Source: Gammaproteobacteria bacterium (GTDB lineage: Bacteria > Pseudomonadota > Gammaproteobacteria > Steroidobacterales > PWYM01). Taken from it: 49,291 nt of DNA. Below the pieces are notes generated by a model. That model did no database searches. It saw only the letters and a program-made list of their open reading frames with translations, and was not told the DNA's origin. The first letter of the stretch is position 1, and every line of letters starts with the position of its first letter. Below, piece by piece: positions 1-49,291 of this stretch. The translations under genes and the position numbers were made by a program. The DNA lies in assembly GCA_020832005.1 (NCBI GenBank), contig JAFIFN010000008.1, positions 1-49,291 on the forward strand. The letters are read 5' to 3'.

Positions 1-1
1 C

Positions 2-1474
2 GGCGGCTTCTCGCCCGATGCCCTGGCCGGACGCATTATCGACTGCGAGTCCCGCGCAGTCATCACCGCCGACGAGGGCGTTCGCGGTGGGCGGCGCATT
101 CCCTTGAAGGCCAATGTGGATGCCGCCCTGGAGGTGCCCGGTGCGCAGATCGTCAGCGAGGTCATCGTCGTGCGCAATACCGGTGGCAAGGTGGCCTGGC
201 ATGCGCCGCGGGACACCTGGTATCACGAGGCCGCAGCCGGCGTCGGTGCCGAATGCGAACCTGTACGGATGTCGGCCGAAGACCCGCTGTTCATCCTCTA
301 CACATCGGGCTCCACCGGCAAGCCCAAGGGCGTGCTGCATACCTCGGGGGGCTACCTGCTGTATGCATCTCTGACGCACGAAGTGGTGTTCGACTACCAG
401 CCCGGCGATGTCTACTGGTGCACGGCCGACGTGGGCTGGGTCACCGGTCACAGCTATATCGTCTACGGGCCGCTGGCCAACGGTGCGATCACGCTCATGT
501 TCGAGGGCGTACCCAACTATCCCGACACGAGCCGCTTCTGGCAGATCTGCGACAAGCATTCGGTGAACATCTGCTACACGGCACCCACGGCGATCCGCGC
601 GCTGATGCGCGATGGTGACGCGCCGGTGAAAAAGACCTCGCGGCGCAGTCTGAAACTGCTCGGCAGCGTCGGCGAGCCCATCAATCCGGAAGCCTGGGAA
701 TGGTATTACCGCGTGGTCGGCGATGAACGCTGCCCGGTGGTCGATACCTGGTGGCAGACCGAGACGGGCGGCATCCTGATCAGTCCGCTGCCCGGCGCCA
801 CTGACCTGAAGCCCGGTTCGGCGACCTTGCCGCTGTTCGGCATTCGCCCGGCGCTGGTCGATGGCGAAGGCACGACGCTGTCAGGCGCTGCCGAGGGCAA
901 CCTGGTGCTGCTCGACAGCTGGCCCGGCCAGATGCGCACGGTGTATGGCGACCACCAGCGCTTCATCGACACCTACTTCACGACCTTCCCGGGCAGCTAT
1001 TTCACCGGCGACGGCGCGCGGCGCGACGAAGACGGGTATTACTGGATCACCGGCCGTGTGGATGACGTGCTCAACGTCTCAGGACATCGCATGGGCACGG
1101 CCGAGATTGAAAGCGCGCTGGTGGCGCATGCAAGCGTCGCTGAAGCCGCGGTGGTCGGCTTCCCGCACGATATCAAGGGGCAGGGCATCTATGCCTATGT
1201 CACGTTGATCAAGGGCGTGGAGGCCACCGACGAGCTGCGCGATGAACTTCGCAGCTGGGTACGCCGTCAGATCGGCCCGATCGCCACTCCCGACTTCATC
1301 CAGTGGGCCCCGGGACTGCCGAAGACGCGCTCAGGCAAGATCATGCGCCGCATTCTGCGCAAGGTCGCAGCCAACGAGCATGACAATCTCGGTGACACCT
1401 CGACACTGGCAGAACCCGGCGTGGTCGACGACCTGGTAGCACAGCGCCTCAATCGGCCGAATCAGCCGAACTGA
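2..1474 (+). CDS. acs: Acetyl-CoA synthetase, C-terminal part (cut by window edge)
   Basis: Makes acetyl-CoA from acetate, ATP and CoA through an acetyl-AMP intermediate. The reading frame is already open at base 2, and its first residues ([12 protein letters not shown], then the ADEGVRGG stretch) are typical Acs sequence. The true start therefore lies upstream; about 490 residues are present of the usual ~650. Visible signatures are the ATP-binding loop [11 protein letters not shown] (bases 299-331), the WWQTETGG core motif, the hinge region [20 protein letters not shown], and the C-terminal [11 protein letters not shown]. The lysine of that last motif (codon 1337-1339) is the conserved catalytic residue that is acetylated in family members. 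It converges on the lipoprotein gene at 1547 with no obvious terminator between them. Acetate use fits with aceA and icd further along the window. Confidence 0.97.
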
Positions 1475-1546
1475 GCATCCCCAGCACGTAGTTGCCAGTA
1501 CGGCAGGTCCATCACCCTCCGGGCGGTGGGCCGCAGCGGGACAGGG

Positions 1547-2464
1547 CTACAGCCTCGGCGCCTGGCCCTGGCCCTCGCGCTTGCGCCTGGCTTCCGCTTC
1601 CAGCGTCTCGACGAACGCATTGGCGGCTTCGTTGGCCGCGAAAAAACTGGCGACATCGATCAGAATGGCGTTGAAGCTCTGCACGACCTGGCCGTTGGTC
1701 GTTCCCAATTCGAAGTTGAGCTGCGGCGCGCAGGTGGAGAGGTCGGCAGGCGCCCGCCCCCGGTGTTGCAGATACTGCAGGCGATAGAGCATATCGTTCG
1801 TGCGCCTGGGCCGATAATAGAGCAACGGGGATGTGGGTGTTTCGCGCAGACAGGTCGGCGCACCCGCAGGAAATTCCCAGGCAAGCAGCAATCCCTCGGC
1901 CGATGCGACCGTCGGCTCGCCATACTTTTGCCTCAGGGCCTCGCCGTACTGAGCTATGGAAGGCTGATTGCTGCGAATGTTCTCCCGTCGGTCTACCAGC
2001 CAGAGTCGGCCGCCATTCGGCGGCGGCGTGAAATGCAGGATGAAATCATCCCCGAACGGCGAGCCCTGTCGAGTTCCCTTGATTTCGCCCATGAAGCTGT
2101 CGGACTTGAAATGGGAGACGCCGTCGTTGTACTGAAAGAAGCTCTCGACAAGCGTCAGACTCATCTCCGGGTCGAAGGCCTCAAGCGCAGCCAGGGCCTC
2201 GTCGGGGGTCATGCCAAGACGCAGTCCGACAATATCGACTGCGGGTGTCGGTGCTGCTGCTGATGTGCGCGCCGGCGCTGATGTCTGCGCTGCAGCTGGT
2301 GTCTGCGCTGCAGCCGAACTGGCGAGCGCTGCCCCGGCGAGCGGCGTCTCGGAGGCCGCCTCAAGCTGCGCCTCTTCGGCCTGTGGTCCCGCGGCGGGGC
2401 CGCAGGCAGCAAGCCAGGCTACCAGCGCCGTCATCACCACCAGCCTGAGCGCGTAGTCGTTCAT
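1547..2464 (-). CDS. Predicted lipoprotein with Ala/Thr/Pro-rich linker
   Basis: Unrecognised protein of about 305 residues. The ATG at 2464 was chosen because GGAG lies just upstream and because it begins a clean lipoprotein signal: a hydrophobic stretch ending in LAAC with Cys21 as the lipidation site. A longer frame extends upstream but has no signal logic. After the Cys comes a low-complexity linker rich in Ala, Thr, Gln and Pro (roughly residues 23-80), which contains an imperfect six-residue repeat. A folded domain follows, beginning GLRLGMTPDEALAALEAF, a motif seen in small envelope proteins with an N-terminal helical repeat. It is probably anchored in the envelope. It lies downstream of a LuxR-type regulator on the same strand, with a 16-bp palindrome in the gap. 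No function is assigned. Confidence 0.8.
   Translation of the reverse strand: MNDYALRLVVMTALVAWLAACGPAAGPQAEEAQLEAASETPLAGAALASSAAAQTPAAAQTSAPARTSAAAPTPAVDIVGLRLGMTPDEALAALEAFDPEMSLTLVESFFQYNDGVSHFKSDSFMGEIKGTRQGSPFGDDFILHFTPPPNGGRLWLVDRRENIRSNQPSIAQYGEALRQKYGEPTVASAEGLLLAWEFPAGAPTCLRETPTSPLLYYRPRRTNDMLYRLQYLQHRGRAPADLSTCAPQLNFELGTTNGQVVQSFNAILIDVASFFAANEAANAFVETLEAEARRKREGQGQAPRL
2283..2314 (-). repeat. In-frame 18-bp tandem repeat (about 1.8 copies)
   Basis: GTCTGCGCTGCAGC occurs twice with an 18-bp period on the plus strand. The repeat lies inside the lipoprotein linker, and each full unit encodes six residues, so a change in copy number would keep the frame. Confidence 0.6.
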
Positions 2465-2537
2465 CTGTATCTCCGTTGCAAGGTCGAAGCGGGCACTGCT
2501 TTTTGCGCAGTCTGAGCCAGGCGCGGGGCTTGGCCCA

Positions 2538-2553
2538 ACTATCAATTGATAGT
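2538..2553. promoter_or_regulatory. 16-bp perfect palindrome, candidate operator
   Basis: ACTATCAATTGATAGT is a perfect palindrome lying 74 bp upstream of the lipoprotein start and just after the stop of the LuxR-type regulator gene. It is AT-rich against a GC-rich background. Its position suits an operator controlling the lipoprotein gene, possibly bound by the neighbouring regulator. That link is inference. Confidence 0.45.
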
Positions 2554-2572
2554 AGTCACGCCGCCCGAGCAC

Positions 2573-3700
2573 TCACCCCAACGCCAGGGCGGCTATGAGC
2601 AGTCCGATGAGCTCGCCCTGCCTGTGGGTATTCGTCTTGCAGAATATTTCCGAGAGCCTGACGCGGGCTGAGCCATAACTGATCCCCAGTTTTGCAGCTG
2701 CCGTCCTGAGTCCATCGCCGGCTGCCACCGAGATGGCGAGGCGTGCTTCGGCCTCCGTGAGGTTGAACACGGCTCGCAGTCGCTGGATTGCCATGGGTCC
2801 ATGTTGAGCCGCACCGGAGATCGCCACGCACACTGCAGGCCGCACGCTGGATAACAGCGGATAATTAAGCGATACAGGCCCGACGAGCACCGAATACGGC
2901 GGCTTGCCCGAAGGCGGCGTCGTGCGCATTGCACCGCCGGCCCTGCTGTCAGGGCTGACCGGAGACAGCGCCTGGGCAATCAGGCGTTGCAGCTTGTCGT
3001 TGTCGCCCTTGTGGGTCAGGGAAATACCATTCTCAGCGAACCGGAGGCCATCCTGCGAAGAGCACAATCCGTCAGCCGCGCGATTCTTGTAGACCACCCG
3101 CCCGCGCCCGTCCAGCAGGACGATAGCGACCGGATTGCGATCCAGCAGCTCGGTCGTACATCGCTCCAGCGTGCCCAGTGATCCGAGTTTGAAACCGATG
3201 CTCAGTGCCCGCTCGATGTGACGATGCAGGTAGCTCATCTGCTCGATATCGACCGCCTCGTATCTGCCCACCTGACGGGCTCGATGCAGTGCAATGCCAG
3301 CCTGCACGCATGGCGCGGGAGAAATCTGCCCAACCAGGCGAAAGCGCAGATCGCTCCACCGGTGATGCCAGTCGTAATAGGGGTGCCAATCCTTTTCGCG
3401 CTCGGTGATGAACATGGCGTCGTGCACGACAGGCTGCGTCGGATGGCGGAGCAGGTATTGCACCGTCGGGTCGAGCGGCGCGACTTCGTCGAGGTATTCC
3501 TTGATGAACGCAGGATCGAGGTTGATGTACGTGAAGGTCGGCAGCCTGGGCTGAGCCGATCCGTCCAGTACCCACAAGCTGGCTGCCTGGCTGCCCGTGA
3601 GGTCGGCCACCTTCTTCAGCGCATCGGACCAAAGCGCTTCATCCATGGCTGCCGCATAGAGCGAATCGACGACTTCCAGAACACGTTCATCGACTGACAT
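2573..3700 (-). CDS. LuxR-family transcriptional regulator (orphan)
   Basis: A 375-residue protein. The C-terminal ~65 residues form a LuxR-type helix-turn-helix: LTEAEARLAISVAAGDGLRT, then AAAKLGISYGSARVRLSEIF and a basic/polar tail. The pattern of a helix, a turn around LGIS and a recognition helix ending near IF.KT matches this family. Residues 1-300 resemble a sensory region with a PAS-like fold (VVYKNRAADGLCSS), but no ligand can be named. No response-regulator receiver domain is present, so it is not a standard two-component partner. No LuxI-type synthase is visible in the window. The gene stands upstream of, and in line with, the lipoprotein gene and may control it. Confidence 0.85.
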   Translation of the reverse strand: MSVDERVLEVVDSLYAAAMDEALWSDALKKVADLTGSQAASLWVLDGSAQPRLPTFTYINLDPAFIKEYLDEVAPLDPTVQYLLRHPTQPVVHDAMFITEREKDWHPYYDWHHRWSDLRFRLVGQISPAPCVQAGIALHRARQVGRYEAVDIEQMSYLHRHIERALSIGFKLGSLGTLERCTTELLDRNPVAIVLLDGRGRVVYKNRAADGLCSSQDGLRFAENGISLTHKGDNDKLQRLIAQALSPVSPDSRAGGAMRTTPPSGKPPYSVLVGPVSLNYPLLSSVRPAVCVAISGAAQHGPMAIQRLRAVFNLTEAEARLAISVAAGDGLRTAAAKLGISYGSARVRLSEIFCKTNTHRQGELIGLLIAALALG

Positions 3701-3833
3701 CGAGGGCGCTCGGATTATTGTTATTGGTTGAATCCGCGCGCCAAGTATAGCCCTGTCAGGCCGCGATGTCGGCTCCCGAAAAATAAGCTCTGGCGGAGGC
3801 TGACGCCTTCACACCGGGCGCCAGGCCAACGTC

Positions 3834-5060
3834 TCAGTCGCCGGAATCGACCGTCGTAAGCATGACAAAGCGCCCGGAGGGGGAGGTGTCGGCATCCGCC
3901 CGGTGCATCATCACGCGATTCCGACCGCCGCGCTTGGCGGCATAGCAGGCGGCATCCGCCGCCCGCATCATGCTGGCCGGCGAGTGGTCGGCATCGTGGG
4001 AGTAGGCCACGCCGATACTTGCTGAAAGCGACATCGCCCGTGGCAGACCCGGCGCCTGAGCCGTGAGCGCGGCGATGTCATCGCGGATCGACTCGGCGAT
4101 GCGGACGGCCTGATCGCGCGGGCAGGGACTCAGCAGCACGGCAAACTCATCACCACCCAGTCTGGCGGCGGTATCAGTGGAGCGCACCCGTGCGCGCAGC
4201 ACCTCGCCGGTGCGCTTGAGCAGGTCATCACCAGTCTCATGGCCGTAGCGGTCATTGACCTCCTTGAAGCCGTCAAGATCGATATAAAGGACCGCGTAAT
4301 GGTCGCGCTCCCGATCGACGCGTTCGGCCGCCTTGGCCAGGCGCTGCCGGAACTCGCGCTGGTTGGGCAGCTCCACCAGGGGATCGTGGCTGGCCCGGTA
4401 GGACAGCTCCTCGTTGCTGTGACGAAGTTCCTGGAGGCTGTTGAACAGCCGGGCCGTTCCCCAGGAAATCCGCGCCGTACCCAGCAGGAACAACAGCATC
4501 AGGGCCGCCAGCATCTGCATGCCGACGTCGCCCTGACGCATGAACTGCACGATCAGCGGCACGCCGATGGGCACCATGGCCAGAAGGTAGGCGCCCTGGA
4601 TGGATGAGTACAGGGACGCGGCACCCGCACACAGCATGATCAGCACCAGCGCCATGGACAGCTGCGTGATCGGCTCATCGGCGGGAAACAGCCACACGAC
4701 CGAAGCGCCCCAGATCAGCCCCGAGCCGGCGATGCCCCCCAGCCAGAGCCTGCGCCAGCGCTCCCAGTCGCGAAGACGCGTCGGCTGACTGCGGTGGTAA
4801 AGCGCCAGCACGACGACCCTGAAGCCCAGAACAGCGACACCACCAGCAAACCATAGGGCCAGCCACGCGGGCGGCGTCACGGGATACAGCAGCGCGGTAA
4901 ACACCAGCGCGGCAATAGCGGCCGTCACCAGGGTGATGCCGCCATTGGTATAGAGCATGCGCACCTGGGCAATGACTGTCTGCTGGGCGCGATGGGCCGA
5001 TGTGGCCGTCGCGCGACTTGATGCTGGCGAGGTTCGTGTCGCCTCGGGCGTGCCGTCCAT
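3834..5060 (-). CDS. Membrane-bound diguanylate cyclase (GGDEF)
   Basis: Makes cyclic di-GMP from two GTP. Of 408 residues, the first ~35 are polar and cytoplasmic. They are followed by about six hydrophobic segments (roughly 42-60, 64-86, 108-126, 133-151, 155-173, 180-197) forming a membrane sensor of unknown ligand. The GGDEF domain spans about 222-385. It has the DPLVELPN entry motif, YIDLDGFKEVND, and an intact active-site GGDEF at 302-306. An RSTD sequence at 293-296, five residues before GGDEF, is the allosteric product-inhibition site (RxxD), so feedback control is likely retained. It is transcribed divergently from a GAF-GGDEF-EAL gene, so synthesis and breakdown of the same messenger sit back to back. 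Confidence 0.93.
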   Translation of the reverse strand: MDGTPEATRTSPASSRATATSAHRAQQTVIAQVRMLYTNGGITLVTAAIAALVFTALLYPVTPPAWLALWFAGGVAVLGFRVVVLALYHRSQPTRLRDWERWRRLWLGGIAGSGLIWGASVVWLFPADEPITQLSMALVLIMLCAGAASLYSSIQGAYLLAMVPIGVPLIVQFMRQGDVGMQMLAALMLLFLLGTARISWGTARLFNSLQELRHSNEELSYRASHDPLVELPNQREFRQRLAKAAERVDRERDHYAVLYIDLDGFKEVNDRYGHETGDDLLKRTGEVLRARVRSTDTAARLGGDEFAVLLSPCPRDQAVRIAESIRDDIAALTAQAPGLPRAMSLSASIGVAYSHDADHSPASMMRAADAACYAAKRGGRNRVMMHRADADTSPSGRFVMLTTVDSGD

Positions 5061-5186
5061 CTGTTAGCTGGCCCTCACAGGTTGGCCTCTGACGCTTTTT
5101 GCAGACACCTGTTTACTAGACCATGCGGGAAGATGGCAGTGTATTTCACCTAAACCGCGAAAACGGGCTGATAGGACACTGAATAT

Positions 5187-5200
5187 GGGACATCTGTCCC
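5187..5200. promoter_or_regulatory. Inverted repeat GGGACA-TC-TGTCCC
   Basis: Perfect 6-bp arms with a 2-bp centre, inside the divergent region between the diguanylate cyclase and the GAF-GGDEF-EAL gene. A candidate protein-binding site; the regulator is unknown. Confidence 0.35.
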
Positions 5201-5246
5201 AAGCAATGCTGGCAACCCCCACTTCGCCCGCAAATCCGGTACTACG

Positions 5247-5262
5247 CATAATGTATATTATG
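5247..5262. promoter_or_regulatory. AT-rich inverted repeat CATAAT-GTAT-ATTATG
   Basis: Perfect 6-bp arms around a 4-bp centre in the same divergent region. It is strongly AT-rich and includes hexamers resembling a -10 box (TATATT, TATGTT), so it may be a promoter core, an operator or both. I found no convincing -35 box at the right distance. Confidence 0.35.
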
Positions 5263-5434
5263 TTAACTTGTGGCTATTGGCAGAGTGCTGTCCGGACACT
5301 CCATCGCTGTGGCAGACGCTCTGGCAACGCGCTAGTCTCCTTCGATGGCGAGACGCAGGTCACTGACCTTGCGGTCGAATTCGCCGATTATCCGCTTACA
5401 TCCGCAACTGCCAGCACGCACAGGTATCCGCTGC

Positions 5435-7783
5435 ATGCGATCCGCGAGTCACCAGACCAGCGCCAGCGCGGCGACCCCCGTGCAGGCCCGAGGCGTGAAC
5501 GAGTTCGAAAACTCGCTGGATTGCTACGGCAACCTGGTGCGCATGCTGATACCGCGGGCGCGTATCGTTGCGCTGTACGCCGCGGGTGGTGACTCACTGT
5601 GGGCCAGCGCCAACGGCCACGACACCGGCACACTCGATGGGCTCGTGGCGGATCGGCTCGGCGCACCTGTCGACCCGGGTGATGAGTGCCTGGGCTTCGG
5701 TTGCCAGCTGACACTCGATGGCGGCGATACCGCTTACCTTGCACCCCTGGCGGATCCGAATGGTGTGCTGATGGGCGTGCTGGCACTGGTGGTCCCGGAG
5801 ACGGCCAGCGCATCGCGCCCCTACTCGTTCATACATGGGCTGATTCAGCCTGTGCTGCAGTGCCTTGAGCGAGATTTGCAGTTCCAGCGGCAGCTCGGGG
5901 CGCTCAGCCGCAGCAATGATTCGCCTGAACGTGATCTGGAGCTGCTCGCAGACCTCTCGGAAAACGACAGTGCCGACAAGGACCCTGCCGGCGCTTTGAT
6001 GCGACTCGCAGACCGATGTCTGGAACATTTTCACGCGGAGATCTGCGCGATTATCGTGCCTGATAAAGGTCTGAAGATCATGCGCGGGCGCACGGGTGCC
6101 GAGTTCTTCGGCAAGGATGTGCTGGCTCGCACCCAGCGCAACCTGCTGGCCATGGCGCAGCTGCATGGCAAGCCGTTCACCGCGAACAGGTTGCCGAAGG
6201 CGCGCGATGGCAGCGGGCCACAGCCCAAACTCCCCTTCAAGATCCTGTCTTGCCCGATTCATGATCGGGTCAACGGCGTGCAGGGTATCCTGGCGCTGTT
6301 CGGGGCCCCTGATGCGCCGGATTTCCAGGACCACCAGGCGCGGATTTTGTCGCTGCTGACACGTCGGGCGGCCATGCTGCTGCACGCAGGCCATGACGAA
6401 CTCACCGGTGCACTCACGCTTGGCGCATTTCGCGAAGTTGTTGCAAGGGCGGCCGGGAGGGATGCAAATGCGCACAGCGTTCTGTTTATAAATGTCGATA
6501 GCATGCACGTGGTAAACGACCGTTTCGGTCTTGAGGCCGGCGACGAGGTACTCGTAAGGGTAGCCGACCTCGCACGCGAGACGGTCAAACCGAAAGGCTC
6601 GCTCTGCCGTCTGCCCGGAGACCAGTTTGCACTGCTGTTGCCCGACACCGAACTGGAACAGGCGCGTGATGTCGCCGAGAAACTGCTGGGCCTGGCCGCC
6701 CAGCTGAGCTTCCTGCGCGATGACCAGGTCATCCAGGTTTCGCTGAGTATCGGTGCGGCGCTGGTTCCGGTGTCGACGCAGCCGGCAGAGCAGGCACTTG
6801 CAGCCGCCGAGGTCGCCTGCCGGATGGCCAAGGATCACGGACGCGGCCGGGTCGAATGTTACCAGGAGGATGATCAGAGCATTATTCGCCGGCAAACCGA
6901 TATCACGATGCTTGGGCAACTCAATCAGGCGCTGACCGACAATGAGTTCGTGCTCTTCGCGCAACCGATCCAGTGCACGCGTACCGGCCGTTTGCATGGC
7001 TTCGAGATCCTGCTGCGCATGCGCGACGAGAAAGGCGAGACGCTCGCACCCGATCGTTTCCTGTCGGCCGCACAGCGCTACAACCTGATGCCGGCAATCG
7101 ACCGCTGGGTACTGGATAACACACTGCAGCGTCTGGGCCCGTATGCACGCCAGATTGAGGCGCTCGATCTGCAGGTGTTCATCAACCTGTCCGGGCAGTC
7201 GCTGGGTGAACGCGGCTTCTCCGATTTCCTGCTCGATCGCATCACGGATGCCGAGTTGCCTGCCGAACGACTGTGCTTCGAAATTACCGAAAGTGCGGCC
7301 ATCGCGAAGCTTGGCCTGGCCCGAGAACTCATTGAACGGGTGCGCAAACTCGGTGGACAGTTCGCGCTTGATGACTTCGGTACCGGCCTGAGTTCGTTCG
7401 CATACCTGCAGTCGCTACCGGTGAGCATGGTCAAGATTGATGGCGGCTTTGTGCGCGAACTGGCGGAGAGCCGTGCCAGCACCTCGATGGTCACCGCGAT
7501 CGTACAGGTTGCCCGGGTCATGCAGCTTCGCACGGTCGCAGAATATGTCGAGAACGACCTGATTCGACGGCGAGTGGCGGCCCTCGGGGTCGATTACTCC
7601 CAGGGTTTCCTGATTGGCCGTCCGCAGGCGCTGGACGATACCCTCAGCGCACTGCCATCCGGCCGGCCGGCACCTCCGGTGCAGGCGCCGGAAGACGAAG
7701 AGATCGTTCTTAGCTCTGAAGAAATCATCCTTTCCTCGGACGAGCCGATGTCGGTCGAAAGACCCGGGAGTGCTGCAGGCTAG
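5435..7783 (+). CDS. GAF-GGDEF-EAL protein, probable c-di-GMP phosphodiesterase
   Basis: Likely cleaves cyclic di-GMP. Order of parts: two GAF-like sensory regions (about residues 25-150 and 165-315), a GGDEF-like domain (318-475) and an EAL domain (about 495-735). The GGDEF signature has decayed to PGDQF (394-398), so cyclase activity is unlikely; such domains often act as regulatory GTP sensors. The EAL domain keeps every residue usually needed: Glu524 in EILLR, Asn584 in FINLS, Glu616 in EITE, Asp646-Asp647 in DDFGTG, Lys667, Glu703 and Gln723 in QGFLIG. An acidic serine-rich tail follows. The start is uncertain: ATG 5345, ATG 5435 and GTG 5495 are all in frame. I chose 5435 as the first ATG with a partial AGG ahead; AGG at 8 bp also supports GTG 5495. 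Its stop codon overlaps that of the M14 gene. Confidence 0.9.
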   Translation: MRSASHQTSASAATPVQARGVNEFENSLDCYGNLVRMLIPRARIVALYAAGGDSLWASANGHDTGTLDGLVADRLGAPVDPGDECLGFGCQLTLDGGDTAYLAPLADPNGVLMGVLALVVPETASASRPYSFIHGLIQPVLQCLERDLQFQRQLGALSRSNDSPERDLELLADLSENDSADKDPAGALMRLADRCLEHFHAEICAIIVPDKGLKIMRGRTGAEFFGKDVLARTQRNLLAMAQLHGKPFTANRLPKARDGSGPQPKLPFKILSCPIHDRVNGVQGILALFGAPDAPDFQDHQARILSLLTRRAAMLLHAGHDELTGALTLGAFREVVARAAGRDANAHSVLFINVDSMHVVNDRFGLEAGDEVLVRVADLARETVKPKGSLCRLPGDQFALLLPDTELEQARDVAEKLLGLAAQLSFLRDDQVIQVSLSIGAALVPVSTQPAEQALAAAEVACRMAKDHGRGRVECYQEDDQSIIRRQTDITMLGQLNQALTDNEFVLFAQPIQCTRTGRLHGFEILLRMRDEKGETLAPDRFLSAAQRYNLMPAIDRWVLDNTLQRLGPYARQIEALDLQVFINLSGQSLGERGFSDFLLDRITDAELPAERLCFEITESAAIAKLGLARELIERVRKLGGQFALDDFGTGLSSFAYLQSLPVSMVKIDGGFVRELAESRASTSMVTAIVQVARVMQLRTVAEYVENDLIRRRVAALGVDYSQGFLIGRPQALDDTLSALPSGRPAPPVQAPEDEEIVLSSEEIILSSDEPMSVERPGSAAG

Positions 7784-8844
7784 ACCAGGGACGGTTCGTC
7801 CAGCCAGCCGTGGTCGCCATCGAGCTCTTCGAGGTCTACTGACTCGGCCATGCCGCCCACGCGCGCGATATGGAACACGGCGTCACCCTCGTGCGCCAGA
7901 GGCAGGTTCGAGCGCCCGATGATGACGCCCTGGGCGCTGGCGAGCACTTCCTGCTCCGACATGCCGAATGGATCAGCGACATAGCCAAGCACCTCGCCAT
8001 CAGCCACCGCATCTCCCAATCCGCGGATGGTGCGCAGGATACCGCTGGTCGGCGCGCGCACCCAGGTACTCGAACGGGTCTGCAGCACTGCCCGCGCCGG
8101 GGCCGGCACACGGCCGCGCATCATGCCCAGTTCACGCATCACTCCCAGCACGCCGCGCAGCCCGGCGCGGATGCAGCGCTCGTCAAAGCGCAGCGCCTCG
8201 CCACCCTCGTAGAGCAGCATGCGCACCCCCTCCCCCGCCGCTGCTGCGCGCAACGAGCCATCGCGCAGACTGGCATGCATGACTACAGGCACGGCGAAAG
8301 CCTCGGCCAGTCTCAGTGTATCGGTGTCATCGAGATCCGCACGCACCTGCGGCAGATTGGCCCGATGCAGCGCGCCGGTGTGCAGATCGATGCCATGGGT
8401 AGAACCCGCGACAATCTCGGTCATGAACAGATGCGCCAGGCGCGCAGCCAGCGAGCCGGTCTGCGAGCCGGGGAACGAACGGTTGAGATCTCGTCGGTCA
8501 GGCAGGTAGCGGCTGTGATGCATGACACCCAGCACATTGACGATCGGTACGGCCACAAGTGTCCCGCGCATTCGCCGCAATCCAGGCTGGGTCAGCAGTC
8601 TGCGGACGATCTCGATGCCGTTGAGCTCGTCGCCGTGGATCGCAGCGCAGACGAACAGCCGTGGTCCGGCGCGGCTGCCATTGATGACATGCACCGGCAT
8701 CGAAATGGGGTTGTGGTTATAGAGGGTACCCAGCTCCAGGTCGACCGTCCGGCGAGTCCCCGGCGCAATCTCCACGCCACCCAGCGAGATACTCGCCGGG
8801 CGTTCAGCCAGCGCCACGGGTGCGGGTCTTGCCGGGACGGGCAT
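7780..8844 (-). CDS. Succinylglutamate desuccinylase/aspartoacylase-family (M14) deacylase
   Basis: A 354-residue zinc hydrolase of the AstE/AspA branch of peptidase family M14, which cleaves amide bonds next to amino acids. Zinc ligands are visible as H70-G-D-E73 and His155 in DLHTG. The substrate-carboxylate motif is RDLNRSFPG (118-126), and a likely catalytic glutamate is Glu213 in LLYEGG. The C-terminal part (about 250-340) looks like a small beta-barrel domain. The first 41 bp overlap the end of rimK, so the two are translationally linked. Because its partners are RimK and a RimB-like protease rather than arginine-degradation genes, the substrate is probably not succinylglutamate. A glutamyl-peptide or acyl-amino-acid substrate is my inference. 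The stop codon lies in a CTAG shared with the converging EAL gene. Confidence 0.9.
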
Positions 8845-9709
8845 TGCTCTCGATGAAGCCGATGATCAGGCCCGCCACGTTCTTGCCGGTCGCGCCCTCG
8901 ATGCCCTCGAGACCGGGCGAGGAATTCACTTCCATGACCACCGGCCCATGGTTGGAACGCAGCATGTCTACGCCGGCCACGTTCAGGCCCATGATCCCCG
9001 CCGAGCGTATCGCCGTGGAACGCTCCTCAGGTGTGAGCTTGACCACCTGGGCTGTGCCACCGCGGTGCAGGTTGGAGCGAAACTCGCCCTCCTTGCCCTG
9101 GCGGCGCATCGCGGCGACCACCTTGTTGCCGATCACGAAGGCGCGGATATCGGCACCGCGCGCCTCGGTGATGAATTCCTGCACCAGGAAGTTGGCGTTG
9201 AGGCCACGAAACGCATCGATGACGCTCTCGGCGGCCTGCTTGGTCTCCGCAAGCACGACACCCACACCCTGCGTGCCCTCGATCAGCTTGATCACGACCG
9301 GCGCCCCACCCACCAGGGCCAGCAGGTCATCAGTGTCGTCCGGGGAGTGCGCAAACCCGGTCACAGGCATGCCGATGCCGCGGCGCGAGAGCAGCTGCAG
9401 CGAACGCAGCTTGTCACGTGAGCGGCTGATCGCCACCGATTCGTTGAGGGGAAACACCCCTGTCATCTCGAACTGTCGCAGCACCGCGGTGCCGTAAAAC
9501 GTCGCCGAGGCGCCGATACGCGGAATGACCGCGTCGAACCCCGTCAGGGGGACACCCTTGTAATGGACTGCCGGCTGGTGACTGGCGATGTTCATGTAAC
9601 AGCGAAGGTGATCGACCACCTGCATCTCATGACCCCGCTCGCGCCCGGCTTCGACGAGCCGGCGCGTCGAGTAGAGTTTCGAGTTTCGCGACATCACTGC
9701 GATTTTCAC
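8804..9709 (-). CDS. rimK: RimK-type alpha-L-glutamate ligase
   Basis: ATP-grasp ligase that adds glutamate residues to the C-terminus of ribosomal protein S6 in E. coli and Pseudomonas. The sequence [21 protein letters not shown] at the start and the ATP-grasp core ([18 protein letters not shown], then [20 protein letters not shown], and [14 protein letters not shown] with the metal-binding Glu/Asn) match RimK throughout. I chose GTG 9709 because AGGGA lies about 9 bp upstream and the 301-residue product matches the ~300 residues of E. coli RimK. A GTG six codons earlier would add an atypical extension. It follows the RimB-like protease gene by 37 bp and overlaps the M14 deacylase gene. Glutamylation tunes ribosome composition and, in Pseudomonas, is reported to respond to c-di-GMP. 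Confidence 0.94.
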
Positions 9710-9746
9710 GCCATCGATTCCCTGCACACACGTGCGTCGGATAAAT

Positions 9747-10202
9747 TCATTCCAGCGGACTCCGGCGACCGCCGATATAGGAGCATGCCGGATCCACGAT
9801 CATCCCCGCGGCCTTCAGGGCGGTGCGCCCGAGCAGCATGCGAAAGCGCATGTTGTCGCGCGCGGTCAGCGTCATCTCGATCGGCCATTCCTGCGTACCC
9901 CAGCGCACCGGCGTGACAATCACCCAGCGCAGCTCGCGGTGCCCGCCAGAGTCGGTCACGAGACGCTGTTCCAGCGCCTCGGCGGTGCACCAGTGAGATA
10001 TCTCCCGATTACCCTGCAGCGGATGAATGCCGAATTCAAGCATGGTACGCTGCCCGTCGCTGCGAGGGCGAATTTCGAAGGCGTGCAGCGCCGAGGTTCT
10101 TGCACCGGTATCGACTTTGGCCTTGACCTCGCTCAGACCCAGTGCCGGCAATGCCACCCACTCGCGCCAGCCAACCCGCACCGGCGCGCGCGCATCGCTC
10201 AT
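9747..10202 (-). CDS. RimB-like retropepsin-fold protease (ATP-dependent zinc protease family)
   Basis: A 151-residue protein of the family annotated as ATP-dependent zinc protease, which includes Pseudomonas RimB. The aspartic-protease-like motif [11 protein letters not shown] is at residues 31-41, and the fold ends with the LLGRTAL and [13 protein letters not shown] segments. Despite the family name, the visible motif is that of retropepsins, with a single Asp per chain, which suggests action as a dimer. The start ATG overlaps the ccmI stop in ATGA, tying it to the cytochrome c operon. rimK follows at 37 bp, as in the RimBK systems, where the protease trims or counteracts RimK products. Confidence 0.9.
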
Positions 10203-11281
10203 GGTACGACACGATCGATGATGATGCGGGCGGCTTCGCCAACCACCGCGTCGCCTTCACCATAGAGGTCTCCGCTGCTCGCACTGACGTCCCCGGTCTG
10301 CGAGACCCTGGCCGTGATGCTCAGGGCACCCGACAGGTCGGCCAGGCGTTGACCAGGCAACATCACATCACCGTCGTCGATGACCAGGCTCACCGGCAGT
10401 TCGTCGGCGGCCACGCGGCGCACGGCCAGGGGCGGACCGGCCTGTGCCGCGCGCACGATGACGTACAACACGGCGCGATCACGAATCAGCGTCTCCAGGC
10501 CGGTGGCAAGGCTCACGGACAGGGACAGGCGACCGGGCTCGCCTGGCGATCCCTCCATGGCCGGGGCGGCGTCTGCCAACGGGCGCTCGGCAGCCGCAAA
10601 CGGACGAGCCAGCTCCTCGGTGGCATCCGGCAACGGCGCCTCACCGGACTGACTGCGGATTTCGCTCAGGCGTTCGGTCAGCAACCTCGCCAGCGGCGCC
10701 GGCGGATCGAGCTCGAGCAACCTGCCCCAGCGCTGTTCAGCGACAGACCAGCGCCCGGCACCATAGGCCGCGAGACCGCCATACCACAACGCTCGCGGAT
10801 TGTCGGGCTGGCGCGCAAGCGCCTCGTCGAGCAGGCTACCGGCCTCTCCTGAGAGATTACGCGGATCCTGCAGCGCCAGCGCCTCGGCGTAAGAGATGGC
10901 AAGAGACACATCCTGGCCACCGGTCATGGCATAGGCGCGCTCAAAGGCGCGCGCGGCACCCTCGAAATCCTGCAGACCCATATAGAATTCGGCCAGGCTG
11001 CGCCAGCCATCGACATCGTCAGCGGCGCCGAGATCGCGTTCGGCATCGGCGGCCATGCGACGCAGTGAGTCGATGGCGATCTCGGCGCGCGCCTGCGCAT
11101 CCCACTGCCAGGTAGACACCATCAGGTAGGTACCGATACTCCCCAGGGGCAGCAGCACCGCGATCACGAGCACGCCGAACAAGCGGCGCTGCGCATCTGC
11201 AGCATGCCGCCACACCGGCACCATGAGCAACAAGAGCGCCGCCGCGGTCATCGCCGCGGCCAGCACCAGGAACAGGGTCAT
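10199..11281 (-). CDS. ccmI: Cytochrome c biogenesis protein CcmI
   Basis: Apocytochrome c chaperone that presents the heme-binding end of apocytochrome to the CcmF/CcmH ligation complex. The 360-residue protein opens with two membrane segments (about 1-22 and 34-55) joined by a basic loop. TPR-like repeats follow (about 80-215; e.g. [28 protein letters not shown]). It ends with a periplasmic beta-rich domain (about 255-360) that includes [20 protein letters not shown], typical of CcmI. It starts in an ATGA overlap with ccmH and ends in an ATGA overlap with the RimB-like gene. An acidic, alanine-rich linker (about 225-255) joins the TPRs to the last domain. Confidence 0.93.
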
Positions 11282-11718
11282 TTCGAAGCATCCTCCGCGG
11301 GATCGACCCAGTCCCTATCGATGGGCTTGCCGGCGCGCGAACTGATCACCCGCCAGAACACCCAGCCGCCGATCAGCAGCAGCAGCCCGGGCGCGAGCCA
11401 CAACAGCCATGTGCGCGGCGTGAATGGCGGCCGGTAGAGCACGAAGTCACCGTAGCGCGCGGTCAGGAAGGAAAGAATCTCGGCATCCGTGTGCCCCGCC
11501 TCGATACGCTCACGCACCTCGCGCCGCAGGTCGGAGGCCAGCGGCGCGTTGGAATCGGCAATGGGCTCGTTCTGGCAGACCAGGCAGCGGATCTCGCGGA
11601 TCATGCGCTCGTAGCGCTCCTGCTTCTGCGCATCGGCCAGGGGCGCACGCGCATCAATGGCGCCCGCCGTCCCGACGCTGAGTACCAGCAACACCGGCAG
11701 TGCAAGCCAGCGAATCAT
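11278..11718 (-). CDS. ccmH: Cytochrome c maturation thiol protein CcmH (CcmL)
   Basis: Periplasmic, membrane-anchored thiol oxidoreductase that keeps apocytochrome CXXCH thiols reduced for heme attachment. The 146-residue protein has a cleavable signal (MIRWLALPVLLVLSVGTAGA) and the family motif RCLVCQN with Cys45 and Cys48. One membrane helix near 103-122 (TWLLWLAPGLLLLIGGWVFW) follows the short helical domain. This is the short form without the TPR region, which is supplied here by separate ccmI, as in Pseudomonas rather than E. coli. It overlaps ccmG and ccmI by 4 bp each. Confidence 0.95.
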   Translation of the reverse strand: MIRWLALPVLLVLSVGTAGAIDARAPLADAQKQERYERMIREIRCLVCQNEPIADSNAPLASDLRREVRERIEAGHTDAEILSFLTARYGDFVLYRPPFTPRTWLLWLAPGLLLLIGGWVFWRVISSRAGKPIDRDWVDPAEDASK

Positions 11719-12251
11719 GAGCGTCCCTGCTGCAGCGCCGCGATCCGCGGCCGGAATTCCCGTTGCCAGATATCTTCTGTCAGCGGCCCGATGTGCTTGT
11801 AGCGGATGATGCCCTGGCCATCGAGCAGAAAGGTTTCCGGCGCACCATACACGCCCCAGTCGATCGCCACGCGACCATCGGCGTCCACGGCCGTGGATAC
11901 ATAGGGATCGCCCAGGCGCTGCAGCCAGTGAATTGCCGCCTCGTTATCATCCTTCCAGTTCAGGCCGTAAATGGGAATCTCACCGCGTCGGGCCAGGTCC
12001 ACCAGCAGACCATGTTCCTGCCGGCAGCCCACGCACCATGTGGCCCAGACGTTCAACAGCACCGGCTCGCCGGTGGCCAGGTCTGCAAGCCCCAGCGTGC
12101 GTTCCGGCTCGAGCAGCTGTGGCAGCTCGAAGGCCGGCGCCGGCTGGTTGATCAGCGGCGAGGGCACGAGCGTGGGATCACGGAAAAGTCCGACAAGGAA
12201 AAATCCCAGCAGCACTATGAATGCTGCCGGCACCAGAACGAAACGCCACAT
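11715..12251 (-). CDS. ccmG: Thiol:disulfide interchange protein CcmG/DsbE
   Basis: Thioredoxin-fold reductant of the Ccm pathway that passes electrons to CcmH or apocytochrome c. The 178-residue protein has an N-terminal membrane anchor (residues 5-22), then a thioredoxin domain with active site WCVGC (Cys73, Cys76). The acidic helix GLNWKDDNEAAIHWL and the cis-Pro region GVYGAPETFLLD follow, all diagnostic of CcmG. Its start overlaps the ccmF stop by 1 bp (TGATG), and its stop overlaps the ccmH start by 4 bp. Confidence 0.96.
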   Translation of the reverse strand: MWRFVLVPAAFIVLLGFFLVGLFRDPTLVPSPLINQPAPAFELPQLLEPERTLGLADLATGEPVLLNVWATWCVGCRQEHGLLVDLARRGEIPIYGLNWKDDNEAAIHWLQRLGDPYVSTAVDADGRVAIDWGVYGAPETFLLDGQGIIRYKHIGPLTEDIWQREFRPRIAALQQGRS

Positions 12252-14215
12252 CAGCTGCCGCCTCCCGGGGCTGGGGCACGCCCATCGGCCAGCGGTTCAG
12301 TGCTGCGACGGCGCGCCAGCCGATAGCGCCGGTCGCTCAGTGCGAACAGGCCTCCGATGGCCATGACCAGGGTGCCCAGCCAGATGAAGCGCACCAGCGG
12401 CTTGTACTGGATGCGCACCGACCAGGCGCCCTCGCCCAGCGGCTCACCCATCGATACCAGCAGATCGCGCCGCCACCCGGCGGCAATCGCCGTTTGCGTG
12501 ACCGGATCACGCTGCACGCGATAGACCCGTTTCTGCGGATAGAGCATGGTCACGAGTTCGCCATCCAGGCGCACTTCCACTTCGGCCTCGATGGCGCTGA
12601 AGTTCGGTCCCTCCACGCCGCGGGTGCCGAACATCGTGAACTCGTAGCCGGCAACCTCGATGGGCTGACCGGGCACCGCCGCCCGATCGGCCTCGGCGTC
12701 GTAAGAGGACACGAAGGTGACGCCGAGGATCAGCATGCCCAGCCCGAAATGGGCCAGGCACATGCCGATGTGACTCGATGTCAGCCGGGCCGGGCCGCGC
12801 CCGGGCAACAGGTCGATCAGCGCCGTGAGCATGACCCAGAAGGCGGCGATGCTGCCGACGATGGTCAGCATGCCCGCCGAGCCATAAAACACCAGCGGCA
12901 GGGTTACGCCTGCGATCACAGCGATGACCGCCGGCACCCGCAGCTTTCGCGCCAGCACCGATACCGACATCTGTCGCCACATGACGTGCATGCCCATTCC
13001 CATGAGCAACATCAGCGGAAACATCGGGATCATGAAGGCGAGGTCAAAATACGGCGGTCCCACTGACACCTTGCCGAGGTTCAGGGCATCCATGAACAGC
13101 GGATAGAGGGTACCCAGAAGAATCAAGGCCGTTGCAATGACCAGCAGGATATTGTTGGCCAGCACGAAACTTTCGCGCGACATCGGACGAAAACCTGCGT
13201 CTGAGGTCAGCATGGGCGCGCGCCAGGCATACAGCGCCAATGCCGCACCGGTGACGATGCCCATGAACACCAGAATATACAGGCCGCGTGAGGGGTCGGT
13301 CGCGAAAGCATGCACCGAGACCAGGATCCCCGAGCGCACCAGGAAGGTGCCAAGCAGGCTCAGGCTGAAAGCGGTGATCGCCAGCAGCAAGGTCCAGCTG
13401 CGAAACAGTCCGCGCTTCTCCGTGACCGCCAGTGAATGGATCAGGGCCGTACCGATCAACCAGGGCAGAAACGATGCGTTCTCCACGGGATCCCAGAACC
13501 ACCAGCCGCCCCAGCCAAGCTCGTAGTAGGCCCACCAGCTGCCCAGAGAGATGCCCAGCGTCAGAAACACCCACGCGGCCGTAGTCCAGGGGCGCGTCCA
13601 GCGTGCCCAGGCTGCATCCAGACGACCTTCGAGCAAGGCTGCAATGGCAAACGCAAACGCCACCGAGAAACCGACATAGCCGATGTACAGCAGGGGCGGA
13701 TGAATCATCAACGCCGGATCCTGCAGGATTGGATTGAGGTCCTGACCGTCCGCCGGTGCAGGGATCAAGCGATCGAACGGGTTCGATGTGAACAGCGTGA
13801 ACGACAGGAAACCGACTGCCACGACCCCGAGCACACCCAGCACCCGGGCGACGAACCGCTCGGGCATGTGGCCACTGAATGCCGCCACCAGCACCGACCA
13901 GATGGCCAGCACCAGAATCCACAGCAACAGCGAACCCTCATGACCGCCCCAGACCGCACCGACACGGTAGAACACCGGAAGTTCGGAATTGGAGTGCCCG
14001 GCGACAAAGGCCACGGAAAAATCGTGTGTAACGAAGGCATAGGTCAGGGCGCCGAAGGCGACAATGGCGAACACCAGCTGACCGGTCACGGCCGGCTTGG
14101 CAAGCCCCATCAATACGCGGCTGCCGGTGAAGCTGCCCCACAGGGGCGCGACCGTCTGTACCATCGCCAGCAGCAGCGCGAGAATCAGGGCAACCTGGCC
14201 GAGTTCAGGGATCAT
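12251..14215 (-). CDS. ccmF: Heme lyase subunit CcmF
   Basis: Large inner-membrane protein that takes heme from holo-CcmE and, with CcmH and CcmI, ligates it to apocytochrome c. The 654-residue length is normal. Many hydrophobic segments are visible. The periplasmic tryptophan-rich WWD domain lies at about 228-245 (ELGWGGWWFWDPVENASF), and conserved histidine contexts include FVTHDFSV, HEGSLLLW and IHPPLLYIGY. The C-terminal region includes a soluble periplasmic part (about 520-625) before the last helix. It starts in an ATGA overlap with ccmE. Confidence 0.97.
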   Translation of the reverse strand: MIPELGQVALILALLLAMVQTVAPLWGSFTGSRVLMGLAKPAVTGQLVFAIVAFGALTYAFVTHDFSVAFVAGHSNSELPVFYRVGAVWGGHEGSLLLWILVLAIWSVLVAAFSGHMPERFVARVLGVLGVVAVGFLSFTLFTSNPFDRLIPAPADGQDLNPILQDPALMIHPPLLYIGYVGFSVAFAFAIAALLEGRLDAAWARWTRPWTTAAWVFLTLGISLGSWWAYYELGWGGWWFWDPVENASFLPWLIGTALIHSLAVTEKRGLFRSWTLLLAITAFSLSLLGTFLVRSGILVSVHAFATDPSRGLYILVFMGIVTGAALALYAWRAPMLTSDAGFRPMSRESFVLANNILLVIATALILLGTLYPLFMDALNLGKVSVGPPYFDLAFMIPMFPLMLLMGMGMHVMWRQMSVSVLARKLRVPAVIAVIAGVTLPLVFYGSAGMLTIVGSIAAFWVMLTALIDLLPGRGPARLTSSHIGMCLAHFGLGMLILGVTFVSSYDAEADRAAVPGQPIEVAGYEFTMFGTRGVEGPNFSAIEAEVEVRLDGELVTMLYPQKRVYRVQRDPVTQTAIAAGWRRDLLVSMGEPLGEGAWSVRIQYKPLVRFIWLGTLVMAIGGLFALSDRRYRLARRRSTEPLADGRAPAPGGGS

Positions 14216-14733
14216 GGCTGGTATCCACCCCCGTAATAGCCGCCGGCGGATCCGTTGCCGGTCGCGCGCGCCGCTTCAGCCTGCTCCGCCGCCCGCTCGA
14301 TGGCGCGCATCTTGCCGGCCTCCAGCGCCTGGGCCACTTCCGGTGGCATGTAGTTTTCGTCATGCTTGGCCATGATATTGTCGGCCAGGAACAAACCACC
14401 CTCGCCCAGCCGGCCGCGCGCCACCACGCCCTGGCCTTCCCGGAACAGGTCGGGCAATACGCCTGTATAGCGCACTGGCACACTGTAGGCGTGATCGGTG
14501 ACCAGGAATTCCACCGTCATGCTGCCCGACTCACGCTGCACACTGCCATCGGCGACGAGCCCGCCGATGCGCAGCGTGCGCTCGGCCGGCACGTCAATCT
14601 CGACGAACTCCGTGGGGCTGTAGAAATACAGCATGTTCTCCTGGAACGCGCGCAGCGCCAGCGTGGTCGCAAGTCCCACGCCGGCCACCAGCCCGGCAAC
14701 AAGCATGAGTCGGCGTTTTCTCGTCGGTGTCAT
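14212..14733 (-). CDS. ccmE: Periplasmic heme chaperone CcmE
   Basis: Binds heme covalently in the periplasm and hands it to CcmF. I chose ATG 14733 (173 residues) because AAGGAG precedes it and it gives the usual short basic N-terminus MTPTRKRR followed by one membrane anchor (about 9-28). The OB-fold domain contains ERTLRIGGLV and FLVTDHAYSVPVRYTG, and the heme-binding His124 with Tyr128 in AKHDENYMP (HxxxY type). The C-terminal tail is flexible and rich in Gly and Tyr. It overlaps ccmD and ccmF by 4 bp each. Confidence 0.95.
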   Translation of the reverse strand: MTPTRKRRLMLVAGLVAGVGLATTLALRAFQENMLYFYSPTEFVEIDVPAERTLRIGGLVADGSVQRESGSMTVEFLVTDHAYSVPVRYTGVLPDLFREGQGVVARGRLGEGGLFLADNIMAKHDENYMPPEVAQALEAGKMRAIERAAEQAEAARATGNGSAGGYYGGGYQP

Positions 14734-14915
14734 GACAGCTCCTTGACGGCGGCACGAACCGGTCGTGGCGCCTCGTCTTGCTCTGCGGCCTGCCTGAGCG
14801 CCTGCCGGTGATGTCGCCTCGCCGAATAAACGAGCGCCAGCAGCACCGCCAGCGTCAGTCCCCAGGCACTCCACACGTAGGCCCAGTAGCCATCCATCAG
14901 CAGAAACTCACGCAT
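14730..14915 (-). CDS. ccmD: Heme exporter small subunit CcmD
   Basis: A 61-residue single-span membrane protein that helps release holo-CcmE from the CcmABCD complex. The sequence FLLMDGYWAYVWSAWGLTLAVLLALVY, then a strongly basic stretch (RRHHRQALR), is the standard CcmD layout. The ATG at 14915 overlaps the end of ccmC by 8 bp. An in-frame codon upstream would add 11 residues not found in the family. Its end overlaps ccmE in ATGA. Confidence 0.88.
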   Translation of the reverse strand: MREFLLMDGYWAYVWSAWGLTLAVLLALVYSARRHHRQALRQAAEQDEAPRPVRAAVKELS

Positions 14916-15645
14916 GCGCGTTAAGTTCACGTATCCAGCGCGCGCCACGCTCGCGCAACAACACTTCGCCGCGCAGGCGCATCGTCACCACCGCAGCGAA
15001 AAACAGCGTATAGCCCACCACCATGGCGAGCAACCACACCAGCATGTCCATGGTGATCGAGGGCGCCGAGAGCTTTGCGATCGTAGCCGGCTGATGCAGC
15101 GTATTCCACCAGTCCACGGAAAACTTGATGATCGGGATATTCACCACGCCGACGATGGCAAGCAATGCCGCGGCGCGGTCACCCTTGGAAGCATCGTCGA
15201 ACGCCGAGCGCAGCGCCATGACGCCGACATAGAGGAAAAACAGCACCAGCACCGAGGTCATGCGGCCATCCCAGTCCCACCACACGCCCCACATCGGCTT
15301 ACCCCAGATCGAACCGGTGGCCAGCGCCAGGAAGGTGAACGCCGCGCCCACCGGCGCACAGGCGGCGGCGAAGGCAAAGGCCACTTTCATGCGCCAGATG
15401 AGGCCCACGGCAGCTGCCACTGCCATGGCCACGTAGCCGAACATGGAGATATAGGCGCTCGGCACATGCACGTAAATGATGCGAAAGCCGTCGCCCTGCT
15501 GGTAGTCCGGCGGTGCGATGGCCAGCCCACCCACGGTGCCGGCCACCAGCAGCAGCAATGCCGGAATCCCGAACCACGGCACCAGGCGACCGGCCGTACG
15601 GTAAAAGTGAGGCGGCGAGCCCAGCTTGTGAAACCAGATCCACAT
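14908..15645 (-). CDS. ccmC: Heme transporter subunit CcmC
   Basis: Six-span inner-membrane protein that presents heme to CcmE. The start at ATG 15645 gives 245 residues with the usual N-terminus (MWIWFHKLGSPPHFYR). The heme-ligand histidines fall at His60 (YVHVPSAY) and His184 (WWNTLHQP), the same numbers as in E. coli CcmC. The tryptophan-rich periplasmic motif WGKPMWGVWWDWDGR lies at about 114-128. An open frame runs far upstream over ccmB in another frame and is not coding. There is a 32-bp gap to ccmB, the only true gap inside ccmABCDEFGHI. Confidence 0.96.
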   Translation of the reverse strand: MWIWFHKLGSPPHFYRTAGRLVPWFGIPALLLLVAGTVGGLAIAPPDYQQGDGFRIIYVHVPSAYISMFGYVAMAVAAAVGLIWRMKVAFAFAAACAPVGAAFTFLALATGSIWGKPMWGVWWDWDGRMTSVLVLFFLYVGVMALRSAFDDASKGDRAAALLAIVGVVNIPIIKFSVDWWNTLHQPATIAKLSAPSITMDMLVWLLAMVVGYTLFFAAVVTMRLRGEVLLRERGARWIRELNAHA

Positions 15646-15677
15646 GTTCCCTATGTCCGCAGCCTCAGGCTGTAAGT

Positions 15678-16355
15678 TCAATCCACGCTGATACGCAACG
15701 CAGCGGCAATCGCCAGCGGCGCCAGCGTGATCGCCAGCACCAGCAGTGCGGCCAGCAGATACAACGGCCCTGTTGCGCTCTGCCCCTGGACGGCCAGATC
15801 CGTCGCCCGCGCACCGAATACCAGCAGCGGCAGTGCCAGTGGCAGCACCAGGATCCCAAGTATACCTGCTCCGCGGCGCAGACTCGCGGTCAGTGCCGCC
15901 GCGACCGCGCCGATCAGGCTCAGCGTCGGTGTGGCCAGCAGCAGCGCAAGCATCAGCACCCAGGTGGCATTGGCTGGCAGGTAGAACGCCTGGGCCACGA
16001 GCGGCGTGAGCACCACCAGCGGCAGGCCGGTCAGCGCCCAGTGCGTCAGCGCCTTGACCAGGGCCAGCAACACCAGCGGCTGCGGACTCAAGATCAACTG
16101 CTCCATGCTGCCATCTTCCATGTCGCTGCGAAACAGGCCCTCCAGCGCCAACAACGACGCCAGCAGTGCGGCCACCCACAACACCCCCGGGCCGATGCTG
16201 CCGAGCAGGTCGCGCTCCGGCGCCAGGCCAAGCGGGAAAAGTGTGACGACGATCACAAAGAACATCAGCGGCAGCCCCAGCTCACCCCAGCGACGCAAAG
16301 CCGCCCTGAGGTCACGGCGCGCCAGCGCCAGCATCGCCTGGCCCGTACTGTTCAT
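15678..16355 (-). CDS. ccmB: Heme exporter membrane subunit CcmB
   Basis: Membrane partner of the CcmA ATPase in the CcmABCD complex. The 225-residue protein begins at ATG 16355, inside an ATGA overlap with ccmA. It has about six hydrophobic segments and family stretches such as LFRSDMEDGSMEQLILSP and LPLALPLLVFGA. An in-frame extension upstream is dismissed because it covers ccmA and lacks CcmB-like sequence. Confidence 0.95.
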   Translation of the reverse strand: MNSTGQAMLALARRDLRAALRRWGELGLPLMFFVIVVTLFPLGLAPERDLLGSIGPGVLWVAALLASLLALEGLFRSDMEDGSMEQLILSPQPLVLLALVKALTHWALTGLPLVVLTPLVAQAFYLPANATWVLMLALLLATPTLSLIGAVAAALTASLRRGAGILGILVLPLALPLLVFGARATDLAVQGQSATGPLYLLAALLVLAITLAPLAIAAALRISVD

Positions 16356-16972
16356 GTGCCGAGTTCCACCTGTACGCAGCGTCCCGGCGCCGCGCTGGCC
16401 AGCGGTGCATGCGAGGCAATCATCGCCATCCCCCCGGTACGAAGGTGTTCGCCCAGCCAACCGGTAATCAGGGCCTGGCCATCGACATCAAGATTCGTCA
16501 GCGGCTCGTCGAGCACCCAGAGCCTGGCAGCGGTCAGTCGCAGGCGCGCCAGTGCGACACGGCGCCGCTGGCCCGCCGACAAGGCTCTCACCGGGCGGTC
16601 TTCAGCCCCGGCAAGCCCCAGGCTTGCCAGGCAGGCCGCGAGTTTGTCGCTGTGGAACTCGTGGTTTTGCAGCTCCACCAGGAATCGAAGATTTTCCGTC
16701 ACCGAGAGATCCGCTTTCAGCCCTGCCTGGTGCCCCAGGTAGATACGCATCTGAGCGTATTCCGGATCCCCGGTCTGTAACGCCCGCGCCTGCCAGCAAA
16801 GCCTGCCGGCCGCCGCCTGGCTCAGGCCGGCGACGACGCGCAGCAAGCTGGTCTTGCCGGCGCCATTGGGTCCGGTGATCAGCGCGAGTTCGCCGGGGGC
16901 CAGACGCAGCGTCAGCCCCTCGAGCAGCAGACGGTTGCCGCGCGAGACGGCCAGATCAGTGATTTCGAGCAT
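16352..16972 (-). CDS. ccmA: Heme exporter ATPase CcmA
   Basis: ABC-type ATPase that drives release of heme-loaded CcmE. The 206-residue protein has the Walker A motif GPNGAGKTS (34-42), the signature LSAGQRRR (131-138) and the Walker B motif LWVLDEP (151-157). It is the first gene of the ccm operon. A perfect TATAAT lies 45 bp upstream of the ATG, within an AT-rich island. No strong Shine-Dalgarno sequence sits at the ideal distance; AAAGGA is about 14 bp ahead. Confidence 0.96.
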   Translation of the reverse strand: MLEITDLAVSRGNRLLLEGLTLRLAPGELALITGPNGAGKTSLLRVVAGLSQAAAGRLCWQARALQTGDPEYAQMRIYLGHQAGLKADLSVTENLRFLVELQNHEFHSDKLAACLASLGLAGAEDRPVRALSAGQRRRVALARLRLTAARLWVLDEPLTNLDVDGQALITGWLGEHLRTGGMAMIASHAPLASAAPGRCVQVELGT

Positions 16973-17016
16973 GTGGAAAACTGCTGTCCTTTCTCTTATT
17001 TATTATTTATCAATAT

Positions 17017-17051
17017 ATTATAGGTTTAAAAGAATGTTGATTCTCATTAAT
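17017..17051 (-). promoter_or_regulatory. Candidate ccm promoter with Fur-like box
   Basis: On the minus strand a perfect TATAAT (17022-17017) precedes ccmA. Just upstream, 17033-17051 (AATGTTGATTCTCATTAAT on the plus strand) matches 13 of 19 positions of the classical Fur consensus, by my own alignment. It would cover the -35 region, the usual place for repression. The -35 box itself is weak. Iron control of cytochrome c maturation would make sense, but binding is inference. Confidence 0.4.
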
Positions 17052-17083
17052 TTGCGGCCTGCGTTGCTTTAAGTGTCGCCCGC

Positions 17084-17112
17084 CGTACGAATCTAACTTT
17101 AAGATTCATACG
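17084..17112. promoter_or_regulatory. 29-bp dyad between ccmA and the ATPase-FHA gene
   Basis: Arms CGTACGAATCT and AGATTCATACG pair at 10 of 11 positions around a 7-bp AT-rich centre. It lies 150 bp before the ATPase-FHA start and 110 bp before ccmA. No T-run follows on either strand, so an operator is more likely than a terminator. Confidence 0.45.
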
Positions 17113-17235
17113 CTTGCAGCAGACTTTGGCGCACGGCTTGACCCCGGATACCGATCAGGCGAATCTCTGTCACCCGGTATCGACTCGTCAAGAATCTGCT
17201 ACAACATGCTGACAGACATAGAGGATTACGACTCC

Positions 17236-18447
17236 ATGCCGCCGGCGAACGATTGGTTGGCAAAATTCGGACTCAGCGCCGCCGCGTTCGCGGTACCGCC
17301 CGGGATGTTTGTGGAGGGCGATGCGCCTGCCCGCACCCTGGACGCCCTGGTGGAGGCCTGTGGTGCCACGCGGCCCGTCACGCTGATCACGGCCCAGCCT
17401 GGCGGCGGCCTGACAACCGCGCTCGAGGTTGTCGCCCGGCGTTGCCGTGAACAGGGACGCACGGCCGTGCTGCTGGCCGCCGATGAGCGTCACGTCGCCT
17501 CGCTGCCGCAACGCGTGCTGCATGCACTGGGCCTCGGGGATATTGCGGGGGACGGCGTCGACATTCAGAACATTCTACGCGTGTTCCTGCTTAACGAGTG
17601 CGCGCGCGGTCGCGCACCGGTGCTCATCCTGGATGATGCCCATCGCTACGATCCCAGGGAACTTGCCGGCCTGTCTGGCCTGTTGAAGCTGCAGCACGAG
17701 GGCGTGCCGGCTGTGAAGCTCGTGCTGTGTGGTCCGGCGTCGCTGGAGCACTGCCTCGAAGCCCCTGAACTAGCCCCGCTGGCCGCCCGCTGCACGGCCC
17801 CCTATCGCTGGCCGGCGTTGGCGCGTGCGGAGTTCCGTCGTTGGGTCAGCGCCTGCCTGAAACGTGCCGGCGCATCACGACCGCTGGTCACCGGTGAGGC
17901 GCTCGATACGCTACACGCTCTGTCGGGCGGCCTGCCCGGCGAAGCCGCCAGCCTGCTTGCCCGTGGCCTTGAGTCCACAGCACTGGCGGGGGAATCCCAA
18001 CTGTGCCCGCGGGGCCTGGCACGCATCGTGTCGGTGTTGCCCCTGCAGGAAACCGCCGGTCAGCCGACGCCAACCCTCACGCTGCGCCGCGCTGGGCGCA
18101 CGGTCTCCAGCCAGGAGGTGGCCAGCGCGCGACTGCTGCTGGGTCGCGATCCCTCGGCCGATATCGTGCTGGGAGACGACTGGGTGAGTCGCTACCATGC
18201 GCTGCTGATTTTCGACGCCCAGGGAGCCTGGCTGGCCGACCTGGCCAGCACCAATGGCACGCATGTCAATGGCAAACCCATCACCCGCCAACGACTCAGC
18301 GACGGCGACGTGATCCGCCTGGGTCAGTACGCAATCGAGTTCAACTGGAGCGGTGCAGCCGCGGCGGGTGACGTCGAAGACATGGCCACGACCCGGCTTT
18401 TGCCTCAGGCAGCCATGGCATCGCGCCTCCCGGCGCAAAAGCGCTGA
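17236..18447 (+). CDS. ExeA-like AAA ATPase domain fused to FHA domain
   Basis: A 403-residue protein of unknown role. Residues 1-270 resemble the ExeA/GspA-type AAA ATPases: WLAKFGL..AAFAVPP, then a P-loop position, Walker B LILDDAH (131-137) and a helical lid. The P-loop reads AQPGGGLTT (53-61): the invariant Lys is Leu59 and the first Gly is Ala53, so nucleotide hydrolysis is doubtful. Residues 298-370 form an FHA domain with Gly303-Arg304, Ser318-Arg319-His321, STNGT (338-342) and Asn345. These residues bind phosphothreonine peptides. I chose ATG 17236 because GAGG lies 11 bp ahead and the family begins just before FGL; ATG 17206 is an alternative without a ribosome site. The gene is followed within 10 bp by a PaaK-like ligase gene, so the two are probably co-expressed. 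Confidence 0.8.
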   Translation: MPPANDWLAKFGLSAAAFAVPPGMFVEGDAPARTLDALVEACGATRPVTLITAQPGGGLTTALEVVARRCREQGRTAVLLAADERHVASLPQRVLHALGLGDIAGDGVDIQNILRVFLLNECARGRAPVLILDDAHRYDPRELAGLSGLLKLQHEGVPAVKLVLCGPASLEHCLEAPELAPLAARCTAPYRWPALARAEFRRWVSACLKRAGASRPLVTGEALDTLHALSGGLPGEAASLLARGLESTALAGESQLCPRGLARIVSVLPLQETAGQPTPTLTLRRAGRTVSSQEVASARLLLGRDPSADIVLGDDWVSRYHALLIFDAQGAWLADLASTNGTHVNGKPITRQRLSDGDVIRLGQYAIEFNWSGAAAAGDVEDMATTRLLPQAAMASRLPAQKR

Positions 18448-18457
18448 GCCCAAGGGC

Positions 18458-19759
18458 TTGCAAGACACGGCAACGCTGGCCCGGCTGATCCGGGAACTGG
18501 GCCAGACCGAACACTGGCGTGCCGATCAGCTCCATGACGCGCAGAGTCAGATGTTGGGCAGAATGCTCAGGTTCGCCCATGACAATGTGCCTTTCTATCG
18601 TCAGAGACTCTCCGGACTGACGGATGCCGGCGGCTTCTCCCGGCCCCGCGAGCTGCTCGCCGCGCTGCCCGTGCTCACGCGCGGTGAACTCAAGGCGCAC
18701 GCCGATGACTTGCACAGCGCGCACGCGCGCGCGCCGCAGGCGCTTAAATTCACGACGTCGGGTTCGACCGGCATGCCGGTCACAGTCGCCTGGGATCGTG
18801 CTGCGAATGTCCTCGTTGCGGCGATCGTGGCGCGTTATCACCGCTGGTGGCAAAGTCAGCCATCCGCCCGATACGCCACGCTCAGCGCCGTCCCCACGGA
18901 TGCCCAGGGCCGCGGCCGCGAGCTGCGGGGCATGGCGTGGTATCCAGGTCAGCCTGCCAGCGACGGTGTTGCCGCCGATGCTGCACAGCCCGTCAGGCAA
19001 CAGCTCGACTGGCTTCTTCGCGAACAGCCGCGCTACCTGATGACCTACCCTACCAACGCGCGTGCCCTGCTGCGCGCCGCGCGCGAGCGCGGCGCATCGC
19101 TTGAGTCTCTGGAGCGTATCGACACCTTCGGCGAAACTGCGGTCGAGGGCCTCGAGGCGCTTGCACGCGAGGTTTGCGGCGCGCAGTTGGCGGATCGCTA
19201 CAGCGCGCGCGAGGTAGGCATGATCGCGCTGGAGTGTCCGGACGGAAACGGCTATCGCGTACAGTCCGAATCGGTCCTCGTCGAGCTGCTCGATGAGGCC
19301 GATCAGCCGGTCTCGGAAGGCGACTCCGGTCGCGTCGTGGTGACGAGCCTGCAGAACATCGCCATGCCACTGATCCGCTACGAGATCGGCGACTATGCAC
19401 AGGCGGGCACTGCGCCCGCCGGTGGAATGCCCCACCCCGTGCTGCACCGGATCCACGGCCGGCGCCGCAACATGTTTCGCCTGCCCGATGGCGACAGACT
19501 CTGGCCGCGCTTCAACTCAGACGATCTGGCCAGCATGGCGCCGGTTCGCCAGTTCCAGCTGGTGCAGAAATCGCTGGCGCTGCTGGAACTGAAGATGGTC
19601 GTGGACCGCGCGGCCACTGCCGAGGAGGAAGCCGCACTGGAGCGGCTCGTGCGCCAGCGGCTCAAAGGTAACTATGCGCTGGCATTGCGCTACGTGGAAG
19701 ACATTCCTCGCAGCGCCGGCGGCAAGTATGAGGATTTCCGCTGCGAGATGGCCGACTAG
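18458..19759 (+). CDS. PaaK/CapK-like adenylate-forming ligase
   Basis: AMP-binding enzyme related to phenylacetate-CoA ligase and CapK-type proteins, which activate a carboxylic acid as acyl-AMP. About 433 residues. Visible features: the N-terminal LRFAHDNVPFYRQRL; the ATP loop KFTTSGSTGMPVTV; DTFGETAVEGL; YSAREVGMIALEC; the LIRYEIGDYA hinge region; and a C-terminal RRRNMFRLPDG lid. The substrate cannot be told. The start is unresolved: TTG 18458 avoids overlap with the FHA gene but has AAGGG too close, while GTG 18353 would overlap by 95 bp. N-terminal family features need at least the sequence from 18458. The downstream neighbour is a tRNA on the opposite strand. Confidence 0.82.
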   Translation: MQDTATLARLIRELGQTEHWRADQLHDAQSQMLGRMLRFAHDNVPFYRQRLSGLTDAGGFSRPRELLAALPVLTRGELKAHADDLHSAHARAPQALKFTTSGSTGMPVTVAWDRAANVLVAAIVARYHRWWQSQPSARYATLSAVPTDAQGRGRELRGMAWYPGQPASDGVAADAAQPVRQQLDWLLREQPRYLMTYPTNARALLRAARERGASLESLERIDTFGETAVEGLEALAREVCGAQLADRYSAREVGMIALECPDGNGYRVQSESVLVELLDEADQPVSEGDSGRVVVTSLQNIAMPLIRYEIGDYAQAGTAPAGGMPHPVLHRIHGRRRNMFRLPDGDRLWPRFNSDDLASMAPVRQFQLVQKSLALLELKMVVDRAATAEEEAALERLVRQRLKGNYALALRYVEDIPRSAGGKYEDFRCEMAD

Positions 19760-19771
19760 GGTTTTTTTGGG

Positions 19772-19858
19772 TGGTGCCCGGAGCCGGAGTCGAACCGGCA
19801 CGACATTGCTGTCAACGGATTTTAAGTCCGTAGCGTCTACCAATTCCGCCATCCGGGC
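19772..19858 (-). tRNA. leuZ: tRNA-Leu (TAA)
   Basis: An 87-nt cloverleaf including an encoded CCA. The acceptor stem is GCCCGGA/TCCGGGC, the anticodon stem ACGGA/TCCGT holds loop CTTAAAA (anticodon TAA), and there is a long variable arm and a GGTTCGACTCC T-arm. It corresponds to E. coli leuZ by anticodon and neighbourhood. Confidence 0.97.
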
Positions 19859-20002
19859 CCGCGTCAGTGTCATGACAATGCGCGCGCATGCCTGCAGCCG
19901 AATCATAGCCGATCAGCCGGGCGACTCGGCATTTCCGGTGCCCATCACGACGTCAGCAGACGGTAGCGCTGCTCGCCGCGAATACCCCAGCGACGGATAT
20001 GG

Positions 20003-20076
20003 TGGAGGCTAGGGCCGGAATCGAACCGGCGTACGCGGCTTTGCAGGCCGCTGCATGACCACTCTGCCACCTAGCC
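20003..20076 (-). tRNA. cysT: tRNA-Cys (GCA)
   Basis: A 74-nt cloverleaf with encoded CCA. The acceptor stem is GGCTAGG/CCTAGCC with the Cys-specific U73 discriminator, the anticodon loop is CTGCAAA (GCA) and the T-arm CCGGTTCGATTCCGG. It lies 144 bp upstream of tRNA-Leu on the same strand. Confidence 0.97.
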
Positions 20077-20215
20077 ATGAAGATGAAGGCGCCCAACCCC
20101 TGGCCGGCGTTGCCGGAGGCTTAGGGTACCTGGCAGGCGCTGGCGCGTAGGTTTTTGAAACCGTGGAGCGGGAAACGAAACGTGCAACCCTGGCTCGTAC
20201 CGTTGATTCTAGCGT

Positions 20216-21148
20216 TTATTTGCCGCCGAGCACAGCCTCAAGGCGGGGCACAACTTGTTTTTTCCTGGACACACAGCCCGGCAAGTGAATCGCATGCTCA
20301 TCCTTCTGGCCGAAAGCCCGTCGAATGGCACCGAGACATTCGCCGACGACCCAGAGGTCGCTGGCCTGTGCATCTATATCGGTAATCATGAGTATGACCT
20401 GTGAGAGGTCCTGCGCCTCGCGCACGGCCTGCATCTCGCTGAGGATCTCCTTTTTCCTGGTGGCGAGCGCATCGGGCCCAGTGACCTCAACCTGCGCAAT
20501 GCCGAGGCGCAGATCGCCAATCCGAAATTCCTTGAAATCTGCCCCGACGATCGCGGCGGCACTTTGCTCCAGTGTCGCCGCCGTCCTGATTCGTCGGAGG
20601 CGTCGATCAAACGCCTGGACATCGAGCCCGGCCAGCGGCTGCAGGCGCGCGGCCACATTGTGATCCTTCTCGCTTGTGGTCGGAGAGCGGAAACCGACCG
20701 TATCGGACAGGATCGCGGCGATCAAGATCCCCGCGATGGGCTGCGCCGGTGTGATGCTGCGGGCGAAGTAGTATTCACCAACGAGCGTTGCCGTCGCGCC
20801 GACAGGTTCGCTATGGAACAGGATCGGCTCCGGCGGGCGCAGATCGCCGATCCGATGATGCTCCAAGACTTCGGACACCCTCGCCTGCTCGACGCATGGA
20901 AGTGCCTGGCCAATCTCGCTGTGATCCACCAGGATCAGATCGAGTCCGGTGGCATCGGCGAGCAGCTCTGGCACAGGCACCCCGAAGTAGTCCAGAACAA
21001 ACGACGTCTCAGCGTTCAGCTCACCGGCTCTCGCCGGACGAACATCCGTTTCGCCGAGCATGTTCTTCAGACGCGCGTACGCGATCGCCGAACAAACGCT
21101 GTCCGTATCCGGATTGCGGTGTCCGATTACGTAGACTGTATTGCCCAC
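20216..21148 (-). CDS. ppaC: Manganese-dependent (family II) inorganic pyrophosphatase
   Basis: Hydrolyses pyrophosphate to phosphate, pulling biosynthetic reactions forward. The 310-residue DHH-family protein has GHRNPDTDS (His10, Asp14, Asp16), VDHSE with Asp75, the EHHR pair His97-His98, and Asp149 in LSDT, together forming the metal site. The C-terminal DHHA2 part ends with SRKKQ (Arg295-Lys296), the phosphate-binding pair, at the same numbers as in Bacillus PpaC. The length is normal. Family II enzymes are a minority in gammaproteobacteria. The gene lies downstream of a universal stress protein gene, on the same strand, between two tRNA genes that are neighbours in E. coli. Confidence 0.95.
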   Translation of the reverse strand: MGNTVYVIGHRNPDTDSVCSAIAYARLKNMLGETDVRPARAGELNAETSFVLDYFGVPVPELLADATGLDLILVDHSEIGQALPCVEQARVSEVLEHHRIGDLRPPEPILFHSEPVGATATLVGEYYFARSITPAQPIAGILIAAILSDTVGFRSPTTSEKDHNVAARLQPLAGLDVQAFDRRLRRIRTAATLEQSAAAIVGADFKEFRIGDLRLGIAQVEVTGPDALATRKKEILSEMQAVREAQDLSQVILMITDIDAQASDLWVVGECLGAIRRAFGQKDEHAIHLPGCVSRKKQVVPRLEAVLGGK

Positions 21149-21198
21149 AACCAGATCGGCGCCTCATCGCAGCAGCAGGAGCGCATCACGAAACGCCA

Positions 21199-21230
21199 AT
21201 AAAACCGGCCTTCCGCCCCGTCGGCCGGTT
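21199..21230 (-). terminator. Rho-independent terminator after usp
   Basis: Stem AACCGGCC/GGCCGGTT (21203-21210 with 21223-21230) around a 12-nt loop. On the minus strand the stem runs into TTTTATT. It lies 56 bp past the usp stop and 51 bp before the ppaC start, so ppaC likely has its own promoter or depends on read-through. Confidence 0.6.
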
Positions 21231-21285
21231 CTTAGCGCACATGGTAACAAGGAGAGCGTCGCGCGAGATTCTGCGTCCGCCGGAA

Positions 21286-21720
21286 TCAGTTTACGAGAGT
21301 GACTGCACCTTGGGCGTGACGCGCGAGTTTTTCGCTTACGCTACCCATCAACAGCGACTTCATCGGGGACAGGCCACGACGTCCCATCACGACCAGCGTT
21401 TTCGGATGCTGGTCGACATACCCGATCAGTTCATTCGCCGGATCACCAAGTAAAACGATCTCGTCCACCTCGCCGACCGCGTCGCCGATAGCAGCACGGG
21501 CCTTGCCGAAAATGTCCTTCGCAGCACTGCTCTGTGCGCGCTTGATTTCCTCGGCACTCATCGTGGAAAAGCCGACCATCGCCATGCCTGTCGCCGGGAA
21601 GACGTAAATCAGCCGGATCGGACAATTGACTGCAGCAGCCAGCCGTGCGGCAAAAGTTGCCGCACGGCCGGCACCATCGGAACCGTCAACCGGGACGACA
21701 ATCTCATCGAACTCAGCCAT
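21286..21720 (-). CDS. Universal stress protein, UspA family
   Basis: A 144-residue ATP-binding stress protein. ATG 21720 was chosen for the AAGGAG 7 bp ahead and the normal UspA N-terminus (FDEIVVPVDGSDGAGRA). The nucleotide loop MGRRGLSPMKSLLMGSVSEKL (about 111-131) has the G-x2-G-x9-G-S spacing of ATP-binding members. It ends in the usual VTLVN strand. It lies between tRNA-Gly and ppaC on the same strand, with its own ~290-bp upstream region and a hairpin terminator after it. Confidence 0.93.
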   Translation of the reverse strand: MAEFDEIVVPVDGSDGAGRAATFAARLAAAVNCPIRLIYVFPATGMAMVGFSTMSAEEIKRAQSSAAKDIFGKARAAIGDAVGEVDEIVLLGDPANELIGYVDQHPKTLVVMGRRGLSPMKSLLMGSVSEKLARHAQGAVTLVN

Positions 21721-22012
21721 TGAAAACTCCTTGAGGCTTAGTGGTTGTGCCGTACGCCGCGATCGCTGCCCCTGCCGGTACTGCGTGAGCCGTGCCAGAG
21801 CATCATTGCCACGTTCATTACGCCCTCGCGCGGCTGCGCGCATCGCTCGCAGGCGCAATATTTCCGGACTTACGTGAGTGAATCAATGACTTGGGTAGCG
21901 CGCAAACGTTATCGCCTGAGTAGCGAGGGCGCATCCGAACTCGCCCTCAGAGCTCTTTCTTTCTAAAACAATTAACGTTTACCGCGGGTTATGCTGACCG
22001 CCGGGTTTGAAT

Positions 22013-22088
<76 letters not shown>

Positions 22089-22138
22089 ATGAAGACCGTG
22101 AATTCTAAGCCCGCGGCCCATACTGTCAAGCGAATACT

Positions 22139-22732
22139 TCACCCCTTGTGGTGACGCGGGGCCGTCAGCTCCGGCCAGGCGGCCCGCAGGTAGTCGATCA
22201 TCGACCACAGGGTGATGACTGTTGCGACCAGCAGCAGCAGGGCGCCAAGCTGATAGACCGGGATCCCGAACAGCGGCATCTGGAAGAGCATCATACCGAT
22301 ACCGACCATCTGCACGATGGTCTTGGATTTGCCGATCGGTGAGACCGCTACTCGTGCCCGTGCGCCGACATGCGCCATCCATTCGCGCAGGGCCGAGACG
22401 GTGATTTCGCGACCGATGATGATCCCGGCCATCAGGGTCACCAGCACCTGGTCGCCGGCCATCACAATCGGCTGGCTGGCTTGCACCAGCAGGATCAATG
22501 ACACGGCCACCAGCAGCTTGTCGGCCACCGGGTCGAGGAAGGCACCAAAGGCGGTGGTCTGGTTCCAGCGACGCGCCAGCCAGCCGTCCAGGGCATCGGT
22601 CACCGCGGCAATGGTGAAGAACAGGGTGGACAGCGGTCGTGCCCACTCCAGTGGCAGGTAGAAGGCCACGGCCACCAGCGGGATCGCCAGGATGCGCAGC
22701 CAGGTCAGCAGTGTCGGCAGATTCAGAACCAT
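22139..22732 (-). CDS. pgsA: CDP-diacylglycerol-glycerol-3-phosphate phosphatidyltransferase
   Basis: Committed step to phosphatidylglycerol in the inner membrane. The 197-residue protein carries the full CDP-alcohol phosphotransferase motif: Asp46, Asp49-Gly50, Ala53-Arg54, Gly63, Asp67 and Asp71. It has about five hydrophobic segments. It sits 40 bp after uvrC and 50 bp before tRNA-Gly, the same arrangement as in E. coli, and is likely co-transcribed with both. Confidence 0.96.
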   Translation of the reverse strand: MVLNLPTLLTWLRILAIPLVAVAFYLPLEWARPLSTLFFTIAAVTDALDGWLARRWNQTTAFGAFLDPVADKLLVAVSLILLVQASQPIVMAGDQVLVTLMAGIIIGREITVSALREWMAHVGARARVAVSPIGKSKTIVQMVGIGMMLFQMPLFGIPVYQLGALLLLVATVITLWSMIDYLRAAWPELTAPRHHKG

Positions 22733-22772
22733 CAGGACCCCGGGGGCTGGTGGGCGCAGGACGGACGATGCC

Positions 22773-24614
22773 TCACGCGCTGTCGGAATGAAAATGATCG
22801 TACACGCGCTGGGCCAGGTTGCGACTGATACCCTGCACCTTCACCAGGTCCTCGACCCCGGCACGCACCACGCCCTGCAGACCGCCGAAGGCCTTGAGCA
22901 GCTCGCGCCGGCGCTTCGGCCCAAGCCCCGATATGCTTTCCAGGCTGGAAGTGCCGGCGCTGCGGCTGCGTCGAGCGCGCTGGCCGGTCAGCGCAAAACG
23001 GTGAGCCTCGTCGCGGATCTGCTGGACCAGGTGCAAGGCCCGTGAATTGGGCGGCAGTATAAGAGCCTCCTGCCGGCCTGCCAAGAACAGCCGTTCGCGC
23101 CCGGCCTTGCGCGCGTGCCCCTTGGCCACTCCGACTACCGTCAGGCCATCGAGTTGCATCTCGCCGAGCACGTGCATCACCGCGCCGAGCTGTCCACGTC
23201 CGCCATCGATGAACAGGATGTCCGGCAACGGCGCCTCACCCTGCTTGAGCCGCATGTAGCGACGCCGCACGGCCTGGGCCAGCGCTGCGTAGTCGTCTCC
23301 CTGGACTACCCCCTCGATGTTGAAGCGGCGGTATTCGGCGCGCACCGGGCCCTCGGGCCCGAACACCACGCATGAGGCTACGGTCTGGGTGCCACCGAGG
23401 TGGCTGACATCGAAACACTCCAGTCGCGCCGGCGGCTCCTCCAGCCCGAGAGCTGCGGCCAGATCCTCTCGCTGTTCGCGCATGCTGGCATTGCTCGTGA
23501 GCTGCGCCTCGAGTGCCTGCGCGGCATTGGTGCGCGCCATCTCCAGCCAGCGCGCGCGCTCGCTGCGCACGCGCTGTCGAATCTCCACGCGGTGGCCGGC
23601 CCGTTGAGCAAGCGCAGCCTCCAGCATGTCGACATCACCCAGCGGCAAACCCGCCACAATCGACGCCGGCACCTCACGGTTCATGTAGTACTGGCCAATG
23701 AACGCCTCGAGGATCTCGGCCTCCGATGCCTCATCCGTGCCGCGCGGAAAGAAACTGCGACTGCCCAGCAGGCGACCGGCACGGATATATAGAACCGCGA
23801 CGCATGCGCTGCCGCCCTGCTGCGCCACGCCAAGTACATCGATATCGCCGGCATCAGCCCCGGAGACGAACTGGCGTTCCTCAATACGCTTGATGCGTGC
23901 CAGCTGATCGCGAAACTGCGCTGCGGCCTCGAAATCCAGGCGCTCGGCCGCCGCCTCCATGCGTGCGGCAAGCTGCTCGCTGAGTCGTGAACTGCGACCC
24001 TCCAGAAACGCCTGGGCGTCGGCGACATCGCGCGCATAGTCCTGGCGGCTGATCAGGCCGACACACGGCGCGGTACAGCGCTGGATCTGGTATTGCAGAC
24101 ATGGGCGCGTGCGGTTGGCGAAAAAGCTGTCGTCGCACTGGCGGATGCGAAACAGCTTCTGCAGCTGGTTGAGCGTCTCGCGCACGGCGCCTGCGCTCGG
24201 ATACGGCCCAAAATAGTGTCCCTCGCTGCGCCGCGCGCCGCGGTAGAACGACAGGCGCGGAAATTCGCTTTGCGTGGACAGGTGGATATACGGATAGCTC
24301 TTGTCATCGCGCAGCAGGATGTTGAAGCGCGGACGATGCTGCTTGATTAACTCGTTTTCCAGCAGCAGCGCCTCGGTCTCGGTGCGCGTGACCGTGACTT
24401 CGCAGCGCGCGATGGCATTTTTCAGCACCATCGTCTTGCCGTCGGCCGCGCGACCCTGGAAGTAGGTGGCCACGCGCTTTTTCAGGTCGCGGGCCTTGCC
24501 AACGTAGATGATGACGCCGCGCGCATCGAGCATGCGGTAGACGCCCGGACGCTGTGCCAGCGTCGCCAGGAACGCGCGCGCATCGAAAGCCTCTTCCGGG
24601 GCGTCCTCGCTCAT
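22773..24614 (-). CDS. uvrC: UvrABC excinuclease subunit C
   Basis: Cuts DNA on both sides of a lesion in nucleotide excision repair. The 613-residue protein has an N-terminal GIY-YIG nuclease domain (GVYRMLDARGVIIYVGKARDL), a UVR helix pair that contacts UvrB (RLDFEAAAQFRDQLARI), and the RNase H-like C-terminal nuclease (FDVSHLGG, then LFIDGGRGQL). It ends with tandem helix-hairpin-helix motifs (ISGLGPKRRRELL and VQGISRNLAQRVYDHF). ATG 24614 lies in an ATGA overlap with the glycosylase gene; a longer in-frame start would overlap that gene by about 100 bp. Confidence 0.97.
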   Translation of the reverse strand: MSEDAPEEAFDARAFLATLAQRPGVYRMLDARGVIIYVGKARDLKKRVATYFQGRAADGKTMVLKNAIARCEVTVTRTETEALLLENELIKQHRPRFNILLRDDKSYPYIHLSTQSEFPRLSFYRGARRSEGHYFGPYPSAGAVRETLNQLQKLFRIRQCDDSFFANRTRPCLQYQIQRCTAPCVGLISRQDYARDVADAQAFLEGRSSRLSEQLAARMEAAAERLDFEAAAQFRDQLARIKRIEERQFVSGADAGDIDVLGVAQQGGSACVAVLYIRAGRLLGSRSFFPRGTDEASEAEILEAFIGQYYMNREVPASIVAGLPLGDVDMLEAALAQRAGHRVEIRQRVRSERARWLEMARTNAAQALEAQLTSNASMREQREDLAAALGLEEPPARLECFDVSHLGGTQTVASCVVFGPEGPVRAEYRRFNIEGVVQGDDYAALAQAVRRRYMRLKQGEAPLPDILFIDGGRGQLGAVMHVLGEMQLDGLTVVGVAKGHARKAGRERLFLAGRQEALILPPNSRALHLVQQIRDEAHRFALTGQRARRSRSAGTSSLESISGLGPKRRRELLKAFGGLQGVVRAGVEDLVKVQGISRNLAQRVYDHFHSDSA

Positions 24615-25270
24615 TTGCGCACTGCCAGTCCCGCACGCCGGGCCGCCTGCCGCACGGCGGCTTCGAAGGCCTGCGCGGTGAGTCTGCCCGTCTGGGTGTT
24701 GTAGCGGCTGCAATGATACGAGTCGACCAGCCAGCGCTGCCGCGGCAGCGTGAACTCCGCCTGGTGTGCAAACGGATGATCCGTCTGGCGCAGCCCGAGC
24801 GCGCGCAGCACCGCACGGTGCGCCACGCCACCCAGCGCGAGGATGCCGCTGCCCGGTGCAAGCGCGTCGAGTTCGGCGGCGAGATAGCCGTTACAGGTAT
24901 TCACTTCGGCGCCGGTCGGGCGATTCTCCGGCGGCAGGCACTTCACGGCATTGGTGATCCGGCAGGCCTTGAGTTTCAGGGCATCGTCGGCGCTGACTGA
25001 TTCCGGCCTGCTCGCAAGCCCCAGTCGATGCAGTGTGGCATACAGCAGGATGCCGGCGTGATCCCCGGTGAACGGCCGACCCGTGCGATTGGCGCCATGC
25101 ATGCCCGGTGCCAGGCCGACGATCAGCAGGCTCGGCTCGGCGTCTCCGAACGCCGGCACGGGCGCGGCATGGTACTCGGGATGAGTCTTTCGCACATCAC
25201 GCAGGAAGCCTGCCAGCCGCGGGCAGCGACGGCAGTGCGGATCGAACGCCCTGGATGCGACTTCAGTCAT
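24611..25270 (-). CDS. Type-5 uracil-DNA glycosylase (UDGb) with Fe-S cluster
   Basis: Removes uracil and other deaminated bases from DNA. The 219-residue protein matches the UDGb/type-5 family: motif 1 [19 protein letters not shown] (52-70) and motif 2 [13 protein letters not shown] near the end. Cysteines at 13, 16, 103, 111 and 126 supply the four ligands of the expected 4Fe-4S cluster; I cannot say which one is spare. Type-5 enzymes lack the polar catalytic residue of type 1, consistent with the GLAPG loop. ATG 25270 overlaps the icd stop by 8 bp, and its own stop overlaps the uvrC start by 4 bp. Confidence 0.93.
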
Positions 25271-26600
25271 CCATGTGGGCGATGATGGCATCGGCAAAAC
25301 CGCTCGTACCCAGCAGCTTCGCCCCGGGTACCAGGCGCTCGAGATTTTCCTGCACATCACGCGGATCGCGCGCCTTCTTCAGGTCCGGGCGCTTGATGGC
25401 CTCGCGCAGCACGGCCAGATCGTAGGTCAGCTCCTTGTTGGCGATGGTGTTGGAGATCCCCTTGAGAATCAGGTCGGCCGCCTCGCCCCAGCCCATGTAG
25501 CGCAGCATCATCTCCGCAGACAGAATCAGCGAACCGGGATTCACCCGGTCCTTGCCGGCAAAACCCGGCGCCGTGCCATGCGTGGCCTCGAACACCGCCA
25601 CGCCGTCACCGATGTTCGCGCCCGGTGCAATGCCGATGCCGCCCACCTGGGCCGCCAACGCATCGGAGATATAGTCGCCGTTGAGGTTGAGCGTTGCGAT
25701 CACGTCATAGTCCTGCGGATTCAACAGGATCTGCTGCAGGAAGTTGTCGGCGATGACATCCTTGACGATGACCTCGCGGCCGGTGCGGGGATTGTCAAAA
25801 CGCATCCAGGGCCCGTCGCCGATCAGTTCGGCACCAAATTCGTCGCGCGCAAGCTCGTAGCCCCAGCGACAGAACGCCCCTTCGGTGAACTTCATGATAT
25901 TGCCCTTGTGTACCAGGGCCACCGAGCTTCGGTCCTCGTCCACGGCATACTGCAGGGCCTTGCGAATCAGCCGCTGGGAGCCCGGCTGCGACACGGGCTT
26001 GATGCCAAGGCCGGTCTGTTCTGGAAAGCGCAGGGCCTTGACGCCGAGTTCGCGCTGCAGAAACTCGATGAGCCTTGCGTTCTCAGGTGAACCTGCCGGC
26101 CACTCTATACCTGCGTAGATGTCCTCGGTGTTCTCGCGAAAGACGATCATGTCGACCTGCTCGGAGGTCTTCATCGGTGTCGACACCCCGAGAAAGTAGC
26201 GGATCGGTCGCACGCAGGCATACAGGTCCATGGCCTGGCGGATCGAGACATTCAGCGAGCGGATGCCGCCGCCGATCGGCGTGGCCAGCGGACCCTTGAT
26301 CGACACCACGTAGCGTGTGAGCGCATCGAGGGTCTCGTCGGGCAGGTAGTTCGCGCCCTGGTAGACCTCGGTGGCCTTCTGTCCGGCGTAGACTTCCATC
26401 CACGCGATCGCGCGGCGATCCCCGTAGGCCTTGCGCACCGCCGTGTTGACGACCTTGTGCATGGCCGGCGTGACATCGATGCCGATGCCGTCACCTTCGA
26501 TCAGCGGGATGATGGGTCGGTCGGGGACATTCAGGCTGAAGTCGTCATTCAGCGTGATGGCCGCGCCCTGGGCGGGAATGCGGATCTTGCGATATTGCAT
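25263..26600 (-). CDS. icd: Isocitrate dehydrogenase, NADP-type family
   Basis: Oxidises isocitrate to 2-oxoglutarate in the citric acid cycle. The 445-residue protein follows E. coli Icd closely through [10 protein letters not shown], Ser115 in SLNVSIRQ (the serine phosphorylated by AceK in E. coli), [28 protein letters not shown] and [14 protein letters not shown]. Two differences stand out. After HGTAP the E. coli coenzyme residues Lys344-Tyr345 are replaced by Gly346-Phe347, and about 24 extra residues sit near 395-418 before the final [16 protein letters not shown]. Coenzyme preference should therefore not be assumed. It lies downstream of aceA behind a terminator and overlaps the glycosylase gene by 8 bp. 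No aceK is visible in the window. Confidence 0.95.
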
Positions 26601-26704
26601 GGTCTGGGCGTCCTGGCGTGGCTGGCAGTCGCTGCAGCCGCAATTCTAACGAATAGTGGCGGCCATTTTCGGCGCCCCTGCCCTGCCCGCTGGCGGCCGC
26701 CACG

Positions 26705-26741
26705 AAAAAAGGGCCGGACAAGGCGTCTTGTCCGGCCCTTT
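26705..26741 (-). terminator. Strong Rho-independent terminator after aceA
   Basis: Perfect 12-bp stem GGGCCGGACAAG/CTTGTCCGGCCC (26711-26722 with 26727-26738) with a 4-nt loop. On the minus strand it is followed directly by TTTTTT (26710-26705). It lies 28 bp past the aceA stop and separates aceA from icd. Confidence 0.93.
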
Positions 26742-26768
26742 GGTTCAGCCCACCGACGCTGCAGCCGG

Positions 26769-28049
<1,281 letters not shown>

Positions 28050-28150
28050 GACAGGTTCCTCGTGATTTACTCAGATCCGGGCCGACACCCCCATGTCAGC
28101 CCGGCTGGTTGTTGCGGCGCGGTATGGTAGCTGCCGGGCGCGTATCAGCG

Positions 28151-28182
28151 CAAAATTTTGTCGTAAAGGTCCGGTCAGGACC
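28151..28182. promoter_or_regulatory. Palindrome and hairpin in rluE/aceA divergent region
   Basis: CAAAATTTTG at 28151-28160 is a perfect palindrome. It is followed by GGTCC-GGTCA-GGACC at 28168-28182, a 5-bp stem with a 5-nt loop. Both lie between the divergent aceA and rluE starts (28049 and 28238). They may belong to promoters or operators for either gene; no regulator can be named. Confidence 0.3.
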
Positions 28183-28237
28183 AAAAGACAGAATAGATCT
28201 TTGCGCTGCGGCGCAGCTTCACCCAGGATCCGCCATC

Positions 28238-28840
28238 ATGCCACTGCTGCTGTTCAACAAGCCCTACGGGGTGCTCTCGCAGTTTACCGACGGTCCAACG
28301 CGGCCCGGACTGGCGCGGCTGGTCGATGTGCCCGGCGTCTACCCGGCCGGACGCCTGGATGCCGACAGTGAGGGCCTGCTGCTGCTCACTGACGATGGCG
28401 CGCTGCAGGCGCGCATCAGCCATCCGCGCCACAAGCTGCCCAAGAGCTATCTCGCCCAGGTCGAGGGCCGAATCAGCCGCGACCAGCTGCTGCAGCTGGT
28501 CGCCGGCGTTGCGCTGCGCGACGGGCCGGCGCGCGCCATTGCCGCGCGGGAGGTCGCCGCGCCCCGCTGGCTGTGGGCCCGTGAGCCGCCTGTCCGCCAT
28601 CGGCTTACCGTCCCTGACAGCTGGCTGGAACTGGTGCTTGATGAGGGACGCAATCGGCAGGTACGCCGGATGACTGCGGCTGTTGGCCTGCCGACGCTGC
28701 GGCTGCTGCGCACCAGCATCGGTCCCTGGGCGCTGGACGGGTTACGGCCGGGCGAAACCCGGCAGCTGGCATTGCCGCAGGCCTGGCGGGCACTCAAGGC
28801 GGCGCCTGCGCCGCCGGCCCGGTCACGCCCCGGACGATGA
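28238..28840 (+). CDS. rluE: 23S rRNA pseudouridine synthase RluE
   Basis: Converts a uridine of 23S rRNA (U2457 in E. coli) to pseudouridine. ATG 28238 (AGGA about 9 bp ahead) gives 200 residues without the N-terminal S4 domain of RluB or RluF, which points to RluE. It begins LLLFNKPYGVLSQFTD and has the catalytic GRLDADSEGLLLLTDDG with its aspartate. LDEGRNRQVRRMTAAVGLPTLRLLRTSIG near the end is typical of the RsuA/RluB group. E. coli also has rluE beside icd, so the aceA-icd neighbourhood is consistent. Its 3' end overlaps the DAHP synthase gene by 18 bp, tail to tail. Confidence 0.92.
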   Translation: MPLLLFNKPYGVLSQFTDGPTRPGLARLVDVPGVYPAGRLDADSEGLLLLTDDGALQARISHPRHKLPKSYLAQVEGRISRDQLLQLVAGVALRDGPARAIAAREVAAPRWLWAREPPVRHRLTVPDSWLELVLDEGRNRQVRRMTAAVGLPTLRLLRTSIGPWALDGLRPGETRQLALPQAWRALKAAPAPPARSRPGR

Positions 28841-30193
28841 TCCGCGCTGGCGATGTCCGGCAATGCGCATGGCCACTTCCATCGCCTGCTCGTAGTTGAG
28901 CCGCGGATCGACCTGAGACTTGTAGGCGCGCGTGAGGTCCGAATCCTGCAGGCCGCGCGCACCCCCGGTGCACTCGGTGACGTTGTCGCCGGTAAGTTCG
29001 AGATGCACGCCGCCGAGGTGGCTGCCATGGGCCTCATGGATGCGAAACGACGCTTCGAGTTCGGACAGAACGTTGTCGAAGCGACGGGTTTTGACCCCGT
29101 CAGCCGTACTCTCGGTATTGCCATGCATGGGATCGCAGATCCACAGCACATTGGCACCGACCGCGCGCACGGCGCGGATCACCCGTGGCAGATGCTCCTC
29201 AATGTGCTTGGCGCCGAAGCGATGGATCAGGGTCAGCCGGCCCGGTTCATTCTGCGGATTGAGAATATGCACCAGCGCCTGCAGCCACTCATCGTCCATA
29301 CCCGTGCCGACCTTGACCGACACCGGGTTGGCAATGCCACGGAAATACTCGATATGGGCGCCATCGATATTGGCGGTGCGCATGCCCATCCACGGCCAAT
29401 GCGTCGAGAGGTTGTACCAGCGCTGGCGATGGGCGAGAAATCGCGTCTGCGCCTGTTCGTAAGGCAGGTGCAGACCTTCATGCGAGGAAAAGAAATCCAC
29501 CCGCCGGGAGTGATGCATGGGCCGTCCGGAGATCGACTCCATGAAATCCAGAGAGTCGGAGATCGAACGCACGATCTCGTGGTATTCGCGGGCCAGCGGT
29601 GAATGCTGCACCCAGTCCAGGTCCCAGTTTTCCGGATGGTGCAGGTCGGCAAATCCACCATCGACCAGCGCGCGGACGAAATTGAGCGTCAGTGCGGCAC
29701 GCTCGTAGCCACGCAGCATCAGCTCTGGATCGGGCACGCGATCTTCGGCGGTGAAGGCGTTGCGGTTGACCAGGTCGCCACGGTAGCTCGGCAGCGTAAT
29801 GCCGTCACGCGTCTCGGTGTCCGCCGACCGGGGCTTGGCGTACTGCCCGCCCATACGCCCGACGCGCACGATGGGTTTTTTGAGACCATGCCACATGACC
29901 AGTGACATCTGCAGCAGGATCTTGAGCTTCTGCACGATGTTCTCGGAGGTGCACTCCTCGAAATTCTCAGCGCAGTCGCCGCCCTGCAGAACAAAGACCT
30001 CGCCACGCTGGGCCGCTCCCACCAGCGTCTTGAGATTCTCAACCTCCCAGGAGGTGACGATCGGCGGCAGCCGACTGAGTTTCCCCAGTGTGGCTTCGAC
30101 CGCTGAGGGGTCCGGGTACAGGGGCTGCTGCGTGGCGTTGCGTGACTGCCACGTTGCAGGATGCCAATCGACTTTCGAGGAGGTTCTGGACAT
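28823..30193 (-). CDS. 3-deoxy-7-phosphoheptulonate synthase, class II
   Basis: First step of the shikimate pathway: PEP plus erythrose 4-phosphate gives DAHP. The 456-residue protein is of the class II (plant/Mycobacterium) type, not the E. coli AroFGH type. Features include WHPATWQS at the N-terminus, QGGDCAENFEE with the metal-binding Cys, VGRMGGQYAKPRS, RVDFFSSHEGLHLPYE, WICDPMHGNTE and GGVHLELTGDNVTECTGG. ATG 30193 was chosen by family length; a TTG 13 codons upstream is possible, and neither has a good ribosome site. No tryptophan or phenazine genes are adjacent, so a general biosynthetic role is most likely. Confidence 0.95.
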   Translation of the reverse strand: MSRTSSKVDWHPATWQSRNATQQPLYPDPSAVEATLGKLSRLPPIVTSWEVENLKTLVGAAQRGEVFVLQGGDCAENFEECTSENIVQKLKILLQMSLVMWHGLKKPIVRVGRMGGQYAKPRSADTETRDGITLPSYRGDLVNRNAFTAEDRVPDPELMLRGYERAALTLNFVRALVDGGFADLHHPENWDLDWVQHSPLAREYHEIVRSISDSLDFMESISGRPMHHSRRVDFFSSHEGLHLPYEQAQTRFLAHRQRWYNLSTHWPWMGMRTANIDGAHIEYFRGIANPVSVKVGTGMDDEWLQALVHILNPQNEPGRLTLIHRFGAKHIEEHLPRVIRAVRAVGANVLWICDPMHGNTESTADGVKTRRFDNVLSELEASFRIHEAHGSHLGGVHLELTGDNVTECTGGARGLQDSDLTRAYKSQVDPRLNYEQAMEVAMRIAGHRQRGSSSGA

Positions 30194-30281
30194 AGTCGCG
30201 GCAATATGCCACAGACGAATGCGGCAGTGCAAAAACTCGTTGCTTCAAGGGATCCCGGGGCCCGCCCCGCACCTAAGTCTC

Positions 30282-31913
30282 TCAGGGCGCCAGCCCAAGG
30301 TGACCGGAGCGGATGACGTCGGTCAGCGTGGGCTGAAAGTGCGCGACGCGCGGCGACACCAGCCGCTTGCTGACATAAAAGTAAAACGGAACAATGATGT
30401 GTTCGTCGATCAGCAGCTGCTCGGCCTCGCGCATCAGCTCAGTACGCAGCACAGGATCCGGCTCGCGGTCCGAACGCGCCATCAGTTCGTCGAAACGGGC
30501 GTTCGACCATTGCGGCGCGTTATGGCCGTGCCCACTCAGCTTCGTATGCAGGAAGGTATGCGGGTCGTCATAGCCGCCGATCCAGCCCATTCGCATCACC
30601 TGCCAGGCCGACAGGTCACGGCGGTTCTGCAGCATGACTTTCCATTCCTGGTTGATAATGGAGGCGCGCGCGCCGAGCGCTTCCTGCCACATGGACGCCG
30701 CGGCCAAGGCGATGCGCCGATGGTTGTCGCTGGTGTTGTAGACGATTTCGAAACCAAGCGGTCTGTCCGGTCCATAGCCGGCCTCGGCCAGCAGGCGGCG
30801 CGCCTCGGACTGCCGTTGCTCCAGTGACCAGTCCGCCCAGTCGGGGCGCACGGGGACGTGCCCCGCCGTGCCCTCCGGCACAAACCCCAGCGCCGGTCGC
30901 TCGCCTGTGCCGGTGACCCGACTGGTGAGCAAGCTACGATCCAGTGTCATCGAGACAGCGCGCCTGACCCGAAGGTCGTCGAACGGCGGACGGTGGATGT
31001 TGAGCAGATAGTAATAGGTCCCCAGCAAGGGTGCTGAGTGCAGCCGCTCCGGCATGTTCTCCAGGACCCAGTTGTACTGGTTGTTGGGGATCTGTGTGGT
31101 GACATCGATCTCGCCGGTGCGGAAGCGATTGAACTCGCTGTTGATGTCTTCGATGGAGTGGATGCGCACGGTCTCGATACGCACGTCGTCCCGGCCATGG
31201 TAGTAGGGATTGCGCCTGAGCAGCACGTGCGACTGCACTGCCCATTCCTCGAGAATGTAGGGCCCGTTCGAAACCATCACCCCGGCACGCGCGAAACGCG
31301 CGCCGTGTTCGGCAAAACTGGGGCCGTGCAGGGGCGAGGCCGAACCCATGAGCAGCATCGAGAGAAAATAGGGTGCGGGCGTATGCAGGCGAATCTCCAG
31401 AACGTGCTCGCCGAGTGCCGACACGCCCAGTGCCTCAACGGGGAGATGCCCGCTGGTCACGGCCTCGCCGTTCTCAATCAGCCACCACGACTGTGCATAG
31501 GACGAACCGGTTTCCGGGGCGACGGTGCGTCGAAATCCGGCCACGAAGTCCTCGGCGACGAGCGGATCGCCGTTCGACCAGCGGCCCTCCGGCCGCAGCT
31601 CGAACCGATACACCAGGCCGTCATCGCTGATGTCCCACCGTGCTGCCGCACCGGGGACAAGCCCCCCATCGGGTGCGCTGTTGACGAGCCCCTCGAACAG
31701 ATCGGCCACGACAGCCAGCCCACCTGTCTCCTCGGATCGATGCGGATCCAGAGTGTCGGGCTCAGCGCCGCCGCTGCGATGAAGCGTATCCGCACGCGTG
31801 CCTTGGTTGCCAGCGCGTTTGCCATCATGGTCGTCCTGCGGGGCACCACAGGCGGTCACGGCAAGACCAAGCACAAACACGAACATCGGCAGGCACGCGC
31901 GTAACAATCTCAT
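30282..31913 (-). CDS. Peptide-type ABC transporter solute-binding lipoprotein (SBP_bac_5, OppA-like)
   Basis: A 543-residue extracellular solute-binding protein of family 5. It has a lipoprotein signal ending VTAC (Cys22), then a charged linker. The family core GGAEPDTLDPHRSEETGGLAVVADLFEGLV, LRPEGRWSNGDPLVAEDFVAGFRR, and DDLRVRRAVSMTLDRSLL is clear and matches OppA/MppA-type binding proteins. AGGAG lies just ahead of ATG 31913. No permease or ATPase genes stand beside it, so it must use components encoded elsewhere or have a receptor role. It is 60 bp downstream of the DUF1838-like gene. Confidence 0.92.
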   Translation of the reverse strand: MRLLRACLPMFVFVLGLAVTACGAPQDDHDGKRAGNQGTRADTLHRSGGAEPDTLDPHRSEETGGLAVVADLFEGLVNSAPDGGLVPGAAARWDISDDGLVYRFELRPEGRWSNGDPLVAEDFVAGFRRTVAPETGSSYAQSWWLIENGEAVTSGHLPVEALGVSALGEHVLEIRLHTPAPYFLSMLLMGSASPLHGPSFAEHGARFARAGVMVSNGPYILEEWAVQSHVLLRRNPYYHGRDDVRIETVRIHSIEDINSEFNRFRTGEIDVTTQIPNNQYNWVLENMPERLHSAPLLGTYYYLLNIHRPPFDDLRVRRAVSMTLDRSLLTSRVTGTGERPALGFVPEGTAGHVPVRPDWADWSLEQRQSEARRLLAEAGYGPDRPLGFEIVYNTSDNHRRIALAAASMWQEALGARASIINQEWKVMLQNRRDLSAWQVMRMGWIGGYDDPHTFLHTKLSGHGHNAPQWSNARFDELMARSDREPDPVLRTELMREAEQLLIDEHIIVPFYFYVSKRLVSPRVAHFQPTLTDVIRSGHLGLAP

Positions 31914-31973
31914 TATCAGGGAGCTCCTGTTCGGTGGAGGGGTGGAGGGGCGGACGCCCGAGGCGCTCGCCGG

Positions 31974-32771
31974 CTATCGTTGCAGCGCGCGGATTTCCTC
32001 GAGATCGCGTGGCGGCGCCATCCACTGGCGTGCGTCGCTCTCCAGAACCTCGCGCATGCTCTTCGGCAGTGCCGCATAACTGTCCACCCGCCATGAAACC
32101 AGGTGGATGATGGAATACCCCGGCCCGGCAAACGGCGGCAGATCGCCATAGCGCACCCAGCTCAGCTGATTGGGCACGGACAACCCCGAGGTTTCCGGGT
32201 GGATAAAGAAATCGTAGTTCTCGAACGCCTGGTAGCGCCCCGCAGCCGTCGGGAAATCCAGAAACAGTGGCGCGGAGAACACCATCGTCTCGCCGATGCG
32301 GCGCAGCTGGATGTTCTCGACCGGGCCGATGCGCTGAAGGCGCTCGCCTGCACCCTGTTCGACGTAGGTCACGATCGAGTCATCGACCAGCGCGTAGGTG
32401 ATGTACTGATAGGGATAGGCGATCGGCTCCACGGCTTTGCCGTTGAGTTCTCGCAGCACCTCTCCGGTCTCGATGTCGCGATAGAAGAACACCTTGCGCG
32501 ATGCCTGACGGACGGTGCCGTCCTCGTCATCCGGCAGGCGGCGAGCGGTGTCTATACCCTCCATCGCGAACAGCGCCTTGCCATCCGGATAGCTGTAGAC
32601 AGTGCCAATCGTGTACCAGTACACGGGCTCCCCCTCGCCTGCGCGCATCGAGGCAAAGCGCTCGAAGCTGTCGCGGTCGAAGCCTTCCCCCGCACTGGCT
32701 ATCGAGGTACAGCACAGCAAGGCAGCAAGCCCGATCAGGGTCGGTATGTGCAGGCGCAGATACGCAATCAT
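31974..32771 (-). CDS. Secreted DUF1838-like protein
   Basis: A 265-residue protein with a cleavable signal peptide (hydrophobic stretch ending CCTSIASAG, cut near residue 27). The mature part begins with FDRDSFERFASMRAGEGEPVYWYTIGTVYSYPDGKAL and runs through VFFYRDIETGEVLRELNGKAVEPIAYPYQYITYAL to a C-terminal SWRVDSYAALPKSMREVLES. I recognise the pattern as resembling DUF1838 (PF08894), but only by recall. It is presumed periplasmic. It stands upstream of the binding-protein gene, on the same strand at 60 bp, and may share its transcript. No enzymatic function can be assigned. Confidence 0.65.
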   Translation of the reverse strand: MIAYLRLHIPTLIGLAALLCCTSIASAGEGFDRDSFERFASMRAGEGEPVYWYTIGTVYSYPDGKALFAMEGIDTARRLPDDEDGTVRQASRKVFFYRDIETGEVLRELNGKAVEPIAYPYQYITYALVDDSIVTYVEQGAGERLQRIGPVENIQLRRIGETMVFSAPLFLDFPTAAGRYQAFENYDFFIHPETSGLSVPNQLSWVRYGDLPPFAGPGYSIIHLVSWRVDSYAALPKSMREVLESDARQWMAPPRDLEEIRALQR

Positions 32772-33159
32772 GCAAAGAACTCCCGGAGACGTGGTCCGAT
32801 GGCATCGAGGTGCAGCATTCTACCAACAGATACCGGGCAGGAGGTTCAGTGCCCTGTCGCGGCCATTCGCACTCTACCCAGGCAGCACCGCAAACCCTGA
32901 GCCACGGCCCGTCGGCCCTTGGCGTTCAGTTGACAAGCATGCCCCCCTGGGCGAGCATCCAGATGGCCCCACGCCTGCTGTTCTGGTCCAGATTTGCATG
33001 ACGCAGACGCCCACTTGCGGGGCTGGCAATCAAGAGACGACAGCACCTCTACCGCAGGCTCCCAGGGGCACGCTCTGAATGACACTCAATCCTTGCGCGC
33101 CCTGGGTCCCGCCCAGGCCGCCTCATCTGGCATTGTGAATCACGATGCAGGAGAAACTC
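32772..33159. other. Intergenic region before rnk
   Basis: 388 bp between two divergent genes. It holds a GC-rich hairpin, CCTGGG-TCCCG-CCCAGG (33101-33117), about 40 bp before rnk, with no T-run. A TTGACA hexamer near 32929 lacks a fitting -10 box. I see no further gene or RNA. Confidence 0.5.
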
Positions 33160-33570
33160 ATGAACACGATGCCCAACGTCGTCATCTCCTCCGTAGACGC
33201 CGAAAGACTGGAGAAACTCCTGGAGAAGCTGCCAGCGCGAGCCCCGGGGAAGGCCGAACTCGAGGCGGAGCTGTCACGCGCGCTTATCGTCGACTCCAAG
33301 GACGTTCCGCCGGGAGTCGTCACAATGAACTCTACGGTAAAGTTCAGAGTCCAGTCTTCACCGGACGAATTTCGCATGACACTCGTCTACCCGAAGGATC
33401 TCGACGACGCTGGTGACAAGATCTCAATCCTCGCGCCCGTAGGCAGCGCGCTGCTCGGGCTGTCACAGGGCGACCAGATCGAGTGGCCCAAGCCGGGTGG
33501 AGGATCGTTGCAGGTACGCATCGAGGACGTGGTTTATCAACCCGAACGCGCCGGCGAGCATCACCGCTGA
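33160..33570 (+). CDS. rnk: Nucleoside diphosphate kinase regulator Rnk
   Basis: RNA-polymerase-binding protein of the GreA/GreB C-terminal family. In E. coli and Pseudomonas it affects nucleoside diphosphate kinase and polyphosphate-related regulation. ATG 33160 with GGAG 8 bp ahead gives 136 residues, the exact length of E. coli Rnk; an ATG five codons upstream overlaps the ribosome site. The N-terminal helices (VDAERLEKLLEKLP) are shorter than the Gre coiled coil. The FKBP-like part has MNSTVKFRV, FRMTLVYPKDLDDAGDKISILAPVGSALLGLSQGDQIEW, typical of Rnk. Confidence 0.93.
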   Translation: MNTMPNVVISSVDAERLEKLLEKLPARAPGKAELEAELSRALIVDSKDVPPGVVTMNSTVKFRVQSSPDEFRMTLVYPKDLDDAGDKISILAPVGSALLGLSQGDQIEWPKPGGGSLQVRIEDVVYQPERAGEHHR

Positions 33571-33580
33571 GGACCAGGCG

Positions 33581-33643
33581 ATGAAAGTTTCCACGCAGGG
33601 AGCGCTCGGCCTCCCTCGGCGGCGCGACCACCTCGCAATCTGA
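33581..33643 (+). CDS. Possible 20-codon leader ORF
   Basis: An ATG at 33581 with GAGG 9 bp ahead (overlapping the rnk stop) opens a frame of 20 codons. Its TGA overlaps the ATG of the next large gene (TGATG at 33641-33645). The large gene has no ribosome site of its own, so it could be translated by coupling to this ORF. The peptide is basic near its end (LPRRRDHL) and matches nothing I know. It may be chance. Confidence 0.3.
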   Translation: MKVSTQGALGLPRRRDHLAI

Positions 33644-36264
33644 TGCCCGCGACCGAACCCGGAGTGCCCGTTTCCACGGGCTTACCCGCCCTCGACAAGG
33701 TTCTGGACAGCCTGCGCATCGGCGATAATGTCGTCTGGCGCGTTGATGACCTCGACGATTACCGGCACTTTGTGCAGTCATTTGTGCGCGAGGCAGCCGC
33801 GTCGCGCCGGGAAATCATCTACGCCCGCTTCGGCGCGCATCCTCCGTTGATCGAGCCTGGGGCGCACGTACACATCGTGCAGCTTGATGCTCTGGACGGA
33901 TTCGAGGCGTTCACTCGCGAAACCTACCAGCTGATTACTGCCCACGGTCAGGGCGCCTTTTACGTCTTCGATTGCCTTTCTGATCTTCTATCGGCCTGGG
34001 CCACGGACGTCATGATCGGCAATCTGTTCCGTGTCATCTGTCCACGCCTCTTCAGGCTTAACACAGTCGCCTACTTTGCACTGCTGGCTCGGCGGCATTC
34101 GTTCCAGACAATGGGACGAATTCGCGAGACTACTCAGGTATTGATCGATGTGCGCCGGGCCAAGGGCTGCCGCTACATCCAGCCCGTTAAAGCGTGGAAG
34201 CGCCGCTCTCCCACCATGTTTCTGCCTCACCTGGAGCGCGGCGGCACCTTCGAGCCGGTGGTCGACAGTTCAAGCGCCGCTCGCCTCGAGGCGGCCTTCT
34301 GGCGGCACGGAGACGCTACGGTGCCCGAGCTGGACTATTGGGACAGATTGTTCCGAGAGGCTGCAGAACTTGCCGCGCGCGAACCCGAAGCCGAAGAGCG
34401 CCAGAATCTGATCGATCGGCTATGCCGGCTGGTCATGAGTCGCGACGAGCGTGTGGTGTCTCTCGCGCGGCGTCACGTCACGCTCGATGACCTGGTCGGG
34501 CTACGGCAGCGCATGATCGGCACCGGTTTCATCGGTGGCAAAGCCGTGGGCATGCTACTGGCGTGGCGGATCCTTATGGCCGATGCGCCGGATGTATGGA
34601 CCACCCACCTTGATCCCAATGATTCGTTTTTTGTCGGCACCGATGTGTACTACTCCTGGCTGGTGCACAACGATTGGTGGCCGCGCGTCATGCGCCAACG
34701 GACCGAGGAAGGATATTTCGAAGAGGCGGCGGCACTGTATCCCGATATGCTGACCAGCCGCTTGCCGGAAGGGCTGCGTCCAGCGCTTGAGCGCATGCTC
34801 GATTATTTCGGCCAATATCCAATCCTGGTGCGCTCAAGCAGCATGCAGGAGGACGGGTTCGGCAACGCCTTCGCGGGCAAGTACGAGAGCGTCTTCTGTG
34901 TCAATCAGGGCACGCCCGAGCACCGGTTCGAACAGCTGGAGCATGCCATATGCCGAGTGTTCGCGAGCACGATGAGCGAAGACGCGTTGGTCTATCGCCG
35001 CGAGCGTGGTCTGACTCAGGGGGAGGAGCCGATGGCACTGCTGCTGCAGCGGGTCAACGGCCGCTACCGTGGTCGCCACTATCTGCCGGATGCCGCCGGC
35101 GTTGCGGTTTCGCGCAACATCTTTGCCTGGGCACCCGAGATGGATCCGAACGCCGGTATGGTACGCATGGTGATGGGGCTCGGCACTCGGGCGGTCGATC
35201 GCATCGACGGTGACTACGCCTGCGTCATCGCGCTCGATCAGCCGCACCGACGCCCGTATAGCGAAGAGCAGGCGCCACGCTACTCGCAGCACGACCTGGA
35301 TGTGCTCGACATTGACGATAACCGCCTGCGCACGCTGCCGCTGCGCCAACTCGCGGGCCAGGCCGCCGAACTGCCACTCAAATGGTGCGCGGTACGCGAC
35401 GAAGAGGCGAGCAAGCAGGCTCGCCAGCTCGGTAGCGCTCCCGTCTGGCGCGTCAACTTCCGGGCGCTGCTTGACGAGACGGCTTTCGTGTCGCTGACAC
35501 GCAGAATGCTGGCCGCGCTTGAGCGCGAGTACGCTTATCCGGTGGACGTTGAGTACACGCTTCAGATCACCTCGGACGGCACACCGAAGTTCAACATTGT
35601 GCAGTGCCGGCCCCTGCAGACCCTCGGTATCGGTCATGCGGTTGAGCTCCCCGCAATGGTGGCCGACGAGGACCTTCTTTTTGCCTCCCAAGGGCATTTC
35701 TTGGGGGGAAGCATCGACAGGCCTATCGATCGGGTCATCAAGGTCAACGCGAAACGATACGCGCGGCTGCCTACGGACCGCAGACACGATATCGCACGCA
35801 TCATTGGTCGATATACCCGATCGGGCGCAGGGGCTGCGCGCCAGGAGCGCTCGACACTTCTGATCGGACCGGGTCGATGGGGCAGCAGCTCACCCGAGCT
35901 CGGCGTGCCCATACGATTTGGCGACATCAGCCAGGTTGCGGTGCTGGTCGAAGTCGCAGAGATGGACGGCGGAGTCGAGCCTGAGCCGTCCTACGGCTCC
36001 CACTTCTTCCAGGATCTGGTGGAGTCGGAAACTGCCTATGTCGCGCTATATCCGCGCCGTCCGGAGTGTCGCTACAACCCGGCCTGGCTGGACGAAATGC
36101 CGGCCGATCACCAGGCTAGGGAAGCGCTGGTGATTGACGGTGCCGTCGACCGGGACACGGCTCTGGCCGTGGATGTATACGACCTGCGAGGCCAGCGATT
36201 GCGGCTGCAGGCGGACGTACGCACCCAGCGGGTGATCTGCTATCGCACGAAGGCTGGCGGCTGA
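33643..36264 (+). CDS. KaiC/RecA-like domain fused to PEP-synthase-type ATP-grasp domain
   Basis: An 873-residue protein. Residues 10-200 resemble a KaiC/RecA fold (STGLPALDKVLDSLRIGDNVVW, then YVFDCLSDLL and IRETTQVLIDVRR), but the P-loop place reads RVDDLDDY with no GKT. Residues 290-660 form the ATP-grasp/PEP-pyruvate-binding domain of PEP synthase and PPDK: GFIGGKAVGM with Lys300, VRSSSMQEDGFGNAFAGKYES with Arg397 and Glu403, GLGTRAVDR, DVEYTL with Glu637, and closing QCRPLQT. The phosphohistidine swivel domain and PEP-binding barrel of the full enzymes are absent. A last domain (735-800) carries GPGRWGSSSPELG and SHFFQDLVES, which I know only from similar uncharacterised proteins. It could phosphorylate an unknown partner. 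It follows rnk and ends 1 bp from the converging gdhA. Confidence 0.8.
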   Translation: MPATEPGVPVSTGLPALDKVLDSLRIGDNVVWRVDDLDDYRHFVQSFVREAAASRREIIYARFGAHPPLIEPGAHVHIVQLDALDGFEAFTRETYQLITAHGQGAFYVFDCLSDLLSAWATDVMIGNLFRVICPRLFRLNTVAYFALLARRHSFQTMGRIRETTQVLIDVRRAKGCRYIQPVKAWKRRSPTMFLPHLERGGTFEPVVDSSSAARLEAAFWRHGDATVPELDYWDRLFREAAELAAREPEAEERQNLIDRLCRLVMSRDERVVSLARRHVTLDDLVGLRQRMIGTGFIGGKAVGMLLAWRILMADAPDVWTTHLDPNDSFFVGTDVYYSWLVHNDWWPRVMRQRTEEGYFEEAAALYPDMLTSRLPEGLRPALERMLDYFGQYPILVRSSSMQEDGFGNAFAGKYESVFCVNQGTPEHRFEQLEHAICRVFASTMSEDALVYRRERGLTQGEEPMALLLQRVNGRYRGRHYLPDAAGVAVSRNIFAWAPEMDPNAGMVRMVMGLGTRAVDRIDGDYACVIALDQPHRRPYSEEQAPRYSQHDLDVLDIDDNRLRTLPLRQLAGQAAELPLKWCAVRDEEASKQARQLGSAPVWRVNFRALLDETAFVSLTRRMLAALEREYAYPVDVEYTLQITSDGTPKFNIVQCRPLQTLGIGHAVELPAMVADEDLLFASQGHFLGGSIDRPIDRVIKVNAKRYARLPTDRRHDIARIIGRYTRSGAGAARQERSTLLIGPGRWGSSSPELGVPIRFGDISQVAVLVEVAEMDGGVEPEPSYGSHFFQDLVESETAYVALYPRRPECRYNPAWLDEMPADHQAREALVIDGAVDRDTALAVDVYDLRGQRLRLQADVRTQRVICYRTKAGG

Positions 36265-36265
36265 C

Positions 36266-37993
<1,728 letters not shown>

Positions 37994-39187
37994 ATGTATC
38001 GCATCCTGGTGCTCGGGGCCGGCAAGATCGGGGCATTGATCAGCGCGATGCTCGCAAGCAGCGATGATTTTAACGTGTATCTGGCAGACCGCGATCTGCG
38101 GCTGGCCGAGCAGGCCCCTTCCCATCCGCGGATCACGCCCGTCGAGCTCGACGCGGCCGAGCCAAAGGCATTGGGGGCCTGGCTGGCGGATCACCCGGCG
38201 GACGCGGTGATCTCCAGTCTCCCCTACTACCTCAACGTACAGGTCGCCCGTGCAGCCCGCCGCGCCGGTACGCATTACTTCGACCTCACCGAGGATATTG
38301 CGGTCACCCGCGAGGTGCGCCGCATCGCCGCACACACACCGATGAGCTTTGCCCCGCAATGCGGACTTGCGCCGGGCTTCATCAGCATCGTAGCCAACGA
38401 GCTGATGGGCCACTTCGATGAACCCAGGGTCGTCAAGCTGCGCGTCGGCGCCCTGCCCCAGCACCCCAACAACGTACTGAAGTATTCCCTGAACTGGTCT
38501 ACCGAAGGGCTGATCAACGAGTATGCCAATGTCGGTCAGGCGATTATCGATGGCGTGATCAGCGAAGTCCTGCCGCTGGAGGGCCGCGAGGAAATCGAGA
38601 TCGACGGCACCTCTTACGAGGCCTTCAACACCTCTGGCGGGCTCGGTTCGCTGGCCGAAACCCATGCCGGACGCGTGGAACGCATGGACTACAAGACCAT
38701 GCGTTACCCCGGCCATTGTGAGCAGATGCGCCTGCTGCTCAATGGTCTGAAGCTGCGAAACGACCGCGACACACTCAAGCGCATCCTGGAAAACGCCGTG
38801 CCGCAGACGCTGCAGGACGTGGTGGTCATCTACGCCAGCGTAGAAGGTCTGCAGGAGGGGCGCCTGCGCGAGGAGAACTACGTCAACAAGGTATATCCGC
38901 AGGTCATTGCCGGGCGGCTGTGGTCAGCCATCCAGGTCACGACCGCCGCGGGCGTGTGCAGTGTGGTGGACCTGATACTGGCCGACCCTGCCGCCTACCA
39001 GGGGTTCGTGGCCATGGAGCGCTTCGGGCTCAAGGATATCGTCGACAATCGCTTCGGCCGGCATTTTGCCCAGGGCGGCAGCAGCGCGCTGTCTGCGCGA
39101 CTCGTTGCCGCCGGTGCGACCAGGGATCCTGACGCCGTTGACGATACGCGCGCATCCATAAGCCTCGAGGGTGCCGGCCATGCATGA
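37994..39187 (+). CDS. Saccharopine dehydrogenase-family protein
   Basis: Likely oxidises saccharopine to 2-aminoadipate 6-semialdehyde plus glutamate, a step of lysine breakdown. The 397-residue protein begins with a Rossmann motif [15 protein letters not shown] (Gly8, Gly10, Gly13). It continues with [36 protein letters not shown] and [18 protein letters not shown], all typical of the saccharopine dehydrogenase catalytic domain. GGGAG lies just ahead of ATG 37994. It lacks a fused lysine-ketoglutarate reductase domain. It overlaps the next gene by 8 bp. That neighbour is the enzyme for the following step, which strongly supports the lysine role over other members of this broad family. Confidence 0.87.
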
Positions 39188-40694
39188 AGTACTGGCGCGC
39201 CTCGGACTGAAAAATGACAACGACGGCGTCTACGACGGACACTGGCGGCGCGGCAGCGGCGCCCTGCTCGAGTCGCTCAATCCGGCCGACGAAGCCCGTC
39301 TGGCGCGTGTGCACTCGGCAGGCCCCGAGGACTATGAACGTGTCGTCACGGCCGCGCAGCAGGCAGCCGCCCGCTGGCGAATGCTGCCGGCGCCCGCGCG
39401 CGGCGATGCGGTGCGGCTCATTGCGGATGCCCTGCGCCGACACAAGGCCGCACTCGGTGCGCTGGTCAGCCTCGAGATGGGCAAGATCCGCAGCGAGGGT
39501 GAAGGCGAGGTCCAGGAGATGATTGACATCGCGGATTTCGCCGTCGGTCAGTCGCGCATGCTCTACGGCCGCACCATGCACTCCGAGCGCCCACGCCACC
39601 GCATGTACGAGCAGTGGCATCCGCTCGGTGTCGTCGGCATCGTCACCGCCTTCAATTTTCCAGTGGCGGTGTGGGCCTGGAATGCGCTGATCGCCGCCGT
39701 GTGCGGCAACGCCAGCGTATGGCGTCCGTCACCGAAGGCACCCCTGTGCGCAATCGCCGTCCAGCGCATCGTCAACGAGGCGCTGGCGGCTGAAGATCTG
39801 CCACCGGTATTCCAGCTGCTGATCGATGCCGACATCGAACTGGCCCAGCGCATGGCCGATGATCGACGCATCGACCTGCTGTCATTTACCGGCTCGACAC
39901 CGGCCGGACGCGCCGTGGCGCAACGTGTCGCAGCCCGTCTCGGGCGAAGCCTGCTCGAACTGGGCGGCAACAACGCAATCATCGTCGATGCGCATGCCAA
40001 CCTCGATCTTGCGGTTCCAGCCATTGTTTTCGGCGCCGTGGGCACGGCGGGACAGCGCTGTACGACGACGCGTCGCGTGCTGGTGCATGCATCCATGCGC
40101 GAGGCATTGGAAGCGCGCCTGCTGGCCGCCTACGAGCAGGTGCGTATCGGTGATCCGCTGGCCGAGGGCACGCTGATGGGTCCGCTGATCGATGAGGCGG
40201 CGGTAGATGGCTATCGTAAGGCCATCCAGCGCGCCCGGGACGCCGGCGGCGAGGTGCTGTGTGGCGATCGCGTGGTCTCCGGCGTTGGCCACTTCGTGGA
40301 GCCCACAATCATCCGCGCGCGCAATGAATGGGAAGTCGTGCAGCAGGAAGTCTTCGCACCCATCCTCTACCTCATCGAGGTAGCTGATCTCGACGAGGCC
40401 ATCACCGCACATAACGCCGTCGCCCAGGGGCTGTCCTCGGCAATTTTCACCGATCGGCTGCAGTCGGCCGAACAATTTCTATCGCACGCCGGCAGTGACT
40501 GCGGCATCGCCAACGTCAATATCGGCACCTCGGGGGCGGAGATCGGCGGTGCCTTCGGCGGCGAGAAAGACACCGGCGGTGGACGCGAAGCCGGTTCGGA
40601 TGCCTGGAAGGCCTACATGCGCCGCCAGACCACGACGATCAATTACGGCGATGACCTCCCATTGGCCCAGGGCATTGATTTCCGGTTGTCCTGA
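39180..40694 (+). CDS. Aminoadipate-semialdehyde dehydrogenase (ALDH7 type)
   Basis: Oxidises 2-aminoadipate 6-semialdehyde (or its cyclic form, piperideine-6-carboxylate) to 2-aminoadipate with NAD. The 504-residue protein belongs to the ALDH7/AmaB group. It has [13 protein letters not shown] with Asn160, LELGGNN with Glu260, GQRCTTTRR with the nucleophile Cys294, and the ALDH7-specific [13 protein letters not shown] and [12 protein letters not shown] near the end. ATG 39180 overlaps the preceding stop by 8 bp, with GAGG ahead. A GTG three codons upstream is less likely. The coupling means stoichiometric production with the saccharopine enzyme. Confidence 0.94.
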
Positions 40695-40739
40695 AGCTGC
40701 CCGGGACCGGTGCGCGGTCGCACGAGCGCCATCAGTGCT

Positions 40740-40748
40740 TGCTATGAT
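40740..40748 (+). promoter_or_regulatory. Extended -10 promoter candidate for nfeD
   Basis: TGCTATGAT fits the extended -10 form TGnTATAAT with one mismatch, 33 bp before the GTG start. No good -35 box is present, as is common for extended -10 promoters. Confidence 0.4.
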
Positions 40749-40780
40749 AGGCAGCTGACAGCTGACGCGGGAGCAAGGAT

Positions 40781-42187
40781 GTGACGCTCAGACAGAAACT
40801 CACGCTGGGTCTGCTGGTGCTCGGCACGCTGTTGCTGCTTTTGGGCCGCGCAGTGCCGGCCGCCGGGGGCGCGGTCGCACTCGAGATCAAGGGCGCCATC
40901 GGACCGGCCACCCGCGATTTCATCCGCCAGGGGCTTGAACAGGCCAGCGCACAGGGCGCCGAGGTGCTGATCCTGGAAATGGACACACCGGGTGGGCTCG
41001 ACTCCTCGATGCGCGACATCATCCAGGACATCCTGCAAAGCCCGATACCGGTGGCCACCTGGGTCACACCCGAGGGCGCGCGCGCGGCCAGCGCCGGCAC
41101 CTATATTCTTTACGCCAGTCATATCGCCGCGATGGCGCCCGCCACCAATCTCGGTGCTGCCACGCCGGTGGCGATCGGCGGGGGCGGCATGCCCGGCAGT
41201 GAACCCGAGCCGCCAGCCGAGGACGACGACAAGGTCGCCAACGGTGATGACAACGGCGAGGCGGCGAGCGAGGAACGCCGCGAGCGTCGCAGCCCGAGCC
41301 AGGCCGGGACGGCCTCCGAGCGCAAGGCCATCAACGACGCCGTGGCCTATATCCGTGGCTTGGCAGAAAAGCGCGGGCGCAACGCCGAATGGGCGGAAGA
41401 GGCGGTGCGCGACGCTGTCAGCCTGTCATCATCGGAGGCGCTGGAGCGCAACGTCATCGACCTGATCGCCTCCTCCCTGCCCGATCTCCTCACCCAGATG
41501 GACGGACGTGTGGTCGAGGTGGGCGGCACGGAGGTAACGCTGGCCACGGCAGGCCTTTCGGTCACGCGCATCGAACCCGACTGGCGCACACGCCTGCTTG
41601 GAGTGATCACCGATCCGACCGTGGCCTACCTGTTGATGCTGATCGGCATCTACGGACTGATCTTCGAGGGCTACAACCCCGGCGCGATCGTGCCCGGCGT
41701 CATCGGCGCCATCAGCCTGTTGCTGGCGCTGTTTGCATTCCAGATCCTGCCGGTGAACTACGCGGGGTTCGCACTGATTCTGCTGGGGATCGTACTGATT
41801 ATCGGCGAGACTTTCGTACCCAGTTTCGGAGCGCTGGGACTCGGCGGCATCATTGCCTTTGTCGCAGGCTCGGTGATCCTGATGGACTCTGATATTCCGG
41901 GCTTTGGCGTGTCACTGCCACTGATCATCTCCATTGCAGCCACGGGCGCTGTCGTCATGCTGGGCATTGCCATGATGGCGGCGCGAACGCGCTATGCACC
42001 GATTGTCAGCGGCCCGGAAGAACTGGTCGGTGCGATCGGCGAGGCGATGGAAGACTTCGAGGGCGAAGGCGAGATCTGGGTCCATGCCGAGCGCTGGACG
42101 GCCGAGGTCACAGCTCCCGTAAAGAAAGGACAGAAGCTGAAAGTCATCGAGGTGCGGGGTCTGCGCCTTGTCGCCGAACCGATATAG
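40781..42187 (+). CDS. NfeD-family membrane-bound ClpP-class serine protease
   Basis: A 468-residue membrane protein with an N-terminal signal/anchor (residues 8-28), a ClpP-like protease domain, about five to six membrane helices (roughly 285-400) and a C-terminal NfeD OB-fold. The catalytic Ser104 lies in AASAGTYIL, and the general-base Lys182 in SERKAINDAVAYIR, as in the archaeal 1510-N protease. An acidic and charged low-complexity segment (about 138-178, with PPAEDDDK and EERRERR) lies between them. The gene starts with GTG at 40781; the ATG two bases earlier is followed at once by a stop. GGGAG precedes it. The slipin gene 60 bp downstream is its standard partner, and this protease class is known to cut the C-terminus of slipin. 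Confidence 0.93.
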   Translation: MTLRQKLTLGLLVLGTLLLLLGRAVPAAGGAVALEIKGAIGPATRDFIRQGLEQASAQGAEVLILEMDTPGGLDSSMRDIIQDILQSPIPVATWVTPEGARAASAGTYILYASHIAAMAPATNLGAATPVAIGGGGMPGSEPEPPAEDDDKVANGDDNGEAASEERRERRSPSQAGTASERKAINDAVAYIRGLAEKRGRNAEWAEEAVRDAVSLSSSEALERNVIDLIASSLPDLLTQMDGRVVEVGGTEVTLATAGLSVTRIEPDWRTRLLGVITDPTVAYLLMLIGIYGLIFEGYNPGAIVPGVIGAISLLLALFAFQILPVNYAGFALILLGIVLIIGETFVPSFGALGLGGIIAFVAGSVILMDSDIPGFGVSLPLIISIAATGAVVMLGIAMMAARTRYAPIVSGPEELVGAIGEAMEDFEGEGEIWVHAERWTAEVTAPVKKGQKLKVIEVRGLRLVAEPI

Positions 42188-42247
42188 GGATTCGCGTGCA
42201 CACTGCGTCACGATGGCTGTCGAAATTCGTTTACCCAGGAGGCCACA

Positions 42248-43030
42248 ATGCTTGATCTGCCAGCATATCTGATCGTCATCGCGCTCGTTGCGCTGATCCT
42301 GTTCAACATGTTCAAGATTCTGAAGGAGTATGAGCGCGGCGTAATCTTCTTCCTGGGTCGCTTCTACAAGGTCAAGGGTCCGGGCCTGATCATCCTGATC
42401 CCCGGCGTGCAAAAAATGGAACGCGTGGACCTGCGCACCATCGTGCTGGATGTCCCTACCCAGGACGTGATCTCCCGTGACAACGTCTCGGTGAAAGTCA
42501 GTGCGGTCATCTATTTCCGGGTCATCGATTCACAGAAGGCCGTGATCCAGGTCGAAAACCGCGTTGAGGCCACCAGCCAGCTGGCACAGACCACGTTGCG
42601 CTCGGTGCTCGGACGCCACGAGCTCGATGACATGCTGGCTGAACGTGACAAGCTCAACCATGACATCCAGGAGATACTCGACAAGGCCACCGAGGCCTGG
42701 GGTATCAAGGTGGCCAACGTCGAGATCAAGCACGTTGACCTCGAGCAGAGCATGATCCGGGCGATCGCCGCGCAGGCTGAGGCCGAGCGCTCGCGGCGCG
42801 CGAAAATCATTCACGCCGAGGGCGAACAGCAGGCCTCCGAGCGACTCGCAGAAGCCGCCAAAATGCTGTCCTCACAACCCTCCGCGCTGACACTGCGCTA
42901 TCTGCAGACACTCACCGAGGTGGCCCGGGACCAGAACTCGACGATCATTTTCCCGCTGCCGATGGATGTCATCCGGCCGTTCATGGAAATCGCCAAGAAG
43001 GTCGGCGAAGGCCAGGATCACACCGGCTGA
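42248..43030 (+). CDS. Slipin (SPFH/stomatin-like membrane protein)
   Basis: A membrane scaffold protein of the SPFH superfamily that forms ring- or cage-like assemblies in the inner membrane. The 260-residue protein has one N-terminal hydrophobic segment (about 4-21), then [28 protein letters not shown], the classic slipin opening. [33 protein letters not shown] and the coiled-coil [31 protein letters not shown] follow. AGGAGG lies 5 bp before the start. It is paired with nfeD. Its 3' end overlaps hrpA by 13 bp on the opposite strand. Confidence 0.95.
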
Positions 43031-46000
43031 ACGAGGGTCTGCCAGCGCTCATCGAGGCGGCGTGCTGATACCTTGACTGCGGTGCCCAGCTGCTGGGCAA
43101 ACAGCGAGATGCGCAACTCCTCGATGAGCCAGCGGAACTCTTCGATCCCGTCCGGCGGTTGCGTATCGCCGTGGGCCTCACGCCATGCCGTCAGGCGTGC
43201 GCGCTGGCGGGCAATCTCTGCCGTGTAGTCGGCGTCGCGCGCATGCCCATGGGCCAGCTTGTCCAGGCGCACCAGCACGGCGCCCAGGTAAATCGGCAGC
43301 CGCGAGCGCCAGCGCCGCGGCGTCTCGCTGAGCATCTGCGGGTGGATCAGTGCTGCAAGTTGCGTGTCGATATCCGCGACACTGGCCGCGGGCACGCGAC
43401 TTCGCAGCGCCTGCAGTTTGGCGCCGATCTCGGCATGCAGCCCGAGCACTTCGCGCAGCTGCCTGGCCAGCCCCTCGCCGACTGCCACCACGTCGGCCCG
43501 GCAGGCCTCCAGGCATGCCTCGAACTCTTCGCGCCTGCGCGGTACTTCACGCGCCTCGCGCAGCAGTGTATCGGCAAACGCCGCAAAGGCCACGTCCTCG
43601 TTGAGGCTCGCCAGCGAACCGATGCCACGATAGCGCAGCAGCAATTCCCGATCGGCCCGGATGGCAGCCTCCACGACTCGGCGCTGTTGCGCCAGTCGCA
43701 GCATGGCCAGGCGCAACACGCCCCGCCGCGTCGCCCGCGCGGCAGCTGTCGGCGTCTCGAGCAGGCGCAGCGACACACTTGCCCCGCGATCGACCAGGGC
43801 CGGGTACAGGCTCAGCTGCAGGCCGCTGCGCCGGACCCGCACGAGCTCCGGCAGTGCGTCGAAATCCCACAGCCGCAGGCCATCGCGCTCCCAGCGTGAA
43901 TCACCCAGTCGCTGGGCGCTGACTTCGCCGGCAAACCGCGCCTGAAGTGCCGCAAGCTCCCGGCCCTGGGCGAGCAGCCGGCCGTCGAGATCAAGCACGC
44001 GAATATTGAAGCGCAGCTCCGGCGGCAGTCGCTGCGCCCAGTCCCTTGGGTCGATGTTCAGGCCGTGATGCTCGCCCAGCCAACTGGCCAGCCAGGCTTC
44101 CAGCGAGTCATTGCCGGCCGACGGATCCGGGGCCTGGCGGCACAACGCGGCAGCGGTATCGGGAACCGGCACGACCTTGCGGCGTTCCGCACGCGGCAGC
44201 AGCTTGAGCAATGCGGTAATACGCGACGCGAGATGCCCTGGCACCAGCCAGCTGAGGCGTTGTTCAGACATCCCCGGTAACAGCATGACAGGTACATCGA
44301 CGCTGATGCCGTCGTCGGCCTCACCGGGGAAGAAAGTGTAGCTCAGCGGCAAGGCATTTCCCTCCCAGGCGAGCGTATCGGGATAATCCCCGGCGCGAAT
44401 GTCCCGAAGCTCACGCGCCGCGAACACCTCCTCGGAGAAGTTCAGCTGCTGCGCGGCATGTGCTTCCGCCGAAAGCCACTGCTTCAGCGTCCGCGCATCG
44501 TGCACGCCCGCCGGCACGACGGCGTCATACAGCGCGTGTTCGGCCTGCTCGCCGATCACCACATCACGGCGACGCAGCCGCGCCTCCAGCGCTTCCAGCC
44601 GTGCACGCAACTGCCAGTTGGCAGCGATCGGCGCCGGGGGCGAGCGCAGCTGCTGTGCCACCAGCGCCTCGGCGATAAAGACTTCGCGTGCGCCACGCGG
44701 GTCGTGACCCGCCAGCGGCACGCGGCGACCCGACGCCAGCACCAGCCCCCACAGCACCACGCGCTCATGGCACATGACCCGTCCGGAGCCGGCATCGAAC
44801 CATGCGGCGTCATGGCTGCGACGTACCAGGTGCGGGGCCGCCGCCTCGATCCACCCCGGTGACACCTTGGCTGCGGTGGCGGCATAAACGCGTGAGGTCT
44901 CGATGATCTCGGCAGCCATCAGCCACGGCGGTGGACGCGGCGCCAGTGCCGAACCTGGAAACAGGGTCAGCCGGGTGTCACGCGCACCAAGGTAGCTGCG
45001 CCCGCGATCCCGTCGCGCCACCAGACCCAGCAGGCCGGAGAGCAGCGCGCGATGCACGGCAACCGGATCGGCCGCCGCGCGACCGATGTGCAGCCTCATC
45101 GCACGGCATTGCCCGGTCAGCTGCAGCTGCACATCCTGCCACTCACGCGTGCGGCGCCAGGAGATAAAGTTATCGCGACACCAGCGACGGCAGCCACGCG
45201 TACCCTCCTCCTTCTCGATGCGGCGAAGCTGCCGCCACAGGTTCAGGTAGAACAGGAAATCAGAACGACTGTCGCTGAGCTTTGCATGACAGGCATCTGC
45301 CTTGGCCGTGTCCTCGGGCGGACGTTCCCGCGGATCCTGCACCGCAAGGCCCGCCACTATGATCAGGACATCGCGCAGCACGCCGCCGGCCCCCGCGGCC
45401 AGCAGCATACGTGCCAGGCGCGGATCGATCGGCAGGCGTGCCATCTGTCGGCCCACGCGCGTGATGTCCTGCTGCTCATCGACCGCGCCGAGTTCGAAGA
45501 GCAGCTGATAGCCATCGCGAATCGCCGCCAGCGGTGGCGGTTCGAGAAACGGAAATTCATCCACGGGCCCCAGGCCCAACGCCTGCATCTGCAGAATCAC
45601 GGCAGCCAGGCTGGTGCGCAGGATCTCGCTGTCGGTGTGCGCGGGTCGTTCGAGCAGATCGGCTTCATCGTACAGGCGCACGCACAGCCCCGGCGCCAGG
45701 CGGCCGCAGCGCCCCTTGCGCTGTTCGGCCGACGCCTGGGAAATCGGCTCGACCGGAAGGCGCTGGATCTTCGAGCGCGGCGCATAGCGACTGATGCGTG
45801 CCAGCCCCGAGTCGATGACGAAGCGAATTCGCGGCACGGTCAGCGAGGTCTCGGCCACGTTGGTGGTCAGCACCACGCGCGGCGCCTTGCCCGGGTGGAA
45901 CACGCGATCCTGCTGGCCGCCCGGCAGTCGGCCATACAGCGGCAACACTTCAAAGCCGCGCAGGCCACTGCGACGCAGCGCCTGCTCGGCATCACGAATG

Positions 46001-46761
46001 AAGCGTTCGCCCGGCAGGAATACCAGCATGTCGCGATGCGTCCCGCCGCCCAGATCCTCCAGCGGGCGCACCGCCAGGCGCATTACGACCTCCACCACCT
46101 GCTCGGCGAGATCGCCATCGGCACCTTCCGCGGCATACTCGACACGCACCGGGTAGCTGCGCCCCTCGACCTGGATCACCGGGGCATCGTCGAAGTGGCG
46201 CGAGAAACTCATGGGATCGATCGTCGCCGAGGTGATGATCAGCTTCAGATCGGGCCTGCGCGGCAACAGGCGCTTGAGATAGCCGAGCAGAAAGTCGATG
46301 CCGAGGCTGCGCTCGTGGGCCTCGTCTATGATCAGCGTGTCATAGGCGCGCAGCTCGGGGTCGTGACGGATCTCGGCGAGCAGGATGCCATCGGTCATGA
46401 CCTTGACCCGGGTGGCCGCGGCGCTGACATCGTCGAAGCGCACCTTGTAGCCCACCAGTGCGCCGAGCACAGTCGCGGTTTCCTCGGCAATCCGTGTGGC
46501 CACGGCGCGCGCGGCGATGCGCCGGGGCTGGGTGTGGCCGATCATCGCGTCACGTCCCCGTCCCGCGGCCAGGCAGATCTTCGGCAGCTGGGTGGTCTTG
46601 CCGGAACCCGTGTCACCACACACGATGATGACCTGGTGTTCGCACAGGGCGCGGGTGATCTCGGCACGTGCGGCACTGACCGGCAGTGCTTCATCAAACT
46701 CGAGCGTCAGCGCCTCGGCTGCAGCCGGTGCATCGCGCTCGGCGGGTTGCGGGCCGGACAT
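43018..46761 (-). CDS. hrpA: ATP-dependent DEAH-box RNA helicase HrpA
   Basis: A 3'-to-5' RNA helicase; in E. coli it helps resolve stalled ribosomes. The 1247-residue protein has Walker A GDTGSGKT (49-56), the DEAH box IIDEAHERS (144-152), SAT motif ITSATID, and the LVVT-type motif [32 protein letters not shown] (motif VI) and the helicase-associated, OB-fold and long DUF3418-like C-terminal regions of HrpA follow. It begins 12 bp after the sensor kinase stop, so it is probably the last gene of the PepSY-regulator-kinase operon. A 933-codon open frame on the opposite strand is an artefact of base composition. Confidence 0.96.
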
Positions 46762-46773
46762 ATCGGTGCCTGC

Positions 46774-48144
46774 TCAGCCCGGCGCCGGCAGGGTCACGCG
46801 CAGTGCCGCCCCTCCGAGCGCGGAATGTCCGATCACAAGCTCGCCTTCAAGGCTCTCGACAATGTCGCGCACCACCGCAAGCCCGATGCCGTGACCCGGC
46901 TGGGTTTCGTCCAGACGCATGCCCCGGGTCGTGGCCAGCATCGCCATTTCCGTGGGCAGCCCCGGGCCGTCATCCTCGACGTCGATCTGCAGCTGTGCTG
47001 CGCCGTCGCTCCCGGTCATGCTCACCTTGATCGAGATGCGCGATCGCCCGTACTTCCAGGCATTGTCCATAAGGTTGCCCAGAATTTCCTGGAGATCACC
47101 CTCGTCGCCGTAGAAGGTCGCCGTCTCGTCGACCTGAAGATCGACCTGCATGCTGCGACCACGGTACACCTTGAGCAGACTGTCGTGCAGGTCGCTGACC
47201 AATGGAGCCACCACCACGGCGCGCACGCCCGGTGCCTTGTCGCCGATGATGCTGGCACGCTGGAGCTGGTAGGCGACGATGCGGTCCATGCGCGCAATGC
47301 CATCAGCCAGCGCCTGGCGCAACTCGATCTGAGCGATCGAGCCGATCACGGTCTGCATCGCCGCCAGCGGCGTCTTCAGGCTGTGGGCCAGATTCGCAAG
47401 GCTGTCGCGGTAGCGCTGCTGGCGGCCGCGTTCGCGCGCCAACAGGGCGTTGAGGTTTCGCCCCACGCCGGCGAGCTCGGCGGGCTGCTCCGTCGACAGG
47501 CGTTCGCGCCGGCCCGTCTCCACTTCGCGGATCTCCGACTCGATCACCGCCAGCGGACGCAGCACCCGGCGCAGGACCAGCGACAGCAGGATCAGGGTTG
47601 CCAGCGTGATCCCGGCAAACCAGCTCACCAGGCCGATGCGAAAGCCGCGTTGCTGGGCGCGGTAGGGCTCGAGACTCTGGCTGATAACAAACACGAACTG
47701 CTCGGTGGCGCCGTCATCGAACTCCCACGCCACAGTGACGCTGCGCTGCGCACGCTCGGCGGCCGCGTCCTGGCCATTGACGCGACCCTGCTGCCGCACA
47801 CCCGGCGGCGCCGGGTTGACGGGTGTGTCCGCCAGCGCCACAGCCGACGGTGAGCGCCACAGCAGCTCACCCTCGCGCGCACGGATCTCGCCGTAAAGAC
47901 CGGACTCAGGCATGGCCATGCGCCTGTCGGGCAGCACCGGGACGGTCAGTGTCCGATCACCTTCATCGGCTTCGGCTGCCGACATCAATGCGATGAGCTG
48001 GGCTTCGAGCACCTCCGAACGCGCGCGGGACAGACTCGCACTCAGGCTCCACTCCAGGGCTGCGATGGTCGCGGCAAAGAAGGCCAGAAGCATTACGCTC
48101 AGCCACAGCAACACACGCGTGCGCAGCGAGCCCCGACGACTCAT
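46774..48144 (-). CDS. PhoQ-like sensor histidine kinase
   Basis: Membrane sensor kinase of 456 residues from ATG 48144 (AAGG about 10 bp ahead). A GTG at 48195, 3 bp after the regulator stop, is an in-frame alternative. Two membrane helices (about 10-32 and 170-190) flank a periplasmic domain of ~135 residues. This is followed by a HAMP-like linker (RRVLRPLAVIESEIREVE), the H-box LAHSLKTPLAAM with His254, the N-box EILGNLMDNAWKYG, and G-boxes VEDDGPGLP and GHGIGLAVV. The LAHSLKTPLA form of the H-box is characteristic of PhoQ-type kinases. The signal is unknown; Mg or cationic-peptide sensing would be an extrapolation. The partner regulator is directly upstream. Confidence 0.92.
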   Translation of the reverse strand: MSRRGSLRTRVLLWLSVMLLAFFAATIAALEWSLSASLSRARSEVLEAQLIALMSAAEADEGDRTLTVPVLPDRRMAMPESGLYGEIRAREGELLWRSPSAVALADTPVNPAPPGVRQQGRVNGQDAAAERAQRSVTVAWEFDDGATEQFVFVISQSLEPYRAQQRGFRIGLVSWFAGITLATLILLSLVLRRVLRPLAVIESEIREVETGRRERLSTEQPAELAGVGRNLNALLARERGRQQRYRDSLANLAHSLKTPLAAMQTVIGSIAQIELRQALADGIARMDRIVAYQLQRASIIGDKAPGVRAVVVAPLVSDLHDSLLKVYRGRSMQVDLQVDETATFYGDEGDLQEILGNLMDNAWKYGRSRISIKVSMTGSDGAAQLQIDVEDDGPGLPTEMAMLATTRGMRLDETQPGHGIGLAVVRDIVESLEGELVIGHSALGGAALRVTLPAPG

Positions 48145-48198
48145 ATCCGCGCTGCCTTGGCTTCGCCGGGCCCAGGTCCCAGCCAGGTCGTGCACATG

Positions 48199-48891
48199 TC
48201 AGGCGCTGCCGTCGGCGGCCGCGCCTCGCAACATGCGATAGCCCCGACCACGCAAGGTCTCGATGGGCTGGCGTGTGCCGTCAGGATCGAGCTTGCGGCG
48301 GAGCCGGCCAATGAACACCTCGATGGTATTGCTGTCGCGATCGAAATCCTGCGAGTACAGGCGCTCGGTGAGTTCGGTCTTCGACACCACTTCGCCGGCA
48401 TGCAGCATCAGGCATTCGAGCAGCCGGTACTCGAAGGTCGTGAGTTCCACGGACTCACCGTCGAGCAGGACCTGCTGGCTGCGGGTGTCCAGGCTGATGC
48501 CGCCGCAATTGATCACCGGCTGGGCCCAGCCGCCTGCGCGCCGCACCAGCGCCTGCATGCGTGCAATCAATTCCTCGGGGTGAAATGGCTTGACGACGTA
48601 ATCATCCGCACCCGCCTTGAGGCCCGCGACCTTGTCCTGCCAGCGATCACGTGCCGTGAGAATGACGATCGGCAGGTCATGGCCCGCCTCGCGCAGCTTG
48701 CCGATCAGTTCCATGCCTGACAGACCCGGCAGGCCGAGATCGATAACGGCCACATCGACCGGGAATTCGCTGGCCTGGTAGAGGCCCTCGCGGCCATCGG
48801 CCGCCTCGTCGACGACCCAGCCGCCCTCTCGCAGCGCATTGACCAGGCCGCGCCGCAGGGGCTCGTCATCCTCGACTATCAATGCTCGCAT
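48199..48891 (-). CDS. OmpR/PhoP-family response regulator
   Basis: A 230-residue two-domain transcription factor. The receiver domain (1-115) has the acidic pocket Glu7-Asp8-Asp9, phospho-acceptor Asp51 in VIDLGLPGLSGM, Thr79 and Lys101 in VVKPF. The C-terminal winged-helix domain (about 130-222) contains LTTFEYRLLECLMLHAGEVVSKTELTERLY and the recognition helix SNTIEVFIGRLRRKLD, ending in TLRGRGYRM. It is closest by eye to PhoP. ATG 48891 starts the canonical MRALIVEDDE; a longer frame upstream overlaps the PepSY gene and is rejected. The cognate kinase gene lies 54 bp downstream. Confidence 0.95.
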   Translation of the reverse strand: MRALIVEDDEPLRRGLVNALREGGWVVDEAADGREGLYQASEFPVDVAVIDLGLPGLSGMELIGKLREAGHDLPIVILTARDRWQDKVAGLKAGADDYVVKPFHPEELIARMQALVRRAGGWAQPVINCGGISLDTRSQQVLLDGESVELTTFEYRLLECLMLHAGEVVSKTELTERLYSQDFDRDSNTIEVFIGRLRRKLDPDGTRQPIETLRGRGYRMLRGAAADGSA

Positions 48892-48910
48892 GACTGATGG
48901 CTGCCTTTGC

Positions 48911-49249
48911 CTAGGAAATCCGGCCGGTTTCTGCATCGACGGCGTAGGTGCGTACCCGGCCGTCGTCACTGAGCACGCGGATGCGATGCACGCTGCGACC
49001 GTTCTGCCGCCGGGTCTCGGCACGCAGCACCCGGCCCCCGGTTCGCTCGCGCACCATGCGCACTGCCTGGTCGAGACTGACGTTCTCGCTATAGGCCTGG
49101 GCCACGGTGGTCAACGGTGCTGTCCAGCTGCTGCCCGGCTGCGCCGCAGCGGTACTCATGCCTGGCCCGACGATCCCGGTCACCAGCACGGCAAGCAGCA
49201 GGCCAGGCAGCCTGCAGGCAAGACGGTGGCAAAATGAGCTGCGAACCAT
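48911..49249 (-). CDS. Small periplasmic PepSY-like protein
   Basis: A 112-residue protein with a cleavable signal peptide (hydrophobic core about 15-29, cut likely after STAAA near 36). The mature part is a single PepSY-like unit: VSLDQAVRMVRERTGGRVLRAETRRQNGRSVHRIRVLSDDGRVRTYAVDAETGRIS. It stands 19 bp before the response-regulator gene. Such PepSY genes often accompany PhoPQ-like systems and may modulate or report on the signal; this role is inferred from context only. Confidence 0.88.
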   Translation of the reverse strand: MVRSSFCHRLACRLPGLLLAVLVTGIVGPGMSTAAAQPGSSWTAPLTTVAQAYSENVSLDQAVRMVRERTGGRVLRAETRRQNGRSVHRIRVLSDDGRVRTYAVDAETGRIS

Positions 49250-49291
49250 GGCGGAGTACTCTGGCGTGACGGATATTGCCGCAAGGGTGAA

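Follow-up and report, generated by a model that had tools for sequence, protein, structure and literature searches.

The stretch of DNA analysed here, which we call the window, spans 49,291 nucleotides and carries on its forward strand an ORF (33643-36264) encoding a protein of 873 amino acids, called PPX below. PPX lies 72 bp downstream of a Rnk-like gene on the same strand and is convergent to gdhA, which encodes a glutamate dehydrogenase (GDH), with a single base between the two ORFs. The genes and protein features at this locus are as follows.

33145..33570, forward strand: Rnk-like nucleoside diphosphate kinase regulator (NF004396, E 3e-45).
33643..36264, forward strand: coding sequence of the GDH-linked ATP-grasp protein PPX, 873 aa (full-length homologues; PF01326).
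33643..34332, forward strand: residues 1-230, a pseudo-KaiC (RecA-like) domain without Walker A, probably an input or sensor domain (Foldseek matches to KaiC/FlaH; domain shared with HTH proteins at L093, L103, and L088).
34531..35634, forward strand: residues 297-664, PPDK_N ATP-grasp domain with K300, R397, E403, E637, Q654, and R656 intact (PF01326; invariance; alignment with the genome's own PpsA).
35635..36261, forward strand: residues 665-873, unclassified C-terminal domain (no Pfam, PDB, or Foldseek match; confident AlphaFold2 fold).
35866..35886, forward strand: GPGRWGS motif, residues 742-748 (near-invariant across three architectures).
36001..36003, forward strand: His787 in G[ST]HFF, a candidate phosphoacceptor or catalytic base (invariant in 62/62 members).
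36266..37615, reverse strand: gdhA, NADP-specific glutamate dehydrogenase, a conserved partner (NF006929, E 2e-228; neighbourhood statistics).

Beyond gdhA, at 37994-40694, we observed a saccharopine dehydrogenase-like gene, recognized by Pfam, and a gene that by its appearance may encode an aldehyde dehydrogenase; the two possibly belong to a lysine-to-glutamate pathway. A conserved role for the Rnk-like gene was rejected because no Rnk match was found in the other PPX neighbourhoods. A scan of the window for sigma-54 -24/-12 sites, allowing 2 mismatches, gave 76 hits where 70 would be expected by chance and thus no excess.

Full-length homologues share 35-57% identity with the window protein. 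Its only Pfam match was to PPDK_N (PF01326), across residues 297-664 (profile positions 4-315 of 328, E 1.7e-41), which bears out the complete ATP-grasp domain described in an initial annotation; no Pfam family was found for the N-terminal 230 or the C-terminal 209 residues. That annotation had also described the phosphohistidine and PEP-binding domains of PEP synthase as missing, and indeed Pfam detected neither PF00391 (PEP-utilizers) nor PF02896 (PEP-utilizers_C) in the window protein or in any of 46 homologues. NCBIfam gave weak PEP synthase matches, far under the cut-off. An AlphaFold2 model of PPX, with 46 homologues as input, had a pLDDT of 86.4 and a pTM of 0.87. Foldseek matched this model to KaiC and FlaH and, for the ATP-grasp domain, to rifampin phosphotransferase and HpeI, the nearest solved ATP-grasp structures being 5hv3 and 9goj (rifampin phosphotransferase/dikinase group). 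HpeI is an ATP-grasp component without a His domain (PMC12167813).

Within the ATP-grasp domain, the residues previously singled out as key (Lys300, Arg397, Glu403, and Glu637) were invariant in 62/62 aligned members, as was Arg656. Across the three architectures described below, the invariant or near-invariant positions of this domain were G298, G299, K300, R397, S398-S400, E403, D404, E637, Q654, and R656. R397, E403, E637, Q654, and R656 also align with the canonical PpsA of the window's own genome (hhalign probability 98%). A tblastn search of PPX neighbourhoods with the His domain of this PpsA gave no match at E<=0.01, and a split dikinase whose swivel subunit is encoded nearby was therefore rejected.

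The KaiC and FlaH matches to the PPX model had E-values of 2e-9 to 3e-8 (KaiC, 2e-9) over ~230 aligned columns. We infer that they fall on residues 1-230 from this aligned length and from the sequence match between residues 4-195 and stand-alone proteins that have a weak KaiC (PF06745) hit. Together with a model pLDDT that stays near 90 over most of residues 10-210, these matches support the RecA/KaiC-like N-terminal fold proposed in the initial annotation. The loss of the P-loop was likewise upheld: Walker A ([AG]x4GK[ST]) was absent from the N-domain in 47/47 full-length members, and the sole match to this pattern among them, at residue 587 of L073, lies outside the N-domain. The domain had further been called dead, which holds for ATPase function but not otherwise, as ten of its residues were invariant in a 46-sequence alignment (G27, D28, N29, D110, D122, C133, P134, H152, Q165, and R187). 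This invariance indicates that the pseudo-KaiC domain is under strong constraint.

A GPGRWGSS motif had been noted as unexplained, and it proved to be a genuine feature: GPGRWG, at residues 742-747, is near-invariant across the three architectures and lies within a separate domain that, in the genomes searched, is confined to proteins with the PPX ATP-grasp domain. The invariant or near-invariant positions of this C-terminal domain across the same architectures were G742-G747, E770, S783, G785, H787, F788, and F789; across classes, R745, E770, S783, and H787 (in G[ST]HFF) were invariant alongside the ATP-grasp catalytic set. His787 was the sole histidine invariant in 62/62 aligned members, and it does not lie within a recognizable swivel domain. 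Modelled alone from 62 sequences with AlphaFold2, the ~210-residue domain reached a pLDDT of 90.7. It belonged to no Pfam family and had no PDB sequence match, and Foldseek searches of PDB (best E 0.2) and BFVD yielded nothing at E<=0.001. Used as the sole query against 247 genomes of one phylum, it was found in 61, exactly those with the whole protein, indicating that in this sample the domain is absent apart from the ATP-grasp domain.

We define the family by a PPDK_N domain together with a C-terminal GPGRWG...G[ST]HFF domain, and the window protein has both. PPX is thus a member of an unstudied bacterial family present in three phyla: Pseudomonadota (the window, L009, L012, and L110), Thermodesulfobacteriota (L003 and others), and Bacteroidota (Parabacteroides L046 and Phocaeicola L123). 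In the open-licence literature, we found no paper on the family, on GPGRWGS, or on a PEP synthase near gdhA. Phage and plasmid collections held distant Bacteroidota-type copies only; the phage copies came from unannotated faecal “Bacteriophage sp.” records and may be bacterial DNA. A single-sequence scan of the contig collection recovered one PPX fragment only. The maximum-likelihood tree of PPX had no resolved base. In a Desulfurivibrio MAG (L003:5099-5700), PPX follows gdhA in pieces of different frames near a contig end, reflecting either a damaged gene or an assembly fault.

Across the family, the input domain has been swapped among pseudo-KaiC, receiver, short helical, and probably GAF-like forms. 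The full-length pseudo-KaiC form was found in a few Gammaproteobacteria and in Thermodesulfobacteriota, the phylum of Desulfurivibrio. A second class is without the pseudo-KaiC domain, its matches starting near residue 260, and in the Bacteroidota proteins a receiver domain forms the N-terminal part. The N-terminus of L104 looks GAF-like, and a Pfam search of this protein found nothing besides PPDK_N. A separate gene for a pseudo-KaiC domain with an HTH is present at two loci of the second class, L093 and L103, and at L088, a locus of the pseudo-KaiC class. The products (L103:13967-15271, L093:4224-5531, and L088:12518-13606) are stand-alone pseudo-KaiC proteins with HTH_3, plus a cupin in L103, and adjoin glutamate-synthase-like or GDH genes. 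They are probably transcription regulators with the same sensor.

Most of a cell's nitrogen enters, as ammonia, through GDH and glutamate synthase. We fetched the neighbourhoods of 68 PPX copies and grouped their ORFs, which were called mechanically; many of the analysed genomes are drafts. Counts use the 53 copies whose flanks reach 3 kb or more in each direction. GDH lay within 3.5 kb of 41/53 copies and within 500 bp of 29/53. With the distance widened to 6 kb, 49/53 had at least one gene for GDH, glutamate synthase, Amt, PII, GlnD, or NrpR. Carrier genomes encode 1-3 GDH-family genes each (40 tested, 2-5.4 Mb), from which we estimate chance proximity at ~0.3% per copy. Recurrent neighbour groups comprised NADP-GDH, archaeal-type GDH, FMN glutamate synthase, Amt, P-II, NrpR, NtrC-like regulators, and GlnD. 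The linked GDH genes belong to two subfamilies that are ~30% identical (34 NADP-type and 16 archaeal-type genes).

The arrangement of these genes was far from uniform. Among GDH-linked copies, GDH was upstream of PPX on the same strand in 18, downstream on the same strand in 15, convergent in 12, and divergent in 3, and orientation states changed at least 11 times on the maximum-likelihood tree. This variety and the number of changes indicate that the coupling does not stem from a single operon passed down by descent. The linkage states (GDH, other nitrogen gene, or none) changed at least nine times on the same tree. GDH lies directly upstream of PPX in L110, on the same strand and 8 bases away, and gdhA adjoins PPX divergently in the Parabacteroides and Phocaeicola records; in the third of the three Bacteroidota records, from Prevotella, gdhA is not divergent and adjacent to the PPX homologue. 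Four copies (L047, L067, L075, and L107) had no ammonium-assimilation gene nearby despite ample flanks, although genomes G462, G504, and G435 encode GDH at another site.

Several loci carried further genes beside PPX. NrpR-type nitrogen repressor genes adjoin PPX in L056, L062, and L088, twice as a pair with one on each side. In L074 (10702-11778), a gene combining a Fic domain with a MarR-type HTH sits on the opposite strand between PPX and gdhA, and the same gene group occupies the equivalent spot in L076-L079 and L083, all of one clade. Two neighbour groups resemble the parts of a split glutamate synthase, group 7 the glutamine amidotransferase and group 23 the GXGXG/reductase part. Neither Pfam nor NCBIfam matched the group 7 members of 377 and 381 aa, and this group is labelled from the look of its sequences and from gene order. 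The split glutamate synthase clusters of L086 (10692-11837) and L089 (10707-11840) include ~380-aa proteins with an MCRL start, which have the look of class II glutamine amidotransferases; at the thresholds applied, neither Pfam nor NCBIfam gave a match for them.

The association extended to whole genomes. Within the 247-genome, single-phylum sample, GDH was present in 60/61 PPX carriers vs. 61/186 non-carriers (Fisher p 6e-22, kinship ignored), and in the sole carrier without GDH, G529, the PPX copy lies 2 bases from a contig end. In the window's order, GDH of the window type occurred without PPX in 13 other sampled genomes. Both genes were absent from four congeners, which suggests that they were gained or lost together in the window lineage. 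Because GDH without PPX is common, GDH does not need PPX, as would fit an accessory or regulator, and so PPX needs GDH more than the reverse. Glutamine synthetase was found in 38/41 carriers, the other three having no match at E<=1e-20, and its replacement by PPX was therefore rejected. The homologues and their neighbours thus reveal a widespread family tied to GDH and other ammonium-assimilation genes, and we hold a functional link of the family to this pathway to be very probable.

Since PPX is almost always found beside genes of the ammonia-to-glutamate step, its probable task is to control or power this conversion, and not to serve pyruvate metabolism. The initial annotation had suggested phosphorylation of something other than pyruvate or an ATP-dependent regulator, and the linkage to GDH and ammonium assimilation points in this direction. 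The reading we favour, with somewhat less than even confidence, is that PPX is a signal-controlled ATP-grasp phosphotransferase or regulator of GDH or glutamate synthase, where target and chemistry are what we infer. That it acts on the enzyme itself, as a putative regulator or modifier, is a suggestion we make with similar caution. The architecture would then consist of an input domain, an ATP-grasp engine, and a new effector domain. The input domain would gate the ATP-grasp domain in response to a nitrogen, carbon, or energy signal, and the ATP-grasp domain would split ATP in the manner of PEP synthase. The C-terminal domain would receive the phosphoryl group, with His787 as the likeliest acceptor in place of the missing swivel phosphohistidine, and would in turn modify or control GDH (or glutamate synthase). 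Besides the linkage and the conserved catalytic residues, signalling elements in PPX proteins and at PPX loci speak for this reading, including the Bacteroidota receiver domain, the pseudo-KaiC HTH/cupin regulators by GOGAT/GDH, NrpR, PII, GlnD, and NtrC-like regulators. His787 is a possible, though doubtful, phosphoacceptor. The mechanism as a whole would be a new ATP-driven control of ammonium assimilation in at least three phyla, in which the ATP-grasp domain phosphorylates the His787 domain and this modifies GDH or glutamate synthase under interchangeable sensors, including a KaiC turned sensor; in this complete form, we consider it conceivable but on balance doubtful.

A rather unlikely alternative is that PPX is a metabolic enzyme, an ATP-dependent small-molecule kinase or ligase in the ammonia/2-oxoglutarate/glutamate pathway, with the C-terminal domain as its substrate site. 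It might then be likened to the small-molecule dikinases (rifampin phosphotransferase, HpeHI, and phenylphosphate synthase), as the PPDK_N ATP-grasp domains of solved function phosphorylate small molecules via a phosphohistidine (PMC12167813). The invariant R745, E770, S783, and H787 resemble an active site, and a small-molecule substrate would fit the GDH linkage equally well. However, no swivel-His domain was found in PPX or its neighbourhoods, glutamine synthetase has not been replaced, and PPX is optional in GDH-bearing genomes. The exchange of receiver and pseudo-KaiC input domains also suggests regulation.

Phosphate transfer may not be involved at all if PPX is a non-catalytic ATP-sensing partner which, on binding ATP together with a metabolite, would inhibit, activate, or scaffold GDH or glutamate synthase by direct contact, in a role like that of GarA/OdhI in actinobacteria. 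That PPX is linked to glutamate synthase and to GDH of two subfamilies is consistent with such a partner, and the pseudo-KaiC domain suggests a history of enzymes turned binding modules. Still, the ATP-grasp catalytic residues are invariant in 62/62 members, which would be unusual for a mere ATP binder, and we consider this explanation unlikely.

It is very unlikely that the linkage reflects only shared nitrogen regulation or joint transfer, with the job of PPX elsewhere in the nitrogen response. The joint absence of PPX and window-type GDH from four congeners would fit, but proximity was kept through at least 11 rearrangements, convergent and divergent pairs cannot share a transcript, and the coupling occurs in three phyla. 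Finally, despite the PPDK_N domain and the sub-threshold NCBIfam matches, a variant PEP synthase or pyruvate dikinase in pyruvate metabolism is barely credible and this role was rejected, given that PPX is without a swivel or PEP-binding domain, that PEP-utilizers_C proteins are encoded elsewhere in 41/41 carriers tested (in the window genome by the canonical PpsA at G000:C269, its only PF02896 match), and that no homologue with a proven function in pyruvate metabolism was found.

The automatic label “PEP synthase-like” for PPX is therefore misleading. New in this analysis are the three-phylum family, the C-terminal domain confined to it, and the link to ammonium assimilation. PPX has stayed with the GDH and glutamate synthase genes while these were rearranged again and again, in gut Bacteroidota, relatives of sulfate reducers, and some Gammaproteobacteria, which suggests that part of nitrogen control has so far been missed. 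PPX also couples a PEP-synthase-type ATP-grasp domain to a domain without a detected structural relative, and it reuses a KaiC-like domain without the ATP-binding loop.

Compared with known systems, PPX shares the PPDK_N domain and its catalytic residues with PEP synthase and pyruvate phosphate dikinase (PpsA and PPDK), but it has neither the swivel phosphohistidine domain (GGxT[CS]H) nor the PEP/pyruvate TIM barrel, and its N- and C-terminal domains differ. Rifampin phosphotransferase, HpeHI, CreHI, and PpsAB have their swivel-His domain fused or encoded by a partner, whereas none was found for PPX. The N-domain has the fold of the RecA-like ATPases KaiC and FlaH; unlike them, it is a single domain without Walker A, fused to an ATP-grasp engine. 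Further counterparts are Bacteroidota proteins annotated as “PEP/pyruvate-binding domain-containing protein” (WP_041525632.1 and its kin), which adjoin gdhA and have the same ATP-grasp and GPGRWGS core, but carry a receiver-type N-terminal region in place of the pseudo-KaiC domain and are ~22% identical overall. As for the proposed role, GDH in actinobacteria is regulated by GarA/OdhI, an FHA protein under Ser/Thr kinase control. PPX has no known sequence relation to it, yet the role suggested for PPX would be comparable, namely, post-translational control of GDH.
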